In this document: positions 1 to 64,000 of the stretch, piece by piece
Layout of the letters: each line of letters begins with the position of its first letter
Position numbering within the stretch: position 1 is the stretch's first letter
DNA from: Neomegalonema perideroedes DSM 15528
GTDB taxonomy: Bacteria > Pseudomonadota > Alphaproteobacteria > Rhodobacterales > Rhodobacteraceae
Length of the DNA stretch: 64,000 nucleotides
NCBI RefSeq assembly: GCF_000374145.1
Contig: NZ_KB893653.1
Coordinates: 71,495 to 135,494, forward strand
Direction: 5' to 3'
The notes under the pieces: generated by a model
Database searches by the model: none
Seen by the model: only the letters and a program-made list of their open reading frames with translations
Told to the model about the DNA's origin: nothing
Made by a program: the position numbers and the translations under genes

Positions 1-356
1 ACGCAGGAGCGCCCCATCTCCAGCACTTCGCGGGGATAGGAATCAAGCGGGCTGAGGTCGAATTCATTGGCCGAGTAGAATCCCGGCCCCTTGCGCGCCA
101 CGGAGCCCCGCAGCAGACGATAAACGCCCACCACCTTGTCCAAGGGGTCTTCATGGACCGCTTCTTCGTCGATGAGGATGAGATGCTCGCAGAAGGGGTC
201 GAAGGAATCGGCCTCCAAGCGCGCGGCGTGATTCTCCGCCGAGGTCTCCGCGCCCAGCTCTTCGACGAAGACGGCGTAGCGCAGGCGCTGCGCCGAGCGC
301 AGATCCTCTTCGCTGTCCGCGAGCCGCAACAGAAACCGGCCGACCTTGATTCGCAT
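1..356 (-). CDS. olsB: Ornithine-acyl-ACP N-acyltransferase, partial (C-terminus beyond window)
   Basis: This is the N-terminal ~118 residues of a GNAT-fold acyltransferase; the rest lies left of the window. The family makes lyso-ornithine lipid by transferring a 3-hydroxyacyl chain from acyl carrier protein to ornithine, the first step to phosphorus-free ornithine lipids of the membrane. Visible family motifs are RYAVFVEELGA (about residue 26), VVGVYRLL (about 80) and FYSANEFDLSPL (about 98), in the order seen in OlsB and related hemolysin-like acyltransferases. The start ATG is at 356-354. A second acyltransferase (OlsA), which usually completes the pathway, would have to be outside the window. 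A close paralogue of the same acyltransferase family is the only realistic alternative. Confidence 0.8.
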   Translation of the reverse strand, partial: MRIKVGRFLLRLADSEEDLRSAQRLRYAVFVEELGAETSAENHAARLEADSFDPFCEHLILIDEEAVHEDPLDKVVGVYRLLRGSVARKGPGFYSANEFDLSPLDSYPREVLEMGRSC

Positions 357-601
357 GCGTCCTCCGTCCAAGGATCAGGCGCGGGGACTGTAGAGCCCCC
401 GAACAGGAAGCGCAACGCGGCAAGGAAGTCTTGAGGATTCGCAAAGGGCGTGGCCCGGAAGCGGGAGGCGGCCCGATCCCTCCTCGGAAATCCGCCTGAA
501 GCGCGGCGCAAAAGACGCTGAGCGACGAACCGCCCCAAGTTGACGCAAAATCTTCTGGACGACGGCGAAAGCTCCGCGCTATAAGCCCGCCACGGCGCTG
601 A

Positions 602-676
602 TCGGGAGTAGCTCAGCGGTAGAGCAGGCGGCTGTTAACCGCCTGGCCGGGGGTTCGAATCCCTCCTCCCGAGCCA
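602..676 (+). tRNA. tRNA-Asn (anticodon GTT)
   Basis: A full cloverleaf can be folded: 7-bp acceptor stem TCGGGAG/CTCCCGA, D-arm, anticodon stem around CTGTTAA giving anticodon GTT, a short variable loop and a T-loop containing GGTTCGAATCC. The discriminator is G and the CCA end is encoded (674-676). Confidence 0.96.
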
Positions 677-1050
677 TTTTCCTCAAGGCTCGCGCGCCGG
701 TCCCCCAACATACGCGAAACGTCGTTCCGGATCAGGCCGCCTCCGGCTTCCGGGCCACGCCCTGACCCAAGCGCGCCCGGATCGCGCGGCCTCCTTGGGG
801 CCTCTCTCCGGCTGGACGGCCTCTCCGCGGGCCCCATGTTCGGCCGGGCGAGGATCACGCCGCGCAGGCGAAGACATCCGGATCAAGGCGCGCCGGACGG
901 AGGCTTCCGCGGCGGATTCCGCGGCGGGCTCTCCCCTCGCCTGCGCCCCCTCGGCGCTTGCGCGTGCGGGCCGCCGCTTCTAGTTTGGCCTCGTCATTTC
1001 GCAGGGACATGAGCGCCCGCCTCCGGGCGCGGCTTGAGGGGGAGCGGGCG
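677..1050. other. Intergenic stretch without a recognised gene
   Basis: There are 374 bases between tRNA-Asn and the hydroxybutyryl-CoA dehydrogenase. Open frames here have no ribosome binding site and no family resemblance. No terminator hairpin with a T-run was seen. The sequence just before 1051 supplies a GA-rich ribosome binding site (GAGGGGGAGCGG). Confidence 0.5.
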
Positions 1051-1929
1051 ATGCAGGACGTCAAAACCGTCGGCGTGATCGGGGCTGGGCAAATGGGCAA
1101 CGGCATCGCCCATGTCTTCGCCCTCTCAGGGCGCGAGGTCGGGCTCTACGACCTCAAGCCGGAGGCGATTCAGGCCGCGCTGGCCGTCATCGACCGCAAT
1201 CTGGAGCGCCAGTTGCGCAAGGGCTCCATCTCCGAGGCCGACAAGGCCGCCGCTCTGGCGCGGATCAGGCCCGTTTCGGCCCTCTCCGAGCTGGGCGCCA
1301 TGGATCTGGTGATCGAGGCGGCTTCCGAGGTCGAGGCGGTCAAGAACAGGATCTTCGAGGAATTGCGCCCCCATGTGAAGGAGAACGCGATCCTCGCCTC
1401 CAACACCTCCTCGATCTCGATCACGCGGCTCGGCGCGGTGAGCGGCCATCCCGAGCGCTTCATGGGCGTGCATTTCATGAATCCGCCGCCGGTGATGAAG
1501 CTGGTGGAGCTGATCCGCGGCATCGGCACCGACGAAGCCGTGTTCAACCAGATCCGCGACCTCATCGTGAGCATCGGCAAGGTGCCCGCCCTCGCCGAGG
1601 ATTTCCCGGCCTTCATCGTGAACCGCCTGCTGATTCCGATGATCAACGAAGCCGTCTACACGCTTTACGAGCGCGTCGGCGGCGTGGAATCCATCGACAC
1701 GGCGATGAAGTTCGGCGCCAACCACCCCATGGGCCCGCTGGAGCTGGCCGACTTCATCGGGCTGGACACCTGCCTCGCCATCATGAACGTGCTCTACGAA
1801 GGGCTCTCGGACAGCAAATACCGCCCCTGCCCGCTGCTGGTGAAATACGTCGAAGCCGGATGGCTCGGGCGCAAAGCCGGGCGCGGCTTCTACGACTACC
1901 GCGGCGAAAAGCCCGTCCCGACGCGCTGA
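1051..1929 (+). CDS. hbd: 3-hydroxybutyryl-CoA dehydrogenase
   Basis: 292-residue NAD(P)-dependent dehydrogenase that interconverts acetoacetyl-CoA and 3-hydroxybutyryl-CoA in the cytoplasm, serving short-chain fatty acid or butanoate/PHB metabolism. The Rossmann fingerprint GAGQMG is at residues 11-16. The family segments NTSSISIT (about 115), GVHFMNPPPVMKLVE (about 138, with the catalytic His) and FIVNRLL (about 188) follow, then the C-terminal domain ending GRKAGRGFYDY. The ATG at 1051 is chosen over an upstream in-frame ATG at 958 because it places the Rossmann strand at the N-terminus and follows a GA-rich ribosome binding site. The family length of about 290 residues agrees. It stands alone; a PaaH-like role in phenylacetate degradation is possible, but no paa genes are nearby. 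Confidence 0.92.
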   Translation: MQDVKTVGVIGAGQMGNGIAHVFALSGREVGLYDLKPEAIQAALAVIDRNLERQLRKGSISEADKAAALARIRPVSALSELGAMDLVIEAASEVEAVKNRIFEELRPHVKENAILASNTSSISITRLGAVSGHPERFMGVHFMNPPPVMKLVELIRGIGTDEAVFNQIRDLIVSIGKVPALAEDFPAFIVNRLLIPMINEAVYTLYERVGGVESIDTAMKFGANHPMGPLELADFIGLDTCLAIMNVLYEGLSDSKYRPCPLLVKYVEAGWLGRKAGRGFYDYRGEKPVPTR

Positions 1930-2039
1930 ATCCCGCGCTCCGCGCCCTTCATGGCCTTCGCCGGCGCGATGAGCTATGATTTGGCCTCAGGATCGGCCGC
2001 GGCCTCGCGAGAAGGGCCGCGGAGGAGTGAGGAGGAGCC

Positions 2040-2915
2040 GTGCGGCTGGACGTTCTGCAATTGCGGGAGTTTTACGAAACCCAGCTCGGCGCGATGACTC
2101 AGCGCCACGCGCAGGGCGTCCTGCGCGCGCTCTGGCCGAATCTGAAGGGCCAGAGCCTCGCCGGATACGGCTATCCCCTCCCCTTTCTGCGGCCCTTCCT
2201 GCACCAGAGCCAAGGCGGCGCCGAGCGCGTCGCGGCGCTGATGCCCGCCCATCAGGGCGCGGTCCATTGGCCGCGCGAGGGCGGGAATCTCTGCGTCCTC
2301 GTCGAGGAGGGCGGCTGGCCCTTCTCCAACGGCTTCTTCGACCGCATCCTGCTGGCCCATGCGCTGGAGCTTTGCGAGAATCCCACCGCCCTGCTCGGCG
2401 AGGTCTGGCGGTCGCTGGCGCCGGGCGGGCGGCTGATCGCGGTGGTCTCCAACCGCACGGGGCTCTGGGCGCGGCGCGAGACCACCCCCTTCGCCTTCGG
2501 ACGCCCCTTCAGCGCCGAGCAGCTCGAAGGGCTGCTCCTCGAAGCCGGATTCACCCCCCATCGCCGCGCCGCCGCGCTTTACGCGCCGCCGAGCCACCGG
2601 AGATTCTGGCTGCGGGCCTCCTCGACGCTGGAGCGGGCGGGCGCGCGGATCGGCGCCGAGCGTCTGGCGGGGCTGCGGATCGTCGAGGCGGTGAAGGAGA
2701 TCTACGCCCTGCCGCGCGGAGGCGCCAAGGAAGCCGCCGCCGCGCCTTGGCGCTGGCGCCCCGCGACGGCCCAGAGACCAGGGTTGGGGCCGGGTCTGGC
2801 GGCGGCCTCCGAACCCTCTCCGGAGGGCGGCCCCGAGTCGGGAGCGGCCCCCGGCGCGGCTCCGGGCGCGGCGCGGCTGAAGAGCGCGCAGGAAGGGCCG
2901 CTGAAGGGCTCCTAA
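2040..2915 (+). CDS. Class I SAM-dependent methyltransferase-like protein
   Basis: 291 residues. The core is a Methyltransf_11-like fold: a degenerate SAM-binding region around LAGYGYPLPF, then FDRILLAHALELCENP and LAPGGRLIAVVSNRTGLWARRE (the post-core strand and turn). This pattern is shared with uncharacterised alphaproteobacterial methyltransferases often found near glyoxalase II. The usual glycine-rich motif I is weak, so activity is not certain. The last ~50 residues are Pro/Ala/Gly-rich and probably disordered. Translation starts with GTG at 2040 after GGAGGAG. It lies 110 bp after hbd, and the chorismate mutase-domain gene follows 74 bp later on the same strand. Substrate unknown. Confidence 0.7.
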   Translation: MRLDVLQLREFYETQLGAMTQRHAQGVLRALWPNLKGQSLAGYGYPLPFLRPFLHQSQGGAERVAALMPAHQGAVHWPREGGNLCVLVEEGGWPFSNGFFDRILLAHALELCENPTALLGEVWRSLAPGGRLIAVVSNRTGLWARRETTPFAFGRPFSAEQLEGLLLEAGFTPHRRAAALYAPPSHRRFWLRASSTLERAGARIGAERLAGLRIVEAVKEIYALPRGGAKEAAAAPWRWRPATAQRPGLGPGLAAASEPSPEGGPESGAAPGAAPGAARLKSAQEGPLKGS

Positions 2916-2989
2916 ACGGGAAACCGGTTTCGTTTTCGCGGGAAATCTTCTAAGTCCAAGGCGAGGCGAGCGCGGAGGGAGCAAGCATC

Positions 2990-3967
2990 ATGAGAACGCC
3001 GGAGGCGGATTCGGCCATGGCCGCGGTTCGGGCGCAGATCGACGCCGTCGACGACCGGATTCTCGCAGCCATTCAGGAGCGCGCCCGACTCGTCGAGCAG
3101 GTCCGCGCGCTGAAGGCGGCGCAAGCCGCGAGTCAGACCGCCCGCGAACAGGCCGCCCGCGAACAGGCCGCCCGCGAAAGCGAGAACCCGACGGCTCTCC
3201 AGAACGGCGCCGCGCCCCCCTCCACGCCCCCCTCCACGCCTCTGCGGCCCGCCCGCGAAGCGCAGATCCTGCGCCGGATCGCGCGGCTCTCCAGCTCGCC
3301 CATGCCTTTCGGCGGAACGGCGGCCATCTGGCATGAGCTGATCGCCAGCTCCGTGGTCATGCAGGGCGGGCTGACGGTCTCCGTCTACGCCCCCGGCGAA
3401 GGCCCCGAGCGCGATCGCGTCTGGAAGGCCGCCCGCACCCGCTTCGGCGCTCTGACGCCTCTGACGGGGCGTTCCTCGGCGGGGCGGATGATTCAGGATC
3501 TGCAAGGCCCCGAGCCTGCGGCGGGCGTGGCGCCGGGCGATCTCTCGCCGGATTCCCACGGCGAAGTCTGGTGGCGGGCCTGCCTCGATTCGAGCCCCCT
3601 CGCGCCGAAGATCCTCGCCGCCCTGCCCTTCGCGCCCGAAGCCGGCGAGGGAATCGACGCCTGGCTCCTCGCCGCCGCGCCTCTGGAGCCGAGCGGCGAC
3701 GACGTGACCCTCTTCGGCCTCAGAACCGGCGCGCCGATCAGCCGCGCTCAGATCTCGGCGCGCCTCGCGCGGGCGACGGAGGCCCTCGGAATCGAGGCGC
3801 GTCTGGCGGCCCTCGTCCCGGACGCCCTGCTCATCGCCTGCGAGGGCGCCCACGCCGATCCTCATTCGCCCGTCAAGGCGGCTCTGGCCGAAGCCTTCGA
3901 CATCGATCCTCAGGATCTGACGACGGCGGGGCTTTACGCCCGCCCGCTGCCGCCGCCCGGCGGCTGA
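2990..3967 (+). CDS. Chorismate mutase-domain protein with linker insert and unassigned C-terminal domain
   Basis: 325 residues. Residues ~8-45 form the first helix of an AroQ-type chorismate mutase (VRAQIDAVDDRILAAIQERA, then RLVEQVRALK). The second and third helices appear only at ~85-125 (RPAREAQILRRIA, then AAIWHELIASSVVMQG). The two parts are separated by a low-complexity insert of about 36 residues that includes repeated REQAA units and PPSTP repeats. Chorismate mutase converts chorismate to prephenate for Phe/Tyr synthesis. The C-terminal ~190 residues are not a recognised prephenate dehydratase or dehydrogenase; longer chorismate mutases of this layout occur in alphaproteobacteria. 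The start ATG follows GAGGGAG. No other aromatic amino acid gene is adjacent. Confidence 0.78.
   Translation: MRTPEADSAMAAVRAQIDAVDDRILAAIQERARLVEQVRALKAAQAASQTAREQAAREQAARESENPTALQNGAAPPSTPPSTPLRPAREAQILRRIARLSSSPMPFGGTAAIWHELIASSVVMQGGLTVSVYAPGEGPERDRVWKAARTRFGALTPLTGRSSAGRMIQDLQGPEPAAGVAPGDLSPDSHGEVWWRACLDSSPLAPKILAALPFAPEAGEGIDAWLLAAAPLEPSGDDVTLFGLRTGAPISRAQISARLARATEALGIEARLAALVPDALLIACEGAHADPHSPVKAALAEAFDIDPQDLTTAGLYARPLPPPGG
3139..3240 (+). repeat. Tandem repeats inside the chorismate mutase gene
   Basis: A 15-bp unit CGCCCGCGAACAGGC occurs at 3139-3153 and 3154-3168, with a partial third copy to 3178. Further on, a 12-bp unit containing CCCCCTCCACGC is repeated at about 3216-3240. 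Both encode the low-complexity linker between the first and second helices of the mutase domain. Confidence 0.85.
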
Positions 3968-4173
3968 TCGCGCCGGGACCGCTCGCGGCAGGAGGCGCAA
4001 GGCTCGTCGGGCGCCTTATAAGCCCCGCAATGAGGGCAGGCCTCCAGATCCTCCGCCTGAAGGCGCGGACGCGGCGCGGCCGGGTCCTCAGCTCTGGGCG
4101 GCGCAGGCGCGAAGGCCCGGCGCAGCAGAATCCAAAGTCCGAAAGCCGCCAGCCCCAGCGTCAGGATCTTCAT
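3934..4173 (-). CDS. Small membrane-anchored zinc-ribbon protein
   Basis: 79 residues. It has an N-terminal hydrophobic helix (ILTLGLAAFGLWILL), a short Pro/Arg-rich linker, and a CPHCG...CASC pair of CxxC motifs expected to bind zinc. The layout resembles small PP0621-like proteins of unknown function that are common in proteobacteria. The ATG at 4173 is annotated; a GTG six bases upstream (4179) has better spacing to the GGAG at 4190-4187 and may be the true start. The 3' end overlaps the convergent chorismate mutase gene by 34 bp. Confidence 0.65.
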   Translation of the reverse strand: MKILTLGLAAFGLWILLRRAFAPAPPRAEDPAAPRPRLQAEDLEACPHCGAYKAPDEPCASCRERSRRDQPPGGGSGRA

Positions 4174-4425
4174 CAGCACCGCGTTTCTCCTTCGGATTTT
4201 CGCGCAGTTTGTCATGAAACCGCGACGGGAATCATCCGGAAAACGCTTCACGATCGCGGGCGCATCCGCAGAGAGGGCGCCCGGAGCGCGGGCGCCTCCG
4301 CGCTTTGGGGGCTGACCGCGCCGGATTCCAAGCCTATATTCCGCCCGTCATTCCGCATCGCAACATCCCAGCTTCCTCCGGCCGGGCGGAGCGCCCCGAG
4401 GAGAGAGCCTTCCGAGGAGATCCAA

Positions 4426-5226
4426 ATGGGCGAACTTTCCGGCAAAACCGCCGTCGTGACCGGCTCCACCAGCGGCATCGGCCTCGGCATCGCGAAGGTT
4501 CTGGCCGCGCGCGGGGCGAATCTGGTTCTGAACTCCTTCTCCGACACGGAGGCCGACCACGCCGTCGCCGCCGAGGTCGCCAAGCTCGCCACGGGGGGCG
4601 CCCGCGCCCTCTATGTGCAGGCCGACATGTCCGACCCCGAGGCCTGCGCGAATCTGATCCGCAAGGCCGAAGCCGAATTCGGCGCCGTCGACATCCTCGT
4701 CAACAACGCGGGCGTGCAATTCGTCTCGCCGGTCGAGGATTTTCCGGTCGCGAAGTGGAATCAGATCATCGCGATCAATCTGTCTTCGGCCTTCCACACC
4801 GCCCGCGCCGCCATCCCCGGCATGAAGAAGCGCAATTGGGGCCGCATCGTCAACATCGCCTCGGCCCATGGCCTGACCGCCTCGCCTTATAAATCGGCCT
4901 ATGTCGCGGCCAAACACGGCGTGGTCGGCCTGAGCAAGACCATCGCCCTCGAATTCGCCGAGGAGAAGATCAAGGCCACCTGCAACGCCATCTGCCCCGG
5001 CTATGTCTGGACGCCCCTCGTCGCGGGCCAGCTCGAGGACCAGATGAAGGCCCATGGCATGACGAAAGAGGAAGTCCTCGAAAAGATCATGCTCGCGCGC
5101 CAGCCCTCGCGGGAGTTCGCCACCGTCGAGCAGCTCGGCGGGACGACCGCCTTCCTCTGCTCCGAGGACGCCGCCCAGATCACCGGAACCACCATCTCCG
5201 TCGACGGCGGCTGGACCGCTCTGTGA
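4426..5226 (+). CDS. bdhA: D-3-hydroxybutyrate dehydrogenase
   Basis: 266-residue classical short-chain dehydrogenase that oxidises D-3-hydroxybutyrate to acetoacetate with NAD+ in the cytoplasm, the entry step for using PHB monomers. Seen: the cofactor loop TGSTSGIG (residues 12-19), NNAG, the Ser/Tyr/Lys catalytic set (IASAHG and YVAAKHG), and the family C-terminus ending SVDGGWTAL. Residues such as CPGYVWTPLV and the QxxR-type lid match bacterial BdhA. The start ATG follows GAGGAGAT; upstream in-frame codons are unlikely to be coding. Its stop overlaps the next gene's GTG start by four bases, implying translational coupling to the patatin-like lipase. Confidence 0.93.
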   Translation: MGELSGKTAVVTGSTSGIGLGIAKVLAARGANLVLNSFSDTEADHAVAAEVAKLATGGARALYVQADMSDPEACANLIRKAEAEFGAVDILVNNAGVQFVSPVEDFPVAKWNQIIAINLSSAFHTARAAIPGMKKRNWGRIVNIASAHGLTASPYKSAYVAAKHGVVGLSKTIALEFAEEKIKATCNAICPGYVWTPLVAGQLEDQMKAHGMTKEEVLEKIMLARQPSREFATVEQLGGTTAFLCSEDAAQITGTTISVDGGWTAL

Positions 5227-6257
5227 GCCGCCCCGCTCTGGCTTTGGGGCTCCAAGGGGGAGGCGCGCATGGCGCCTTCACCTGGGGCGCGCTCGATCGT
5301 CTTCTCGAAGAGGAGGATCTGGAGATCTCCGCCCTGACCGGAACCAGCGCGGGGGCGATGAACGCCGCCGTGCTGCGCGCCGGATGGGGCGAAGGCGGGC
5401 GCAAAGAGGCGCGGCGTCGGCTCAGCGCCTTCTGGCGGCGCGTGGCGGAGCGGAGTCTGGCGATTCCGCCCGCTCTCTGGGACGCCGCCTGCGCCGGGAT
5501 CAAGCCGCCGGTGGAGACCATCCGCAATTTCTATGAGACCAACCCCTTCTACGTGGGGCTCGGGTTTCTGCAGAATCACGTCTCGCCCTATAAGCTCAAC
5601 CCGCTGAATCTGGATCCTCTGCGCTCGGTGCTGCTGGAGTTCGTCACCGACGAATCCTTGCAGGCGGGCGAGGGTCCGGCGGTCTTCGTCAACGCGACTC
5701 ATGTGAAAAGCGCCAAAGGCCGCATCTTCCGCCGCGAGACTCTGACCGTGGACGCCATTCTGGCCTCGGCTTGTCTGCCGCAGATGTTCCAAGGCGTGGT
5801 GATCGACGGCGAAACCTATTGGGACGGCGGATATACGGGAAATCCGGCGCTCTGGCCGATCACCTACGACACCCGCAGCTCGGATCTGATGATCATCCGG
5901 CTGGAGCCCGATCTGCGCGAGCATCTGCCCAAAAGCGCCGGAGAAATCTCCGACCGCGTGAGCGAAATCAGCTTCGGCGCGGCTCTGCGGGCCGAGATCC
6001 GGGCCATAGACTTCGTGGCGCGGCTGGTGGATTCGGGAAACCTCGCGCAAGGCCGCTGGCGCAAGCTGCGGCTGCATGAGATCAGCGACGATCTTCTGAT
6101 GCGCGGACTCGGGCCGACGACCAAGATTTTCCCAGATTGGCGCGTGCTCGAAACCCTCCGCGACGCCGGGCGCAGACAGGCCGATTCATGGCTGAAAACG
6201 CATAAGGCTCAAATCGGCGTGGAGTCGACTCTGGACGTTCGGCGCGTGTTCCTCTAA
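5223..6257 (+). CDS. Patatin-like phospholipase/esterase
   Basis: 344 residues. The patatin catalytic elements are all present: the oxyanion-hole motif GGGAHG (residues 12-17), the nucleophile elbow GTSAG with Ser42, and the catalytic Asp in DGG (about residue 201). No signal peptide is seen, so it probably acts in the cytoplasm or at granule or membrane surfaces on lipids or polyesters. Translation begins with GTG overlapping the bdhA stop (4-bp overlap). Pairing of a patatin-like protein with bdhA is recurrent in alphaproteobacteria, and a role linked to PHB or oligomer turnover is a reasonable inference but not proven. Confidence 0.85.
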   Translation: MSRPALALGLQGGGAHGAFTWGALDRLLEEEDLEISALTGTSAGAMNAAVLRAGWGEGGRKEARRRLSAFWRRVAERSLAIPPALWDAACAGIKPPVETIRNFYETNPFYVGLGFLQNHVSPYKLNPLNLDPLRSVLLEFVTDESLQAGEGPAVFVNATHVKSAKGRIFRRETLTVDAILASACLPQMFQGVVIDGETYWDGGYTGNPALWPITYDTRSSDLMIIRLEPDLREHLPKSAGEISDRVSEISFGAALRAEIRAIDFVARLVDSGNLAQGRWRKLRLHEISDDLLMRGLGPTTKIFPDWRVLETLRDAGRRQADSWLKTHKAQIGVESTLDVRRVFL

Positions 6258-6333
6258 CCTCGCGCGCCGCGGGCCGTTTTCGGCCGAGGCCCGTCGCCGC
6301 TTTCCTGCGGCGGGCCTTCCGGCGGATGGGTCC

Positions 6334-8250
6334 ATGTCTTCGCCTTCTCCCGAATCCGCCGCTCCCGCCCCCAAAGACGGCGGCTCCCCTCATCATAAGC
6401 CCGGCTTCTGGATTCTGACGCTCGGGGCTTTGGGCGTGGTCTACGGCGACGTGGGCACCAGCCCGCTTTACGCCTTCAAACAGGCGCTGATCGCCGCAGG
6501 CCCCCATTCCGGGCCTGAAGGAATCTTCGGCGTGCTCTCGCTGATCGTCTGGACGCTCACGATCATCATCACCCTGAAGACGGTCTTCATCCTGCTGCGC
6601 GCCGACAACGAAGGCGAGGGCGGCACGCTCTCGCTGGTGGCTCTGGCGCAGAAGGCGGGGGGCAAATGGCGGATCATCGCGATTTTCCTCGGGATGATCG
6701 GCGCGGGGCTCTTCTTCGGCGACGCGGTGCTGACTCCGGCGGTTTCGGTGCTTTCGGCGCTGGAGGGCCTGACGGTGCTGATTCCCTCGGCTCAGCCGGC
6801 GGTTCTGCCGCTGGCGATCCTGATTCTGGCGGGGCTCTTCTTCGCCCAAAGCCGCGGCACGGCCAAAGTGGCGAAGCTCTTCGGGCCGATCATGCTGGTT
6901 TGGTTCGCGGTTCTGGGGCTGATGGGGCTGGTCCGCATCTTCGCGCATCCCGAGGTGGTTCAGGCGCTGAATCCCATGTGGGGGCTGCGGCTGCTGCTGG
7001 AGGGCGAAGGCCGGACTCTGGCGATCCTCGGAGCGGTGTTCCTCGCCGCCACCGGCGCGGAGGCCCTTTACGCCGATCTCGGCCATTTCGGACGCGCGCC
7101 CATCCGGGCGGCGTGGCTCGGCTTCGCCTATCCGGCTCTGGTGCTGAACTATCTTGGCCAAGGCGCCTTGGTGATCGCCGATCCGGCGGCGGCGGCCAAT
7201 CCCTTCTTCAGCCTCTTTCCGAGCTGGCTGCTGCCTTTCGGGCTGATTCTGGCGACTCTGGCGACGATCATCGCCAGTCAGGCGGTGATCACCGGCGCCT
7301 TCTCCTACGCCAGCCAAGCGGTGCGCATGGGGCTTTTGCCGCGTCTGCGCATCCTCCACACCTCCGAGGAGCACGCCGGACAAATCTACATGCCCCATAT
7401 CAACGCGATCATGTTCGCGCTGGTGATCGCGCTGGTGCTGAGCTTCCGGACCTCCTCCTCTCTGGCGGGGGCCTATGGCGTGGCGGTGGCGGGCGAGATG
7501 GTCCTCACCGGCCTGCTGGCCGGTCTGGTCGCCTGGCGGGTCTGGAAATGGCCGCTCTTGGCGGGGGCGGCGCTCATGGCGCCTTTCCTCGTCGTGGATC
7601 TCGCCTTCCTGACCGCCAATCTGCGCAAGCTCGGGGAAGGCGGCTATGCGCCGCTTCTGGTGGCGGCGGGCGTGTTCTTCACCATGCAGAGCTGGCGGCT
7701 CGGGGCTCAGGCGGTGGCGGCCAAATCGCGCAAGAACGAAATCCCCATCGACGCCCTTTTGCGCAGCCTCAAGCTGAAGCCGCCGCATCGGGTGGCGGGG
7801 GCGGCGGTCTTCCTGACCTCGGAGCCCGCCACGGCGCCCATGGCGCTCATGCATACGCTGAAGCATTTCCGCGCCCTGCATGAGCAGGTGGCCATTCTGA
7901 CCATCCGCACCGCCCCGACGCCCCGCCTCTCCGATTCCCAGCGCGCCCGGCTGGAGCCCATCGACGAGGAGATGGGCTTTTACCATCTGACCCTCGAATT
8001 CGGCTATATGGAGACGCCCAACGTGCCGCGCGCCCTGCTGCTGGAGCGCAAGCACGGCTGGAAGCCCGACATCATGCAGACCTCTTTCTTCCTCTCGCGG
8101 CGGAGCCTGCGGGTGATGGAGAAAGGGACTCTGCCGCGCTGGCGGGCGCGGGCCTACGCCTTCATGTCCGAGAACGCCAGCGACGCCAGCACCTATTTCA
8201 AGCTCCCCGCCGACCGGGTGGTCGAGGTGGGCGCCCAAATCCAGCTTTAG
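6334..8250 (+). CDS. kup: Low-affinity K+ transporter Kup
   Basis: 638-residue inner-membrane K+:H+ symporter of the KUP/HAK/KT family. The signature GALGVVYGDVGTSPLYA lies at the first membrane helix (about residue 31). About twelve hydrophobic segments follow to residue ~450, including GLFFGDAVLTPAVSVLSA and a conserved GAFSYASQAVRMG region. The C-terminal ~180 residues are a soluble cytoplasmic domain with the family's LTSEPATAP, GWKPDIM and SFFLSRR motifs. The length matches alphaproteobacterial Kup. A VOC gene begins eight bases after its stop, so both may share a transcript. Confidence 0.95.
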   Translation: MSSPSPESAAPAPKDGGSPHHKPGFWILTLGALGVVYGDVGTSPLYAFKQALIAAGPHSGPEGIFGVLSLIVWTLTIIITLKTVFILLRADNEGEGGTLSLVALAQKAGGKWRIIAIFLGMIGAGLFFGDAVLTPAVSVLSALEGLTVLIPSAQPAVLPLAILILAGLFFAQSRGTAKVAKLFGPIMLVWFAVLGLMGLVRIFAHPEVVQALNPMWGLRLLLEGEGRTLAILGAVFLAATGAEALYADLGHFGRAPIRAAWLGFAYPALVLNYLGQGALVIADPAAAANPFFSLFPSWLLPFGLILATLATIIASQAVITGAFSYASQAVRMGLLPRLRILHTSEEHAGQIYMPHINAIMFALVIALVLSFRTSSSLAGAYGVAVAGEMVLTGLLAGLVAWRVWKWPLLAGAALMAPFLVVDLAFLTANLRKLGEGGYAPLLVAAGVFFTMQSWRLGAQAVAAKSRKNEIPIDALLRSLKLKPPHRVAGAAVFLTSEPATAPMALMHTLKHFRALHEQVAILTIRTAPTPRLSDSQRARLEPIDEEMGFYHLTLEFGYMETPNVPRALLLERKHGWKPDIMQTSFFLSRRSLRVMEKGTLPRWRARAYAFMSENASDASTYFKLPADRVVEVGAQIQL

Positions 8251-8258
8251 AGGCCTTC

Positions 8259-8645
8259 ATGAGCGCGGCTTCCGAGATCGCCTTTCTGGAGGTCCATCCG
8301 GTTCTGAGGATCTTCGACGAGGCCAAGGCCCGCGAATTCTATCTGGATTGGCTCGGCTTCAAACCCGATTGGGAGCATCGCTTCGCGCCGGGCATGCCGC
8401 TGTACATGCAGGTTTCGCGGGCGGGCCTCGCGCTGCATCTGAGCATGCATCACGGCGACGGAACCCCCGGAAGCGTGGTCTTCCTGCGGATGAAGGGCGT
8501 CCGGGCGCTGCACGCCGAGCTTACGGCGCGGCCCTATCCGAACTTGCGCCCCGGTCTGGAGGCGCAGCCTTGGGGGCTGGAGCTGACGCTCCTCGACCCC
8601 TTCGGCAATGGCCTGCGGCTTTGCGAGGCGCCTCAGGAGGGCTGA
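8259..8645 (+). CDS. VOC-family (glyoxalase/bleomycin-resistance fold) protein
   Basis: 128 residues with the paired beta-alpha-beta-beta-beta modules of the vicinal oxygen chelate superfamily: PVLRIFDEAKAREFYLDWLG at the start and ELTLLDPFGNGLRLCE at the end, a typical glyoxalase-like layout. Substrate cannot be read from the sequence; related proteins include bleomycin-binding and uncharacterised glyoxalase-superfamily members. The ribosome binding site AGAGG precedes the ATG, and the gene begins 8 bp after kup, suggesting co-transcription without an obvious functional link. Confidence 0.8.
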   Translation: MSAASEIAFLEVHPVLRIFDEAKAREFYLDWLGFKPDWEHRFAPGMPLYMQVSRAGLALHLSMHHGDGTPGSVVFLRMKGVRALHAELTARPYPNLRPGLEAQPWGLELTLLDPFGNGLRLCEAPQEG

Positions 8646-8660
8646 GGCGCCGACGCCGCT

Positions 8661-9848
8661 TCAGCGCGGCAAAGCCTGCTCGACCAGACGCACCCAATAG
8701 GCCGTTCCCCAAGGAGCGGCCTCGTCGTTGAAGTCGTAGCGCGGATCATGCAGCGGCGCCCCCGGCCCGGTCCCCATCAGCATGAAGCAGCCCGGACGCG
8801 CCCGCGCCATGAAGGAGAAGTCTTCGGCGCCCATGGTCGGCTGAACGTCGCCCACCACCGTCTCCGAGACCTCCGAGGCCACGCCCAGAGCGAAGCGCGT
8901 CGCCTCGGCCTCGTTGACGGTCGGCGGATAATAGCCCTCCATCTTGCGTTCGATCCCGGCGGTCAGGCCATAGGCGGCGGCCGTGTCGCGGACGATGCGG
9001 GTCATCTCGGCGTAGATGCGTTCATGGGTCTCCTCGTCGAAGCTGCGGACGGTGCCGCGCAATTCGGCGAGTTCGGAGATGACGTTGAAGGCCGTGCCCG
9101 CATGGAACTGCGTCACGGAGAGCACCGCGGGCTGAAGCGGATCCACCGCGCGCGAGACCACCGTCTGAAGCGCCAGCACGATGGCCGAAGCGCAGGGGAT
9201 GGGATCGCGGCCCTGATGGGGCTGGGCGGCGTGTCCGCCCTTGCCGTGAATCTTGATGGCGAATTCGTCGGCGGCGGCCAGCAGCGGCCCCGTGCGGGTG
9301 AAGAAGGCGCCCACCGGGGCGTTGGGCCAGTTATGCATCCCGAAGACCTGACGCGCCGGGAAACGCTCGAAGAGTCCGTCGCGGATCATGGCGGCGGCGC
9401 CCGCTCCGCCTTCTTCGGCGGGCTGGAAGACGAAATAGACCGTGCCTTTGAAATTCCGCGAGGCCGCCAGCAGCTTCGCCGCCCCGAGCAGCATGGTGGT
9501 GTGGCCGTCATGGCCGCAGGCGTGCATCACGCCCGGATGCAGCGAGGCGTGATCGACGCCGGATTCCTCGCCCATCGGCAAGGCGTCCATGTCGGCGCGC
9601 AGCAGAATGCGCCCGGATTCCTCGGCGGCGGGGCCGCCCGCGCCATGCAGAACGCCCACCACGCCGGTTCCGCCGAGCCCCGTCGCCACCTCGTCGAAGC
9701 CGAAATCGCGCAGAAGCTCGGCCACGCGGGCCGCCGTGCGGTTCTCCTGATAAGCGAGCTCCGGATGGCGATGGAAATCGCGGCGCCAGGCGCGCATCTC
9801 TTCGGCGATCTGAAGGACTTCGTTGCTCAGGGGCGGAGAGGCGTTCAT
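8661..9848 (-). CDS. M20-family amidohydrolase (aminoacylase/hippurate hydrolase type)
   Basis: 395-residue zinc-dependent hydrolase that cleaves N-acyl or amide bonds of amino acid derivatives in the cytoplasm. Seen: the metal site GHDGHTTMLLGA, the catalytic Glu in FQPAEEGGAGA, an M20 dimerisation domain in the middle, and the C-terminal metal-binding MGAEDFSF. The arrangement is that of hippurate hydrolase/HipO-like enzymes; the exact substrate is unknown. The ATG at 9848 is preferred (GAGGG nine bases upstream) over an in-frame start at 9881. It converges on the VOC gene with 15 bp between stops. Confidence 0.9.
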   Translation of the reverse strand: MNASPPLSNEVLQIAEEMRAWRRDFHRHPELAYQENRTAARVAELLRDFGFDEVATGLGGTGVVGVLHGAGGPAAEESGRILLRADMDALPMGEESGVDHASLHPGVMHACGHDGHTTMLLGAAKLLAASRNFKGTVYFVFQPAEEGGAGAAAMIRDGLFERFPARQVFGMHNWPNAPVGAFFTRTGPLLAAADEFAIKIHGKGGHAAQPHQGRDPIPCASAIVLALQTVVSRAVDPLQPAVLSVTQFHAGTAFNVISELAELRGTVRSFDEETHERIYAEMTRIVRDTAAAYGLTAGIERKMEGYYPPTVNEAEATRFALGVASEVSETVVGDVQPTMGAEDFSFMARARPGCFMLMGTGPGAPLHDPRYDFNDEAAPWGTAYWVRLVEQALPR

Positions 9849-9915
9849 GGCGGAGAGCCCTCGAAATTCACAATCTGACAATCTGAACGATTCCGGCCAG
9901 TATGGGCCTTTCGCG

Positions 9916-10659
9916 TCAAAAAGCCAGAGCGCGCCCCTCGCGGAGAATCGCTTCCGCCTCCGGCGTGAAGGCCCCGTCGGCTTGATGGAGGATCAGCGGA
10001 AAGGCCAGCCTCAGCGGCGAGCGTCCGCCCTTGATCCCGCGCAGGAGGATCAGCTTCGCGGGCAGGCCGGATTTGGGCGCCAGAGGCAGAATCGCCCATG
10101 AGCCCGCCCCGCCCTCCAGAGCCGCGAGGATCTCCGGCAGGCGCTCGACGCGCTGGACGACGGTCAGGCTTCCCCCCGGACGCAGACGCTTCAGCGCGCC
10201 CCTCAGCCAGACCGCCAGCGCGGCGCTTTCACGGTTGGCCTCGTCGCGGAGGATCTCCGGAGAGGCGGCGAATCCGGCGGGGAAATAAGGCGGATTGGTC
10301 AGCACATGGTCGAACTCCAGAGCCTTCAGCCCGGCGGGCGGCGCCTCGACCCGCCCGATATGGACCCGCCAAGCCAGCCCATTGGCGGCGGCGTTGGCCT
10401 CCGAGAGCGCGGCCATGGCCGGATTCCCCTCCAGCCCATGGAGGTCCAGCCCCCCCACCCTGCGCCCGAGGCAAAGCCCCGCCGCCCCCGCCCCCGATCC
10501 CCAATCCAAAACCCTCTCGCCGGGAAGCGCCGGAACGGCGGCCGCGAGCAAGGCCGCGTCGCTGGCCGAGCGGAAGCCCTTGCGGGGTTGGCGCAAAACC
10601 AGCCCGCCGCCGAGCATCCGGTTTTCGGTCAAATCGGCGGCTTCGGGGAGGTCGGTCAT
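9916..10659 (-). CDS. TrmN6-like tRNA/nucleic-acid adenine-N6 methyltransferase
   Basis: 247 residues. A Rossmann methyltransferase with VLDWGSGAGAAGLCL (SAM-binding motif I), an acidic motif II region and the adenine-N6 signature NPPY (about residue 122). The RMLGGGLVLRQPRKGFRSASDAALLA N-terminus is characteristic of alphaproteobacterial YfiC/TrmN6-like proteins, which methylate A37 of tRNA-Val in E. coli. That substrate is inferred here, not shown. The gene starts with ATG overlapping the stop of the DUF2007 gene by four bases, forming a two-gene unit that diverges from ispB. Confidence 0.82.
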   Translation of the reverse strand: MTDLPEAADLTENRMLGGGLVLRQPRKGFRSASDAALLAAAVPALPGERVLDWGSGAGAAGLCLGRRVGGLDLHGLEGNPAMAALSEANAAANGLAWRVHIGRVEAPPAGLKALEFDHVLTNPPYFPAGFAASPEILRDEANRESAALAVWLRGALKRLRPGGSLTVVQRVERLPEILAALEGGAGSWAILPLAPKSGLPAKLILLRGIKGGRSPLRLAFPLILHQADGAFTPEAEAILREGRALAF

Positions 10660-10886
10660 TCTTCCGGCGGCGGGGAAAGCTCGAAGCCGAGCGGCCGCAG
10701 GATCATCCGCGCTCGCGCGGCGTCTTCATCCGCGACCATCAACCGCTGAGGAATGAATCCCAGAGCCCCGCCGTAAAGCCCGCTCATATGGACGTCCAGA
10801 AGGAAGAACTCTATAGCTTCGCCCTGAAGATAGGCCCGCGCGGCGGCGATCACCGTGGGGTCGGTCGTCTTGAGGATCTCGATCAA
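10656..10886 (-). CDS. DUF2007 small putative signalling protein
   Basis: 76 residues, related to the small DUF2007 'putative signal transducing protein' family. Typical segments are EILKTTDPTVIAAARAYLQ, FFLLDVHMSGLYGG and RLMVADEDAARAR. Function is unknown. The best start is TTG at 10886-10884: a GGGAGG box lies six bases upstream and the family N-terminus begins there; an ATG at 10928 would add 14 unrelated residues. The last four bases overlap the ATG of the downstream TrmN6-like gene, so the two are probably co-translated. Confidence 0.75.
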   Translation of the reverse strand: MIEILKTTDPTVIAAARAYLQGEAIEFFLLDVHMSGLYGGALGFIPQRLMVADEDAARARMILRPLGFELSPPPEE

Positions 10887-10995
10887 GGGCGGCCTCCCTG
10901 ATGGGCGCGGGAATCGCGGCCGGCCCATGATCCGGCCTCAGGGGGTCTTTGTCAAAGCGCCGCGACGCGGGCGGCGGTCTCAGGAGTAAAGACGC

Positions 10996-12003
10996 ATGGC
11001 GGAAGTCACGGCGATGGATCGTCTGGCGCGGCGCACGGCCGAGGGTCTGAAGCTCGCGGATTCCGAATTGCGCGGCCGCATGTCCAGCAAGGCGGCGCCG
11101 CTGATCGAGCAGCTTTCGGCCCATCTCATCGAGGCGGGCGGCAAGAGGGTGCGTCCGGCGCTGACCCTCGCGGCGGCGGAGCTCTGCGGCGGCGGCGGAG
11201 ATTCCGGCGTCAACCGCGGCGCGGCCAAGATGGCGGCGGCGGTGGAGTTCGTCCACACCGCGACCCTGCTGCACGACGACGTGGTGGATGAAAGCGCCCT
11301 GCGGCGCGGACGGCCCTCGGCCAACATCCTTTACGGCAACAAGCCCAGCGTGCTGGTGGGCGACTTCCTCTTCGCCCGCAGCTTTCAGCTCATGGTGGAG
11401 GCCGGATCCATGGAGGCCCTGCGCATCCTCGCCGACGCCTCCGCGACCATCGCCGAGGGCGAGGTCATGCAGCTCGCCACCGCCAACAACCTCGCCACCA
11501 CCGAGGCGCAGCATCTGGCGGTGATCCGCGCCAAGACGGCGGCGCTCTTCTCCGCCGCGACCGAGACCGGCGCCGTTCTGGCCGAGGGCTCGCCGGAGCA
11601 GCGCGAGGCTCTGCGGATCTACGGCGACCGGCTCGGCGTCGCCTTCCAGATGGCCGACGACGCGCTGGATTACGGCGGCCAGACCCGCAAGCTCGGCAAA
11701 AACGCCGGAGACGACTTCCGCGAAGGCAAAGTCACCGCGCCGGTCATGATCGCCTTCGCCCGCGCCGCCTCCGAGGACGAGCGCGAATTCTGGCGGCGGA
11801 CCATCGAGAAGAAGCGTCAGGAGCCGGAGGATTTCGGCCACGCCCTGACTCTGCTGACCCGCCATGGCGCGGTGCGCGAGACCATCGCCCGCGCCCGCAT
11901 CTGGGGCGAGGAGGCGAAGACCGCGCTGGAGATCTTCCCGCCGAGCGAATTGCGCGGGATTCTGGCCGATCTCGTCGATTACTGCGTCGAGCGCGCCGCC
12001 TGA
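10996..12003 (+). CDS. ispB: Octaprenyl/decaprenyl diphosphate synthase (polyprenyl synthetase)
   Basis: 335-residue trans-isoprenyl diphosphate synthase that elongates FPP with IPP to make the long side chain of ubiquinone. Seen: GGKRVRPALTL, the first Asp-rich motif LLHDDVVDES (about residue 93), GDFLFARSF, and the second Asp-rich motif ADDALDYGG (about residue 220). Small residues ahead of the first Asp-rich motif suit a long-chain product; C50 is expected for alphaproteobacteria but cannot be measured here. The ATG follows AGGAG. It diverges from the DUF2007/TrmN6 pair. Confidence 0.93.
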   Translation: MAEVTAMDRLARRTAEGLKLADSELRGRMSSKAAPLIEQLSAHLIEAGGKRVRPALTLAAAELCGGGGDSGVNRGAAKMAAAVEFVHTATLLHDDVVDESALRRGRPSANILYGNKPSVLVGDFLFARSFQLMVEAGSMEALRILADASATIAEGEVMQLATANNLATTEAQHLAVIRAKTAALFSAATETGAVLAEGSPEQREALRIYGDRLGVAFQMADDALDYGGQTRKLGKNAGDDFREGKVTAPVMIAFARAASEDEREFWRRTIEKKRQEPEDFGHALTLLTRHGAVRETIARARIWGEEAKTALEIFPPSELRGILADLVDYCVERAA

Positions 12004-12024
12004 ATCGCCGCCTGAATCGCCGCC
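11995..12024 (+). repeat. 12-bp tandem repeat over the ispB stop codon
   Basis: GCCGCCTGAATC is present twice in tandem, followed by a third GCCGCC. Each unit carries a TGA, so the ispB stop codon is effectively repeated at 12-bp intervals. Probably slippage, with no obvious function. Confidence 0.8.
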
Positions 12025-12040
12025 TGACCGAAGGCTTTGG

Positions 12041-12640
12041 TCAGCTCCGCTCGCCGGGCGCGGCCCGAGCGAGCAGACGCGGCAAAGGCGTCCAGAGCAG
12101 CAGGAAGGCGCCGAGCGCCGCCCCGCCCGCCGCCAGAGCGAGCAGCGGGAACAACTGGTTGAAGTCCATGCTCCTGACGCTGCGGGTCGCGCCCAGCGTC
12201 AGAGAGGCCAGCCAGCAGGTCGTCGAGACGATTCCGGCGAAGGTCAGCCCGAGCCGCAGCCCGAAGGGAATCTCGCGGAAGGGCCGGCGCCCCCATTCCC
12301 GCATGATCGGCAGGACGTATTCCTTGATCAGCAGGGCGTTGGCCGTCAGCAAGGCGACGGAGCCGATCTTCATGACCAGCTTCGGCGTGAAGCGCTCGGG
12401 GTCGAAGCGCGTCAGATCGTAGACCAGCAGGATTCCGGTGATCCAGAGCCCCGCCAGCGCCCAGCTCGCCAGATCATGGGCGCGCAGCAGCAGACCGAAC
12501 CGCTCTTTGGTCAGGCCCTCCTGCGAACTGGCGAGATAAAGCCCGTCGGCGGCCATGGCCACGCCGAAACCCGCGACGAAGGTCAGGAGATGCGCCACGC
12601 GAGCGAAATCGGAGAGGAAAAGGGGCAAGCCTGTGGTCAT
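12041..12640 (-). CDS. Integral membrane protein of unknown function
   Basis: 199 residues with about five hydrophobic segments: residues ~15-33, ~60-78, ~90-105, ~130-150 and ~165-185. The N-terminal part (FARVAHLLTFVAGFGVAMAADG) and GLWITGILLVYD resemble small conserved inner-membrane proteins of Rhodobacterales-type genomes, but no named family was recognised. It converges on ispB with 37 bp between stops and has an AT-richer region upstream that may hold its promoter. No functional partner is visible. Confidence 0.65.
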   Translation of the reverse strand: MTTGLPLFLSDFARVAHLLTFVAGFGVAMAADGLYLASSQEGLTKERFGLLLRAHDLASWALAGLWITGILLVYDLTRFDPERFTPKLVMKIGSVALLTANALLIKEYVLPIMREWGRRPFREIPFGLRLGLTFAGIVSTTCWLASLTLGATRSVRSMDFNQLFPLLALAAGGAALGAFLLLWTPLPRLLARAAPGERS

Positions 12641-12980
12641 GGTCTCGGGTCCGAATGGTCAGGGAACGCCTCATGCGGCGTATGAATTTCGCATTGCGGC
12701 CATTCTATCACGAATCAGTGAGCCTCAGGATGAAATTCGGCGCGGCGGAGAGCGAAAATCTCAGAAATACCGCTGTAAGAACAATACAGTATACGGAGAC
12801 GCTCCAAAATCGACGGCCTCATCGCTTGAATTCCGCATATCCGCATATCGCAAAAAGCGAGCGCCCCGCCTCCCTCGCCCCTCTCCGTGGAGAAGGCCGG
12901 AGCGGCCGCAATCCTCCGGTTCCCAAAACCGCGCCCGCGCCTTAAGAAGCCGACTCTGAGGCTGGAAGAGAGACAAACCT
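12641..12980. other. Divergent intergenic region with AT-richer core
   Basis: 340 bases separate the divergent membrane-protein gene and truB. The middle (about 12700-12860) is clearly richer in A+T than its surroundings. It contains two adjacent copies of CGCATATC near 12836-12851 that could be an operator or promoter. No open frame with a ribosome binding site was found. Confidence 0.5.
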
Positions 12981-13880
12981 ATGAAGCGCGAGATTCACGG
13001 CTGGCTTCTGCTCGACAAGCCGGTCGGCCTCGGCTCGACTCAGGCGCTGGGCAAGGCGCGCTGGGCTCTGAAGGCGAAGAAGGCGGGCCATGCGGGCACC
13101 CTCGACCCTCTGGCGAGCGGGCTTCTGGCCCTCGCTTTCGGCGAGGCGACCAAGACCATCCCCTTCGCCATGGGCGGGCTCAAGACCTATCGCTTCGCGG
13201 CGCGCTGGGGCTTCGAGACCGAAACCGACGATTCCGAGGGCGAACCGCGCCTGATCTCGGAGGCCCGCCCCTCGCCGGAGGCCATCCGCGCGGTCCTGCC
13301 GGGATTCCACGGCGAGATTCAGCAAAAGCCTCCCGCCTATTCGGCCATCAAGATCGACGGCGAACGCGCTTACGACCTCGCCCGCGCCGGAGAGGCGCCC
13401 GAAATGGCCGCCCGCCCCATCTGGATCGAAAGCCTGACCTATCTGGAGGCGGAATCCGCGCCGGATCTCGGCCGCTTCGAGATGACCTGCGGCAAAGGCG
13501 GCTACGTGCGCTCCATGGCGCGCGACCTCGGACGGGCGCTCGGCTGCGGCGCCTATGTGACGGAGCTTCGGCGCCTCAGAGCGGGTCCATTCGCTTTGGA
13601 TCAGGCGATTTCTCTGGAAAGCCTCGAAGCTTTGCGCGATAACCCGCACGCGCTCACGCGCCTGCTGCCCGTCTCGACCGGTCTGGACGACATCCCGGTT
13701 CTGGCCGTGACGGAGGCTGAAGCGGCCCATATCCGCCAGGGAAGGGCCGTTCCGGCGGCGGGAGTCCTCTCCCTTCACGACGGCGATAAGCTCTGGGCGT
13801 CCCTCGCGGGCGAGCCGGTGGCCATCGGCCATATGGAGGAGGGGAGATTCCAGCCGGACCGGGTGTTCAACCTCGCCTGA
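12981..13880 (+). CDS. truB: tRNA pseudouridine(55) synthase
   Basis: 299 residues. TruB converts U55 of the tRNA T-loop to pseudouridine. The catalytic Asp is D42 in [12 protein letters not shown]. Other family motifs are [40 protein letters not shown] and [13 protein letters not shown], and a small C-terminal PUA-like part follows residue ~240. A GGAAGAGAG ribosome binding site precedes the ATG. rpsO begins 13 bp after the stop, then pnp, the normal alphaproteobacterial order, so the three are likely co-transcribed. Confidence 0.95.
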
Positions 13881-13893
13881 TATGGAGGCCCCG

Positions 13894-14163
13894 ATGTCGA
13901 TCGCCGCAGACCGCAAAATCGAAGTGGTTCAGGAATACGCGACCAAAGCCGGAGACACCGGCTCGCCCGAAGTGCAGGTCGCGCTGCTCACCGAGCGGAT
14001 CAACAACCTGACCGGCCATTTCAAAGACCACAAGAAAGACAACCATTCGCGCCGCGGCCTGCTGCGCATGGTCAGCCGCCGCCGCAAGCTCCTCGACTAT
14101 CTCAAGGACCGCGACGAGGCCCGTTATCAGGAGCTGATCAAGCGCCTGAACCTGCGCAAATAA
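13894..14163 (+). CDS. rpsO: 30S ribosomal protein S15
   Basis: 89 residues, exactly the family length. S15 binds the 16S rRNA central domain early in small-subunit assembly. Recognised by [40 protein letters not shown] and YLKDRD. The start at 13894 (TGGAGG eight bases upstream) is preferred over an in-frame ATG at 13882. It sits between truB and pnp, and a GC-rich hairpin follows. Confidence 0.97.
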
Positions 14164-14174
14164 GATCATCTGGC

Positions 14175-14194
14175 GGGCGCGCTGCGGCGCGCCC
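14175..14194 (+). terminator. Hairpin after rpsO
   Basis: An 8-bp stem GGGCGCGC/GCGCGCCC with a TGCG loop lies 11 bp after the rpsO stop and is followed by GTTCTCTTT. The T-run is weak; it may be a partial terminator, or an RNA-processing hairpin upstream of pnp. Confidence 0.5.
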
Positions 14195-14365
14195 GTTCTC
14201 TTTGCGCCTGCCCGCGCGGCCCTGACCGCCCGGCCGAGGCGCCCGAAGCGCGCCGCCTCTCCGGCCCGGAGGCGGAGCGAGGATGTCCTTAGGAACGGGC
14301 CATGACGCGCCGCAGGGGCGGCGACGGCGAAGCCTCAGGGCGGCTCCGCCGGGATAGGATGAAGC

Positions 14366-16615
14366 ATGTTCGACGTAGTTCGTAAGGAATTGAATTGGGG
14401 CGGCGTGCCCCTCGTGCTGGAGACCGGGCGCATGGCCCGTCAGGCCGACGGGGCGGTGCTCGTCACCTTCGGCGAGACGACGGTGCTCTGCACGGCGGTC
14501 TTCAATAAATCGGTGAAGCCGGGCGTGGATTTCTTCCCGCTCACCGTGAATTATCAAGAAAAATTTTACGCCGCGGGCAAGATCCCCGGCGGCTTCTTCA
14601 AACGCGAATCCCGGCCCTCGGAGAAGGAGACCCTCGTCTCCCGCCTCATCGACCGCCCGATTCGTCCGCTTTTCGCGGAAGGCTTCTATAACGAGACTCA
14701 GGTCGTGGCGACCGTCCTCAGCCATGACCTCGAGAACGATCCCGACATCGCGGCCATGATCGGCGCCTCGGCGGCGCTGACGATCTCCGGCGCGCCCTTC
14801 CTCGGGCCCATCGGCGGCGCGCGCGTCGGCTTCTTCGACGGAAAATATAAGCTCAACCCGACCACGGCCGAGTTGAAGGACACCCGTCTCGACCTCGTGG
14901 TGGCGGGCACCGCCGACGCGGTGATGATGGTCGAATCCGAGGCGCACGAGCTTTCCGAAGAGGAGATGCTCGGCGCGGTGGTCTTCGGCCATGAGCAGAT
15001 GCAGCCGGTGATCGACCTGATCATCAGCCTCGCGGAGGAAGCCGCCAAGGAGCCCTTCGAGTTCAAGGCGCCCGACAAGTCGGCTCTGCTGGCCAAGGCG
15101 CGCGATCTGGTCGGGGCGGATCTGGCGAAAGCCTTCTCCACCGTGGTCAAGCAGGATCGCCGCAGCCAGATCGACGTCGCGCATCAGAAGCTGATCGCCG
15201 GTCTGACCCCGGAGGAGGCCGCCGACGGCCTCGCGGTTCAGGGCGCCTTCAAGCAGCTCGAATCCGACGTGGTCCGCGGCCGCATCCTCGACGAGGGCCG
15301 CCGCATCGACGGCCGCGACCTCGTGACGGTGCGCCCCATCGTGGCGGAGGCGGGCGTTCTGCCGCGCACCCACGGCTCGGCGCTCTTCACGCGCGGCGAG
15401 ACTCAGGCTCTGGCGGTGATCACGCTCGGCACGGGCGACGACGAGCAGGTCATGGACGCGCTCGAAGGCGAATATCGCGAGCGCTTCCTGCTGCATTACA
15501 ATTTCCCCCCCTTCTCGGTGGGCGAGGCGGGCCGCATGGGCGCGCCGGGCCGTCGCGAGATCGGCCATGGCAAGCTCGCCTGGCGCGCGCTGCGTCCGAT
15601 GCTCCCGGCCGCGACGGACTTCCCCTACACCATCCGCCTCGTCTCGGAGATTCTGGAGTCCAACGGCTCCTCCTCCATGGCGACGGTCTGCGGCGGCAGC
15701 CTCGCGATGATGGACGCGGGCGTTCCGCTGAAGCGTCCGGTGGCGGGCGTGGCCATGGGCCTCGTGCTTGAGGGCGAGCGCTTCGCGGTGCTCACCGACA
15801 TCCTCGGCGACGAGGACCACCTCGGCGACATGGACTTCAAGGTGGCCGGAACCGAGCAGGGCGTGACCTCGCTCCAGATGGACATCAAGGTGGCGGGCAT
15901 CACCCCGGCCATCATGAAGCAGGCGCTGGCTCAGGCCCGCGACGGCCGTCTGCACATCCTCGGCGAGATGTCGAAGGCTCTGTCCTCGGGCCGCGCCGAA
16001 TTCTCGGCCCATGCGCCCCGCATCGAGGTCATCCAGATCCCGACCGATAAGATCCGCGAAGTGATCGGTTCGGGCGGCAAGGTGATCCGCGAGATCGTGG
16101 AGCAGTCCGGCGCCAAGATCGACATCGGCGACGACGGCGTGGTCAAGATCGCCTCGGCCAACGCCGAGTCGATCCAGAAGGCCAAGGACCGGATCCTCGG
16201 CATCGCCGCCGAGCCGGAGCTTGGGAAGATCTACGAAGGCAAGGTCGTGAAGGTGATGGAGTTCGGCGCCTTCGTGAACTTCTTCGGCCCCCGCGACGGC
16301 CTCGTGCACGTCAGCCAGATGACGCCTGAGCGCAACGCGAAGCCCTCGGACATCGTCAAGGAAGGCGACATCGTCAAGGTGAAGCTCATGGGCTTCGACG
16401 AGCGCGGCAAGGTCCGCCTCTCGATGAAGGCCGTGGACCAGACCACCGGCGCCGAGATCGCCGGCGTGGCCGACGACGAAGGCCCGGCTCCGCGCGGCGA
16501 GCGTCCTCCGCGCCGCGAAGGCGGCGACCGGGGCGGAGATCGCGGCGGCGAGCGCCGGGACCGCGGCGGCGAGCGTCGCGGCGGCGGCGATCGCGGCGGC
16601 CATATCATCTCCTGA
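14366..16615 (+). CDS. pnp: Polynucleotide phosphorylase
   Basis: 749 residues. PNPase degrades RNA 3'-to-5' phosphorolytically and is a degradosome component. Domains in order: RNase PH-like 1 (about 1-215), helical linker, RNase PH-like 2 (about 310-540, with the conserved GRREIGHG and [11 protein letters not shown]), KH domain ([12 protein letters not shown], about 568) and S1 domain ([15 protein letters not shown]). The last ~45 residues are an Arg/Gly/Asp-rich tail with repeated GGDRGG/GGERR units, likely an RNA- or partner-binding extension as in other alphaproteobacteria. The start follows GGATAGGATGAAGC. A strong terminator lies 30 bp downstream. Confidence 0.97.
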
Positions 16616-16645
16616 TCGGGCTTTTGGTCCGACGACATGAAAAAG

Positions 16646-16675
16646 CCCCCTCCCGGTTCGCCGGGAGGGGGTTTT
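16646..16675 (+). terminator. Intrinsic terminator after pnp
   Basis: An 11-bp perfect stem CCCCCTCCCGG/CCGGGAGGGGG closed by a stable TTCG tetraloop, followed by TTTTCGTTT. An A-tract on the left side would also allow use by minus-strand transcripts arriving from prfH. Confidence 0.93.
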
Positions 16676-16681
16676 CGTTTG

Positions 16682-16720
16682 AGAGCGTTTTCCGATCAAG
16701 CGACATCGCTCAAACGCTCT
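16682..16720. repeat. Inverted repeat, first half of a composite palindromic element
   Basis: AGAGCGTTT (16682-16690) and its complement AAACGCTCT (16712-16720) flank an inner GCGA/TCGC pairing. The layout resembles composite palindromic elements seen in many copies in rhizobial and rhodobacterial genomes. It directly precedes the second palindrome at 16736-16777. Confidence 0.7.
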
Positions 16721-16735
16721 AAGCTTTTGTTTGCC

Positions 16736-16777
16736 GCGCAATTTATCCGAAAAGTCTGTCAACTTTTCGGATTGCGC
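16736..16777. repeat. Dispersed palindromic repeat, copy A (after prfH)
   Basis: An 11-bp perfect arm ATCCGAAAAGT/ACTTTTCGGAT around CTGTCA, extended by GCGCA/TGCGC. Sister copies are at 34924-34965 and 39702-39743. The right end runs into the prfH stop codon (16779-16781). Confidence 0.88.
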
Positions 16778-16778
16778 T

Positions 16779-17402
16779 CTAGGCTTCCGGCAGGAAGCGC
16801 GGCCCCTTGAAGCGCCGCACGGGCGCGCCGCGCTCAAGGGATTTATGCGCCAGCCAATCCTTGCGCCGGGCCGAGGCCGCCGCCAGAACCGCCTGACCCA
16901 TCAGCATCTCGCCGAGCCGCGCCAGAGCCGCCGCCTTATTGCGATGCTGAGACCGCTCCTCCCGCGCGACCACCGAAAGCCCGGTCGGGATATGGATCGC
17001 CCGCACCGCGCTGTCGGTGACGTTCTGATGCTGGCCGCCGGGGCCTCCCGCGCGGAAGGCCTCGAAACGCAGGTCGGCGGGCTCCAGCAGCGGCGCCTGC
17101 GGAATCTCGGGGGATTCATAGACGCCGATGAACCAGTTGCGCCGCTTATGATGCGGCCGCGCCGGGCTGTCGGCGGTCCAGAGGATCGTTCCCAGCCAGC
17201 GCCGCGCCAGAAGCTCCGCGCCTTCGCCGTAAAGCGTCGCCAGAGCCGAAACCGGGCCCCAGTCGTCCGGACGCGGGCCCTCGACGGCGGCGAAGTCGAG
17301 CCCCGCCTCCTCCGCCTCCGCCGCGAGCCGCCGCAGCGCATGCGCCGCCGCGAGCCGACATTCCGCAGGCCCCGCCCCGCTGGAGATGAGCAGACGTTTC
17401 AT
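16779..17402 (-). CDS. prfH: Peptide chain release factor H
   Basis: 207 residues. PrfH is a stand-alone class I release factor-like protein that carries the peptidyl-tRNA hydrolysis GGQ motif ([15 protein letters not shown] at 122-124) but lacks the RF1/RF2 codon-recognition domain. Published work on homologues shows that it frees peptide from ribosomes stalled by 16S rRNA decoding-centre cleavage, after which the partner RtcB religates the RNA. The N-terminal half ([14 protein letters not shown], then [13 protein letters not shown]) also fits the family. Its ATG overlaps the stop of the upstream rtcB-like gene by four bases, so the two proteins are coupled. The stop is abutted by palindromic repeat copy A. 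Confidence 0.93.
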
Positions 17403-18547
17403 GCGCGGGCCTCTCTTGCGGTTTTGAAGGTCAGGAGCGGGCGCGTCTCGACCACCGGAGCCGCCAGCCCGAAGGCGACCAGATCCGCGAGCACCTTGCG
17501 GGCGTCCTTATAGGCCGCCCCGGCCTCCTCTATGAGCAGGCCGCGATCCTCGCAGATCACCCGCGAGCCTCCCGCCGGACGCTCCAGACGCAGCAATTCG
17601 GATTTGCTGCGCCCCACCCGCCCATGCATCGCCGAGCGCCGATAACGCCGCCCCGCTCCATGAGCCAGCGAATCGAGCGCTCCCTCCGGCTGAGTCGTCG
17701 CCGCCTTCAGAAGCCAGCTCGGCGCCTCGCGCGAGCCCGCCAGAGGAACCAGCGCCCCCGGCGAGGTCTTGGCCGCGCCCTTGCGATGCAGCCAGCCCCC
17801 CGCATGAGGCTCCAGCAGATTATGCGGGGAATCGGCGATCAACTCCGCCTCGGCGCGCAGAAGCTCCGCCGCCCGCCCGGCGATCGCGCGCCGGTTCAGA
17901 GCCGCCCAGCGCACCGCCATCTCCTGCTGACGCAGATAATCCGCGCCCGCTTCGGTCGCGAGGTCGAGGGCCTCCTGCTCCGCCGGAGTCAGAGCGCCGA
18001 GGAGCATCGGCCCGAAAGCCCGCGAGCCGGTATGCACCAGCAACAGCAGGCTCCCGGACTCGACGCCCGCCCGCGCGGCCTCCTCCGGGTCGTCGAGGGC
18101 GGCCACGGCCTGAAGCTCGCAGAAGTGATTGCCCCCGCCGAGAGTGCCCAGAGCCGCCGGGAAGGTTTCGGGATGCAATCCCTCCGCCTCCAGAAGCTCC
18201 CAAGGATTCCCCCGCCAAGATTCGCTCAGCCCGCGCAGAGCCGCCGCAGCCTTGTCGAGCTTCAGCCGCCGCGCCGGGAGATCCAGCCGGAACATGGCCA
18301 TGCCGCATCCGACGTCGCCGCCGATCAGAGCCGGATGCGCCCGATCCGACAGGATCGCCGCGCCCACCGGGCCGTGAATCCCCGGATGCAGATCCGGAAA
18401 GGCCGCGACGGCCTGAACGCCGGGCCGGGCCAGAGTTTGAGTCAATTGCCGCTCGGCGTCGCCTTCGATCCAGGCGCCGGAGCTATAGAAACGCCGCAGC
18501 CGCTGAGATTCCGCGGAATCTCGGGCCGCCATATCGGGAAAAGTCAT
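17399..18547 (-). CDS. RtcB-family RNA ligase coupled to PrfH (RtcB2 type)
   Basis: 382 residues. RtcB joins 2',3'-cyclic-phosphate (or 3'-phosphate) and 5'-OH RNA ends using GTP and manganese. Metal and guanylylation residues are visible: GGDVGCGM (Asp/Cys near 78-81), GGGNHF, HTGSR and HGAGR with the expected guanylylated His (about residue 310). The length of ~380 residues and the operon with prfH identify the 'release factor H-coupled' subgroup. The start ATG at 18547 is the most upstream codon giving a family-like N-terminus; a second in-frame ATG lies five codons later, and the ribosome binding site is weak. A 7-bp hairpin (CTTCAGA/TCTGAAG, 18580-18597) lies in the leader. No RtcR regulator gene is nearby. 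Confidence 0.9.
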
Positions 18548-18832
18548 AAGGTCTCGGGTCTCAGGAATTGAGAATCCGTCTTCAGAAAGCTCTGAAGCCG
18601 ATTCCGCCTCCGAACGCCGACGCGGTTCAGATGCGGGAGAAGCCCGGTTGGGGCGAAGGAAGCTTGCGCGACATGGGCGAGGCTCCTTGTGAACCTGAGA
18701 TTGGGGCGACCCCAGCCGGGCCGCCTCCGATGCGCGGAAGGATGGGGCCTCTCCTGCGGGACCGCAAGCCCGGCGCGGCGGATGGGGAGCGGATTCGCCG
18801 CGCCGTCGCCCGAAGGACACAAGCTCCGAGCC

Positions 18833-19057
18833 TCAGGTCTTGCGCCGCAGCGGGCAGGAGAAGCATTCCTGCTTATAGCGGCAGGAGACGAGATGCTCGA
18901 TCCAATCGAGGCCGCCGCCCCTGCTCACCGGCAAAAGCGCCGCCTGATAGGGGACTTTGCGCCCGAAAAGCCACGGGAGGGAAAAGGTGGGCGGCTCGTC
19001 GCAATCGCCCTCTATGATCTGCGGCGTGAAGCCGTGCAGCGGATTCAGAGCGTTCAT
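18833..19057 (-). CDS. Small cysteine-containing protein of unknown function
   Basis: 74 residues, no recognised family. The C-terminus has a compact cysteine cluster CRYKQECFSCPLRRKT that could bind a metal or form an iron-sulfur or zinc site; a further Cys is near residue 19 (EGDCDE). There is no signal peptide or membrane helix. The start has a good ribosome binding site (GAGGAG ten bases upstream), which with the composition supports a real gene. It lies 285 bp upstream of the rtcB-prfH pair on the same strand and diverges from nadA. Confidence 0.6.
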   Translation of the reverse strand: MNALNPLHGFTPQIIEGDCDEPPTFSLPWLFGRKVPYQAALLPVSRGGGLDWIEHLVSCRYKQECFSCPLRRKT

Positions 19058-19533
19058 CGCGGGGGTCTCCTCTGTCGAGAGGCTGACGCCGGGCCATGAG
19101 GAAGCGCGCGGCGAAAGCCTTGCGGAAGGGACGAAAACAACGCCTGTTTCTGAAAGCTAGGGGGCTCCGGATCCGACGGAGGCCGTCGGCTCCGAGGTTT
19201 CTTCAGGCCCGCCTTGGCGCGGAGTCCGGTCCTCCCGGCTTCGCGAGGCGGAGGCTTGGAGCGCTCCTTATGGTCAGCCTGAAGATGGTTCCGGTCTGTG
19301 TCAATAAGCTGACGGGAATTTCACCCGGATTTCATCTTTCAGGCGTGTTCAAAAATCGATATTCACGCTTTATTCTTGTTCCATGTCGAATTTACGACGC
19401 CGGATCGCGGCGAATCGGTCGCCATGATCAGCGAATCAGCGACGAATCCGGGGGCGCCTCTGGCGCCGGAGCCCTCGCTCTTTTACATTCAGAAGCCAGC
19501 TTCCCGCAGGAAGCCGTCCAGAAAGGGCTAGCC
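19058..19533. other. Divergent regulatory region upstream of nadA
   Basis: 476 bases. The part from ~19290 to 19410 is AT-rich and the likely promoter zone for nadA. It contains an imperfect dyad with ends GCGTG (19343-19347) and CACGC (19364-19368) around an AT-rich centre, a candidate operator. A long in-frame open region upstream of nadA exists but has no family resemblance, so it is not treated as coding. Confidence 0.45.
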
Positions 19534-20622
19534 ATGTTGATCAACGCCGCCATGCCTATGCAGGCCGCCCGCGCCGAGTTGGCCGCGCATTACGACCTGA
19601 GCTGGTCTGAAGGGCTCGCCAAAGAGACCGCGCATATCTATGAGAAGCTGCGCCCGGTCATGCCTGAAATCGAATGGCCCGCGCACGCGCCCTACATCCG
19701 CGCCATCAACGAGCTGAAAAAGAAAAAGAACGCCGTGATTCTGGCGCATAACTACATGACGCCGGAAATCTTCTTCGGCGTCTCCGACATCGCGGGCGAC
19801 AGCCTTCAGCTGGCCATCGCGGCGACCAAGGTCGACGCTCCGGTGATCGTGCAATGCGGCGTGCATTTCATGGCCGAGACCTCGAAGATCCTGAATCCGC
19901 AAAAGACGATCCTCATCCCCGACAGCCGCGCGGGCTGTTCGCTGGCCTCCTCGATCCGCGCCGACGACATCGAGGCCATGCGCAAGCTGCATCCGGGGGC
20001 GCCGGTGGTCTCCTACGTCAACACCACGGCGGAGACCAAGGCCGCCTCGGATTACTGCTGCACCTCGGCCAACGCCGTGGACATCGTCAACGCCATGGAG
20101 TCGGACGTGGTCATTATGACTCCGGACGGCTATCTGGCGCAGAACGTCGCCGCCAAGACGAATAAGAAGATCGTCTACTGGAGCGGCAGCTGCATCGTGC
20201 ATGAGCGCTTCACCGCGCCGGAGATCCGCGCCTTCCGCGAGGCCAATCCGGGGGTGACGGTGATCGCGCATCCGGAATGCCCGCCGGAAGTCGTGCGCGA
20301 GGCGGATTTCGCCGGCTCCACCTCGGGCATGATCGATTGGGTGCAGGAGCATAAGCCGGAGAAGGTGGTGATGATCACCGAATGCTCCATGAGCGACAAT
20401 GTGGCCGCCTCCAATCCGCAGACTCAGTTCATCCGGCCTTGCAGCCTCTGCCCGCATATGAAGCGCATCACGCTGGAGAAGATCCTCTGGTGCCTGCACA
20501 CCGGCCAAGAGGAGGTGACCGTGCCGGAGGAGATCATTCCCCGCGCGCGCCTGCCCATCGAGCGCATGATCGCCATCAGCAATGAGATCGCGGCGCGCCG
20601 GGCGGCGGCGGCTCTGGCCTGA
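19534..20622 (+). CDS. nadA: Quinolinate synthase A
   Basis: 362 residues. NadA condenses iminoaspartate with dihydroxyacetone phosphate to quinolinate, the de novo NAD precursor, using a [4Fe-4S] cluster bound by three cysteines. Conserved segments: NAVILAHNYMTPEI, GDSLQLA, QCGVHFMAETSKILNP (first cluster Cys), PDSRAGCSLA, WSGSCIVHE (second), HPECPPEV, and CSLCPHMKRITLEKI near the C-terminus (third). The ATG at 19534 follows GAAAGGG and gives the family length; a second ATG 18 bases later is possible. nadB and nadC are not adjacent. Confidence 0.95.
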   Translation: MLINAAMPMQAARAELAAHYDLSWSEGLAKETAHIYEKLRPVMPEIEWPAHAPYIRAINELKKKKNAVILAHNYMTPEIFFGVSDIAGDSLQLAIAATKVDAPVIVQCGVHFMAETSKILNPQKTILIPDSRAGCSLASSIRADDIEAMRKLHPGAPVVSYVNTTAETKAASDYCCTSANAVDIVNAMESDVVIMTPDGYLAQNVAAKTNKKIVYWSGSCIVHERFTAPEIRAFREANPGVTVIAHPECPPEVVREADFAGSTSGMIDWVQEHKPEKVVMITECSMSDNVAASNPQTQFIRPCSLCPHMKRITLEKILWCLHTGQEEVTVPEEIIPRARLPIERMIAISNEIAARRAAAALA

Positions 20623-20640
20623 GCGGCCCGACACCAACCA

Positions 20641-20678
20641 AGCCCCGTCGGCCTGAGCAAGGCGGCGGGGCTTTCCGT
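20641..20678 (+). terminator. Probable terminator after nadA
   Basis: AGCCCCG (20641-20647) pairs with CGGGGCT (20666-20672), extended by a few bases with one wobble. It is followed by TTCCGTTTT, 19 bp after the nadA stop. Confidence 0.75.
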
Positions 20679-20793
20679 TTTCCGGCGAGGAAGGCGGCCG
20701 GAGTCCGGCGCGCGACGCGCATGGCTTTTCGCGGCGCTCGGGACGAATCCCGCCGCGGCCTCAGCCGTTCAATTTTCGACTTCAAAGGAGAAA

Positions 20794-20870
20794 TGGCGCG
20801 CCCAAAGAGATTCGAACTCCTGACCCCCAGATTCGTAGTCTGGTGCTCTATCCAGCTGAGCTATGGGCGC
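20794..20870 (-). tRNA. tRNA-Arg (anticodon ACG)
   Basis: Read on the minus strand: acceptor stem GCGCCCA/TGGGCGC, D-arm AGCTCAGCTGGATAGAGC, anticodon loop CTACGAA giving ACG (Arg, wobble-modified to inosine in bacteria), T-loop GTTCGAATC, discriminator G and an encoded CCA. Confidence 0.96.
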
Positions 20871-21016
20871 ATGCTCCGAGCGATGCGGCGAAGTCCGCCG
20901 CGTCGGTGCGGGGCGATCTATAGCCCTCCCTCGATATGGGCGCAAGAGCTTTCCGCAGGAAAAAGAGCCTTTTTCTCGCAGAAAACGACGCGCCGCGCCT
21001 CCCCGCCCTCCGCATG

Positions 21017-21047
21017 AAAAAACCCCTCCGCCTTGCGGGCGGAGGGG
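21017..21047 (-). terminator. Intrinsic terminator after tsf
   Basis: A 10-bp stem CCCCTCCGCC/GGCGGAGGGG with a five-base loop. On the minus strand it is followed by six T residues, 28 bp beyond the tsf stop. Confidence 0.93.
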
Positions 21048-21075
21048 CCTGAATTTCGCCGGAGACCGCAGGGCC

Positions 21076-22002
21076 TCAGCCCTTGGCGGCGGCGGCCACT
21101 TCGGCGGCGAAGTCGGTCTCGGCCTTCTCCACGCCCTCGCCCACCGCGAGCCGCGAGAAGGCGACCAGCTTCACCGGCGTCCCCAGCTCCTTGGCCAGAC
21201 CCTCGACGGCCTGCGCCACCGTGACGTCCGGATTCATCACGAAAGCCTGACGCAGCAGAACCACCTGCTCATAGAACTTGCGGATGCGGCCTTCGATCAT
21301 CTTCTCGACCACGGCGGCCGGGCGGCCCGACTGAAGCGCCTCCTCGGTCAGCACGGCCTTCTCGCGCTCGACCAGAGCCTGATCGAGGTCTTCGTCCGCC
21401 AGCGAGGCCGGGCTGTTCGCCGCCACATGCATGGCGATCTGACGGCCCAGAGCGTCGAGCTTCGCGGCGTCGCCGGTCGATTCCAGCGCCACCAGCACGC
21501 CGATGCGGCCGAGGCCCGGAACCACCGCGTTATGCACGTAGTTCGACACCACGCCGTTGGCGACGGCCAGACGCGCCATGCGGCGCAGATTCATGTTCTC
21601 GCCGATGGTGGCGATCTTATCGGCGATGGCCAGCTCGACCGGCTTGCCCGCGGAGGGCAGATGCGAGGTCTTCAGCTCCTCAAGCCCGCCCGGCAGACCG
21701 AGGGCCAGTTTGGCGGTCTCGGCGACCAGCGCCTGAAATTCGGCGTTGCGGGCCACGAAGTCGGTCTCGGAATTGATCTCGACCAGCGCGCCCACGCGCG
21801 CGTCGGAGGCCACGCCGACAAGGCCTTCGGCGGCGGCGCGGTCGGCCTTCTTGGCGGCCTTGGCGATGCCCTTGGAGCGCAGCCAGTCGATGGCCGCCTC
21901 GATGTCGCCGTTGGTCTCGCCGAGGGCCTTTTTGCAATCCATCATGCCGGCGCCGGTGCGCTCGCGCAGCTCCTTCACGAGGGCGGCGGTGATCTCGGCC
22001 AT
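21076..22002 (-). CDS. tsf: Elongation factor Ts
   Basis: 308 residues, the usual alphaproteobacterial length. EF-Ts exchanges GDP for GTP on EF-Tu. The N-terminal UBA-like domain begins [20 protein letters not shown] and [15 protein letters not shown]. The core contains the [20 protein letters not shown] signature. The start is unambiguous. It follows rpsB on the minus strand with a 164-bp gap, the standard rpsB-tsf operon, and ends at a strong terminator. Confidence 0.97.
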
Positions 22003-22166
22003 GGGTTCGCTCCTTGAAGATGAGGCCGCGAAGAGGTCGCATGCGGCCGGAATATGAAAACGAAAAAGCGGCGCGCGACGAAGGCGGCGCCGCTTTCACG
22101 GAAAGCCCGATCCGGAGCTTCTCAGCGAAGCTCCGGCGGTTTCATGACGCCCGCAGGCGCCGGCGC

Positions 22167-22940
22167 TTACTCGGCGGCTTCGCCTTCGCCCTCGGGCAGG
22201 GTCTCCGGGAGAAGCTCGGCGGAGTCGCCGAGATCCACGCCCGAAGCGCCCGCGGCCTGGCTGATGCCGTCGATGGCGGCGCCGGCCACGAGGTTGCAAT
22301 AGAGCTCGATGGCGCGCGCGGCGTCGTCGTTGCCGGGGATGACGTAGTCCACGCCCTTGGGCGAGCAATTGCTGTCGACCACGGCCACGACCGGGATCTT
22401 CAGCTTATTCGCCTCGGCGATGGCCAGCTGCTCGCGGCCCACGTCGATCACGAAGAGCAGGTCGGGCAGGCCGCCCATCTCCTTGATGCCGCCCAGAGCC
22501 GCCGAGAGCTTCGTGCGCAGACGCTCGCGGTCGAGCTGCTCGCGCTTGGTGTAGCCCACGTCGCCGCCCGCGGATTCCTCGTCCAGCTTCTTCAGCTTGG
22601 TGATCGAGTTGGAGACGGTCACCCAGTTGGTCAGGGTGCCGCCGAGCCAGCGATGGTTGATGTAATATTGCGCCGAACGCTCGGCGGCCTCGGCCACGGA
22701 GGTCTGCGCCTGACGCTTGGTGCCCACGAAGAGCACGCGGCCGCCGCGCGCCACCACGTCGCGCACCGCCACGAGGGCCTGATGCAGCATCGGGGTGGTC
22801 TGGGTCAGGTCCAGAATATGCACGCCGTTGCGCTGGCCGTAGATATACGGCTTCATCAGCGGGTTCCAGCGATGGGTCTGGTGGCCGAAATGGACGCCCG
22901 CCTCAAGCAGCTGGCGCATGGAGAAATCAGGAACAGCCAT
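22167..22940 (-). CDS. rpsB: 30S ribosomal protein S2
   Basis: 257 residues. S2 binds late to the small subunit and is needed for S1 association. Seen: [51 protein letters not shown] and [13 protein letters not shown]. The C-terminal ~30 residues are an acidic extension ([16 protein letters not shown]). The 180-bp region upstream, before the lipoprotein stop, is GC-rich with several inverted repeats and may hold an autoregulatory leader; no specific leader motif was recognised. Confidence 0.97.
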
Positions 22941-23120
22941 AGAAAAAACTCCGGTTTGGCCTCGGCGGGCGTCCGCCCCGTAAGGGACGACCGGAGGCGC
23001 GAAGAGCCACGGAGGGCTCAGCGCGCCGAAAGGCCCGCCTGTGAGATGGCGCCTCTCCTACCTCAGCCCGAAGCGCCGCGCAAGCGGAGTCCGGAGTCCC
23101 GGCCGGAGAGGCCAAGAGGA

Positions 23121-23861
23121 TCAGTCGATGGAGAGGAGGCGACGCTCCTTGAAGCCGCCGCTCGAATCGAAGTCATAGGCGATCAGCATCCGCCCCGCGT
23201 CCTCGCAGGCGCGGCAATCGCGCAGCGGGACGCCGTAGACCAGACGCCAGCCCAAGAGATGGCGCTCTGAGGCCACCAGCTCAAGAGGCGGCACCGGGAA
23301 GGCGTCGGGCCGCTTGGCCTTGAAGCCGGTCCAGATCGCGTCCGTCTCGAAGCCGATGGCGGGCGCCTCGTCGATGAAGAGCGCCGCGCCCGTGGGCGGA
23401 ACCAGCAGGGTCTCGGTGTTGGTGTTGGCGCGCAGCGGACGCGTCACGGTCGCGATTCCAATGGAGCCTTCGCGCCGCCAGCCCGAGAGATAGCCCGGAT
23501 CGCCTTTCGTCGAGAGCCATTCGGCGGCCAGAACCGCGGGCTGAGCGGCGCCCGCCGCCTTCAGGCCCTCGGCGAGGCAGAGGTTCGGCTCCGTGCGGCC
23601 CGAGCCCTCCGGCGCGCGGCAGGCGTCCGCCGCCGAATCCGCCGCCGCAGCGGAGCCGCTCCAGACCGCCGCCTCGCCCAAGGGGACGTCGGCGTTCAGC
23701 AGCACGAAGGCGCCCGGAGGCGGAACGAAGGCTTCCGGCGCATGCGGCTGAAGGCTCGCCGGCAGATCGTCTTGCGGAACGGGCGTGGCCGGAACCCCGG
23801 CGCAGGCCGCAAGGCCCAGACCCAGCGCGAGGACGGCGGCGGAGGCGAGGATGGATTTCAC
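23121..23861 (-). CDS. Putative lipoprotein of unknown function
   Basis: 246 residues. An N-terminal lipoprotein signal is visible (hydrophobic ILASAAVLALGLGL followed by the lipobox LAAC, Cys at 20), so it should be lipidated and exported. The mature part is Pro/Ala-rich at first, with a Cys pair near AADACR...NLCLAEG and another CRAC near residue 222 (LRDCRACED), suggesting disulfides in the periplasm. No domain family was recognised. It lies upstream of rpsB on the same strand but is separated by 180 bp, so the link may be only positional. Confidence 0.65.
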   Translation of the reverse strand: MKSILASAAVLALGLGLAACAGVPATPVPQDDLPASLQPHAPEAFVPPPGAFVLLNADVPLGEAAVWSGSAAAADSAADACRAPEGSGRTEPNLCLAEGLKAAGAAQPAVLAAEWLSTKGDPGYLSGWRREGSIGIATVTRPLRANTNTETLLVPPTGAALFIDEAPAIGFETDAIWTGFKAKRPDAFPVPPLELVASERHLLGWRLVYGVPLRDCRACEDAGRMLIAYDFDSSGGFKERRLLSID

Positions 23862-24543
23862 GAAAAAGCTCCCTCAAGCGATGTTGGCGAAAGACGCGGG
23901 ATCGGCCCTGCGCGGGCCGACGGCTGAAACCTGCGTCGGAGCCGGAGGCGAAAGGCCTTCGCGCCCGGCGGCGACGCTCTGAAGAACGGCCGCGCGCCTC
24001 GCCCCGAAGAGGATCCTCCGAGCCCGACCCGTCAGGCCGCGCAAGCGCGGACGGAGGGCCAAGAGGAGGGCCAAGGGCGGAGGACGGCGCGCCCCGAAGC
24101 ATTTGGGCGAGCGCGGGACCATCCGCAAGGCGTAAGGCGATCGCCTCCCTCCGAAAGCTTCGGGAAGGCCCGTCGGGGCGCCGTCCCGCTCCGGAACGCC
24201 GCCCCCGGACGGAGCCCGCGCAAGACCCCCGGGGCGGGCGGCGGGAGTTTGTGCGGCGCAGCGCGGATTCCCTCAGCGGAATCCGCAGGCTGGGCGCTGA
24301 AGTTCACGCGCTTCATGAACTCCGGCGCAAGCCTTTGACAATCCTCAGGAATCAAAAAGATATGCACATAATTATGCACAAGATCTGGTGGCCTCCGGGC
24401 CCGCCTCCACTAAGTCTGGCGCCCCCGCCCCCGGGTTTCCGGGCCTCCTACGCCCTTCGTTTAGGATTCGTTAAGGATTTCGCCGGACTCTCTTCACCTG
24501 AGCGGGAGAGGACGCCCGCGCTGAAAGATCGAGGAGAGCGCGC
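23862..24543. other. Long intergenic region with AT-rich promoter-like core and two motifs
   Basis: 682 bases between divergent genes. No open frame here shows a ribosome binding site plus protein-like composition. The segment 24330-24480 is AT-rich: ATGCACA occurs twice 12 bp apart (24362-24368 and 24374-24380) around TAATT, and TTTA-N7-TTAA sits at 24460-24474, close to the alphaproteobacterial CtrA site. Both lie upstream of the receiver-like gene at 24544. Confidence 0.5.
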
Positions 24544-25068
24544 ATGACGGCTCCTGTCGTCTATGTGGTCGAGCCGGATTCGCGCCTGCGGGCCCTCGCC
24601 GCGCAGGTCGCCGAACGCGAGGCGCGGGCGCAGGTCGCCGCCTTCGAGACCCTCGCCGAAGCGCGGGCCGCCCTGAGTTCGGACGCGCCCGCCCTCGCCA
24701 TCTGCCGCTGGTCGGACGAAGCGGGCGAAAGCGCCTTCGGGCTGCGTCCGCCGGGCCGGGCCGAGGGCCCCGAAGCCGGGCCCCGCCCCTATCTGCTGAT
24801 CCTCACCGAGGCCGCCACCTCCGAGCGCATCGCCGCCGCCAGCGCGGCGGGCCGCGCCGAATTGCTCATCTTGCGCCCCTTCGATCCGGAGGCTTTGGCC
24901 AATCGTCTGGTCCTGCTCATCTGGGGCGTGGACGCCCTGAGGGCGCGGGCCCGCGAGAAGGCCCGCCTGCTGAGGCGCGCGGACCGCTCCGCCGCCGAGG
25001 GGAGCGGCCCCGAAAGCGCGGCGCGGACGGCGCCTCCGGCGCTGCTGCGGCGTCTGGACGCCGCTTGA
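24544..25068 (+). CDS. Degenerate response-regulator receiver-like protein
   Basis: 174 residues. The first ~120 follow the alternating pattern of a CheY-like receiver: VVYVVEPDSRLRALAAQVAE (beta1-alpha1), AFETLAEARAAL, ALAICRW where the phospho-accepting Asp should be, LLILTEAATSERIAAA (Thr position kept) and LLILRPFDPEALANRL, where Arg replaces the usual Lys of KPF. The Asp and Lys of a functional phosphorelay site are thus missing. A basic Ala-rich C-terminal tail follows. It may work as a phosphorylation-independent adaptor, or the resemblance may be only structural. No kinase is adjacent. Confidence 0.5.
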   Translation: MTAPVVYVVEPDSRLRALAAQVAEREARAQVAAFETLAEARAALSSDAPALAICRWSDEAGESAFGLRPPGRAEGPEAGPRPYLLILTEAATSERIAAASAAGRAELLILRPFDPEALANRLVLLIWGVDALRARAREKARLLRRADRSAAEGSGPESAARTAPPALLRRLDAA

Positions 25069-25287
25069 ATCCGTCTGCGGAGCATGGCGCGAAAGCATGG
25101 CGCCCCCCTGAACGGCGGATTTGCGGCGGGTTTGAGGATTTACATCCTGCGTCGCCCCGCATAGCGTCTGCCTCGCCCCCTGGCGCGCGCGGCCCGGCGA
25201 TTCGGCTCCTTCGGCGTGGCCTCGGGCCAGATCCGCAGGACGCGCCGCAAAATTCAGAATCCCGGACGCGGCTGAGGAGATCCGAAC

Positions 25288-26814
25288 ATGAGCCGTCCCC
25301 GCCTTCCTCTGGCGCTGACGGCTAAAGCCGTCGCCGCGGCGATGATGACCTTCGCCGCCAGCGCCTGCGCCCAGCAGCCGCCCGCTCCCGTCGCTTACGG
25401 GACCGGCCAGAGCCTCCAGCCTTCAGGACAGCCGATCCGGCCCGCGGTGGATCCCAACGCGCCCTTCTCCTTTCAGATGGGGCCGATCTACGATCCCGGC
25501 GAGGCGCCCGCCCGCCCCGCGCCGCAGCCCGCCCCGGTCTACGCGCCGCAGCCCGCCGCCCCCTCCCCTTACGTCGCTCCGGCCCCTTCCTACGCCGCGC
25601 CGAGCTACGCCGCGCCCGCGCCGAATCATCCTCAGCCGGGCTATGCGCCGCAGCCGGGCTACGCCCAACCCGGATATGTCCAACCCGGCTATCCCCAGCC
25701 CGGCCTTCAGCCTCCCCTGCGGACGGATCAGCCGGCGCCCATCGCCATTCTGCTCCCGACCTCCGATTCCCGGGCCGGCGTGCGCCGCCTCGCGGAATCT
25801 CTGGCCAACGCGGCCAAGCTCGCCGCCGAGGACATCGGCGACCGCAACGTGATCCTCACCGCCTATGACGACGGCGGAGATCCCGCCAAGGCCGCCGCCG
25901 CCGCCCGTCAGGCCATGGACGACGGCGCGCGCCTGATCCTCGGGCCGCTCTTCTCCGCCAACACGCAGGCCGTGCGCCGCGAGACCGCGCCGCGCGGCGT
26001 CAACGTCATCTCCTTCTCGACGGATGCGGGCGTGCTGGGCCAAGGCGTCTGGTCCATCGGCTTCCTGCCCGAGACCGAGACCCGCCGCATCCTGACCTAC
26101 GCCGCTCAGCGGGGCCTCGCCTCTCTGGCGCTCTTCACGCCCCAGACGCCCTATGGCGCCGTGGTGCGGGCCGCCGCCCAGCGCGCCGCGACCGACGCGC
26201 GGATCCAGATCCTCGATTCCCAGAACTTCGCTCAGGATTTTCAGGCCATCGAAGCCCAAGCCAAGAGCTTCGGCGCCCAATACAGCCGCAATCCGCAGCT
26301 TCAGGGCGTGATGCTCGCCGCCGGAGGCCAGACCCTTCAGGCCCTCGCCAGCTTCCTCGCCTATAACGACGTGCTGCCGAGCAAGGTGAAGTTCCTCGGC
26401 CCCGGCTCATGGGAGGAGGACGACGTCTTCCGCGAGGCGACTTTGCGCGGCGGCTGGTTCGCGGCGCCCGATCCCGATCTGCGCAAGGCTTTCGAAACGC
26501 GTTATGAAAGCGCCTATGGCGTCAAGCCCGATCCCCTCGCGCGGCTGGCCTATGACGCGGTGGCCACCGCCGCCGCCCTGCTCGAAGACGCCCGCCGCAC
26601 CGGCGACCCCTCGCCTTTCGACGCTCAGGACATCCTCGATCCCAACGGCTTTTCGGGCGTGACCGGCGTCTATCGCTTCCTGCCCGACGGCCGCAACGAG
26701 CGCGGCCTCGCGGTTCTGGAGGTCGGACGGCGCGAGTTCACCGTGGTCGATCCCGCGCCCAAGACCTTCGTCCCCTCGACGGAGGCCGGATTCGGGGGCT
26801 CTCCCTTCAGATGA
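25288..26814 (+). CDS. Penicillin-binding-protein activator-like lipoprotein (LpoA/LppC, periplasmic-binding-protein fold)
   Basis: 508 residues. An N-terminal signal with a possible lipobox (FAASACAQ, Cys ~29) is followed by ~120 residues of Pro/Ala/Tyr/Gln-rich sequence containing tandem QPGY-type repeats (about residues 115-145). From ~155 on there is a type I periplasmic-binding fold (PIAILLPTSDSRAGVRRLAE, LILGPLFSANTQAVRR, AQRGLASLALFTP), as in LpoA/LppC-like proteins that activate class A penicillin-binding proteins. A role in peptidoglycan synthesis is inferred from the family. Its stop overlaps the glnD start by four bases, an unusual partner. Confidence 0.78.
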   Translation: MSRPRLPLALTAKAVAAAMMTFAASACAQQPPAPVAYGTGQSLQPSGQPIRPAVDPNAPFSFQMGPIYDPGEAPARPAPQPAPVYAPQPAAPSPYVAPAPSYAAPSYAAPAPNHPQPGYAPQPGYAQPGYVQPGYPQPGLQPPLRTDQPAPIAILLPTSDSRAGVRRLAESLANAAKLAAEDIGDRNVILTAYDDGGDPAKAAAAARQAMDDGARLILGPLFSANTQAVRRETAPRGVNVISFSTDAGVLGQGVWSIGFLPETETRRILTYAAQRGLASLALFTPQTPYGAVVRAAAQRAATDARIQILDSQNFAQDFQAIEAQAKSFGAQYSRNPQLQGVMLAAGGQTLQALASFLAYNDVLPSKVKFLGPGSWEEDDVFREATLRGGWFAAPDPDLRKAFETRYESAYGVKPDPLARLAYDAVATAAALLEDARRTGDPSPFDAQDILDPNGFSGVTGVYRFLPDGRNERGLAVLEVGRREFTVVDPAPKTFVPSTEAGFGGSPFR

Positions 26815-29567
26815 GTCCTCCGCTGAAGCTGAGCGCCTTCGATCAGGCCCTTGAGGCCGTCTTCGCCGATTCCTCCGGTCCGCCGGAGGAGATCCGCAAA
26901 CGCGCCTCCGAGAGCATCGGCCGCGTGCTGCGCGAGGCCCGCGCCGGAGTCCTCGCCGATTTCGAGGCCCATGGCGCCGACGGCGTCGAAGCCGGACGCG
27001 CCCTCAGCGCCATTCAGGACACCGCCGTCTCGCTGCTCTTCGAGGTGGCGGCGCGGCGGCTGCACCGCAACGCCATCCCCACCTCCAGCGAGCGCATGGC
27101 TCTGGTGGCGGTGGGCGGCTATGGCCGGGGATTGCTCGCGCCCGCCTCGGACGTGGATCTGCTCTTCCTCACGCCCTATAAGCAGACCGCTTGGGGCGAG
27201 AGCGTCATCGAGAGCATTCTTTACGCGCTCTGGGACATGAAGCTGAAGGTCGGCCACGCCTCGCGTTCGGTGGACGAATGCCTTCGGCAGGCGCAGGGCG
27301 ACATGACCATCCGCACCTCGCTGCTGGAGACGCGGCTGATCTGCGGCGACGCCGCCCTTTACGAGGAAATGCGCGGGCGGCTCTGGAGCGAGCTCTTCAC
27401 CCGCACCGGACCGGAATTCGTCGCCGCCAAGCTGGAGGAGCGCGCCGAGCGCCATAAACGCGCCGGAGGCTCGCGCTATCTGCTGGAGCCCAACGTTAAG
27501 GAGAGCAAAGGCGGCCTGCGGGATCTGCAAAGCCTCTTCTGGATCGCGAAATATCTCTATGAGGCCGATTCCGTCGAGGATCTGGTGGCCAAGGAGGTCT
27601 TCACGGCGGCGCGGGCGCGGCAATTCGGCCGGGCGGAGGTCTTCCTCTGGACGGTGCGCTTCTGGCTCCATCTGCTGACCGGGCGCGCGCAGGAGCAGCT
27701 CACCTTCGATCTTCAGCTGGAGATCGCCGAGCGCATGGGCTTTCGCGCCCGGGGCGGCCGCCGCGCCGTCGAGCGCTTCATGAAGCGCTATTTCCACACC
27801 GCCAAGACCGTCGGCGATCTGACGCGCATCTTCTGCTCCGCCATCGAGGAGCAGCATAAGGTCGAGCGCGCCGACGTGGATCGTCCGCGCCCGTGGATCT
27901 TCCGGGGCCTGCTCTCGCGGCTGAAGCCGCCGGGGGGCGTGGCGGAGGTCAAGATCGAGCGCGGAAGGCTGGCTCTGGAGCCGGAGCTTGACCTGAAAGC
28001 CCATCCTCTGGAGATCCTGCGCTTCTTCAAGGCCGTGGCCGACACCGGCGCCCCCGCCCACCCGGCGGCGCTCAAGCGCATCCGCGAGAATCTCCGGCTG
28101 ATCGACGCCGATTTCCGCGAAAACCCCGAAGCCAAAGAGCTTTTCCTCGAAATCCTCTCCTCGCGCGGCGATCCCGAACGCGCCTTGCGTCTGATGAGCG
28201 AGACGGAGGTGCTCAGCCGCTTTCTGCCGGAATTCCGCTGGATCGTGGCGATGATGCAGTTCAACATGTATCATCATTATACGGTGGACGAGCACACCAT
28301 CACCGCCATCGGCGTGATGTCGCGGATCGAGCATGGCGCGCTCAAAGAGGAATTGCCGCTCTCCACCCGTCTGGCCAAGGGGCTGGAGGGGCGGCGGGCG
28401 CTTTACGTCGCGATTCTGCTCCATGACATCGGCAAGGGCCATGCGGAGGATCATTCCATCCTCGGCGAGCGGGTCGCGCTGAAGGTCTGCCCGCGTCTGG
28501 GGCTCAGCCCGGAAGAAACCGAGACCGTCGCCTGGCTGGTGCGCTGGCATCTGCTCATGTCGGACGTGGCGCAGAAACGCGACCTCTCGGACATCGAGAC
28601 CATCCGCAATTTCGCCTCCACGGTGCAGAGCCGCGAGCGGCTGAGGATGCTTCTGCTTCTGACCGTCTGCGACATCCGGGCGGTGGGGCCGAACGTCTGG
28701 AACGGCTGGAAGGCCGAGCTTCTGCGCAACCTCTATCGCGAGGCGGACGCTCTGCTCAGCGGCGGCCATTCCGCCGCCTCGGAGACGCGTCAGGCCCGCG
28801 AGGAGGCCGCCAAAGCCGCCTTGCGCGCCCGTCTGACCGATTGGCCGCCCGAGCGCATCGACCGCTTCCTCGACCGCCATTATCCTTCCTACTGGCTCGG
28901 TCTGGAGACCGACATGCATGAAGCCCACGCCCGCATGCTGGCCGAAGGCGGCGAAGAGCCTCATATGCACGTCGATCATGATCCGGCCCGGGCCACGACG
29001 CGGCTCAGCCTTTCGATGAACGACCATCCGGGGCTTTTCGCGCGCATGACCGGCGCCATAGCTCTGGCCGGGGCCAATGTGGTGGACGCCAAAAGCTTCA
29101 CCACCTCGGACGGCATGGCGCTCAACAGCTTCTGGATTCAGGACGACGAGGGCGGCGCCTACGAAGATCCCGACCGCATCGCGCGGCTGCGCAACACGCT
29201 CTTCCGCACTTTGCGCGGCGAGATCCTGCCGCGTCAGGAATTGCGGCGGCGGGCGAAGATCCGCAAGCGCGAGCAAGGCTTCGTCGTGGCGCCCCATGTG
29301 GCTTTCGACAACGACGCCTCGGAGTTCTACACCGTGGTGGAGGCCACGGGCCGCGACCGCCTCGGGCTGCTGCATGAGCTGGCCCGCGCCTTCGCCGAGG
29401 AGAACGTCAATATCTTCGCGGCGGTGATCGCCACCTATGGCGAGCGCGCCGTGGACAGCTTTTATGTGAAGGATCTCTTCGGCCATAAGATCACGCAGGA
29501 GAGCAAGCGCAAATCTCTGGAGCGGCGTCTGCGCGCGGCCTTGGCTCCGGAGGAGGCGGAAGGTTGA
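26811..29567 (+). CDS. glnD: [Protein-PII] uridylyltransferase / uridylyl-removing enzyme
   Basis: 918 residues. GlnD senses glutamine and uridylylates or deuridylylates PII proteins, setting nitrogen assimilation. Domains in order: nucleotidyltransferase (VAVGGYGRGLLAP at ~100 and SDVDLLFL at ~113), helical GlnD/GlnE-type region, HD phosphohydrolase domain (LLHDIGKGHAEDHS at ~538) and two ACT domains (~735-800 and ~842-915) that bind glutamine. All catalytic motifs are intact. It is translationally coupled by ATGA to the upstream PBP-activator-like gene. Confidence 0.96.
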   Translation: MSPPLKLSAFDQALEAVFADSSGPPEEIRKRASESIGRVLREARAGVLADFEAHGADGVEAGRALSAIQDTAVSLLFEVAARRLHRNAIPTSSERMALVAVGGYGRGLLAPASDVDLLFLTPYKQTAWGESVIESILYALWDMKLKVGHASRSVDECLRQAQGDMTIRTSLLETRLICGDAALYEEMRGRLWSELFTRTGPEFVAAKLEERAERHKRAGGSRYLLEPNVKESKGGLRDLQSLFWIAKYLYEADSVEDLVAKEVFTAARARQFGRAEVFLWTVRFWLHLLTGRAQEQLTFDLQLEIAERMGFRARGGRRAVERFMKRYFHTAKTVGDLTRIFCSAIEEQHKVERADVDRPRPWIFRGLLSRLKPPGGVAEVKIERGRLALEPELDLKAHPLEILRFFKAVADTGAPAHPAALKRIRENLRLIDADFRENPEAKELFLEILSSRGDPERALRLMSETEVLSRFLPEFRWIVAMMQFNMYHHYTVDEHTITAIGVMSRIEHGALKEELPLSTRLAKGLEGRRALYVAILLHDIGKGHAEDHSILGERVALKVCPRLGLSPEETETVAWLVRWHLLMSDVAQKRDLSDIETIRNFASTVQSRERLRMLLLLTVCDIRAVGPNVWNGWKAELLRNLYREADALLSGGHSAASETRQAREEAAKAALRARLTDWPPERIDRFLDRHYPSYWLGLETDMHEAHARMLAEGGEEPHMHVDHDPARATTRLSLSMNDHPGLFARMTGAIALAGANVVDAKSFTTSDGMALNSFWIQDDEGGAYEDPDRIARLRNTLFRTLRGEILPRQELRRRAKIRKREQGFVVAPHVAFDNDASEFYTVVEATGRDRLGLLHELARAFAEENVNIFAAVIATYGERAVDSFYVKDLFGHKITQESKRKSLERRLRAALAPEEAEG

Positions 29568-29583
29568 AGCGGCGCCTCCCAAC

Positions 29584-30121
29584 CTAGGGAGGGGGCGCCG
29601 AAATCGATCCGGCCAAGAGATCTTCAATCTCTCCCGCCGACTTCCTTTCCGCGCCCGGCCATGTGAAACGCAGGAGCATCCGTTTTGTGGGATTCCCCCC
29701 TTTCACGCCCGCCCCCTGTCCAAAAGCCGCCGAGGCCCGCTGAATTTCACAGCGGAGCGCCTGAACGTCGACGCTTTTCGACAGCTTCATGGGCAGATGG
29801 AATCCTTGCAGGATCAGCCGCCTCTCCTCCTCCGTCTTCGTCATGGCGGGCCTGCTGACGATCTGCGCCTCATGCAGCGTCGCGCCGCGCACGCCCAGCC
29901 TTTTGAGATGCAGATCCAAGGCGGGCGCATAATCCCGGTTCCGCGCCTGAGGACTCAGCTTCCCCCCCGCCGCGAGACTTGACGATCAAATCAAAGCCGC
30001 TCGGGAAAACCTCGACTGAATATTGCGCGTCCAGTTCTCGTCCTTCGTCGTCGACAGGATTCCTCACCCCGACTTCCCCCCTCAATGCGAACGAGGCGGC
30101 TTTCGCCGCCCCGTTCCCCAC
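29584..30121 (-). pseudogene. Frameshifted gene of unknown function (extra G in a G7 tract)
   Basis: Two overlapping minus-strand frames join into one plausible protein of about 175 residues. The first (from GTG at 30121) reads ...DAQYSVEVFPSGFDLIVKSRG. The second continues ...ARNRDYAPALDLHLKRLG and then HLPMKLSKSVDVQALRCEI, to the stop at 29584. They are separated by a single-base shift inside a run of seven G on the minus strand (29962-29968); six G would restore one frame. No family was recognised with confidence. The options are a decaying gene, a phase-variable gene, or a sequencing error in the homopolymer. It lies between glnD and acsA and converges on glnD. Confidence 0.45.
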
Positions 30122-30212
30122 AGTCGCTTGCTTGCGTCCCTCTGCGGGTTTTCGGCGCGCGCTCCCCCCTCAAGGGGCCCCCCGGACCGCGCGCCCCGCC
30201 TGCTCCGAAGCT

Positions 30213-32141
<1,929 letters not shown>

Positions 32142-32350
32142 ATTCGAACGTCTCCCTCCGCGCTTTTCTTCTGAAAATCCTCGCCCAGCCGCAGCGCAGG
32201 AGCGGCCGTCCCTAGCGTTCGGGCAAGAATCTTGCGGGCATTATCTAAGGTTCATGCGGAGGCGCCAATAGTCAAAAGCGCTGGAGCTTCGAAAAACCCG
32301 CCTGACGCGCGACGCCTCCGCGCGGAGGCTCGCGCCCTGCGCCCCAAGGA

Positions 32351-32389
32351 AAAGCCCTGAAACCCGCCCGCAGGGGATTTCAGGGCTTT
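32351..32389 (-). terminator. Terminator hairpin after pheT
   Basis: A 12-bp perfect inverted repeat AAAGCCCTGAAA/TTTCAGGGCTTT around a 15-base loop. Read from pheT on the minus strand it ends in GGCTTTTCC. It lies 51 bp beyond the pheT stop and upstream of acsA. Confidence 0.75.
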
Positions 32390-32440
32390 GCGTCGGTCTT
32401 TTCAAGACGACTTAGGCGCCGTGAGGACACCCCGCCCCGG

Positions 32441-34855
32441 TCAGCCGCGCAGAGCGGCCCCGGTGGTCTTCGCCACGGCCTTGACCACCTTGTCCGAAAC
32501 CGCCTCGATTTCGGCGTCGGTCAGAGTGCGCTCGCGGGGCTGGAGGCGAATCGTCAGGGCCACGGATTTCTTGCCCGGACCGAATTGCGCCTCGGCTTTG
32601 GGGCCTTCGAAGACGTCGAAGATCCGCGCCTCGGCGATCAGGGCCTTGTCGGCGCCGCGGGCCGCGCGCAGGAAGGCCGCCGCCTCCGCCGAAGATTCCG
32701 CCACGAAGGCGAAATCCCGCTCGACGGGCTGAAGATCCGAAGCCTCCAGAGGCGGCCGGGCGCGGGTCTTGCCCGCCGGAGCCGCCGGAAGGGCGTCGAG
32801 ATCCACGCTGAAGACGACCACGGGGCCGCGCAGGCCGTAGAACTCGACCACGCGCGGATGCAGCTCGCCGAAGACCGCGAGGGTGTTTTTCGGCCCGAGC
32901 TTCAAAGCGCCGGAGCGCCCCGGATGCAGCCATTCCGGCGCCTCGCGCGCGACCTGAAGGCTCGCCACGGGCGCGCCCAGAGCCGCCAGCGCGGCCTCGG
33001 CCAAGCCCTTGGCGTCGAAGGCGTCCACGGGCCGCCGCGCGCCCGACCATTCGCGCGCCGTGGTCCCGCCGACGAGAATCCCCGCCGCCGTCTCGCGCTG
33101 CTGTCCCGGCTCGGGGCCGAAGAACTCGGCGCCGATCTCGAAAAATCCGAGATCGAGGAAGCCGCGCGCCTGATTGCGCGCCGCCGCCGCCAGAAGCCCC
33201 GGCAGAGCCGAAGGCCGCATGTCGGAGAGATCCGCCGCGATGGGATTGGCGAGCTTCATCTCCGGGCCGCCGCCGCCGAAGAGCGCCGCCTGATCCGCCG
33301 GAATGAAGCTATAGGTCACCGCTTCGTTGAGTCCCGCCGCCGCCAAAGCCCGGCGCGCCGCCGCCGTCCGCCGCTGGCGGAGGGTCAGCACGGGCTTCGC
33401 CACGCCCAAAGGCCGCGCCAGAGGCTGAGATTCCAGCTTCGTCAGCGAGGCCACGCGCGCCACCTCCTCGACGAGATCCGCCTCGCCATGGACGTCGGGG
33501 CGCCAGCTCGGGACTTCGACCTCGAAGCGGTCGCCCCGGTCATGAGCCTTGAAGCCGAGGGCCTCCAGATGGGCGGCCTGAATCTCCGGCGCCAGATCCA
33601 GCCCCACCAGAGCCTTGAGCCGCGCCTTGCGGAGCGGCAAAATCCGGCTCTGGATGGGCGCGGCGCCCGCCTCGACCTCTTGCGAGACCTCGCCGCCGCA
33701 AAGCTCGAGGATCATCCGCGCCGCCGCCTCGACGCCCTCGCGGGTGAAGCCGGGGTCCACGCCCCGCTCGAAGCGATAACGCGCGTCGGAGTTGATCCGC
33801 AATTTGCGGCCCGTCTCGGCGGTGCGGATGGGGTCGAACCAGGCGCCTTCAAGGAAGACCTCGACGGTCTCCTCCTCGCAGCCGGTCTCGGTCCCGCCCA
33901 TGATCCCGCCTATGCCGACCGCTTTCGCGGAATCCGCGATGACGGTCATGCCGGGCGCGAGGTCGTAGCTCTTGCCGTCCAGCGCCGCGAGGCTCTCGCC
34001 CTCCCGCGCCGAACGCACGAGGACGTCGCCGCTCAGCTTAGCGGCGTCATAGACGTGCAGAGGCCGCGCGCGGTCGAGGGTGAAGAAATTGGTGACGTCC
34101 ACAAGGGCGTTGATCGGACGCAGGCCCACCGCCTTCAGACGATCCTGAAGCCATTGCGGCGAAGGCCCGTTCTTCACGCCCCGGATCAGCCTTCCGACGA
34201 AATGCGGACAGGCGCCCTCGGCGACTTCCGGCGCGAGCTTCACCTTGATCGGCGAGACGAAGGCGCCCGGAAGCGGCTCGACGGGGGCGGGCTTGAGCTT
34301 TCCGATTCCCCGCGCCGCGAGATCCCGCGCCACGCCGCGCACCGCCAGAGCGTCGGGGCGGTTGGGCGTGAGTTTGAACTCGATGACCGGATCGGCGGGG
34401 CGATAGACGCTGAAGGCCACGCCCACCGGCGCGTCTTCGGGCAATTCGATGATGCCGCCATGCTCGTCGGAAAGCTCAAGCTCGCGCTCGGAGCAGAGCA
34501 TGCCGTTGGACTCCACGCCCATGAGCTTGCCGGGCTTCAAAGTCTTGTCGATGCCGGGAACATAGGTCCCCACCGGCGCGAAGACGGCCTTCATGCCGGT
34601 GCGGGCGTTATGCGCCCCGCAGACGACCTGAATCTCTTGGCCCGTCCCGGCGTCCACGCGGCAGCGGTTGAGATGGTCCGAGCCCTCGATCCGCGCGGCC
34701 TCGATCACGCGGGCCACGACGAAGCCCTTCAGGCGGCTGGCGGGATCCTCGATCCCCTCCACCTCCAGCCCGAGGTCGGTCATGGCCGCCGCGATCTCTT
34801 CGAGACTCGCGGAGGTCTCCAGATGGTCCTTGAGCCAGCCAAGGGTGATTTTCAT
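32441..34855 (-). CDS. pheT: Phenylalanine-tRNA ligase beta subunit
   Basis: 804 residues, forming the (alpha-beta)2 synthetase with PheS. Domains: N-terminal tRNA-binding EMAP-like part (FVVARVIEAARIEGSDHLNR, then VVCGAHNARTGMKAVFAP), B3/B4 editing region, B5 domain, catalytic-like B6/B7, and a C-terminal FDX-ACB anticodon-binding domain (LQPVERDFAFVAESS). The start at 34855 (MKITLGWLKDHLE) is the family start; codons upstream are not conserved. It lies 110 bp after pheS, with palindromic repeat copy B in that gap. Confidence 0.96.
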   Translation of the reverse strand: MKITLGWLKDHLETSASLEEIAAAMTDLGLEVEGIEDPASRLKGFVVARVIEAARIEGSDHLNRCRVDAGTGQEIQVVCGAHNARTGMKAVFAPVGTYVPGIDKTLKPGKLMGVESNGMLCSERELELSDEHGGIIELPEDAPVGVAFSVYRPADPVIEFKLTPNRPDALAVRGVARDLAARGIGKLKPAPVEPLPGAFVSPIKVKLAPEVAEGACPHFVGRLIRGVKNGPSPQWLQDRLKAVGLRPINALVDVTNFFTLDRARPLHVYDAAKLSGDVLVRSAREGESLAALDGKSYDLAPGMTVIADSAKAVGIGGIMGGTETGCEEETVEVFLEGAWFDPIRTAETGRKLRINSDARYRFERGVDPGFTREGVEAAARMILELCGGEVSQEVEAGAAPIQSRILPLRKARLKALVGLDLAPEIQAAHLEALGFKAHDRGDRFEVEVPSWRPDVHGEADLVEEVARVASLTKLESQPLARPLGVAKPVLTLRQRRTAAARRALAAAGLNEAVTYSFIPADQAALFGGGGPEMKLANPIAADLSDMRPSALPGLLAAAARNQARGFLDLGFFEIGAEFFGPEPGQQRETAAGILVGGTTAREWSGARRPVDAFDAKGLAEAALAALGAPVASLQVAREAPEWLHPGRSGALKLGPKNTLAVFGELHPRVVEFYGLRGPVVVFSVDLDALPAAPAGKTRARPPLEASDLQPVERDFAFVAESSAEAAAFLRAARGADKALIAEARIFDVFEGPKAEAQFGPGKKSVALTIRLQPRERTLTDAEIEAVSDKVVKAVAKTTGAALRG

Positions 34856-34923
34856 AGCTTTTCCCTCGTCTCGCCTGCTCGCCGACGCGGAGGAGGCGGA
34901 TCGCTCCAAGTTTTTGCTTTCAC

Positions 34924-34965
34924 GCGCAATTTATCCGAAAAATCTATCAATTCTTCGGATTGCGC
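34924..34965. repeat. Dispersed palindromic repeat, copy B (between pheS and pheT)
   Basis: ATCCGAAAAAT and ATTCTTCGGAT form the inner arm with one mismatch, flanked by GCGCA (34924-34928) and TGCGC (34961-34965). It matches copies A and C in arm sequence and in position, ending directly on the stop codon (34966-34968) of the gene to its right. Confidence 0.87.
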
Positions 34966-36042
34966 TCACCCGCTCACGCCGCCGCGCAGAGTCGGGACGT
35001 TCAGCGGATTGAATCCGTAATGGCGCAGCCAGCGCAGATCCGCGTCGAAGAAGCCGCGCAGATCCGCGATGCCGTATTTCAGCATGGCCAGCCGATCCAG
35101 ACCCATGCCGAAGGCGAAGCCCTGCCATTGATCGGGATCGACGCCGCCCGCCCGCAGCACGTTCGGATGCACCATCCCGGAGCCGAGGATCTCCAGCCAG
35201 TCGTTCCCCTCGCCGAGCTTGATCTTGCCGCCCGAGCGGTCGCAGCGGACGTCCACCTCGGCGGAGGGCTCGGTGAAGGGGAAATGCGAGGCGCGGAAGC
35301 GCAGCTCCACATTGTCGATCTCGAAGAAGGCCTTGAGGAACTCCTCCAGCACCCATTTGAGATTGGCCATGGTCACATCCTTCCCGATGGCCATGCCTTC
35401 GAGCTGATGGAACATCGGCGTATGGGTCATGTCGTAATCGGAGCGATAGACCCGCCCCGGCGCGATGAAGCGCACGGGCGCGCCCTCCTCCAGCAAAGTG
35501 CGGATCTGCACCGGGCTGGTGTGGGTGCGCAGCACATGGCGCGAGCCGTCGGGGCGCGGAGACATGAAGAAGGTGTCGTGCTCCTGACGCGCCGGATGCT
35601 CCGGGGCCATGTTGAGCGCGTCGAAATTATGCCAATCGGATTCGATCTGCGGGCCCTCCCGCAACGAGAATCCCATATCGGCGAAAATGGCCGTGACCTC
35701 TTCGGTCACCTGCGAGATGGGATGCGTCGAGCCCGCCGAAGCCGGACGCGCCGGAAGCGTGACGTCCAGCCTTTCGCCCGCGAGCCGGGCCTCCAGCGCC
35801 GCCGATTTCAGACCGGCCTTGCGCGCGGCGAAAGCCTCCTCGACCTGCGCCTTGACCGCGTTGACCTCCGCGCCCCGAGCCTTGCGCGCCTCGACGTCCA
35901 ATCCGCCGAGATCGCGCAAAAAGCCCATCAACGCGCTTTTCTTGCCGAGAGCTTCGACTCGCGCCGTCTCCAGCGCCTTGTCGTCCGCCGCCGCCGCGAT
36001 CTCCGCAAGGAGCCGCGTTCTGAGACTTTCGAGATCGCTCAT
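34966..36042 (-). CDS. pheS: Phenylalanine-tRNA ligase alpha subunit
   Basis: 358 residues. The catalytic subunit: an N-terminal coiled-coil ([20 protein letters not shown]), motif 2 region around [14 protein letters not shown], and motif 3 with [35 protein letters not shown] is also diagnostic. The ATG at 36042 is chosen over one at 36108 because the family begins with this coiled-coil. pheT follows on the same strand. In many alphaproteobacteria rplT precedes pheS; here four unrelated genes intervene. Confidence 0.96.
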
Positions 36043-36153
36043 GCCCGCCTGACCTGATGTTCCGTATCGAGAGCGGGCGGGATAGCACATCTTCGCCCGG
36101 CGCGCCAACTGCGGCGCGCCGGGCTCAGCGAGGGGCTCCGCCCGCGGCCTTCG

Positions 36154-36516
36154 TCAATCGAGATGCTTGACCAGTCTTCCCAGATCCTTCAGCTCGCGAT
36201 GCAGCTGCTTGCCCAGCGCCTTATCGAGCTTTCCGAGATCCTTCAGCTCCCGCTTGACCTGCTTGCCGAGCGCCTTGTCGAGGCTTCTCGCGAATTTGGG
36301 GCTGAGCGGCGGACCATAGGAGACCACGGTGGTCGCGCCGTTCGGAGTCCCGGCGGCCGGGGCGCTCCAGCGGGGATTGGCGCTCGACCAGCTCGGCGCC
36401 CCCCAGCCGGAGGCGGCCGCAGGAGCGGAGGCCGCTCCGAAGGCTTGGGGCTGGGCCGAAAGGGCCGCGCGCGGCGCAGCCGCTCCGCCGAAGGCGGTCG
36501 TATTGAAAGCGTTCAT
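36154..36516 (-). CDS. Low-complexity protein with tandem amphipathic repeats (cluster gene 4)
   Basis: 120 residues, no recognised family, no signal peptide. The N-terminal half is Ala/Pro/Ser-rich and contains WGAPSWSSANPRW, a motif shared with the next gene (IGAPSWSNSNAKW). The C-terminal ~45 residues are two near-identical amphipathic units, LDKALGKQVKRELKDLGK and LDKALGKQLHRELKDLGR, then LVKHLD, predicting basic helices that could bind membranes, nucleic acid or a partner. A GAGG ribosome binding site lies eight bases before the ATG. It follows the tyrosine-rich gene by 28 bp and is probably in its operon. Confidence 0.65.
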   Translation of the reverse strand: MNAFNTTAFGGAAAPRAALSAQPQAFGAASAPAAASGWGAPSWSSANPRWSAPAAGTPNGATTVVSYGPPLSPKFARSLDKALGKQVKRELKDLGKLDKALGKQLHRELKDLGRLVKHLD

Positions 36517-36544
36517 GTCTTCATCCTCTGCCGGAAGCCGGACC

Positions 36545-37075
36545 TTAGCCGTAGGTCGCGCTGAAACGGGGCCCGCCGTAGCTCACGCCCGCGGAGGGCG
36601 AGGCGTAGCCGTAGTTCACGCCCACGGCGGGAGAGGAATAGCCGTAGCTCACGTTCGCCGCCGGCGCGGCGTAGCTGTAGTTCCCGCCCCAGCCGCGATC
36701 GCCGAAGAGGAAGTCCAGCTTCGAGCCCAGAAGCCCGCGATGGCCCTGCGAGACGGTCACGGTCTGGGGCTGCTGCTCGAGGCTCGCGTAATATTGCCGC
36801 CATTTGGCGTTGGAGTTGGACCAGCTCGGCGCGCCGATCCAGCCGGTCGAGGCCCCCGGCGCGGCGGTGGACTGGAAGCCGCCCGCAGCGCCGCCCGAAG
36901 CGCCGCCGTTGACGATGTTGCGCCAGTTGCTGCTGGATCCGGTCATCCAGGAGGGGCCGTAAGCGCCGTTCCAGGCCGCGCCGCCTCCGGCGGAGCCCTG
37001 AGGCTGGGCGTAGGTGGTCACCACTTGCGGGCGGCGATGGGCCCCTAAGAGGGCCGCTTTCAATCCAAGGGTCAT
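36545..37075 (-). CDS. Gly/Ser/Tyr-rich protein with C-terminal 11-residue repeats (cluster gene 3)
   Basis: 176 residues, unrecognised. The sequence is rich in Gly, Ser, Asn, Tyr and Trp. It contains YGPSWMTGSSSNW and IGAPSWSNSNAKW, related to a motif in the following gene. The last ~45 residues are about four degenerate 11-residue units built as SYGYSSPAVGV and NYGYASPSAGV. No signal peptide is visible. The ATG at 37075 is preferred because AGGAG lies eight bases upstream; an earlier in-frame ATG (37096-37094) would place that ribosome binding site inside the coding region. An AT-rich region (37125-37205) upstream probably holds the promoter. Confidence 0.65.
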   Translation of the reverse strand: MTLGLKAALLGAHRRPQVVTTYAQPQGSAGGGAAWNGAYGPSWMTGSSSNWRNIVNGGASGGAAGGFQSTAAPGASTGWIGAPSWSNSNAKWRQYYASLEQQPQTVTVSQGHRGLLGSKLDFLFGDRGWGGNYSYAAPAANVSYGYSSPAVGVNYGYASPSAGVSYGGPRFSATYG

Positions 37076-37396
37076 CTGTTCTGCTCCTGAGAACATCTGT
37101 ACGCCTCCCGACGAGGCGCATACTGATCTAATATGGAGCATATTACATGAGATTACAGGAATTTTTGTATTTTATTAGGATTGTTGGATCAATTTGATAC
37201 AATTCGGCGCAGACCCAGATCCCCGAAAGGTTGAAGAAGACGAGGCGGCCGAAACCGAGCCCCGCCGCTCGGGCAGGATCGGCCTCAGGCCCCGATCTCC
37301 TTTCGATTCTCGCGCGTTAGGGCCTTTTCCCGACGCGGGGCCGCAGCGGCGCCGCCGGAGAGCGCTCCGATCCGGCCCCGCCGCCCGCGCCGCGCC
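37076..37396. other. Intergenic region with AT-rich promoter-like segment
   Basis: 321 bases between cluster genes 2 and 3. From about 37125 to 37205 the sequence is strongly AT-rich, in contrast to its surroundings, and includes TGATACAA (37195-37202), whose complement TTGTATCA also occurs upstream of cluster gene 1 (38813-38820). The rest is GC-rich without a gene. Confidence 0.5.
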
Positions 37397-38179
37397 TCAG
37401 GTTTGCAGCTGATGAGGATTCGGCGTCGCCTCCAGAGGCGTTCCGGCTTCGCGGCGCGCGCGCGCCATGGCCTCCTCCCGCGCGGAGCCGCCGTTTCGCC
37501 GCCCTTCGCCGCGCGCCTCTCCGCCTCGGCCCTCCTCTTCGGCGCCCTGAGACGCCCGCGACCCGCCCCCCGCGCCGAGAAGCCTGAGAATCTTCTCAAG
37601 GACGGCCTCTTTGATTCGCCGGACCGGGCTGAAGAGCGCCTCCAGCAGACGCCGGGCGGGAGACGGCTCCTCCTCCTGCGGCTCCTCAGGCTCGGACGGA
37701 GGCTGCGCCTGTCGGGCGTAGGTCTCCGCGGCCCAGCGCCGGGGATCCGGCGCGGCGACCGCCGCCGCCTGAGCCCCGCCCGCCGCCTGAGGCCCCGAGC
37801 CTTCGCCGGAGGCTTCGGCGCGCATCTCCCGAAGGCGATGCGCCAGAGAGCCCGGCTTGGGCTCGGCCTCCTCCCTGCGCGCCGCCGCCTCGGGAGGGGG
37901 CTCTTCGAGCGGGCCTTCGATCTCCGGATCCGGCTCGATCTCCCGCAGCGGACGCCGGACGTAGACCGGTTCAGATCCGCCCTCTTGCTCGGGAGGCGGG
38001 CCTTTCGGCGCCCTCCAATCGTCAGGGACGCGCGATTCTTCGCGCCGCGCGCCCTCCTCCCACCCTGAAGCAGGACGCGCGGCGGCGCCATGCGCCGAAG
38101 GGAAGTCTTGAGCGAAGCGAATCCTGAGATTCACATGCGCGTCGCGGCCATCGGAGGCCGCCGCCGGAGGGAGACGCAT
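37397..38179 (-). CDS. Pro/Glu/Arg-rich protein of unknown function (cluster gene 2)
   Basis: 260 residues, unrecognised. Mostly Pro/Glu/Arg/Ala-rich and likely disordered, with two helix-forming segments: SLAHRLREMRAEASGEGSG (about residue 112), which resembles repeats in the upstream gene, and RRLLEALFSPVRRIKEAVL (about 180), an amphipathic or hydrophobic helix. It begins six bases after the upstream gene's stop without a clear ribosome binding site, so the exact start is uncertain; coupling to the upstream gene is likely. The opposite strand is also open here but codes for an implausibly Arg-rich product. Confidence 0.5.
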   Translation of the reverse strand: MRLPPAAASDGRDAHVNLRIRFAQDFPSAHGAAARPASGWEEGARREESRVPDDWRAPKGPPPEQEGGSEPVYVRRPLREIEPDPEIEGPLEEPPPEAAARREEAEPKPGSLAHRLREMRAEASGEGSGPQAAGGAQAAAVAAPDPRRWAAETYARQAQPPSEPEEPQEEEPSPARRLLEALFSPVRRIKEAVLEKILRLLGAGGGSRASQGAEEEGRGGEARGEGRRNGGSAREEAMARARREAGTPLEATPNPHQLQT

Positions 38180-38185
38180 GCGCGC

Positions 38186-38758
38186 TCAGGAGCCGGAGCT
38201 CTGCGAGGAGCCGCCCGCATGGGCCTCCGCGCGCCAAGCGGCGATCTTCTCCTTGAGGCTCTGGCCCTCCGCGGAGCCGGACCCGCCCTCCGGGGATTCG
38301 GAGCTCCGGTCTTCGGAGGCCGCGCGAGAGGATTCCGCAGGAGCCTCCTCGGAGGATTCTTCGGAATCCGAGGCGGCTTCCGCATTCCCGGAGCCTCCCG
38401 CGTAAGCCTCTTCGCGCAAAGCGGCGAGCCGCGCGGATTGGCTGCTGCGCTCGGAGCCTTCGGCTTCGGATCCGCCCTCGGAATCTGAGGCGGAATCCTG
38501 CGCCTCCTCCCCTTCGCCGGAGGATTCGTCCGCGGGCGCGCCGCTCCGCGCGTCGATCCAAGGCGCTCCGCCCGTTTGCGCCGCCGGAACCCAGACCATG
38601 GCCGGACGCGCCTGAGCGAAGCCGCCCGCGCCCCATTGGGCCGCCGCGCGCGGGTCCATGACCGGGAAGGCGCCTCCGAAGGCGCCGCGCGCCGGAACGC
38701 AGACTTGCGCCCCTTGGAGACCGAGGATTCTTGCTCCGCCAGATAAAGATCCGAACAT
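38186..38758 (-). CDS. Ser/Glu-rich acidic low-complexity protein (cluster gene 1)
   Basis: 190 residues, unrecognised. The first ~75 are Gly/Ala-rich with GGAPWIDARSG, reminiscent of the GAPSW motif of cluster genes 3 and 4. The rest is very acidic Ser/Glu/Asp-rich sequence punctuated by two related units, LAALREEAYAGGSG and KIAAWRAEAHAGGSS. No signal peptide or membrane helix. AGGAG seven bases before the ATG supports the start, and the leader GTCTCAGGAGC is nearly the same as that of cluster gene 3. It heads a probable two-gene unit with cluster gene 2, just downstream of rplT. Confidence 0.6.
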   Translation of the reverse strand: MFGSLSGGARILGLQGAQVCVPARGAFGGAFPVMDPRAAAQWGAGGFAQARPAMVWVPAAQTGGAPWIDARSGAPADESSGEGEEAQDSASDSEGGSEAEGSERSSQSARLAALREEAYAGGSGNAEAASDSEESSEEAPAESSRAASEDRSSESPEGGSGSAEGQSLKEKIAAWRAEAHAGGSSQSSGS

Positions 38759-38899
38759 TTGGCCGCTCCTGAGACAAATGAAACCAAACCCAATGGGGTT
38801 AGGCGCTATGTTGTATCATTTTGGAGCGATTGTCCTCAAGAATGGCGAATTCATTGAAGAGATCGCCATCCGCGTGCGGATCTTGCGTCAAAAAAAAGA

Positions 38900-38922
38900 A
38901 ACGCCCGGCTTGCGCTGGGCGT
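38900..38922 (-). terminator. Intrinsic terminator after rplT
   Basis: A 9-bp stem with one G-T pair (ACGCCCGGC/GCTGGGCGT) and a four-base loop. On the minus strand it is followed after TTC by a run of eight T, about 50 bp after the rplT stop. Confidence 0.9.
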
Positions 38923-38970
38923 TCCTGAAATTCTTCTGCGGTCCTCTTGCGAGGCCGGATCGCGCTCCGC

Positions 38971-39324
38971 TCAGACGGCGGCGCGGGCCTTGGCGACCAC
39001 CGCGGCGAAGGCGGCGGGCTGATTCACGGCGAGATCGGCCAGAACCTTGCGGTCCACGGCGATTCCGGCCTTGGCCAGACCATGGATGAGCTGAGAATAT
39101 TTCAGGCCATGCTCGCGGGCGCCCGCGTTGATGCGCTGAATCCAAAGCGCGCGGAAATTGCGCTTCTTATTCTTGCGGTCGCGGTAGTGATATTGCAGCG
39201 CCTTGTCGACGGCTTGGGCGGCGGCGCGGAAGATGTTCTTCCGACGGCCGTAATAGCCCTTGGCGGCGGCGCGGATGCGGTTGTGGCGGGCGCGAGCGAC
39301 GACGCCGCGTTTGACTCGGGACAT
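38971..39324 (-). CDS. rplT: 50S ribosomal protein L20
   Basis: 117 residues, the family length. L20 is an early 23S rRNA-binding assembly protein. Seen: [37 protein letters not shown] and [18 protein letters not shown]. It follows rpmI by 19 bp on the minus strand and ends at a strong terminator, so transcription into the low-complexity cluster downstream needs its own promoter. Confidence 0.97.
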
Positions 39325-39343
39325 TTTGTCTCTTCCTCAGGCG

Positions 39344-39547
39344 TCAGAAGGAGTTAGGCAGGAAATAGCGCTTGATGTTCTCGCCGTCGGTCTCAAAGAG
39401 CACCGCGGTGCCCCGAGCCTGACGGATGAACTTCGTCGTCCGCTTGATCATGCCGTGACGCTTGCCGGCCTGGGTGTATTTCACATGGCCGTTGGCGGTC
39501 ACTTTGAAGCGCTTCTTCGCTCCCGAGTGGGTCTTCATCTTGGGCAT
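39344..39547 (-). CDS. rpmI: 50S ribosomal protein L35
   Basis: 67 residues. Recognised by [35 protein letters not shown] and the C-terminal KRYFLPNSF. The ATG at 39547 is the family start; upstream in-frame sequence is unrelated. rplT follows after 19 bp. infC, often found upstream, is absent from this position. Confidence 0.97.
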
Positions 39548-39701
39548 TTCGGCTCCTGAAGGTTTTGGAACGTGAAGTCGCCGCGGCAGCCCATTCGGCC
39601 GGGCGACAGGAAGTCGAGGCTTATAGGCTCCCCCGCGCGCCAAGGCAAGAGGGGGAGCGGCAAGACATAAGGCTCGCGCGAAAGGCCGCTTTAAACTGGG
39701 C

Positions 39702-39743
39702 GCGCGCTTGATCCGAAAAGTCTTTCAACTTTTCGGATCGCGC
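39702..39743. repeat. Dispersed palindromic repeat, copy C (after pccB)
   Basis: A perfect 11-bp arm ATCCGAAAAGT (39711-39721)/ACTTTTCGGAT (39728-39738) around CTTTCA, with GCGCG/CGCGC outer bases. It ends one base before the pccB stop codon (39745-39747). Arm sequence matches copy A. Confidence 0.88.
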
Positions 39744-39744
39744 T

Positions 39745-41277
<1,533 letters not shown>

Positions 41278-41309
41278 TCGAGCAAATTCTCCTCAGCGTC
41301 AGCAGGGGC

Positions 41310-42461
41310 TCAGGCGCGCGCGATCTTCTCCTCGCGCGGATAGGCGACTTCATGTTTGGCCCAGACGAAGGCGCCCATCAGCGCGAAGGCGAAGACCTGA
41401 TGTCCCACGGAGAGCCAGAAGGGCATCCCGTGAGTCAGGATCGTCACGCCGATCAGAACCTGAGTCAGCGTCAGGCCCAGAACCCAATTCGCCCGGCGGC
41501 GAATCTCGGCGTGGCCCGCGCGACGCGCCCGCATCCAGAACACGACCGCCATACCTATAAAGCAATAAGCGAGCATTCTATGCAAAAATTGCGTGGTCGC
41601 CGCATCCTCGAAGAAATTCCGCCAGAAGGGCGCGATCGAGGCGCCTTCGGGGGGGAAGAAGCTTCCGCCCATCATCGGCCAGTCGGAATATTGCCATCCG
41701 GCCTGAAGCCCCGCCACCAGAGCCCCCGCCAGAACCTGAAGGGAAAGCAGCGTCAGAGTCGCCCCGGCGAAGGCCATCAGGCCCTTGTTTCGGCGGCGCC
41801 GCGCGGCGAGCAGCTCATGGGCGGGCCGCAGCAGGCTGAGGGCCGTCCAGAGCATGAACATGAACAGCAGCGCCGCCAGCCCGAGATGCGCCATCAGCCG
41901 ATAGGGCGCGACCCGCACCCGGTCCGAGCCCTCCAGCCCGGAGGAGACCATCCACCAGCCCAGCACGCCCTGAAGGGCGCCAAGGACTCCGAAGATCAGG
42001 ATCCGGCCCATATAGCCCGCCGGAATCCATTTCTTCGCGGCGAAGACCACGAAGGGGACGAAGAAGACCACGCCCAGCAGCCGCCCGACCAGCCGATGCG
42101 CCCATTCCCACCAATAGATTCCCTTGAACTCGGCGAGGGTCATCATCTGGTCGGATTCGGTGAATTGCGGAATCAGCTTATATTTCTCGAATTCCGCGCT
42201 CCATGCGGCTTCGGAGAAAGGCGGCAGGATTCCCTTGATCGGCGCCCATTCCACGATGGAGAGCCCCGCCTCCGCCAGACGCGTCGCGGCGCCCACCGCC
42301 GCCACGAGCGCCACCAAAGCCGCCATGACGAACAGCCAGATCGCCACGGCCCGGCGCCGGCGCGCCTTGATCCGATCCGCTTCGCCGGGGCGCGGAGCCT
42401 CGGCCGCGCGGCGGCGGGCCTCCTCTTCAGGGGCCACCTCTTCGAACACCAGACGCGACAT
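41310..42461 (-). CDS. ctaA: Heme A synthase (COX15/CtaA)
   Basis: 383 residues, about eight membrane helices. Oxidises the C8 methyl of heme O to heme A for aa3-type cytochrome oxidase. Conserved: GAATRLAEAGLSIVEWAPIK, WWEWAHRLVGRLLG with heme-binding His, QGVLGWWMVSSGL, HLGLAALLF, TQFLHRMLAY and the late GHQVFAFA. A charged cytoplasmic N-terminus (~40 residues) precedes the first helix. pccB follows 32 bp downstream and may be co-transcribed. Oxidase structural genes are outside the window. Confidence 0.95.
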   Translation of the reverse strand: MSRLVFEEVAPEEEARRRAAEAPRPGEADRIKARRRRAVAIWLFVMAALVALVAAVGAATRLAEAGLSIVEWAPIKGILPPFSEAAWSAEFEKYKLIPQFTESDQMMTLAEFKGIYWWEWAHRLVGRLLGVVFFVPFVVFAAKKWIPAGYMGRILIFGVLGALQGVLGWWMVSSGLEGSDRVRVAPYRLMAHLGLAALLFMFMLWTALSLLRPAHELLAARRRRNKGLMAFAGATLTLLSLQVLAGALVAGLQAGWQYSDWPMMGGSFFPPEGASIAPFWRNFFEDAATTQFLHRMLAYCFIGMAVVFWMRARRAGHAEIRRRANWVLGLTLTQVLIGVTILTHGMPFWLSVGHQVFAFALMGAFVWAKHEVAYPREEKIARA

Positions 42462-42568
42462 TTCGCCTCTCCTTGCGCTGAGCTTGGGCGCTAATCCCGG
42501 TCGGAGTCCTTAAGGGATTTCGGCCTGAGGCGCGAGAGGAGAGGCCGGGACGCGAGGCCGCAGGCGCT

Positions 42569-43276
42569 TCACCAGCCTGCGGCGCGCAGGATGTCGGCGC
42601 GCTCCTGCGCGAAGCTCAGAATCAGCCGCGCCTCGTCCTCGATCCCGGCGCGACTCTCCATCCCCATCTCCACGACCTCCTCATAAAGCGCCCGCGCCTT
42701 GGCCGAATCGCGCGGCAGGCCCGGCCCGCCGCGCTCATAGAGCGAGGCCAGCGCCGTCAGAGGCTCGAGATGGTCCCGCGCGGCGGCGTAGAGCCGCGCG
42801 GCCTCGGCCCAGTCCCGCGGCCTGCCCTGCTCGCCCGCCTCGGAGATCGCGCCCAGCCGCAGAAAGGCCAGCGGATTGCCGGTCCCGGCGGATGTTTCTA
42901 GCCAGAGGATCCCCTCCTGCGCCCGCGGCGAGCCCGGAGGCTCGTCAAAAATCAGCCGCTCGCCGAGGATGCGCATCGCCATGGGGTCGCCCGCCTCGGC
43001 GGCCCTGCGCGACCAGAACCAGGCCAGAGCCTCGTTCCGCTCCAGACCGCCCCAGCCCCAGTCATGCATGAAGGCGAGGTTGATCATGGCGCGCGGATGG
43101 CCCTGCGCCGCGCCCGCCTCCAGCCAGCGCAGCCGGCGCGGCTCGTCCAGCGGCGGCGCGTCATGCATTTTGCGGATCGCCTCCGCCCGCCCGCGCTCCA
43201 GCCAGAGATGCGCGGCGGCCCCCGTCCCCAGAAAGACGGCGAGCGCGAAAACAAGCTTCCAGACCGGACCGCGCAT
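42569..43276 (-). CDS. Sel1-repeat (SLR) protein with N-terminal membrane anchor
   Basis: 235 residues. An N-terminal hydrophobic stretch (LVFALAVFLGTGAAAHLWL) acts as anchor or signal. Then come about four Sel1-like helical repeats: LRWLEAGAAQGHPRAMINLA, AGDPMAMRILGERL, AGTGNPLAFLRLGAISEAGE and LTALASLYERGGPGLP. Such proteins usually mediate protein contacts in the periplasm or at the membrane. No partner can be named. It lies ~100 bp from ctaA on the same strand; the ROSE-controlled hsp20 diverges from it. Confidence 0.78.
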   Translation of the reverse strand: MRGPVWKLVFALAVFLGTGAAAHLWLERGRAEAIRKMHDAPPLDEPRRLRWLEAGAAQGHPRAMINLAFMHDWGWGGLERNEALAWFWSRRAAEAGDPMAMRILGERLIFDEPPGSPRAQEGILWLETSAGTGNPLAFLRLGAISEAGEQGRPRDWAEAARLYAAARDHLEPLTALASLYERGGPGLPRDSAKARALYEEVVEMGMESRAGIEDEARLILSFAQERADILRAAGW

Positions 43277-43333
43277 GCGCCCTCCCTCTCCCCCGGAAGA
43301 GAGGAGACTAGGGCTCCGGGCCTTAGGGGGAGG

Positions 43334-43358
43334 TTGAGGACTCCCCGCCCTCCCATCT
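43334..43358 (+). promoter_or_regulatory. Possible RpoH-type promoter for hsp20
   Basis: TTGAGG (43334-43339) and CCCATCT (43352-43358) are spaced by 12 bases, like heat-shock sigma factor promoters. This would give a 5' leader of about 175 nt before hsp20, somewhat long, so the assignment is tentative. Confidence 0.35.
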
Positions 43359-43515
43359 TCTTCCCGGTTTCGTGAAAAGCCGGATTTCTGAAAAATCGGG
43401 CGGGCCTCTTCACAAAGCCCCGAGCCCCCCTAAATCCATTCCCGTCGGACGCCTCCTGAAGGGTCCGGCGCCGAGACCCCGGCTCCGTCCGAACCCGGAG
43501 GGGCCATGAGACGAC

Positions 43516-43537
43516 CATATCGCTTATGAAGGATATG
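43516..43537 (+). promoter_or_regulatory. ROSE-type RNA thermometer hairpin over the hsp20 ribosome binding site
   Basis: CATATC-G-CTT (43516-43525) pairs with AAGGATATG (43529-43537) across an ATG loop, giving nine pairs with a single bulged G inside the TCGCT motif. This is the characteristic UYGCU anti-Shine-Dalgarno of ROSE elements. The AGGA ribosome binding site four bases before the start codon is fully base-paired and would open on heating. Confidence 0.85.
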
Positions 43538-43541
43538 ATTC

Positions 43542-44036
43542 ATGCGCAGACTTGATTTCGCTCCGCTGAACCGCACGACCGTCGGCTTCGACCGCATGGC
43601 CTCGCTGCTCGACAATCTGCTGACCGACGCTTCGGAGCCCCAGACCTATCCGCCCTACGACATCGAGCGGACCGGAGAAGCCTCCTACCGCATCACCATC
43701 GCGGTGGCCGGCTTCACTCAGGACGAGATCTCCGTCGAGAGCCGCGAGAACGCGCTCGTGATCTCCGCCGCCAAGGCCCGCCCCGCCGAGGGCGCCGAAG
43801 CCGAGGCCCCCAAGACGGTCTATCTGCATCGCGGCATCGCCAAACGCGGCTTCGAGCGCCGCTTCCAGCTCGCCGACCATGTGCGGGCGACCGACGCCTC
43901 GCTGGAGAACGGCTTGCTGCACGTGGATCTCGTCCGCGAGGTGCCGGAGGCGCTGAAGCCCCGCCGCATCCAGATCGCGACCAACGCCGCCCCGACGACC
44001 GTCGAAGGCGCGCTGGAGCCTCAGGCCGCGGCCTGA
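43542..44036 (+). CDS. Small heat-shock protein (Hsp20/IbpA family)
   Basis: 164 residues. An alpha-crystallin domain (about 38-135: YPPYDIERTGEASYRITIAV, FTQDEISVESRENALVI, then the classic GFERRFQLADHVRATDAS and ENGLLHVDLVREVPE with an ALKPRRIQI tail) is preceded by an IbpA-like N-terminus (FAPLNRTTVGFDRMASLLD). It holds unfolding proteins for refolding by DnaK and ClpB. Translation should be thermally controlled by the ROSE hairpin directly upstream. A strong terminator follows. Several alphaproteobacteria carry multiple ROSE-controlled hsp genes; this is one of that type. Confidence 0.93.
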   Translation: MRRLDFAPLNRTTVGFDRMASLLDNLLTDASEPQTYPPYDIERTGEASYRITIAVAGFTQDEISVESRENALVISAAKARPAEGAEAEAPKTVYLHRGIAKRGFERRFQLADHVRATDASLENGLLHVDLVREVPEALKPRRIQIATNAAPTTVEGALEPQAAA

Positions 44037-44153
44037 CCTCTTGAGATCCGGCGCTCCGGCTTCCCTTGGGGCGCCCTTCCGAACTCCTCTTCTCCGGAGC
44101 CCCGCGCCTCTCCACGCCGAGGCTCCGGCCCTTCCCGCCCAGAACCCTCGCCT

Positions 44154-44186
44154 GCGCCCCTGAAGGAAGCTTCAGGGGCGCTTTTT
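44154..44186 (+). terminator. Intrinsic terminator after hsp20
   Basis: An 11-bp perfect stem GCGCCCCTGAA/TTCAGGGGCGC, GGAAGC loop, then TTTTT. It lies 117 bp beyond the hsp20 stop. Confidence 0.93.
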
Positions 44187-44316
44187 GCGCTTTGGAGCCG
44201 GGTCCTCTCGCCACGGCGCTTGACCGCCCCCCGTCTCAACGCTTATCCGGCGCTGGAGCGCGGCCCCGCCGAAAGGCGTGGGGGCGCTCCGGAGCGTCCG
44301 CAGAAGGGGAGCCATC

Positions 44317-45831
44317 ATGACGCCGACCGACGCCGCCCCACCCCTCTCCCGAGAAGATTCCGGAACCGCCTCCGAAGGCCCCTTTGGGGTCATCGACATC
44401 GGCTCGAACTCCATCCGGCTGGTGATCTTCGCGAGCGCCAGCCGCAGCCCCGCCTATATGTTCAACGAGAAGGTGCTCTGCGGCCTCGGGCGCGGACTTC
44501 AGGAGACGGGCGTCCTGAATCCCGAAGGCAAGGAATCGGCGCTGATCAATCTCCGGCGCTTCGCCGCCGTGGCGCGGGGCATGGGCGTGACGCGCCCGAC
44601 CGTGGCGGCCACCGCCGCCGTCCGCGACGCCGCCGACGGCCGCGACTTCGCCGCCCGCATGGAGGCCGAAACCGGCCTGATCCCCCGGATCGTCAGCGGC
44701 CCCGAGGAGGGCCGTCTTTCGGCCCTCGGCGTGCTGATGGGCGCGCCCGACGCCGAAGGCGTGGCGGCGGATCTCGGCGGCGCCTCGCTGGAGCTGATTT
44801 CGATCAGCGGCGGCGAGGTCGGCGAAGGCTGGACGGGTCCGCTCGGCCCGCTGCGCCTTGAGGCGCTGAAGCTCAAGCCCTCGGCGCTGGACGACTGGAT
44901 CGACGAGCGCCTGAAGACCGCCCCTCAACTGCCCCTCATCTCCGGCAAGACGATTTATTGCGTGGGCGGCGCCTGGCGGGCCCTCGCCAGAATCGACATG
45001 ACGCGCCGCGCCTATCCGCTGCACGTCCTGCATGAATATGAGATGTCGCCGGAGCAGGCGCTCGACACCGCCCTCTGGGCCGCCAAACAGCCGCCCGCGG
45101 CGCTCAAGCCTCTGGTGGACAGCTCCTCCATGCGGCTGGCCACGGTGCCTTACGCGGCGCGGGTGATGAGCCGCCTGATCGCCCTCGGCAAGCCCGCGCG
45201 GCTGCGGGTCTCGGCGACGGGCCTGCGCGAGGGCCTGCTTTTCGAAACCCTCTCCGAGGAGGAGCGCCGCCGCGATCCGCTTTTGGAATCCGCCGCCGCC
45301 ATCGCGCGCGACACGGCCCGCTTCCCCGCCTTCGGCGACGAGCTCGGCGATTGGCTCGCGCCGCTCTATCCGAATCTGGCGCCGCGCCTGCTGCGGGCGG
45401 CGGCGCGGCTCAGCGACACGGCTTGGCGCGCCCATCCCGATTATCGCGCCGAGGCCTGCTTCGAGCTGATGACCCGTCCCGACGTCAACGGCGCCTCGCA
45501 TCAGGAGAGGGCCTTCCTGACCCTGACTCTGCTGCATCGTCACAAAGGCGGCAACGGACGCCTCGCGATGCTGCGGGGGCTGCTTCCGGCCGAGGCCGCC
45601 GCGGAGGCCGAGACGCTCGGCAAGGGCATGCGGCTCGGGGCGGTGCTGGCGGCCTCGACGCCGGGGGTGCTGCCGCTTTGCCCCGTGGATCCGCACCCCG
45701 ACGGCGAGCGCCTGAGGCTGCGCCTCGCGCCCGCCTGCGCGGGTCTGCGCGGCGAAGCGGTGGAGAAAAGGCTCTCCACGCTCGCCTCGGCCTTCAAGCG
45801 GAAACCCTTCCTTGAGGTCTTCGAGTCCTGA
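44317..45831 (+). CDS. ppx: Exopolyphosphatase / GppA-type phosphatase
   Basis: 504 residues. Ppx/GppA enzymes remove phosphate from long polyphosphate or pppGpp. Seen: the ASKHA phosphate-1 motif GVIDIGSNSIRLVIF, ATAAVRDAADGRDF, the phosphate-2 loop AADLGGASLEL and the adenosine-region GGAWRALARIDM. The C-terminal helical HD-like region continues to ~500. The ATG at 44317 follows AGGGGAG; an in-frame ATG at 44278 has no ribosome binding site. In alphaproteobacteria this gene often precedes an rRNA methyltransferase (rlmE), which is absent here. Confidence 0.92.
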   Translation: MTPTDAAPPLSREDSGTASEGPFGVIDIGSNSIRLVIFASASRSPAYMFNEKVLCGLGRGLQETGVLNPEGKESALINLRRFAAVARGMGVTRPTVAATAAVRDAADGRDFAARMEAETGLIPRIVSGPEEGRLSALGVLMGAPDAEGVAADLGGASLELISISGGEVGEGWTGPLGPLRLEALKLKPSALDDWIDERLKTAPQLPLISGKTIYCVGGAWRALARIDMTRRAYPLHVLHEYEMSPEQALDTALWAAKQPPAALKPLVDSSSMRLATVPYAARVMSRLIALGKPARLRVSATGLREGLLFETLSEEERRRDPLLESAAAIARDTARFPAFGDELGDWLAPLYPNLAPRLLRAAARLSDTAWRAHPDYRAEACFELMTRPDVNGASHQERAFLTLTLLHRHKGGNGRLAMLRGLLPAEAAAEAETLGKGMRLGAVLAASTPGVLPLCPVDPHPDGERLRLRLAPACAGLRGEAVEKRLSTLASAFKRKPFLEVFES

Positions 45832-45951
45832 GGCCCGAATCCGGAGCTGAATCTGGCGCGGAAATTGCTTAATAAATGAGGCGGCCGGCCCGCATTCGCG
45901 TTCCCTCTCCTCATCCCGCCCGGCCGGACGTTCGTTTGCGTGCATCCCTTG

Positions 45952-45981
45952 ACGCCCCTTCACAGAGAAGGGGCGTTTTTT
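45952..45981 (+). terminator. Intrinsic terminator downstream of ppx
   Basis: A 10-bp perfect stem ACGCCCCTTC/GAAGGGGCGT with an ACAGA loop followed by TTTTT, 120 bp beyond the ppx stop. Confidence 0.92.
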
Positions 45982-46004
45982 CGTCACGCTTTCAAAAAAA
46001 CCGC

Positions 46005-46156
46005 ATAAAAAAACGCCCTCTGAAAGAGGGCGTTGATTTTTTTGATTTTATCTTTTTAATATTCTTAACGGCTGGTCCTCCCCAGACCGGGCCTATGGGC
46101 CTTCTGTATGGGGAACCTTCTAGCCCCTGCGACCCCCTGTCACGCAATTTTCTGCG
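46005..46156 (-). ncRNA. Candidate structured small RNA, antiparallel to ppx
   Basis: On the minus strand a TTGCAG-N18-TATTGC promoter-like pair (46192-46163) is followed by short hairpins GGGG/CCCC (46110-46127), GGCC/GGCC (46090-46101) and GGTC/GACC (46074-46088). An A/U-rich single-stranded stretch and a strong terminator follow (AACGCCCTCT/AGAGGGCGTT, GAA loop on the plus strand, 46012-46034) with seven T on the minus strand. No protein frame fits. It is not a recognised 6S, tmRNA, SRP or RNase P RNA. The terminator could instead serve both directions between ppx and proS. Confidence 0.4.
46012..46034 (-). terminator. Strong bidirectional terminator
   Basis: A 10-bp perfect stem with a three-base loop, an A7 tract on the left and GATTTTTTT on the right, so it can terminate transcripts from either side. 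It is only 30 bp from the ppx terminator. Confidence 0.92.
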
Positions 46157-46379
46157 GGGCGCGCAATATTTCTTGCAAAATCAATGCTGCAACGCAAAAT
46201 CATGATCCTCTCCTCAAGGCGGCGCATCTTTGTTCCTCCGGCGGCTCTCTTGGACGGCTGACCGGAAAAGAGCTTCCAGCAAACGCCAAACGGCTTTAGA
46301 ACGAAACGCCCCTCGCGGAGGAAAGCCCGGTCGCATAAGGGCTTTATTCGCAAATCGAAACTCAGATTGGTCGCCCATC

Positions 46380-47717
46380 ATGCGTTTGACGCGATATGTC
46401 CTGCCCCTGCTCAAGGAGACTCCCGCCGAGGCGCAGATCGTCTCGCATCGGCTGATGCTGCGCGCGGGCATGATCCGGCAATCCAGCGCCGGCATTTATT
46501 CCTGGCTGCCGCTCGGCTATCGCGCTTTGCAGAAGGTGGAGCGCATCGTTCATGAGGAGCAGCAGCGCGCCGGGGCCATCCCGCTGCTCATGCCGACGAT
46601 CCAGCCCGCCGAGATCTGGCGCGAATCCGGCCGCTACGACGCCTATGGCCCCGAGATGCTGCGCATCAAGGATCGTCATGAGCGCGAAATGCTTTATGGC
46701 CCGACCAATGAGGAGATGATCACCCTCCTCGTCCGCGACGCGGTGAAGAGCTGGCGCGATCTGCCGCGCATCCTCTACCACATCCAGTGGAAATTCCGCG
46801 ACGAGACGCGTCCCCGCTTCGGCGTAATGCGCGGGCGCGAATTCCTCATGAAGGACGCCTATTCCTTCGACCTGACCGCCGAGGGCGCGCGGCTCTCCTA
46901 TCAGAAGATGTTCGTGAGCTACCTCAAGACCTTCGCGCGGCTCGGCCTGACCGCCGTGCCCATGAAGGCCGACACCGGCCCCATCGGCGGCGATCTCAGC
47001 CATGAATTCCTGATCCTCGCCGAGACGGGCGAATCTCAGGTCTTCGTGGATAAGGCGCTTCTCGCGAAGGACTGGTCCTCCGTCGAGGTGGATTATGAAG
47101 ATCCCGCCTCGGTCGCGGGCATCTTCGAGAGCTTCACCAGCGCCTACGCCCGCACCGACGAGACCCATGACGAAGCGATCTGGGCGGAGACGCCCGCCGA
47201 ACGCCAAGTCTCGGCGCGCGGCGTCGAGGTCGGACATATCTTCTATTTCGGAACCAAATACTCCGAGCCTCTGAAAGCCGCCGCCATCGGCCCCGACGGC
47301 CAGCCGGTCACGCTGGAGATGGGGTCTTACGGCGTGGGCGTCTCGCGTCTGCTCGGCGCGATCATCGAGGCGAGCCATGACGAGAACGGCATCGTCTGGC
47401 CCGAGGCCGCGGCGCCTTTCCATGTGGCGCTCGTGAACCTCAAGCAGGGCGACGCCGCCGTGGACGCCGCCGCTGAAAAGCTCTACGCGGAGTTGACCGC
47501 CGCCGGGGTCGAAGTCCTTTATGACGACCGCGACGAGCGGGCGGGCGGCAAATTCGCCGCCATGGACCTCATCGGCCTGCCTTGGCGCCTGACGGTGGGG
47601 CCGCGCGGCCTCGCTTCGGGACAGGTTGAGCTGCGCCGCCGCAAGGACGGCGCGACCGAAGAGCTGACTCCCGAAGCCGCCGCAGCGAAGCTCATCGCCG
47701 CGACGCGCGGCCTCTGA
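46380..47717 (+). CDS. proS: Prolyl-tRNA synthetase (short alphaproteobacterial type)
   Basis: 445 residues. Charges tRNA-Pro. This is the short form without the editing insertion, typical of alphaproteobacteria. Seen: the motif 1 region [33 protein letters not shown], motif 2 [20 protein letters not shown], motif 3 [17 protein letters not shown] and the C-terminal anticodon-binding part ([20 protein letters not shown]). The start ATG at 46380 gives the family N-terminus [11 protein letters not shown]; its ribosome binding site is weak. lolC begins 15 bp after the stop, then lolD, a common alphaproteobacterial order. Confidence 0.95.
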
Positions 47718-47732
47718 ACCGGAGGGCGCGGC

Positions 47733-49581
47733 GTGACGGGCGGTCGGAAAGAAGAGGATCTGGAGCGCGGCGAGGCCCTTGTGGATCGTCTCGCCCGCCA
47801 AAGGATCGAGCTGGAAGCGCGGCGCCGCGCCGAAGCCGAGGCCGCGCCTTCCGCTCCGCCTGCGCCGCTCCAGCGCGACGGACGTCCGCGTCCGCCGGGC
47901 GCTCCGGGGCCCGAACCGCGCCGCGCCGGGCCTCCGCTCGGGCCTCCGGGCAATCCGCCGCGCACCCGCACGCCCTTCAAGGGCGCGCCGGCTCAATCCG
48001 AAGCCGCCCCGCCCGCTCCCGCCGCTGTCGACCCGCCGCCCTCCCCGACGCCTTTCGAGGGCCCGGCGGGCTTCTCCGGGGCGCCTGCGCCGCAGGCCGG
48101 CTCTCATCCCCCGGGTCCGGATCCTTTCTCAGGCTTCGACTCCGGCGAGGCCGCCGCTCCGCCTGAGGCGGGCGCCTCTTCGCCGGAGCCCTTCGCCTTG
48201 GAGCGTCGTCGTTTGCGCGTGCCCCCGGCTGAAACTCCGCCCGTCTTCCCCGAAGACGAGGAGGAGGAGGCGCTCGACCTCACCGAGCGCGCGCCTCTGA
48301 CCGACATGGCCCGCACCCGGCCTTTCTCCCGTTTCGAATGGGGCGTGGCGGCGCGCTATCTGCGGGCGCGGCGCAAGGACGGATTCATCTCGGCGATCAG
48401 CTGGCTTTCTCTGGCGGGCATCGCCTTAGGCGTGGCGGCTCTGATCGTGGTCATGGCCGTGATGACCGGCTTCCGCTATGAGATGATCAATCAGATCCTC
48501 GGCGTGAACGCCCATGTCAGCCTCGCGCCGCAGCAGACCACGCTCCAGAGACGCCCCTTCGAGAATTACGAAGCCGTCTCCGCGCGGCTCGCGGCCGCGC
48601 CGGGCGTGATTCAGGCCGCCCCCGTGATCCACGGGCAGGTCATGGCCTCGAATCCGCAGTCTCAGGCCAACGCCATCGCTCTGGTGCGCGGCGTGCGGCT
48701 GGAGGACTTCCGGCGCATGAAGGCCGTGGCCGATCCCGAAACCGCCGAAGGCTCGCTGGCCAATTTCCGCGAGGATCAGGGCGTGGCCATAGGCTCGGGT
48801 CTGGCGCTGATGCTGAATTTGCGGGTGGGCGAGCAGATCACTCTGCTCTCTCCGGACGGCGACCTCACGCCCATCGGCGTCAGGCCGCGAATCAAATCCT
48901 ACCCGGTCGCTTACGTCTTCAAGCTCGGCATGTCCGAACTCGACTCCGCCCTGCTCTACATGCCTCTTGAGGAGGCGCAGATCTATTTCAACAAGATCGG
49001 CGCGGTCGACGGCGTCGAGGTCATGGCCTCCGATCCTCAGAACATCGAGCGGCTGGAGCCCACTCTGCGCGCCGCGGCGAGCGAGCCCGTGACCCTCATG
49101 ACCTGGAAGGGACAGAACGGCAGCTATATCTCCGCGCTCGACATGGAGCGGCGGGTGATGCGGCTGATCCTCTCGCTGATCATCCTGATCGCGGCCTTCA
49201 ACATCATCTCGGGGCTGATCATGCTGGTGAAGGAGAAAGGCCGCGACGTGGCCATTCTGCGCACCATCGGCGCGAGCCGGGGCTCGATCCTGCGGATCTT
49301 CTTCCTCTGCGGCGCGAGCATCGGCGTGGCGGGCACGGCGATCGGCGTGGTTCTGGGCGTGCTGGTGGCGCTGAACATCGCGGGGATTCAGCATTTCCTC
49401 GAAAGCCTCTTCGGGGCGAAGCTCTTCCCCGACGAGATTTACTTCCTCAGCCGGATGCCCTCGCGGCTGCAATGGGGCGACGTGGCCACCACGGCGGCCA
49501 TTTCGCTGGGCGTCTCCTTCCTCGCGACGATCTTCCCGGCGCGAAGGGCGGCGCGGCTCGATCCGGTGGAGGCCCTGCGTT

Positions 49582-49589
<8 letters not shown>
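47733..49589 (+). CDS. lolC: Lipoprotein-releasing ABC permease LolC/LolE with long N-terminal extension
   Basis: 618 residues from the GTG at 47733 (GGAGGG six bases upstream). The permease core begins only at residue ~192 ([20 protein letters not shown]) and has four membrane helices: one near the start, a large periplasmic MacB-type domain, then three at the C-terminus ([20 protein letters not shown] and following). LolCDE extracts outer-membrane lipoproteins from the inner membrane for LolA. The first ~190 residues are an acidic, Pro/Ala-rich cytoplasmic extension absent from typical LolC (~410-430 aa). An ATG at 48306 would give the usual protein but lacks a ribosome binding site. A single permease gene serving as both C and E is common in this group. 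Confidence 0.85.
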
Positions 49590-50274
<685 letters not shown>

Positions 50275-50624
50275 CGGAGAAGTCGGGCGGGGAGATTCCG
50301 CGGGGAGGTTCGGCGGCGAAAGGCCATGTCGAAAGCCTTTCGCCCTTCCGTTCGTCCCGGAGGCTCGCCTCCCTTCTTCCGGGGAGGCCGACGCCGGAGC
50401 CGGGCCCCGCCGAACGCCGGGATCACGGCCCATTCAGGATCGCGGCCGCAGCGGCCGCCTGTTCTTGAGGATGCGCTCTGAAATCCTTGCGACGAGATTC
50501 CACAGCGCATCGAACTTCGCATGACGCGGGCCTTTCTTACGCCGGTTGGGACCGGAAGGCTCCTGCGTCGGGGTCTCGTCCGCTTCTCACCCTATGAAGC
50601 CGACGGGCCGGGTCGAACTCCCGA
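50275..50624. other. Intergenic stretch with a possible gene remnant
   Basis: 350 bases. On the minus strand 50586-50434 there is a 50-codon open frame with protein-like composition (HAKFDALWNLVARISERIL) that ends at TGA. It is preceded immediately by a stop and has no start codon. It may be the tail of a decayed gene. Nothing else was recognised. Confidence 0.35.
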
Positions 50625-50855
50625 TCAATACCGCGGCCGCTCATAGGCCGGTCGCGGGAAGGGCTGCGGCAGAGGCTGCATCTGCGCAGGCACCGGGAAG
50701 GGCAGCGGCATCGCGCCGGGGTGCGTCCGGAGCGTTTGAGAGCCGCCTTCCGACGTGTAGGCCTGAGCCGCGGAAGCGGCGCTCAAGGCCGCCGTCATCC
50801 AGACCAGAGCGAAAGCCGATCGCTTCGCGAAGCTTTTCAGAGTGAGGTTTGCCAT
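50625..50855 (-). CDS. Small secreted proline-rich protein
   Basis: 76 residues. A signal peptide (Lys/Arg-containing N-terminus, then ALVWMTAALSAASAAQA with probable cleavage after AQA) is followed by a ~45-residue Pro/Met/Gln-rich mature peptide (PLPFPVPAQMQPLPQPFPRP). Unrecognised. AAGG lies only two to three bases before the ATG, so the translation signal is not ideal. It is isolated, with a long AT-rich region upstream. Confidence 0.5.
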   Translation of the reverse strand: MANLTLKSFAKRSAFALVWMTAALSAASAAQAYTSEGGSQTLRTHPGAMPLPFPVPAQMQPLPQPFPRPAYERPRY

Positions 50856-51240
50856 ATCCTTGCGCCGTTATGTTGGGTTGCGGATTTTACAGTTTCTGAC
50901 CTAACTCCCCCCCCGATTTGTTTCAATCTGCTCTTAAGAATTACCTAGGGGGCTCGTATGGCTAGATTCTCCTCACAGGGGAATAATATTATCCGCATAC
51001 AAACTAGAGGCGTATTTTAACGGATGCAGGTTTTGCTCAAATTTCAATATCAGCGCCTTAGGATAGCCCCCTACGGATGATATTCGGGAAAATCAAGCTG
51101 CCTCAGCGTCACCCTTCCTGAGGTGAAACTCCGTTCACGTAATATTTTCTGCGGAATTGGGACGCAAGCAGATCATCAGAGGTCAACGCCCCTGCGCCGG
51201 AGATCCATATATAGCACAAAGACGCTGAGGGAATCGCGGA
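50856..51240. other. AT-rich intergenic region with a 9-bp inverted repeat
   Basis: 385 bases, clearly more AT-rich than the genome average and without a gene. TAGGGGGCT (50947-50955) and its complement AGCCCCCTA (51065-51073) flank 109 bases that include ATAATATTAT. A run of eight C lies near 50907-50914. It could hold a small RNA, a promoter for the small secreted protein, or a decayed mobile element; no target duplication was seen. Confidence 0.5.
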
Positions 51241-52044
51241 TCAGTCCAATCCCATGCGCAGAAGGGCCGCTTCGATCCGCGGAACGTCCACAGGATTGTT
51301 CAGCTCCCAGAAGACGCGCCCGCGCCCCTCCACCTCGACGCAGCGGATCGGAAGGCCCTGTTCGAGGAAGCGCAGCTGCTCCAGCCCCTCGAAGCCCTCC
51401 AGCGGCCCCGGCGCGGCGCGGCCATAGGCCGCCAGAGCCGCAGGCCGATAAGCGTAAAGCCCGACGTGATGGAAGACGGGGATCCTCTCGCCCCCGGCGA
51501 AGCTGCGGCCCGTATAGGGGACGACCTCTTTCGAGAAATACAGCGCGTCCCCATGGACGCCGAAGACGGCGGTGGTGCCGCCCACCCGTCCGGCGCGGCG
51601 GTCTTCGAGGAGGGCCTCCAGCGTCTCCTTGTCGCAGCGCAGCACCGGCGTGGCGACCTGAAGCCCCTGCTCCGCCTGCATGGCGGCGATCAGCGCCTCG
51701 ACGAACCAAGGCGGCGTCAGAGGCGAATCGCCCTGAAGATTGACCACGATCTCCGGCTGGAGATCCGGGCGGCGCGCCAGCACGTCGGCGCAACGCTCGG
51801 TGCCGTTGGCGCAGGCTTCGGAGGTCATGACCACTTCGGCGCCGAAGGCTTCGGCGGCGGCGCGGATGCGGTCGTCGTCGGTGGCCACGACCACGCGGTC
51901 GGCGCCGGAGACCGCCTGAGCCGCCTCCCAGGTCCGGCGGATCAGAGACTTCGCCGCGCCCGAGGCGCCGCGCAGCTCCGCCAGCGGCTTGCCGGGATAG
52001 CGCGAGGACTTATAGCGGGCGGGAACGACGATCAGAACGGACAT
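51241..52044 (-). CDS. kdsB: 3-deoxy-manno-octulosonate cytidylyltransferase
   Basis: 267 residues. Activates Kdo with CTP for lipid A-core synthesis. Seen: IVVPARYKSSRYPGKPLAEL, VVVATDDDRI, ANGTERCADV, VVNLQGDSPL and GLYAYRPAALAAY. The ATG at 52044 gives the family N-terminus MSVLIVVPARY; the long in-frame region upstream is not similar to KdsB. It shows a Gram-negative lipopolysaccharide with Kdo. No other kds gene is adjacent. Confidence 0.93.
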   Translation of the reverse strand: MSVLIVVPARYKSSRYPGKPLAELRGASGAAKSLIRRTWEAAQAVSGADRVVVATDDDRIRAAAEAFGAEVVMTSEACANGTERCADVLARRPDLQPEIVVNLQGDSPLTPPWFVEALIAAMQAEQGLQVATPVLRCDKETLEALLEDRRAGRVGGTTAVFGVHGDALYFSKEVVPYTGRSFAGGERIPVFHHVGLYAYRPAALAAYGRAAPGPLEGFEGLEQLRFLEQGLPIRCVEVEGRGRVFWELNNPVDVPRIEAALLRMGLD

Positions 52045-52297
52045 GCTCAGCCTCCGGCGGATGGGTCGGCCGAAGCTATAATCCTTCGCGGCGCGGCGGG
52101 ATAGCGGCGCCGAGCGCGCAGTCCGAAGAGGCCGGAGGAGGCTCCGGCCGCCCCAAAACGACCCGCGCCGCTCCGGAAGGCTCCAGATCGGGACGGGGCG
52201 TTTTGAAACGGCGCGCCGAAGCTCCCTCCCGAGGCCATCCCGGAGCCCCGCCTGAAAGCCTCGCCCGAAAGCCGCGTCCGAAAGCCTCGCCCGCGGC

Positions 52298-52915
52298 TCA
52301 ATATCTCCAGTCGCGGGTCGCGCCGACGTCCACATGCAGGAAGCTCGCGCCCGCATAGGAGCCGACGCCGCCGCGCTTGAGGCCATGCGCGATCTTCTGC
52401 ACCTCGGAGATCTTCACCCCCGGAGTCTTGAGGTCCACGGCCATGCCCTGCATGTGCAGGCTGTTCTTGGCGACGCGCTCGCTGCCTTGGCTGAGGCGGG
52501 CGTTGGTGCGGGGCGTGCGGTAGCCCGAGGTGATTTGAATCTGTTTGCCGCCGATGCGGCTTTGAATCTCGGCGAGGAAGTCGAAGAGCCGCACGTCCAT
52601 CATCAGGGCGGCGTTCTCGCGGTGGTCGCGCAGCAGAAGGTCGAGGCTCTCCACCGCGCCGGGGTCGTAGAATCCGCCCTGATAATAGACGCCGGAGAAG
52701 CGTTCGCCGGTGTTGACCGCCACCAGATCCAGCGTGCGCGGCGCGAGGGCCGCGGCGCGGGCCGCCGGATCGAAGGAGGCCACGGTCGCCTTGGCCGAAC
52801 CCCCGAGCCCTAGCCCCGTCCCCACCGCCGCGCCTGTGGCCGCCAAGCCCATGGCGGTCAACAGGAATCCTCGCCGGGTCGGCTTTTGGGCCTCAGGCTT
52901 TCCGCTCTGCGTCAT
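52298..52915 (-). CDS. DUF882 (peptidase M15A-like) protein, Tat-exported
   Basis: 205 residues. A twin-arginine signal (TRRGFLLTAMGLAATGAAVG) directs export. The rest is a DUF882/YcbK-like domain related to M15 peptidases: QIQITSGYRTPRTNARL, SLHMQGMAVDLKTPGV and FLHVDVG carry the zinc-binding His/Asp/His pattern. Probably acts on peptidoglycan peptides in the periplasm. The ATG at 52915 is chosen because it gives a compact Tat signal. It diverges from clpB with about 200 bp between starts. Confidence 0.88.
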   Translation of the reverse strand: MTQSGKPEAQKPTRRGFLLTAMGLAATGAAVGTGLGLGGSAKATVASFDPAARAAALAPRTLDLVAVNTGERFSGVYYQGGFYDPGAVESLDLLLRDHRENAALMMDVRLFDFLAEIQSRIGGKQIQITSGYRTPRTNARLSQGSERVAKNSLHMQGMAVDLKTPGVKISEVQKIAHGLKRGGVGSYAGASFLHVDVGATRDWRY

Positions 52916-53116
52916 CTTGAGTCTTCTCCCCCAACTCGTTCCGGAGAACCCTGCCATGAGGAATTTGCGGCTCCCTTAACGGGGCGCCCCTTGCGCGCCG
53001 GAGAAGGCGCGCCACATAAGGTTTCGGGCGGCCGCGAAGTCGGCGCCCGCATGCCAAAACTCAGCAAGACCCGCGCCAATCTCCGGGCGGCTTGCGGACA
53101 TGCCGGAAGGACGACC

Positions 53117-55744
<2,628 letters not shown>

Positions 55745-55796
55745 AGCGGCGGAGCCGCAGGCTCCGACGGTGCGCTAAGCCCTCTCACACAACCAG

Positions 55797-55829
55797 CCCC
55801 CGGCCTGAGCCCTCAGGCCGGGGGTTTTT
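55797..55829 (+). terminator. Intrinsic terminator after clpB
   Basis: A 12-bp perfect stem CCCCCGGCCTGA/TCAGGCCGGGGG with a four-base loop and TTTTT. Confidence 0.95.
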
Positions 55830-55909
55830 CATGGCGTTTACGAAGCTTCCTGAGACCTCGTTAAGGGCGGCGGGCGAGACTCCGGCTTCTTCAATTCGGG
55901 AGTCCTTTC

Positions 55910-56305
55910 ATGCGATTCGCCTTATCCGCCCTTCTCCTCGCCGTGATGGCGATTCCAGCGGCGATTCCGGCGGCCCTTCCGGCTCAGGCCGAAGGCTTCG
56001 TCCAGCGCGAGCTTTCGGCGCAGGAGCGCGCGGCCGTCGAGGAAAGCCTGCGCTTCGCCTTGCCCGCAGGCGCGGTCCTCGCGGATTACACCGCCGCCCT
56101 CAGCCTCGTGGAGCCGGGCGTGGGCCGGGTCTGCGGCCTCGCGCGGATCGGCGGCGAGGCCGTCCCCTACGCCGTCGATCTCGGTTGGGACCAGACGGGC
56201 GCGGCGCTCGGCAAGCTGATCGGCGGCGTCCCGGACGCGGAATATCCCGAGGCGGCGGTTCCGGCGCTCAAAGCCTGCGGCGAGATCGGCGTCGATCTTC
56301 TGTAA
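55910..56305 (+). CDS. Small secreted protein of unknown function
   Basis: 131 residues. A clear signal peptide (FALSALLLAVMAIPAAIPAALPAQAEG, cleavage likely after AQA) is followed by a ~105-residue periplasmic domain with two Cys (GRVCGLARI and LKACGEIG) that may form a disulfide. No family recognised. It converges on the DsrE-like gene. Confidence 0.6.
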   Translation: MRFALSALLLAVMAIPAAIPAALPAQAEGFVQRELSAQERAAVEESLRFALPAGAVLADYTAALSLVEPGVGRVCGLARIGGEAVPYAVDLGWDQTGAALGKLIGGVPDAEYPEAAVPALKACGEIGVDLL

Positions 56306-56312
56306 GCCGCGC

Positions 56313-56346
56313 CCCCTTCTTCAGGGCCGCCCCTTCTTCAGGGCCG
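56313..56346. repeat. 17-bp tandem duplication at the dsrE-like 3' end
   Basis: CCCCTTCTTCAGGGCCG is present twice back to back (56313-56329 and 56330-56346). It lies between the convergent genes and includes the stop and the last codons of the dsrE-like gene. Confidence 0.85.
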
Positions 56347-56787
56347 CACATAGCGATAGCCGCGGTCCTGAAGATCCATCAATTCGGCCACGCCCACCGG
56401 CGCCACCCGCACGCCCGGCAGAAGGTCGATCTCCGAAACCGGGACGTTCATCGAGGCGGCCGCGCCCCGCAAGGTGCTGCCGCAGGCGATGAAATCCACC
56501 TTGGGCAATTCGCTTTTCAACCTCAGCAGCCCGTCGGCGAAGCTGGTGCGGTCGACGCGGAAGATGTCCAGCCCGCTTCCGGTGGCGAGGATCTTAATAT
56601 CCACCGTATCGCCGTATTTGGCGTAATGCTCCGTGACGTTGCGCGCGATGACGATGGCCTGAGACATGGTCGTCGTCTGTCCCTCGGCGACATGGATCAC
56701 CAGCTTGCGCTCGGCGGCCCAAGCGCCGGAGCCCGTCGCAAAGGCCAGAGTCAGAGCCAGAAGCAGGACTCGCAGAAAGCTCGGCAT
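56338..56787 (-). CDS. Secreted DsrE/DsrF-like protein
   Basis: 149 residues. An N-terminal signal peptide (LRVLLLALTLAFATGSGAWA) precedes a DsrE-like fold: KLVIHVAEGQTTTMSQAIVI, VDIKILATGSGLDIFRVD, VDFIACGSTLRGAA (with the conserved Cys) and RVAPVGVAELMDLQDRGYRY. Such proteins handle or carry sulfur; exported versions are often near sulfur oxidation or sulfurtransferase genes. It lies 23 bp after the sulfurtransferase gene on the same strand, consistent with a shared sulfur role. AGGGAG precedes the ATG at 56787. Confidence 0.82.
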   Translation of the reverse strand: MPSFLRVLLLALTLAFATGSGAWAAERKLVIHVAEGQTTTMSQAIVIARNVTEHYAKYGDTVDIKILATGSGLDIFRVDRTSFADGLLRLKSELPKVDFIACGSTLRGAAASMNVPVSEIDLLPGVRVAPVGVAELMDLQDRGYRYVRP

Positions 56788-56810
56788 GGGAATCTCCCTG
56801 AGATGAAGGC

Positions 56811-57683
56811 TCAAAGGGGCTTGGCGGGCCCGGTCTCGATGGGGAGATCCGCATAGGAGCCCCATTCCGCCCATGAGCCGTCATAGAGCGCGTTCTCCGT
56901 ATGCCCGAGCCGCGACAAAGCCAGACTCACCACCGCCGCCGTCACGCCCGAGCCGCAGCTCGTGATGATCGGCCGCGCGAGATCCACCCCCGCCGCCTCG
57001 AAGACCGCCTTCAGCTCCGCCGGGGGCTTCATGGCGCCGTCGGGATTGAGCAGCGTCGAGAAAGGCACGTTGCGCGACCCCGGAATATGCCCCGCCCGCA
57101 GACCCGGACGCGGCTCCGGCTCGGCGCCCTCGAAGCGGCCCGCCGAACGCGCGTCCACGATCTGCTCCGTCCCGAGCTTGGCGGCCCTGGCCACCTGGGT
57201 GACGTCGCGCACGAGGTTGAGATTCGTGCGTCCCGTATAATGGCGCTCGCGGGCGAGCAGGGGCTCGCCCTCCTCGACGGGGCGGCCCTCGGCGAGCCAT
57301 TTCGGAAAGCCGCCGTCCAGCACCGAGACCTCGGAATGGCCGAAGAAGCGGAACATCCACCACGCCCGCGCGGCGCTGAAGATTCCCTGCGCGTCGTAGA
57401 CCACCACATGGCGCCCGTCGCCCATGCCCAGCCGGCGCATGGCCAGAGCGAATTTCTCATGCGGCGGGATCATATGCGGCAAAGAGGTCTTATCGTCGGA
57501 CAAGGCGTCGATGTCGAAGAAGAGCGCGCCGGGAATCCGCCGGGCGGCGTATTCGGCTTTGGCGTCCCGGCCGGAGGCGGGCATATGCCAGCTTGCGTCC
57601 GCCACGCGCAGCGTGGGCGAGGATTCGATCTGTTCGGCGAGCCACTCGGTGCTCACGAGGCTAGGCGCAGCGGCGCGCGTCAT
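56811..57683 (-). CDS. sseA: 3-mercaptopyruvate/thiosulfate sulfurtransferase
   Basis: 290 residues, two rhodanese domains. The N-terminal domain (STEWLAEQIESSPTLRVADA, ARRIPGALFFDIDA) is inactive and the C-terminal one carries the catalytic loop CGSGVTA, the form expected for mercaptopyruvate sulfurtransferase. HIPGSRNVPF is also diagnostic. It transfers sulfane sulfur in the cytoplasm. The exported DsrE-like gene follows 23 bp later. Confidence 0.92.
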   Translation of the reverse strand: MTRAAAPSLVSTEWLAEQIESSPTLRVADASWHMPASGRDAKAEYAARRIPGALFFDIDALSDDKTSLPHMIPPHEKFALAMRRLGMGDGRHVVVYDAQGIFSAARAWWMFRFFGHSEVSVLDGGFPKWLAEGRPVEEGEPLLARERHYTGRTNLNLVRDVTQVARAAKLGTEQIVDARSAGRFEGAEPEPRPGLRAGHIPGSRNVPFSTLLNPDGAMKPPAELKAVFEAAGVDLARPIITSCGSGVTAAVVSLALSRLGHTENALYDGSWAEWGSYADLPIETGPAKPL

Positions 57684-57789
57684 GGCGGTTCTCTCTCCTC
57701 AAACCCCTTCGGGCGCGCAGTCTAGAAGCATTCGGCGCGCGGCGCGACCGCAATTTAATTTCTAGAGGCGCGAAGAGCCTCCGGAAGTT

Positions 57790-59142
57790 ATGATGAGGTC
57801 CATGGCCCATCTTCTGCCCAAACGCTTGTTTTCGCGCGCCTTGCTGATTCTGGCGGCGCCGATTCTTCTGTTTCAGCTTCTGGTGAGCGCTTTGCTCGTC
57901 GAACGCCATTGGGCGGGCGCGACCCGGCAATTGGCGGCGGGGGTGGCTCAGGAGATGAAGCTGCTGACCGGGGTGGTGCAGGGCGCGCAATCGGAGGCCG
58001 AGGCCCGCAAGGCTCTGGAGCAGGCTTCCAGCCTGCTCGGCTATGAGGTGGATTTCGAGCCGGGCCGCCGCGTGACGCCGGAGCCCATCCCCTTTTACGA
58101 CGTCTCGCGCCGGGCTCTGGCCGAGGCTTTCGAAGAGGCCGTCGGGCCGGTGGAGATCGGGCAAAGCGCCGAAGAAGCCTTCATCCTGCGGGTGACGGCG
58201 CGCGGCGGAGCTCTGGCGGCGCGGCCTCCGGCGCGGCGGCTCTTCGCCTCGCGGGCCTGGCAATTGCTCGTCTGGACGGGCGGCGCGGGTCTGGTGCTGC
58301 TCTCCATCGCGGCGATCTTCCTGCGCAATCAGATCCGGCCCATCCGCGAATTGGCCCGCGCCGCCGACGCCTTCGGCAAGGGCCAGCCCGCCGAGCTGCG
58401 GCCCTCCGGCGCTCTGGAGGTGCGGCAGGCCAGCGCCGCCTTTCTGCAGATGCGCGCCCGAATCGAAAAGCAGCTCGCCCAGCGCACCATGATGCTCTCG
58501 GCGGTGAGCCATGATCTGCGCACGCCCCTGACGCGCATGAGGCTGGCTTTGGCGATGCTGCCGCCCGGCCCCGAGATTCAGGATCTCGAAGCCGACGTGG
58601 ACGAGATGAACCGCATGATCGGCGCCTATCTCGACTTCGCCAAAGGCGAGGGCGGCGAGGCTCTGGAGCAGGCGGATCCGGCGGCCCTCGCCCGCGAGGC
58701 CGTGGAGAAGCTGACCCGCGCCGGGGCGAGGGCGCGGTTGAAGGAGATTCCCGGCGCGCCGCCGCCCGCTCCGCTCTGGATGCGGCGGGGCTCGGTGACG
58801 CGGGCTTTGCAGAATCTCGCCGACAACGCCGCCGCCTACGGCCGCCATGTCGAGGTCTCGGTGGAGGACGGCCGCGCCGCCGTGGAGATCCATGTGGACG
58901 ACGACGGGCCGGGAGTGCCCGCCGATAAGCGCGAGGAGGTGTTTCGGCCCTTCGTGCGTCTGGATGCGGCGCGCGGGGCGCTGTCCGGCGGCGGCGCGGG
59001 CGGCGTGGGCTTGGGTCTGGCCATCGCGCGGGACGCGGCGCGGGCTCATGGCGGCGAGGTGGAGCTGAGCGCGAGTCCTCTGGGGGGCCTGCGGGCGACT
59101 CTGCGTCTGCCGCGGCTGCGGGCCGAGCTGCACGGAGATTGA
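57790..59142 (+). CDS. EnvZ-like sensor histidine kinase
   Basis: 450 residues. A transmembrane helix near 17-38, a short periplasmic sensor region, a second helix near 157-177, then HAMP (RNQIRPIRELARAADAFGKG), DHp with SHDLRTPLTRMRLAL (phospho-His about 241), and a HATPase_c domain with N-box LQNLADNAAAYG, DDDGPGVP and GVGLGLAIARDAARAHGG. The arrangement is that of EnvZ-like kinases. No response regulator gene is adjacent in the window, so its partner is unknown. Start choice among ATG 57790, 57793 and 57802 is uncertain. Confidence 0.9.
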   Translation: MMRSMAHLLPKRLFSRALLILAAPILLFQLLVSALLVERHWAGATRQLAAGVAQEMKLLTGVVQGAQSEAEARKALEQASSLLGYEVDFEPGRRVTPEPIPFYDVSRRALAEAFEEAVGPVEIGQSAEEAFILRVTARGGALAARPPARRLFASRAWQLLVWTGGAGLVLLSIAAIFLRNQIRPIRELARAADAFGKGQPAELRPSGALEVRQASAAFLQMRARIEKQLAQRTMMLSAVSHDLRTPLTRMRLALAMLPPGPEIQDLEADVDEMNRMIGAYLDFAKGEGGEALEQADPAALAREAVEKLTRAGARARLKEIPGAPPPAPLWMRRGSVTRALQNLADNAAAYGRHVEVSVEDGRAAVEIHVDDDGPGVPADKREEVFRPFVRLDAARGALSGGGAGGVGLGLAIARDAARAHGGEVELSASPLGGLRATLRLPRLRAELHGD

Positions 59143-59225
59143 GAGCTTATGCGAAATTCGACGCGGCGGGGCGTCGATGGCGAATTGACAAGCCCCCGTC
59201 CGTCAAGTTATCAGGCCCGGTATCT

Positions 59226-59302
59226 GGTGAGGTAGCTCAGCTGGTTAGAGCGTCGGACTCATAATCCGAAGGTCGGGGGTTCGAGTCCCCCCCTCACTAC
59301 CA
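59226..59302 (+). tRNA. tRNA-Met (elongator, anticodon CAT)
   Basis: Acceptor stem GGTGAGG/CCTCACT (G-T at the first pair), D-arm AGCTCAGCTGGTTAGAGC, anticodon stem around CTCATAA giving CAT, T-loop GTTCGAGTC, discriminator A and encoded CCA. An elongator Met rather than initiator is indicated by the body sequence; a lysidine-modified Ile tRNA cannot be fully excluded by eye. Confidence 0.93.
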
Positions 59303-59420
59303 GATTTTTCCCTATATCGAAGATCTCCACCCGCTCGCGCAGGCTAGGGCCTCCACGCCTCCATGAGGCGGAGAAGCCGGAGGGAGGCCCCCCGGCTTCA
59401 CGGATCTGCGGGACGGCCTC

Positions 59421-60041
59421 TCAGGCGCGCTTCTGGAGCACCCAAGGCTGATCGCCGTTCATCTTCGCCTCGAAGGCGTCGATCTCCGAGCCGTGCTGAA
59501 GCGTCAGGCCGATGTCGTCGAGACCGTTCAGCAGGCAATGACGGCGGAAGGCGTCCACGTCGAAGGCGATCTTCTCGCCATTGGGGCGCTCGATGGTCTG
59601 AGTCTCCAGATCCACCGTGATGCGGGCGTTGGCGCCTTTCTCGGCGTCCTCCATGAGCAGGTCGATCTGCTCCTGAGGCAGGGCGATGGGCAGAACCCCG
59701 TTCTTGAAGCAATTGTTATAGAAAATATCCGCGAAGCTCGGCGCGATCACGCAGCGAATGCCGAAATCCAGCAAGGCCCAAGGCGCATGCTCGCGGCTGG
59801 AGCCGCAGCCGAAATTATCCCCCGTCACGAGGATCTCCGCCTGACGATAGGCGGGCTTGTTCAGCACGAATTCCGGATTCTCGCCGCCCTGCTCGTCATA
59901 GCGCAATTCCGAGAAAAGCCCCGTCCCGAGCCCCGTGCGCTTGATCGTCTTCAGATATTGCTTCGGGATGATCATATCGGTGTCGATGTTGATCAAGGGC
60001 AGGGGCGCGGCCACCCCCGAGAGGCTGGTGAATTTCTGCAT
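59421..60041 (-). CDS. leuD: 3-isopropylmalate dehydratase small subunit
   Basis: 206 residues. With LeuC it isomerises 2- to 3-isopropylmalate in leucine synthesis. Seen: [58 protein letters not shown] and a full C-terminus. leuC and leuB are not in the window. Confidence 0.96.
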
Positions 60042-60132
60042 GGCTTTATCTCCTCCGCCCCGCGAGATCGGAGGCGGGGGCGCTTGGAGCCGAACTTAGA
60101 CCCTGCGCCCGCCGCTTTCAACCTGAGGGGCT

Positions 60133-60879
60133 TCAGGGCGCTCCAATGCGGAGCATGGGCAAGCCGTCCCTGCGCAGGATTCGATTCAGCGCCGCGGAGG
60201 CCAAGGGATTCGCCAAACCCTCCTGAGCCTCGCCCAAGCCCAGAATCACCGCCGCGCAAAGCCCCTCGACGCCCTCGGCGTGGGAGGCGGAGATCTCGGC
60301 GGCGGGTTCGGGAAGCTCGGCCCGCCACAGCCCGGCGGAGCGCTCGGCGGCGGCCTGAGCCGTCGCGCAATCGGGATAGGCCAGCGAAACGACCAAAGCC
60401 GGACGCCCTTGAATCTGCGCGTCGGCGAGGAGGCCGCCGAAATAGGGCGGAAGGCCCTGCGCCGTCTCCGCCATGCGGGCCTCGATCTCGGCGCGCAGAA
60501 CCGCCATGTCCTGACCGGGCCGCGCCCGCAAGAGCAGCTCCGCAGGGTCGAAGCCCGCCTCCAGCCCGAGAACCGGCGTGAAGGGCAAAGCCTGAAGCGC
60601 CTCGCCCTCCCCCGCGACGGATTCGAGGCCCGCCAAAGCCGTGGCGAGGGCGGGAGTCTCTAAAGCGCTCCGCTCCATGGCGCGCAGAAAGCCGATGGCC
60701 TCAGGCGTCGGCGCATGGATCAGAGCCGCGCCCTTCCCTCCGACGGCCACCGCCTGCCCGATGCTCCCGCGCCAGGGATCGGCGGGATTTCGGCGCCCGA
60801 AATCCTGCTTCATGGGCTCGCCGTTGATCAGCGCGTCCTCCAAGCCTTCGACAGGTTCGAATCCCACCTCTTCCGCCAC
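60133..60879 (-). pseudogene. 5'-truncated chromosomal gene of unknown function at the element junction
   Basis: Open for 248 codons. It has the look of an alphaproteobacterial periplasmic or conserved hypothetical protein (RRNPADPWRGSIGQAVAVGG, LPFTPVLGLEAGFDPAEL) but lacks a proper N-terminus. Its first residues (AEEVGFEP) are the reverse translation of a tRNA 3' end that belongs to the attachment site. The most likely history is that a mobile element inserted into the gene, leaving only this C-terminal part joined to att sequence; the missing 5' part would lie beyond the right edge. The GTG at 60879 could still start translation of a truncated product. Confidence 0.6.
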
Positions 60880-62477
60880 TTCAGTCCCTGAGTGGGCACT
60901 GAGTTTACGCCACCTCCCGACACAAGCGTCTGTAGCAGTCGGGATTTCGATCCCATGATGCGAACCTCGCCCTCGGCGACCTCGACACGCTGGGCGAGCG
61001 CGCGCAGGTGGTCGCGGCGATAGCCACCGCCTTCCAGCCGGATACGGTCGCGGGCGGTTGCGGCGAACTTGCGCAGCATCTGCGTCGTCACGGCCTTTTG
61101 TCCCGAATTTTGAAGCATGGCCTGCGCCCGGTCGGCATCGGCCTTGGCCTGATCGCGGATGGCCTTGAGGCCGTCGATGCGATCTTTCAACGCGGGATCG
61201 TCCAGATCAGCCACGCCTGCTTCGATGGCGTCGTAAAGCCGCTTGAGACGCAATTCCGATTCGGTGGCGCGCTTGTTCAACTCGGCAATGTGCTCGCGGC
61301 GGCGCTCGGCGTGTTCTTCCCTCCGGTCGAGTGCTGCGGCAAGAACCGTTTCCAGCCGCTCAGGTTGGAGTAGCTGTTTTTCAAGGTGATTGACGACCAG
61401 ATCGTCCAGCTTCTCCATCGGCACGGCCATGCCCTCGCAGGCGGTCGGCCCCTGCCGCGCCTTCATGGAGCAAGCATAATAGCGATAGCGCCCACCCTTG
61501 CCGGTGCGGATGGTCATGGCCCCGCCGCACTTGGCGCAATGGATCAGTCCCGTCAGCATGGTCGGGCCGCTGATGACGCGGGCGGGCATGACCTTGGGAT
61601 TGCGGGCCTTGAGCAGCTTCTGAACCGCCTCGAACGTTTCTTTGTCGATAATTGGCGGGACCGGAACCGTCACGATCTCGCTGACCGGCTTCAATTCCTT
61701 GGTTTTGGAGCGCTTGTTGAACTCATGCTCGCCCATATAGGTGCGGCGGGTCAGGATGCGGTGAACCTGACCAATCCCCCAGCGTCCGCCGTCGCGGGTG
61801 AAGATGCGGCGGCTGTTGAGATACGAGACGATATTCTTGACGCCCATCTGTCCGGTGGTGCCGTCGCCTTCCAGCGCAAGACGATAGATCAGCCGCACCG
61901 TGTCAGCGTGAAGCGGGTCGATTTCCAATTTCTTCTTGGTCTTCGCACCGCGCTGCTCGGCGGCGACGGTGCGATAGCCGATAGGAGGAAGCGAGCCGTT
62001 CCAGAAGCCTTGCCGCGCGTTCTCTTTCAAAGCCCGCATGACGTGCTTGGCGTTTTCCTTGGACTGGTATTCATCGAACAACGCCATGATCTGCCGCATC
62101 ATGACGTGCATGGGGTCATCCCCCATTTCCTGAGTTATCGAAACCAGCTTGACGCCGTTCTTCGCCAGCTTACGGACGTAGAACTCAAGCTCGAAGTGAT
62201 CGCGGAAGAACCGACTGAACGAATGGACCACGACTACATCGAAGGGCGCGGGCTTGGACGTTCCCGCCTCGATCATGCGCTGGAACTCCGGGCGGCGGTC
62301 GTTGGTGGCCGATGCGCCGGGTTCGATGAAGGTTTCCACCAGTTGCAGCCCGCGTGACTCGCAATAGGCTTCGCCCTGCCGCTTCTGGTCGGGAATGGAA
62401 ACGTCATGCTCGGCCTGCCGCACCGTCGAGACGCGCAAATAAAGGGCGGCGCGTAACGGCACGGTGGAAGCGGTCAT
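60828..62477 (-). CDS. Large serine recombinase (integrase of the mobile element)
   Basis: 549 residues. N-terminal resolvase domain with the catalytic Ser in LYLRVSTVRQAEHDVS, then SFSRFFRDHFELEFYVRKL. A 'recombinase' domain (about 170-270) and a zinc ribbon (HCAKCGGAMTIRTGKGGRYR, then YYACS) follow, then a coiled-coil region. It catalyses integration and excision without homology. AAGGAGA seven bases before the ATG supports the start. The C-terminus (LKWRKRWDSNLSKAWRTR) is read from the attachment-site tRNA-like sequence and into the chromosomal gene, placing the element boundary inside its 3' end. Confidence 0.93.
   Translation of the reverse strand: MTASTVPLRAALYLRVSTVRQAEHDVSIPDQKRQGEAYCESRGLQLVETFIEPGASATNDRRPEFQRMIEAGTSKPAPFDVVVVHSFSRFFRDHFELEFYVRKLAKNGVKLVSITQEMGDDPMHVMMRQIMALFDEYQSKENAKHVMRALKENARQGFWNGSLPPIGYRTVAAEQRGAKTKKKLEIDPLHADTVRLIYRLALEGDGTTGQMGVKNIVSYLNSRRIFTRDGGRWGIGQVHRILTRRTYMGEHEFNKRSKTKELKPVSEIVTVPVPPIIDKETFEAVQKLLKARNPKVMPARVISGPTMLTGLIHCAKCGGAMTIRTGKGGRYRYYACSMKARQGPTACEGMAVPMEKLDDLVVNHLEKQLLQPERLETVLAAALDRREEHAERRREHIAELNKRATESELRLKRLYDAIEAGVADLDDPALKDRIDGLKAIRDQAKADADRAQAMLQNSGQKAVTTQMLRKFAATARDRIRLEGGGYRRDHLRALAQRVEVAEGEVRIMGSKSRLLQTLVSGGGVNSVPTQGLKWRKRWDSNLSKAWRTR
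60854..60878 (+). other. Attachment site: tRNA-Ser-like 3' fragment at the left end of the element
   Basis: Twenty-five bases match the 3' end of a tRNA (plus strand): GG + T-loop TTCGAAT + CCCAC, then acceptor strand CTCTTCC, discriminator G and CCA. No 5' half is present, and the T-stem partner is lost after GG. Acceptor sequence and discriminator G suggest tRNA-Ser. It marks the junction between chromosome (left) and element (right). Confidence 0.75.
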
Positions 62478-62520
62478 GTTCTGTCTCCTTTCAAAGCCGG
62501 TCGTGTCCCGAACGGGGCCG

Positions 62521-62853
62521 CTACTCCGCGGCCTCCCTGATTGTCCCGACGATCCATTCATTCAGGCTCTTGCCCGATGCTGCTGCGGCAATGACTGCGG
62601 CGGCATGGTCGTCAGGCGTGAGGCGGACATTGAACTTGCCGGAGAACTTCCGGCGCGGCTCGATGCCCTTCTCCCGGCACATTTCGAGATAGACGGCCAA
62701 CGACTTGCGGCCTTCCTCGATCAGATCGTGGACGCTCTCGGCATAGAAGTCGGCCCCACCATTGAGGCCGATAAACTCGCCGCGCAGCATCTGAATCTCG
62801 GGATCGAAAGCGATAACCGCCTTCTCGCCATTGATTTCAACGACATTGTTCAT
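62521..62853 (-). CDS. hicB: HicB-like antitoxin
   Basis: 110 residues. HicB fold with the partial RNase H-like N-terminal region (AVIAFDPEIQMLRGEFIGLN, SVHDLIEEGRKSLAVYLEMC) and a C-terminal RHH-type DNA-binding segment (KFNVRLTPDDHAAAVIAAAA, GKSLNEWIVGTI). It neutralises HicA and probably represses the operon. The ATG at 62853 overlaps the hicA stop by four bases; GGAG is seven bases upstream. The order here is hicA then hicB on the minus strand. Confidence 0.88.
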   Translation of the reverse strand: MNNVVEINGEKAVIAFDPEIQMLRGEFIGLNGGADFYAESVHDLIEEGRKSLAVYLEMCREKGIEPRRKFSGKFNVRLTPDDHAAAVIAAAASGKSLNEWIVGTIREAAE

Positions 62854-63104
62854 GGCTTTACTCCGTGTTCGTCCAGCCATTTACGGATGCTGGCAACCGC
62901 ACCTTTGTCCGTATCCGGCGAAGGATGCGGGCGATGAAAGACGCGCACTTCGCCAAACAGGAACACGCCGACGCGCGAACCTTCCCGCTCGCTGACTTCC
63001 GCCCCGAGGCTTACAAACAGCGCCTCAACATCGGCCCAGCGGATCGAACCATTGACCGGGCGGGCGAAGATCAGTTCCAGCGTGGCTCTGTGACGCTTTT
63101 TCAT
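62850..63104 (-). CDS. hicA: HicA-like toxin
   Basis: 84 residues. Type II toxin with a double-stranded RNA-binding-like fold that cleaves mRNA. RHRATLELIFARPVNGSIRW, DVEALFVSLGAEVSEREGSR and FHRPHPSPDTDKGAVASIRK include the catalytic His (HRPH). It lies directly before hicB with a 4-bp overlap. Its location next to the recombinase suggests it stabilises the mobile element. Confidence 0.88.
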   Translation of the reverse strand: MKKRHRATLELIFARPVNGSIRWADVEALFVSLGAEVSEREGSRVGVFLFGEVRVFHRPHPSPDTDKGAVASIRKWLDEHGVKP

Positions 63105-63120
63105 GGAGTGTCCAGTATCA

Positions 63121-63435
63121 TTATTTAGTACCGTTTTCAAGGTCAATCTCAGGCCCTGTGTCGGGCGATCCGGTGTCGTGGCCGAACATTTCATCGAAGA
63201 GATCGCCGAACCATCGCTCGAACACCTCGATCTCGGCTTCCGTGACCGGAACGGGATCGGGCCAATCGTCGGTCACAGCCCACGTGCTGAGGTCATGTTT
63301 AGGCGGCCTCCCGGCGAACGGCCACGGATAGCCCAACAATTCCTCAAGCTGTTCCGACGCCGTAGGCGGTCGATTGGTGCGCCGGGGATGGGATGCCGTC
63401 ACCGGCTTGTGGTCGCCGCTCCGGTCAGAAGTCAT
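63121..63435 (-). CDS. Small element-encoded protein of unknown function
   Basis: 104 residues. An N-terminal Arg/Pro/Thr-rich region is followed by LLGYPWPFAGRPPKHDLSTW and VTEAEIEVFERWFGDLFDEM, then an acidic tail. It is unlike the host genome in composition and resembles small hypothetical proteins of alphaproteobacterial integrative elements. It overlaps the 3' end of alpA by 11 bases and precedes hicA by 16 bp on the same strand, so it probably shares its transcript. Confidence 0.6.
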   Translation of the reverse strand: MTSDRSGDHKPVTASHPRRTNRPPTASEQLEELLGYPWPFAGRPPKHDLSTWAVTDDWPDPVPVTEAEIEVFERWFGDLFDEMFGHDTGSPDTGPEIDLENGTK

Positions 63436-63652
63436 CGAGGAAATCAAATTCGTTGAACGAACGCTGCCGCCATCCGGCAGGGTTGGCGACCCAGCGGTTG
63501 ATGTCGGATTCCTTCCAGCCCGCGCCGTTGGTGCTGATCTTGATCTGGGCTGGAAAGGTGCCTTCGGCGATCTTGCGATAGATGGTGGACCGGGACAGGC
63601 CGGTGCGGGCGAGAACGGTCTTCAAACGGACGATACGGTCTGGTTGACGCAT
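63425..63652 (-). CDS. alpA: AlpA-family transcriptional regulator / excisionase-like
   Basis: 75 residues. A winged helix-turn-helix of the AlpA/MerR-like type: IVRLKTVLARTGLSRSTIYR, then IAEGTFPAQIKI, GWKESDINRW and the C-terminal acidic FNEFDFLDDF. AlpA-type proteins regulate integrase or excision functions of integrative elements. It is first in a minus-strand run leading to hicA, hicB and the recombinase. Confidence 0.88.
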   Translation of the reverse strand: MRQPDRIVRLKTVLARTGLSRSTIYRKIAEGTFPAQIKISTNGAGWKESDINRWVANPAGWRQRSFNEFDFLDDF

Positions 63653-63789
63653 GGCTGCGCTGCCTCCTGCTGGTGGTTTCTGACGATTACAGGGACCAGA
63701 CAGAGCAACGAATTATCGTTGTGCAACTGATATTTAGGCAGCGTAGGGCTGTAGCGTAGAGACGGCGGTAAATAGGATGGTTCTTCGCT

Positions 63790-64000
63790 CTACAATCCGA
63801 TGCCCCGGCCTCTGCCAAGGCCATGACTGAGGGAAAGTTGCCGCCCCAGCCTCATTCCTGAGTCGAAATCCATGTCGATGCCGAGTTGCTTCTTGCGACC
63901 TTCGAGCAGGGATTCCATCTGGGGATCACGCTCAAGGCTTTTTGCCATGTTGCCCATCTCGGCCCGCGCGGCCTTGTAGCCGGAATAGTTGCCTGCCGCA
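63790..64000 (-). CDS. TraA/MobA-like conjugative relaxase, C-terminal end only
   Basis: About 70 residues to the window edge; the rest is beyond 64000. The sequence ARAEMGNMAKSLERDPQMES, then LLEGRKKQLGI and a Gly/Arg/Ser-rich tail, matches the C-terminal end of Ti-type TraA relaxases of alphaproteobacterial conjugative elements. It indicates that the element is, or derives from, a conjugative or mobilizable element. Intactness of the gene cannot be judged here. Confidence 0.65.
   Translation of the reverse strand, partial: AAGNYSGYKAARAEMGNMAKSLERDPQMESLLEGRKKQLGIDMDFDSGMRLGRQLSLSHGLGRGRGIGL

What the first reader, a model, noticed from the sequence alone, without database searches (positions are those of the whole stretch)
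36154..38758. Unrecognised four-gene low-complexity cluster inserted between rplT and pheS
rpmI-rplT and pheS-pheT are neighbours in many alphaproteobacteria (established). Here four minus-strand genes lie between them. Seen directly: cluster genes 3 and 4 share GAPSW-S-x-N-x-[KR]W, gene 1 has a related GGAPW, genes 1 and 2 share an RAEAxxGGS-like helix unit, gene 3 ends in 11-residue Tyr/Ser/Gly repeats and gene 4 in two basic amphipathic repeats. No signal peptides. Two probable bicistronic units, each with an AT-rich leader. This looks like a coherent, undescribed system of disordered or structural proteins, possibly self-assembling or granule/envelope-associated; that function is inference only.
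Basis: partly seen in the sequence, partly recalled or inferred. Interest (0 to 1): 0.75.

Follow-up and report, generated by a model that had tools for sequence, protein, structure and literature searches.

The report
Genus-only disordered protein gene cluster
A filamentous, plastic-storing sewage bacterium and a sister species share four real but undescribed genes for proteins that look mostly unstructured, one of them carrying a helix built like those that coat storage droplets; what the proteins actually do has not been tested.

Summary
The observation largely holds. The window is Neomegalonema (Meganema) perideroedes Gr1T. Four minus-strand genes lie between rplT and pheS, and the same four, in order, in a second Neomegalonema species (STC_130). 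Divergence is that of real genes: dN/dS 0.31-0.55, gaps in multiples of three in genes 1, 3 and 4. Gene 2 is weaker (5 of 10 gaps in frame).

Each profile gives strong matches in only these 2 of 101 genomes; gene 4 adds weak ones in four. In 385 genomes drawn from the class, gene 3 matches its own genome strongly and four weakly. No Pfam, NCBIfam, PHROG or PADLOC family matches significantly.

The two bicistronic units have moderately similar leaders, and a leader model found no third copy in the genome. Genes 1-2 are acidic, genes 3-4 basic. Genes 3 and 4 share a GAPSW motif. Gene 4 ends in an 18-residue amphipathic-helix repeat, two copies here, four in the sister. The claimed kinship of gene 1 with the others fails or is marginal.

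Best reading: disordered proteins coating an internal surface, likely a storage inclusion. This is inference (0.33). A canonical phasin exists elsewhere in the genome, and codon use does not suggest abundance. Novelty: a genus-restricted variant of a known kind.

The parts
38186..38758 (-). gene 1: 190 aa, acidic (pI 4.3), Ser/Glu/Gly-rich, two copies of a LAALREEAYAGGS-type unit
   Evidence: ortholog L031:4347-4979
38387..38437 (-). gene 1 helix unit, copy 1
   Evidence: E 2.2e-7; the model was built from it; best match outside gene 1 in the two genomes has E 0.0406
38204..38254 (-). gene 1 helix unit, copy 2
   Evidence: E 2.9e-9; the model was built from it
37397..38179 (-). gene 2: 260 aa, acidic (pI 5.3), Pro/Glu-rich, four predicted helices of 12 or more residues and a conserved C-terminus ending GTPLEATPNPHQLQT; starts 6 nt after the gene 1 stop
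   Evidence: ortholog L031:4993-5841
37574..37660 (-). gene 2 amphipathic helix, residues 174-202
   Evidence: pLDDT about 74-79; hydrophobic moment 0 of 2000 shuffles in the window, 238 of 2000 for the sister stretch
36545..37075 (-). gene 3: 176 aa from the preferred start M8 (183 aa from ATG 37096), basic (pI 9.7), Gly/Ser/Trp/Tyr-rich, predicted unstructured
   Evidence: ortholog L031:6002-6556
36797..36844 (-). gene 3 GAPSW motif GWIGAPSWSNSNAKWR
   Evidence: identical in L031; shared with gene 4
36548..36682 (-). gene 3 C-terminal VxYG repeats
36154..36516 (-). gene 4: 120 aa, basic (pI 10.4), Ala/Ser/Pro-rich head with GAPSW motif and an 18-residue-repeat amphipathic tail
   Evidence: ortholog L031:6672-7175 (167 aa)
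36364..36411 (-). gene 4 GAPSW motif SGWGAPSWSSANPRWS
   Evidence: 0 of 2000 shuffles; 21 of 2000 for the sister copy
36157..36282 (-). gene 4 amphipathic tail, 18-residue repeats
   Evidence: moment peak at 99 degrees, 0 of 2000 shuffles; two copies here, four in L031 (108-nt gap)
38759..38845 (-). leader of unit 1: GCTCCA at 38822-38827, predicted hairpin about 38783-38804, AGGAG at 38766-38770
37076..37162 (-). leader of unit 2: GCTCCA at 37134-37139, predicted hairpin 37100-37120, AGGAG at 37084-37088
38971..39324 (-). rplT, upstream flank
   Evidence: 94% identical in L031
34966..36042 (-). pheS, downstream flank
   Evidence: 96% identical in L031

Best explanation
The cluster encodes four small, mostly disordered cytoplasmic proteins made from two co-regulated bicistronic units. 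They act together as a coat or scaffold on an internal hydrophobic surface, most likely the storage inclusions (polyhydroxyalkanoate, less likely polyphosphate) for which this genus is known. Proposed working: the repeat tail of gene 4, and perhaps helix 174-202 of gene 2, is unfolded in solution and folds into a straight amphipathic helix lying flat on the surface. The 18-residue period is exactly five helical turns, so the leucine stripe stays in line however many repeats there are. The GAPSW motif of gene 4 and the Trp/Tyr-rich gene 3 associate with each other. The acidic gene 1 and gene 2 proteins attach by charge and by short helix units. SHOWN: the genes, their conservation in both species held, genus restriction among the genomes searched, similar leaders, opposite charge of the two units, shared motif of genes 3 and 4, and the geometry of the helix repeat. 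INFERRED: disorder (low AlphaFold confidence and composition), co-regulation, any physical interaction, the surface, and the function.
For: Gene 4 tail: on the wheel of the 18-mer the five Leu fall in a 0-120 degree arc and H, K, K, K, K, R in 180-280; the moment peaks at 99-100 degrees in both species, 0 of 2000 shuffles. Repeat number differs by whole 18-residue steps between species, the kind of length change a surface-lying helix tolerates. Mean hydrophobicity is low (0.11); Plin4's repetitive helix is described as weakly hydrophobic (PMC8064757, search listing only) and as coating neutral lipid (PMC5889406, abstract only). Phasin PhaF is reported largely disordered without its ligands, with an amphipathic PHA-binding helix (PMC3574117, abstract only); phasins are called phylogenetically heterogeneous (PMC5658603, title and passages). 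The organism stains positive for lipid and polyphosphate inclusions and has a relatively high capacity for PHA storage (PMC4511698, parts 1-2 of 4). Charges: pI 4.3 and 5.3 against 9.7 and 10.4. A leader model finds only the two leaders it was built from (150 of 484 candidates scored). No signal or membrane stretch.
Against: Nothing localises any of the proteins. The genome already has a canonical phasin (Phasin_2) elsewhere (G000:C11:46145-46426), so the phasin post is not vacant. No phasin family matches. Codon use is not that of abundant coat proteins: gene 3 is average (0.591, 176 of 500 simulations as high), genes 1 and 2 below expectation (500 of 500 simulations as high or higher), gene 4 455 of 500. 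The amphipathic character of gene 2's helix is not kept in the sister stretch (238 of 2000 shuffles), and none of the other short helices tested in genes 1, 2 and 3 is amphipathic beyond shuffles. A charge-hydropathy index does not place genes 3 and 4 in the disordered range. PHA storage is far more widespread than these genes (recalled), so it does not explain genus restriction.
Confidence: 0.33

Rival explanations
1. Scaffold of the filament: the proteins assemble at septa or under the envelope and hold the disc-shaped cells of the Neomegalonema filament together.
For: The genus is filamentous with irregular disc-shaped cells (PMC4511698), and strong matches are restricted to the genus among the genomes searched. 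Basic amphipathic helices can also bind anionic membranes (recalled). Gene 3 is rich in Trp/Tyr/Gly/Ser.
Against: No signal peptide or membrane stretch in any of the four (crude test); the neighbours read by eye in 33.0-42.5 kb (pheT, pheS, rplT, rpmI, a carboxylase subunit, a COX15-like protein) are not division or envelope genes (names recognised, not searched); it is not known whether STC_130, a metagenome assembly, grows as filaments.
Confidence: 0.2
2. Young lineage-specific genes with mild or dispensable function: disordered orphan proteins that arose in a permissive GC-rich interval and are kept weakly.
For: Genus restriction, dN/dS two to seven times that of the three neighbours, below-expected codon adaptation of genes 1 and 2, and an interval that is variable in relatives.
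Against: dN/dS still well below 1, gene 3 80% identical with a 16-residue motif unchanged, in-frame indels in genes 1, 3 and 4, and leader elements kept in both units.
Confidence: 0.17
3. Nucleic-acid or regulatory condensate: basic genes 3 and 4 bind RNA or DNA and the acidic pair tunes it.
For: High pI of genes 3 and 4 and opposite charge of the pairs; Tyr/Gly/Ser-rich tail in gene 3.
Against: The gene 4 tail has a leucine stripe and interspersed acidic residues, unlike Lys/Pro/Ala-rich DNA-binding tails (recalled); the only nucleic-acid-related PHROG matches are at chance level (E 1.3 and 2.1).
Confidence: 0.12
4. Desiccation or stress protectants (hydrophilin or LEA-like disordered proteins).
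For: Gly-rich, low-hydropathy composition; gene 2 of the window has GRAVY -1.03 and 10.4% Gly.
Against: The hydrophilin limits (recalled: Gly above 6%, GRAVY below -1) are met by only 1 of 8 proteins; gene 3 is rich in Trp and Tyr.
Confidence: 0.06
5. Remnant of a mobile element, phage or plasmid cargo.
For: Variable interval between rplT and pheS in relatives.
Against: No match for gene 3 in viral contigs, plasmids or phages and none for gene 2 in plasmids; PHROG matches only at E 0.49 or worse; same place and order in both species.
Confidence: 0.03

Closest known systems
Phasins (PhaP/PhaF; Pfam PF05597, PF09361, PF09602, PF09650; the last two accessions recalled)
   Same: Small proteins with amphipathic helices proposed to lie on the PHA surface, disordered or loosely folded when free (PMC3574117 abstract, PMC5658603 passages).
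   Different: No sequence match to any phasin family; an exact 18-residue repeat; four genes in two units; a canonical phasin is present elsewhere.
Perilipins, especially Plin4
   Same: A long repetitive, weakly hydrophobic amphipathic helix that coats lipid droplets, with helix length important for targeting (PMC5889406 abstract; PMC8064757 search listing).
   Different: Eukaryotic; 11-mer repeats (term counted in the listing, otherwise recalled) rather than 18; no homology claimed.
Disordered condensate scaffolds with short helix motifs (CsoS2, EPYC1; recalled, no call)
   Same: Repeated short helix motifs separated by disordered linkers, as in gene 1.
   Different: No enzyme partner identified; the motif was found only in gene 1 in both genomes below E 0.04; no sequence comparison with CsoS2 or EPYC1 was made.
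Taxonomically restricted (orphan) bacterial genes
   Same: Genus-only distribution among the genomes searched and biased composition.
   Different: Four genes together under two similar leaders, conserved in order in two species.

Membership tests
Phasin | match to a phasin family model | tested here: not met
   no phasin family up to E 10 for genes 1, 2 and 4 of the window or for gene 3 of the window and all four of L031
Phasin | amphipathic alpha-helix | tested here: met
   gene 4 tail, moment 0.57 and 0.53, 0 of 2000 shuffles in each species
Phasin | largely disordered when free | tested here: inconclusive
   AlphaFold mean pLDDT 37 (gene 3) and 58.7 (gene 2) with two-row alignments, which may only reflect thin alignments; genes 1 and 4 not modelled; charge-hydropathy index below zero for gene 2 in both species and gene 1 in one, above zero for genes 3 and 4
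Phasin | located on PHA granules | not testable with these tools
   needs imaging or granule proteomics
Perilipin-type repeat helix | 11-residue repeats | tested here: not met
   repeat of gene 4 is 18 residues
Hydrophilin | Gly above 6% and GRAVY below -1 (limits recalled) | tested here: not met
   1 of 8 proteins passes both
Phage, plasmid or defence gene | match in phage, plasmid or defence collections | tested here: not met
   gene 3 against phages, viral contigs and plasmids, gene 2 against plasmids, all four against PHROGs and PADLOC; genes 1 and 4 were not searched in the record collections
Secreted or membrane protein | N-terminal signal or transmembrane stretch | tested here: not met
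   best 19-residue mean hydropathy 0.95; crude test, no dedicated predictor

The most novel reading that the evidence does not exclude
A genus-specific, multi-component protein compartment: two disordered basic proteins (one aromatic-rich, one with a ruler-like 18-residue surface helix) and two disordered acidic proteins with short helix motifs, made from twin transcription units, assemble into a charge-matched condensate or coat that builds a Neomegalonema-only structure not present in other Alphaproteobacteria.
Probability: 0.13. Interest if true: 0.75.

Novelty: new variant of a known kind. Interest (0 to 1): 0.42.

Why it matters
If the proteins coat storage inclusions, they would be a lineage-invented addition to phasins in a genus often detected in PHA-producing enrichment reactors (PMC4511698), and the gene 4 repeat would be a natural length series for studying how amphipathic helices choose a surface. 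If they build a filament or condensate structure, they would show how a bacterial genus acquires a new cell-biological part from disordered proteins without recognisable homologues. Either way the locus is small enough to test in a few experiments.

Tried and rejected
Rejected: non-coding or antisense reading. The GC3-based caller preferred antisense frames over genes 1 and 2, but substitutions peak at the sense third position in both. Rejected: high-expression coat inferred from AT-rich leaders, because codon adaptation does not support it. Rejected: gene 1 as carrier of the GAPSW motif, and a firm gene 1-gene 2 helix family. Weak hits outside the genus: own-genome L042 does not correspond to a gene 4-like ORF; L038 is a Lys/Gly repeat protein with an apparent signal peptide, judged unrelated by eye; the other gene 4 hits (G074, G082, G029; E 0.003-0.008) and the four class hits for gene 3 (E 0.001-0.009) cover short stretches and were not followed. 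Sub-threshold Pfam matches of the sister's gene 4 (best E 0.029, suprabasin repeat, and 0.032, DUF2997; both below their cut-offs) were set aside as composition. Structure searches were not run because both models have too little confidence. PDB sequence comparison, made for genes 3 and 4 only, gave chance-level hits (best E 1.8 and 0.51). The hairpin z-scores were computed on segments chosen because they fold; on 70-nt segments they are only -1.4, -1.4, 0.0 and -0.8. Leader similarity is moderate: 22, 10, 1 and 10 of 1000 shuffles for the four species pairings, and 98, 156 and 16 of 1000 for three of them without the last 22 nt.

Mistakes: and the second protein, used gene 3 coordinates one base off and so the wrong frame. 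The Pfam, NCBIfam and genome searches were repeated in frame. The single genome-contig scan was not, so that collection was never searched with a correct gene 3 query; L031 came from that scan and its genes were then read in the right frame. One search printed negative gaps for loci on the minus strand; one search repeated the measurement with orientation handled and gives the same 14, 3 and 10 of 27. The gene list ranked contains duplicates and doubtful ORFs, so I give the simulations and not the rank.
Full report
WHAT THE WINDOW IS. The genome holding the window has 3,409,949 bases, exactly the size published for Meganema (now Neomegalonema) perideroedes Gr1T (PMC4511698; parts 1 and 2 of 4 read); the number of contigs differs (17 here, 22 in the paper). 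It is a filamentous alphaproteobacterium of activated sludge, positive for lipid and polyphosphate inclusions and noted for PHA storage. The listings of three literature searches show no title or abstract start about this locus; of the papers listed I read only PMC4511698, in part.

ARE THE GENES REAL? Four minus-strand ORFs fill the 2,928 nt between rplT and pheS. A second species, Neomegalonema sp. STC_130 (L031), has the same four in the same order. Protein identity is 41, 59, 80 and 64% for genes 1 to 4, against 96% for pheS, 94% for rplT and 92% for pheT. dN/dS is 0.55, 0.48, 0.36 and 0.31 against 0.08, 0.15 and 0.155. These proteins evolve fast but under constraint. The ratios are rough: dS is 1.17, 0.75, 0.33 and 0.84 for genes 1 to 4 but 0.21-0.29 for the neighbours, so part of the alignment of genes 1, 2 and 4 is probably wrong or the region has diverged faster for another reason. 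In a frame-blind nucleotide alignment every gap in genes 1, 3 and 4 is a multiple of three (9 of 9, 1 of 1, 3 of 3), and mismatches are commonest at codon position 3 in all four genes. Gene 2 is weaker: 5 of 10 gaps are in frame; its C-terminus is strongly conserved. Antisense frames are open and GC-rich, and a GC3 caller picked them over genes 1 and 2, but the substitution pattern speaks for the sense strand.

START OF GENE 3. Two ATGs are possible. The 27 nt from the first ATG are identical in both species, including all synonymous sites, and contain TCTCAGGAGC, the same ribosome-binding stretch that precedes gene 1. I therefore place the start at the second ATG (37075).

HOW FAR IT SPREADS. 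Two-row profiles of genes 3, 2 and 1 each matched 2 of 101 genomes at E <= 0.01, both Neomegalonema. Gene 4 matched 6 of 101; the four outside the genus are weak (E 0.0003 to 0.008), and the best of them is a Lys/Gly repeat protein that looks unrelated. Over 385 genomes drawn from the class, gene 3 matched its own genome strongly and four others at E 0.001 to 0.009; G001 was not listed in that draw. Only the best 8 first-look candidates per genome were scored in the class search and at most 24 to 36 in the others, so weak relatives could have been missed. No family in Pfam, NCBIfam, PHROGs or PADLOC matched above its cut-off or below E 0.02 (gene 3 was in the wrong frame, right in 43, 44, 68 and 82). 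Gene 3 had no match in viral contigs, plasmids or phages, and gene 2 none in plasmids.

THE INSERTION SPOT. Of 31 genomes searched with pheS, 29 matched, among them the two Neomegalonema. In the 27 others rplT lies 9-317 nt upstream on the same strand in 14 and 0.9-1.0 kb upstream in 3, and was not found in the roughly 1.5 kb held in 10. In the 13 loci of the last two groups I read the upstream ORFs of 60 aa or more in which GC3 is highest: by eye they look like ordinary enzymes, transporters and regulators, or no clear gene, and none resembles this cluster. The interval is variable; the insertion as such is ordinary.

TWO UNITS WITH ONE KIND OF LEADER. Each unit is preceded by an AT-rich leader with GCTCCA (in the sister's gene 1 leader this reads GTCTCA), then a hairpin at a GCGC stretch, then TCTCAGGAGC. 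A sequence model of the four leaders finds only the two leaders of this genome that it was built from (150 of 484 first-look candidates scored), so there is no sign of a wider regulon. The resemblance between the leaders of units 1 and 2 is moderate: 22, 10, 1 and 10 of 1000 shuffles reach it in the four species pairings, weaker without the last 22 nt (98, 156 and 16 of 1000 in three pairings). Hairpins are predicted at the same place in all four leaders, with unrelated stem sequence in the two gene 1 leaders, but their stability over shuffles is unremarkable on 70-nt segments. No sigma-70-like promoter was found by the simple scan. Co-regulation is therefore inference.

PROTEIN ANATOMY. Unit 1 is acidic (pI 4.3, 5.3) and unit 2 basic (9.7, 10.4). 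Hydrophobic residues (ILVFM) make up 10-20% against 27% on average in 39 other window proteins. G+S content is raised in genes 1 and 3 (0.31-0.35 against 0.14) and less so, 0.16-0.23, in genes 2 and 4. The simple charge-hydropathy index places gene 2 in the disordered range in both species, gene 1 in one of two, and genes 3 and 4 in neither; this counts against calling all four disordered by that measure. AlphaFold on two-row alignments gives gene 3 no structure (mean pLDDT 37) and gene 2 a set of separate helices (58.7); genes 1 and 4 were not modelled. Gene 1 carries the unit LAALREEAYAGGS twice in each species, in varied form; outside gene 1 the best match in either genome has E 0.0406. The GAPSW motif links genes 3 and 4.

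THE GENE 4 HELIX. The repeat LDKALGKQLHRELKDLGK is 18 residues, exactly five turns at 3.6 residues per turn. On the wheel its five leucines span 0-120 degrees (one Glu and one Asp fall in the same arc) and H, K, K, K, K, R span 180-280. The hydrophobic moment peaks at 99-100 degrees and no shuffle of 2000 equals it in either species. Copy number is two here and four in the sister. This is the design of a helix that lies along a surface and can be lengthened without losing register. No coiled-coil predictor was run.

FUNCTION. Putting a surface helix, an aromatic-rich partner sharing its motif, and an acidic pair together in a PHA- and polyphosphate-storing organism, a coat or scaffold on storage inclusions is my first choice (0.33). 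A filament or septum scaffold (0.2), weakly functional orphan genes (0.17) and a nucleic-acid condensate (0.12) follow. Against the first choice stand the canonical phasin elsewhere in the genome, the lack of any phasin family match, and codon use that does not suggest abundance. No call tests localisation, expression or binding.

VERDICT. It is a conserved cluster, undescribed in what I could search, found only in this genus among the genomes searched, and not noise. Part of the claimed internal kinship fails, and the function is open but testable.

Corrected against the calls: five leucines, not six, in the repeat; the weak matches of gene 4; the dS caveat; the scoring caps; gene 3 in NCBIfam and the gap measurement, both newly run. 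None of these required a change of odds.

Noticed in passing
L058-L086 (pheS loci of relatives): The rplT-pheS interval is variable among the relatives searched: unrelated ORFs (by eye a methyltransferase, transporters, a regulator, a hydrolase) sit just upstream of pheS in different genomes, and in 10 of 27 rplT was not found in the 1.5 kb held.
   Followed up: partly
window 37403-38068 + and 38178-38405 +: Long GC-rich antisense frames lie over genes 2 and 1; a GC3-based caller prefers them although substitutions favour the sense genes.
   Followed up: yes
L038:704-1312 -: A 202-aa protein with an apparent signal peptide and Lys/Gly-rich repeats in another alphaproteobacterium (G043), superficially like the gene 4 tail but by eye unrelated.
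   Followed up: no
G000:C11:46145-46426: The single Phasin_2 match of the genome, present also in G001 (C2:87355-87636).
   Followed up: no
window 38756-38780: The gene 1 ribosome-binding site is flanked by CATTTG and CAAATG, so the start codon could pair in a weak hairpin with the AGGAG in its loop; kept in both species, but its folding energy is not beyond shuffles.
   Followed up: partly
window 36154-38758 against L031: Synonymous divergence of genes 1, 2 and 4 (dS 1.17, 0.75, 0.84) is far above that of gene 3 (0.33) and of pheS, pheT and rplT (0.21-0.29); misalignment, recombination or faster mutation were not told apart.
   Followed up: no
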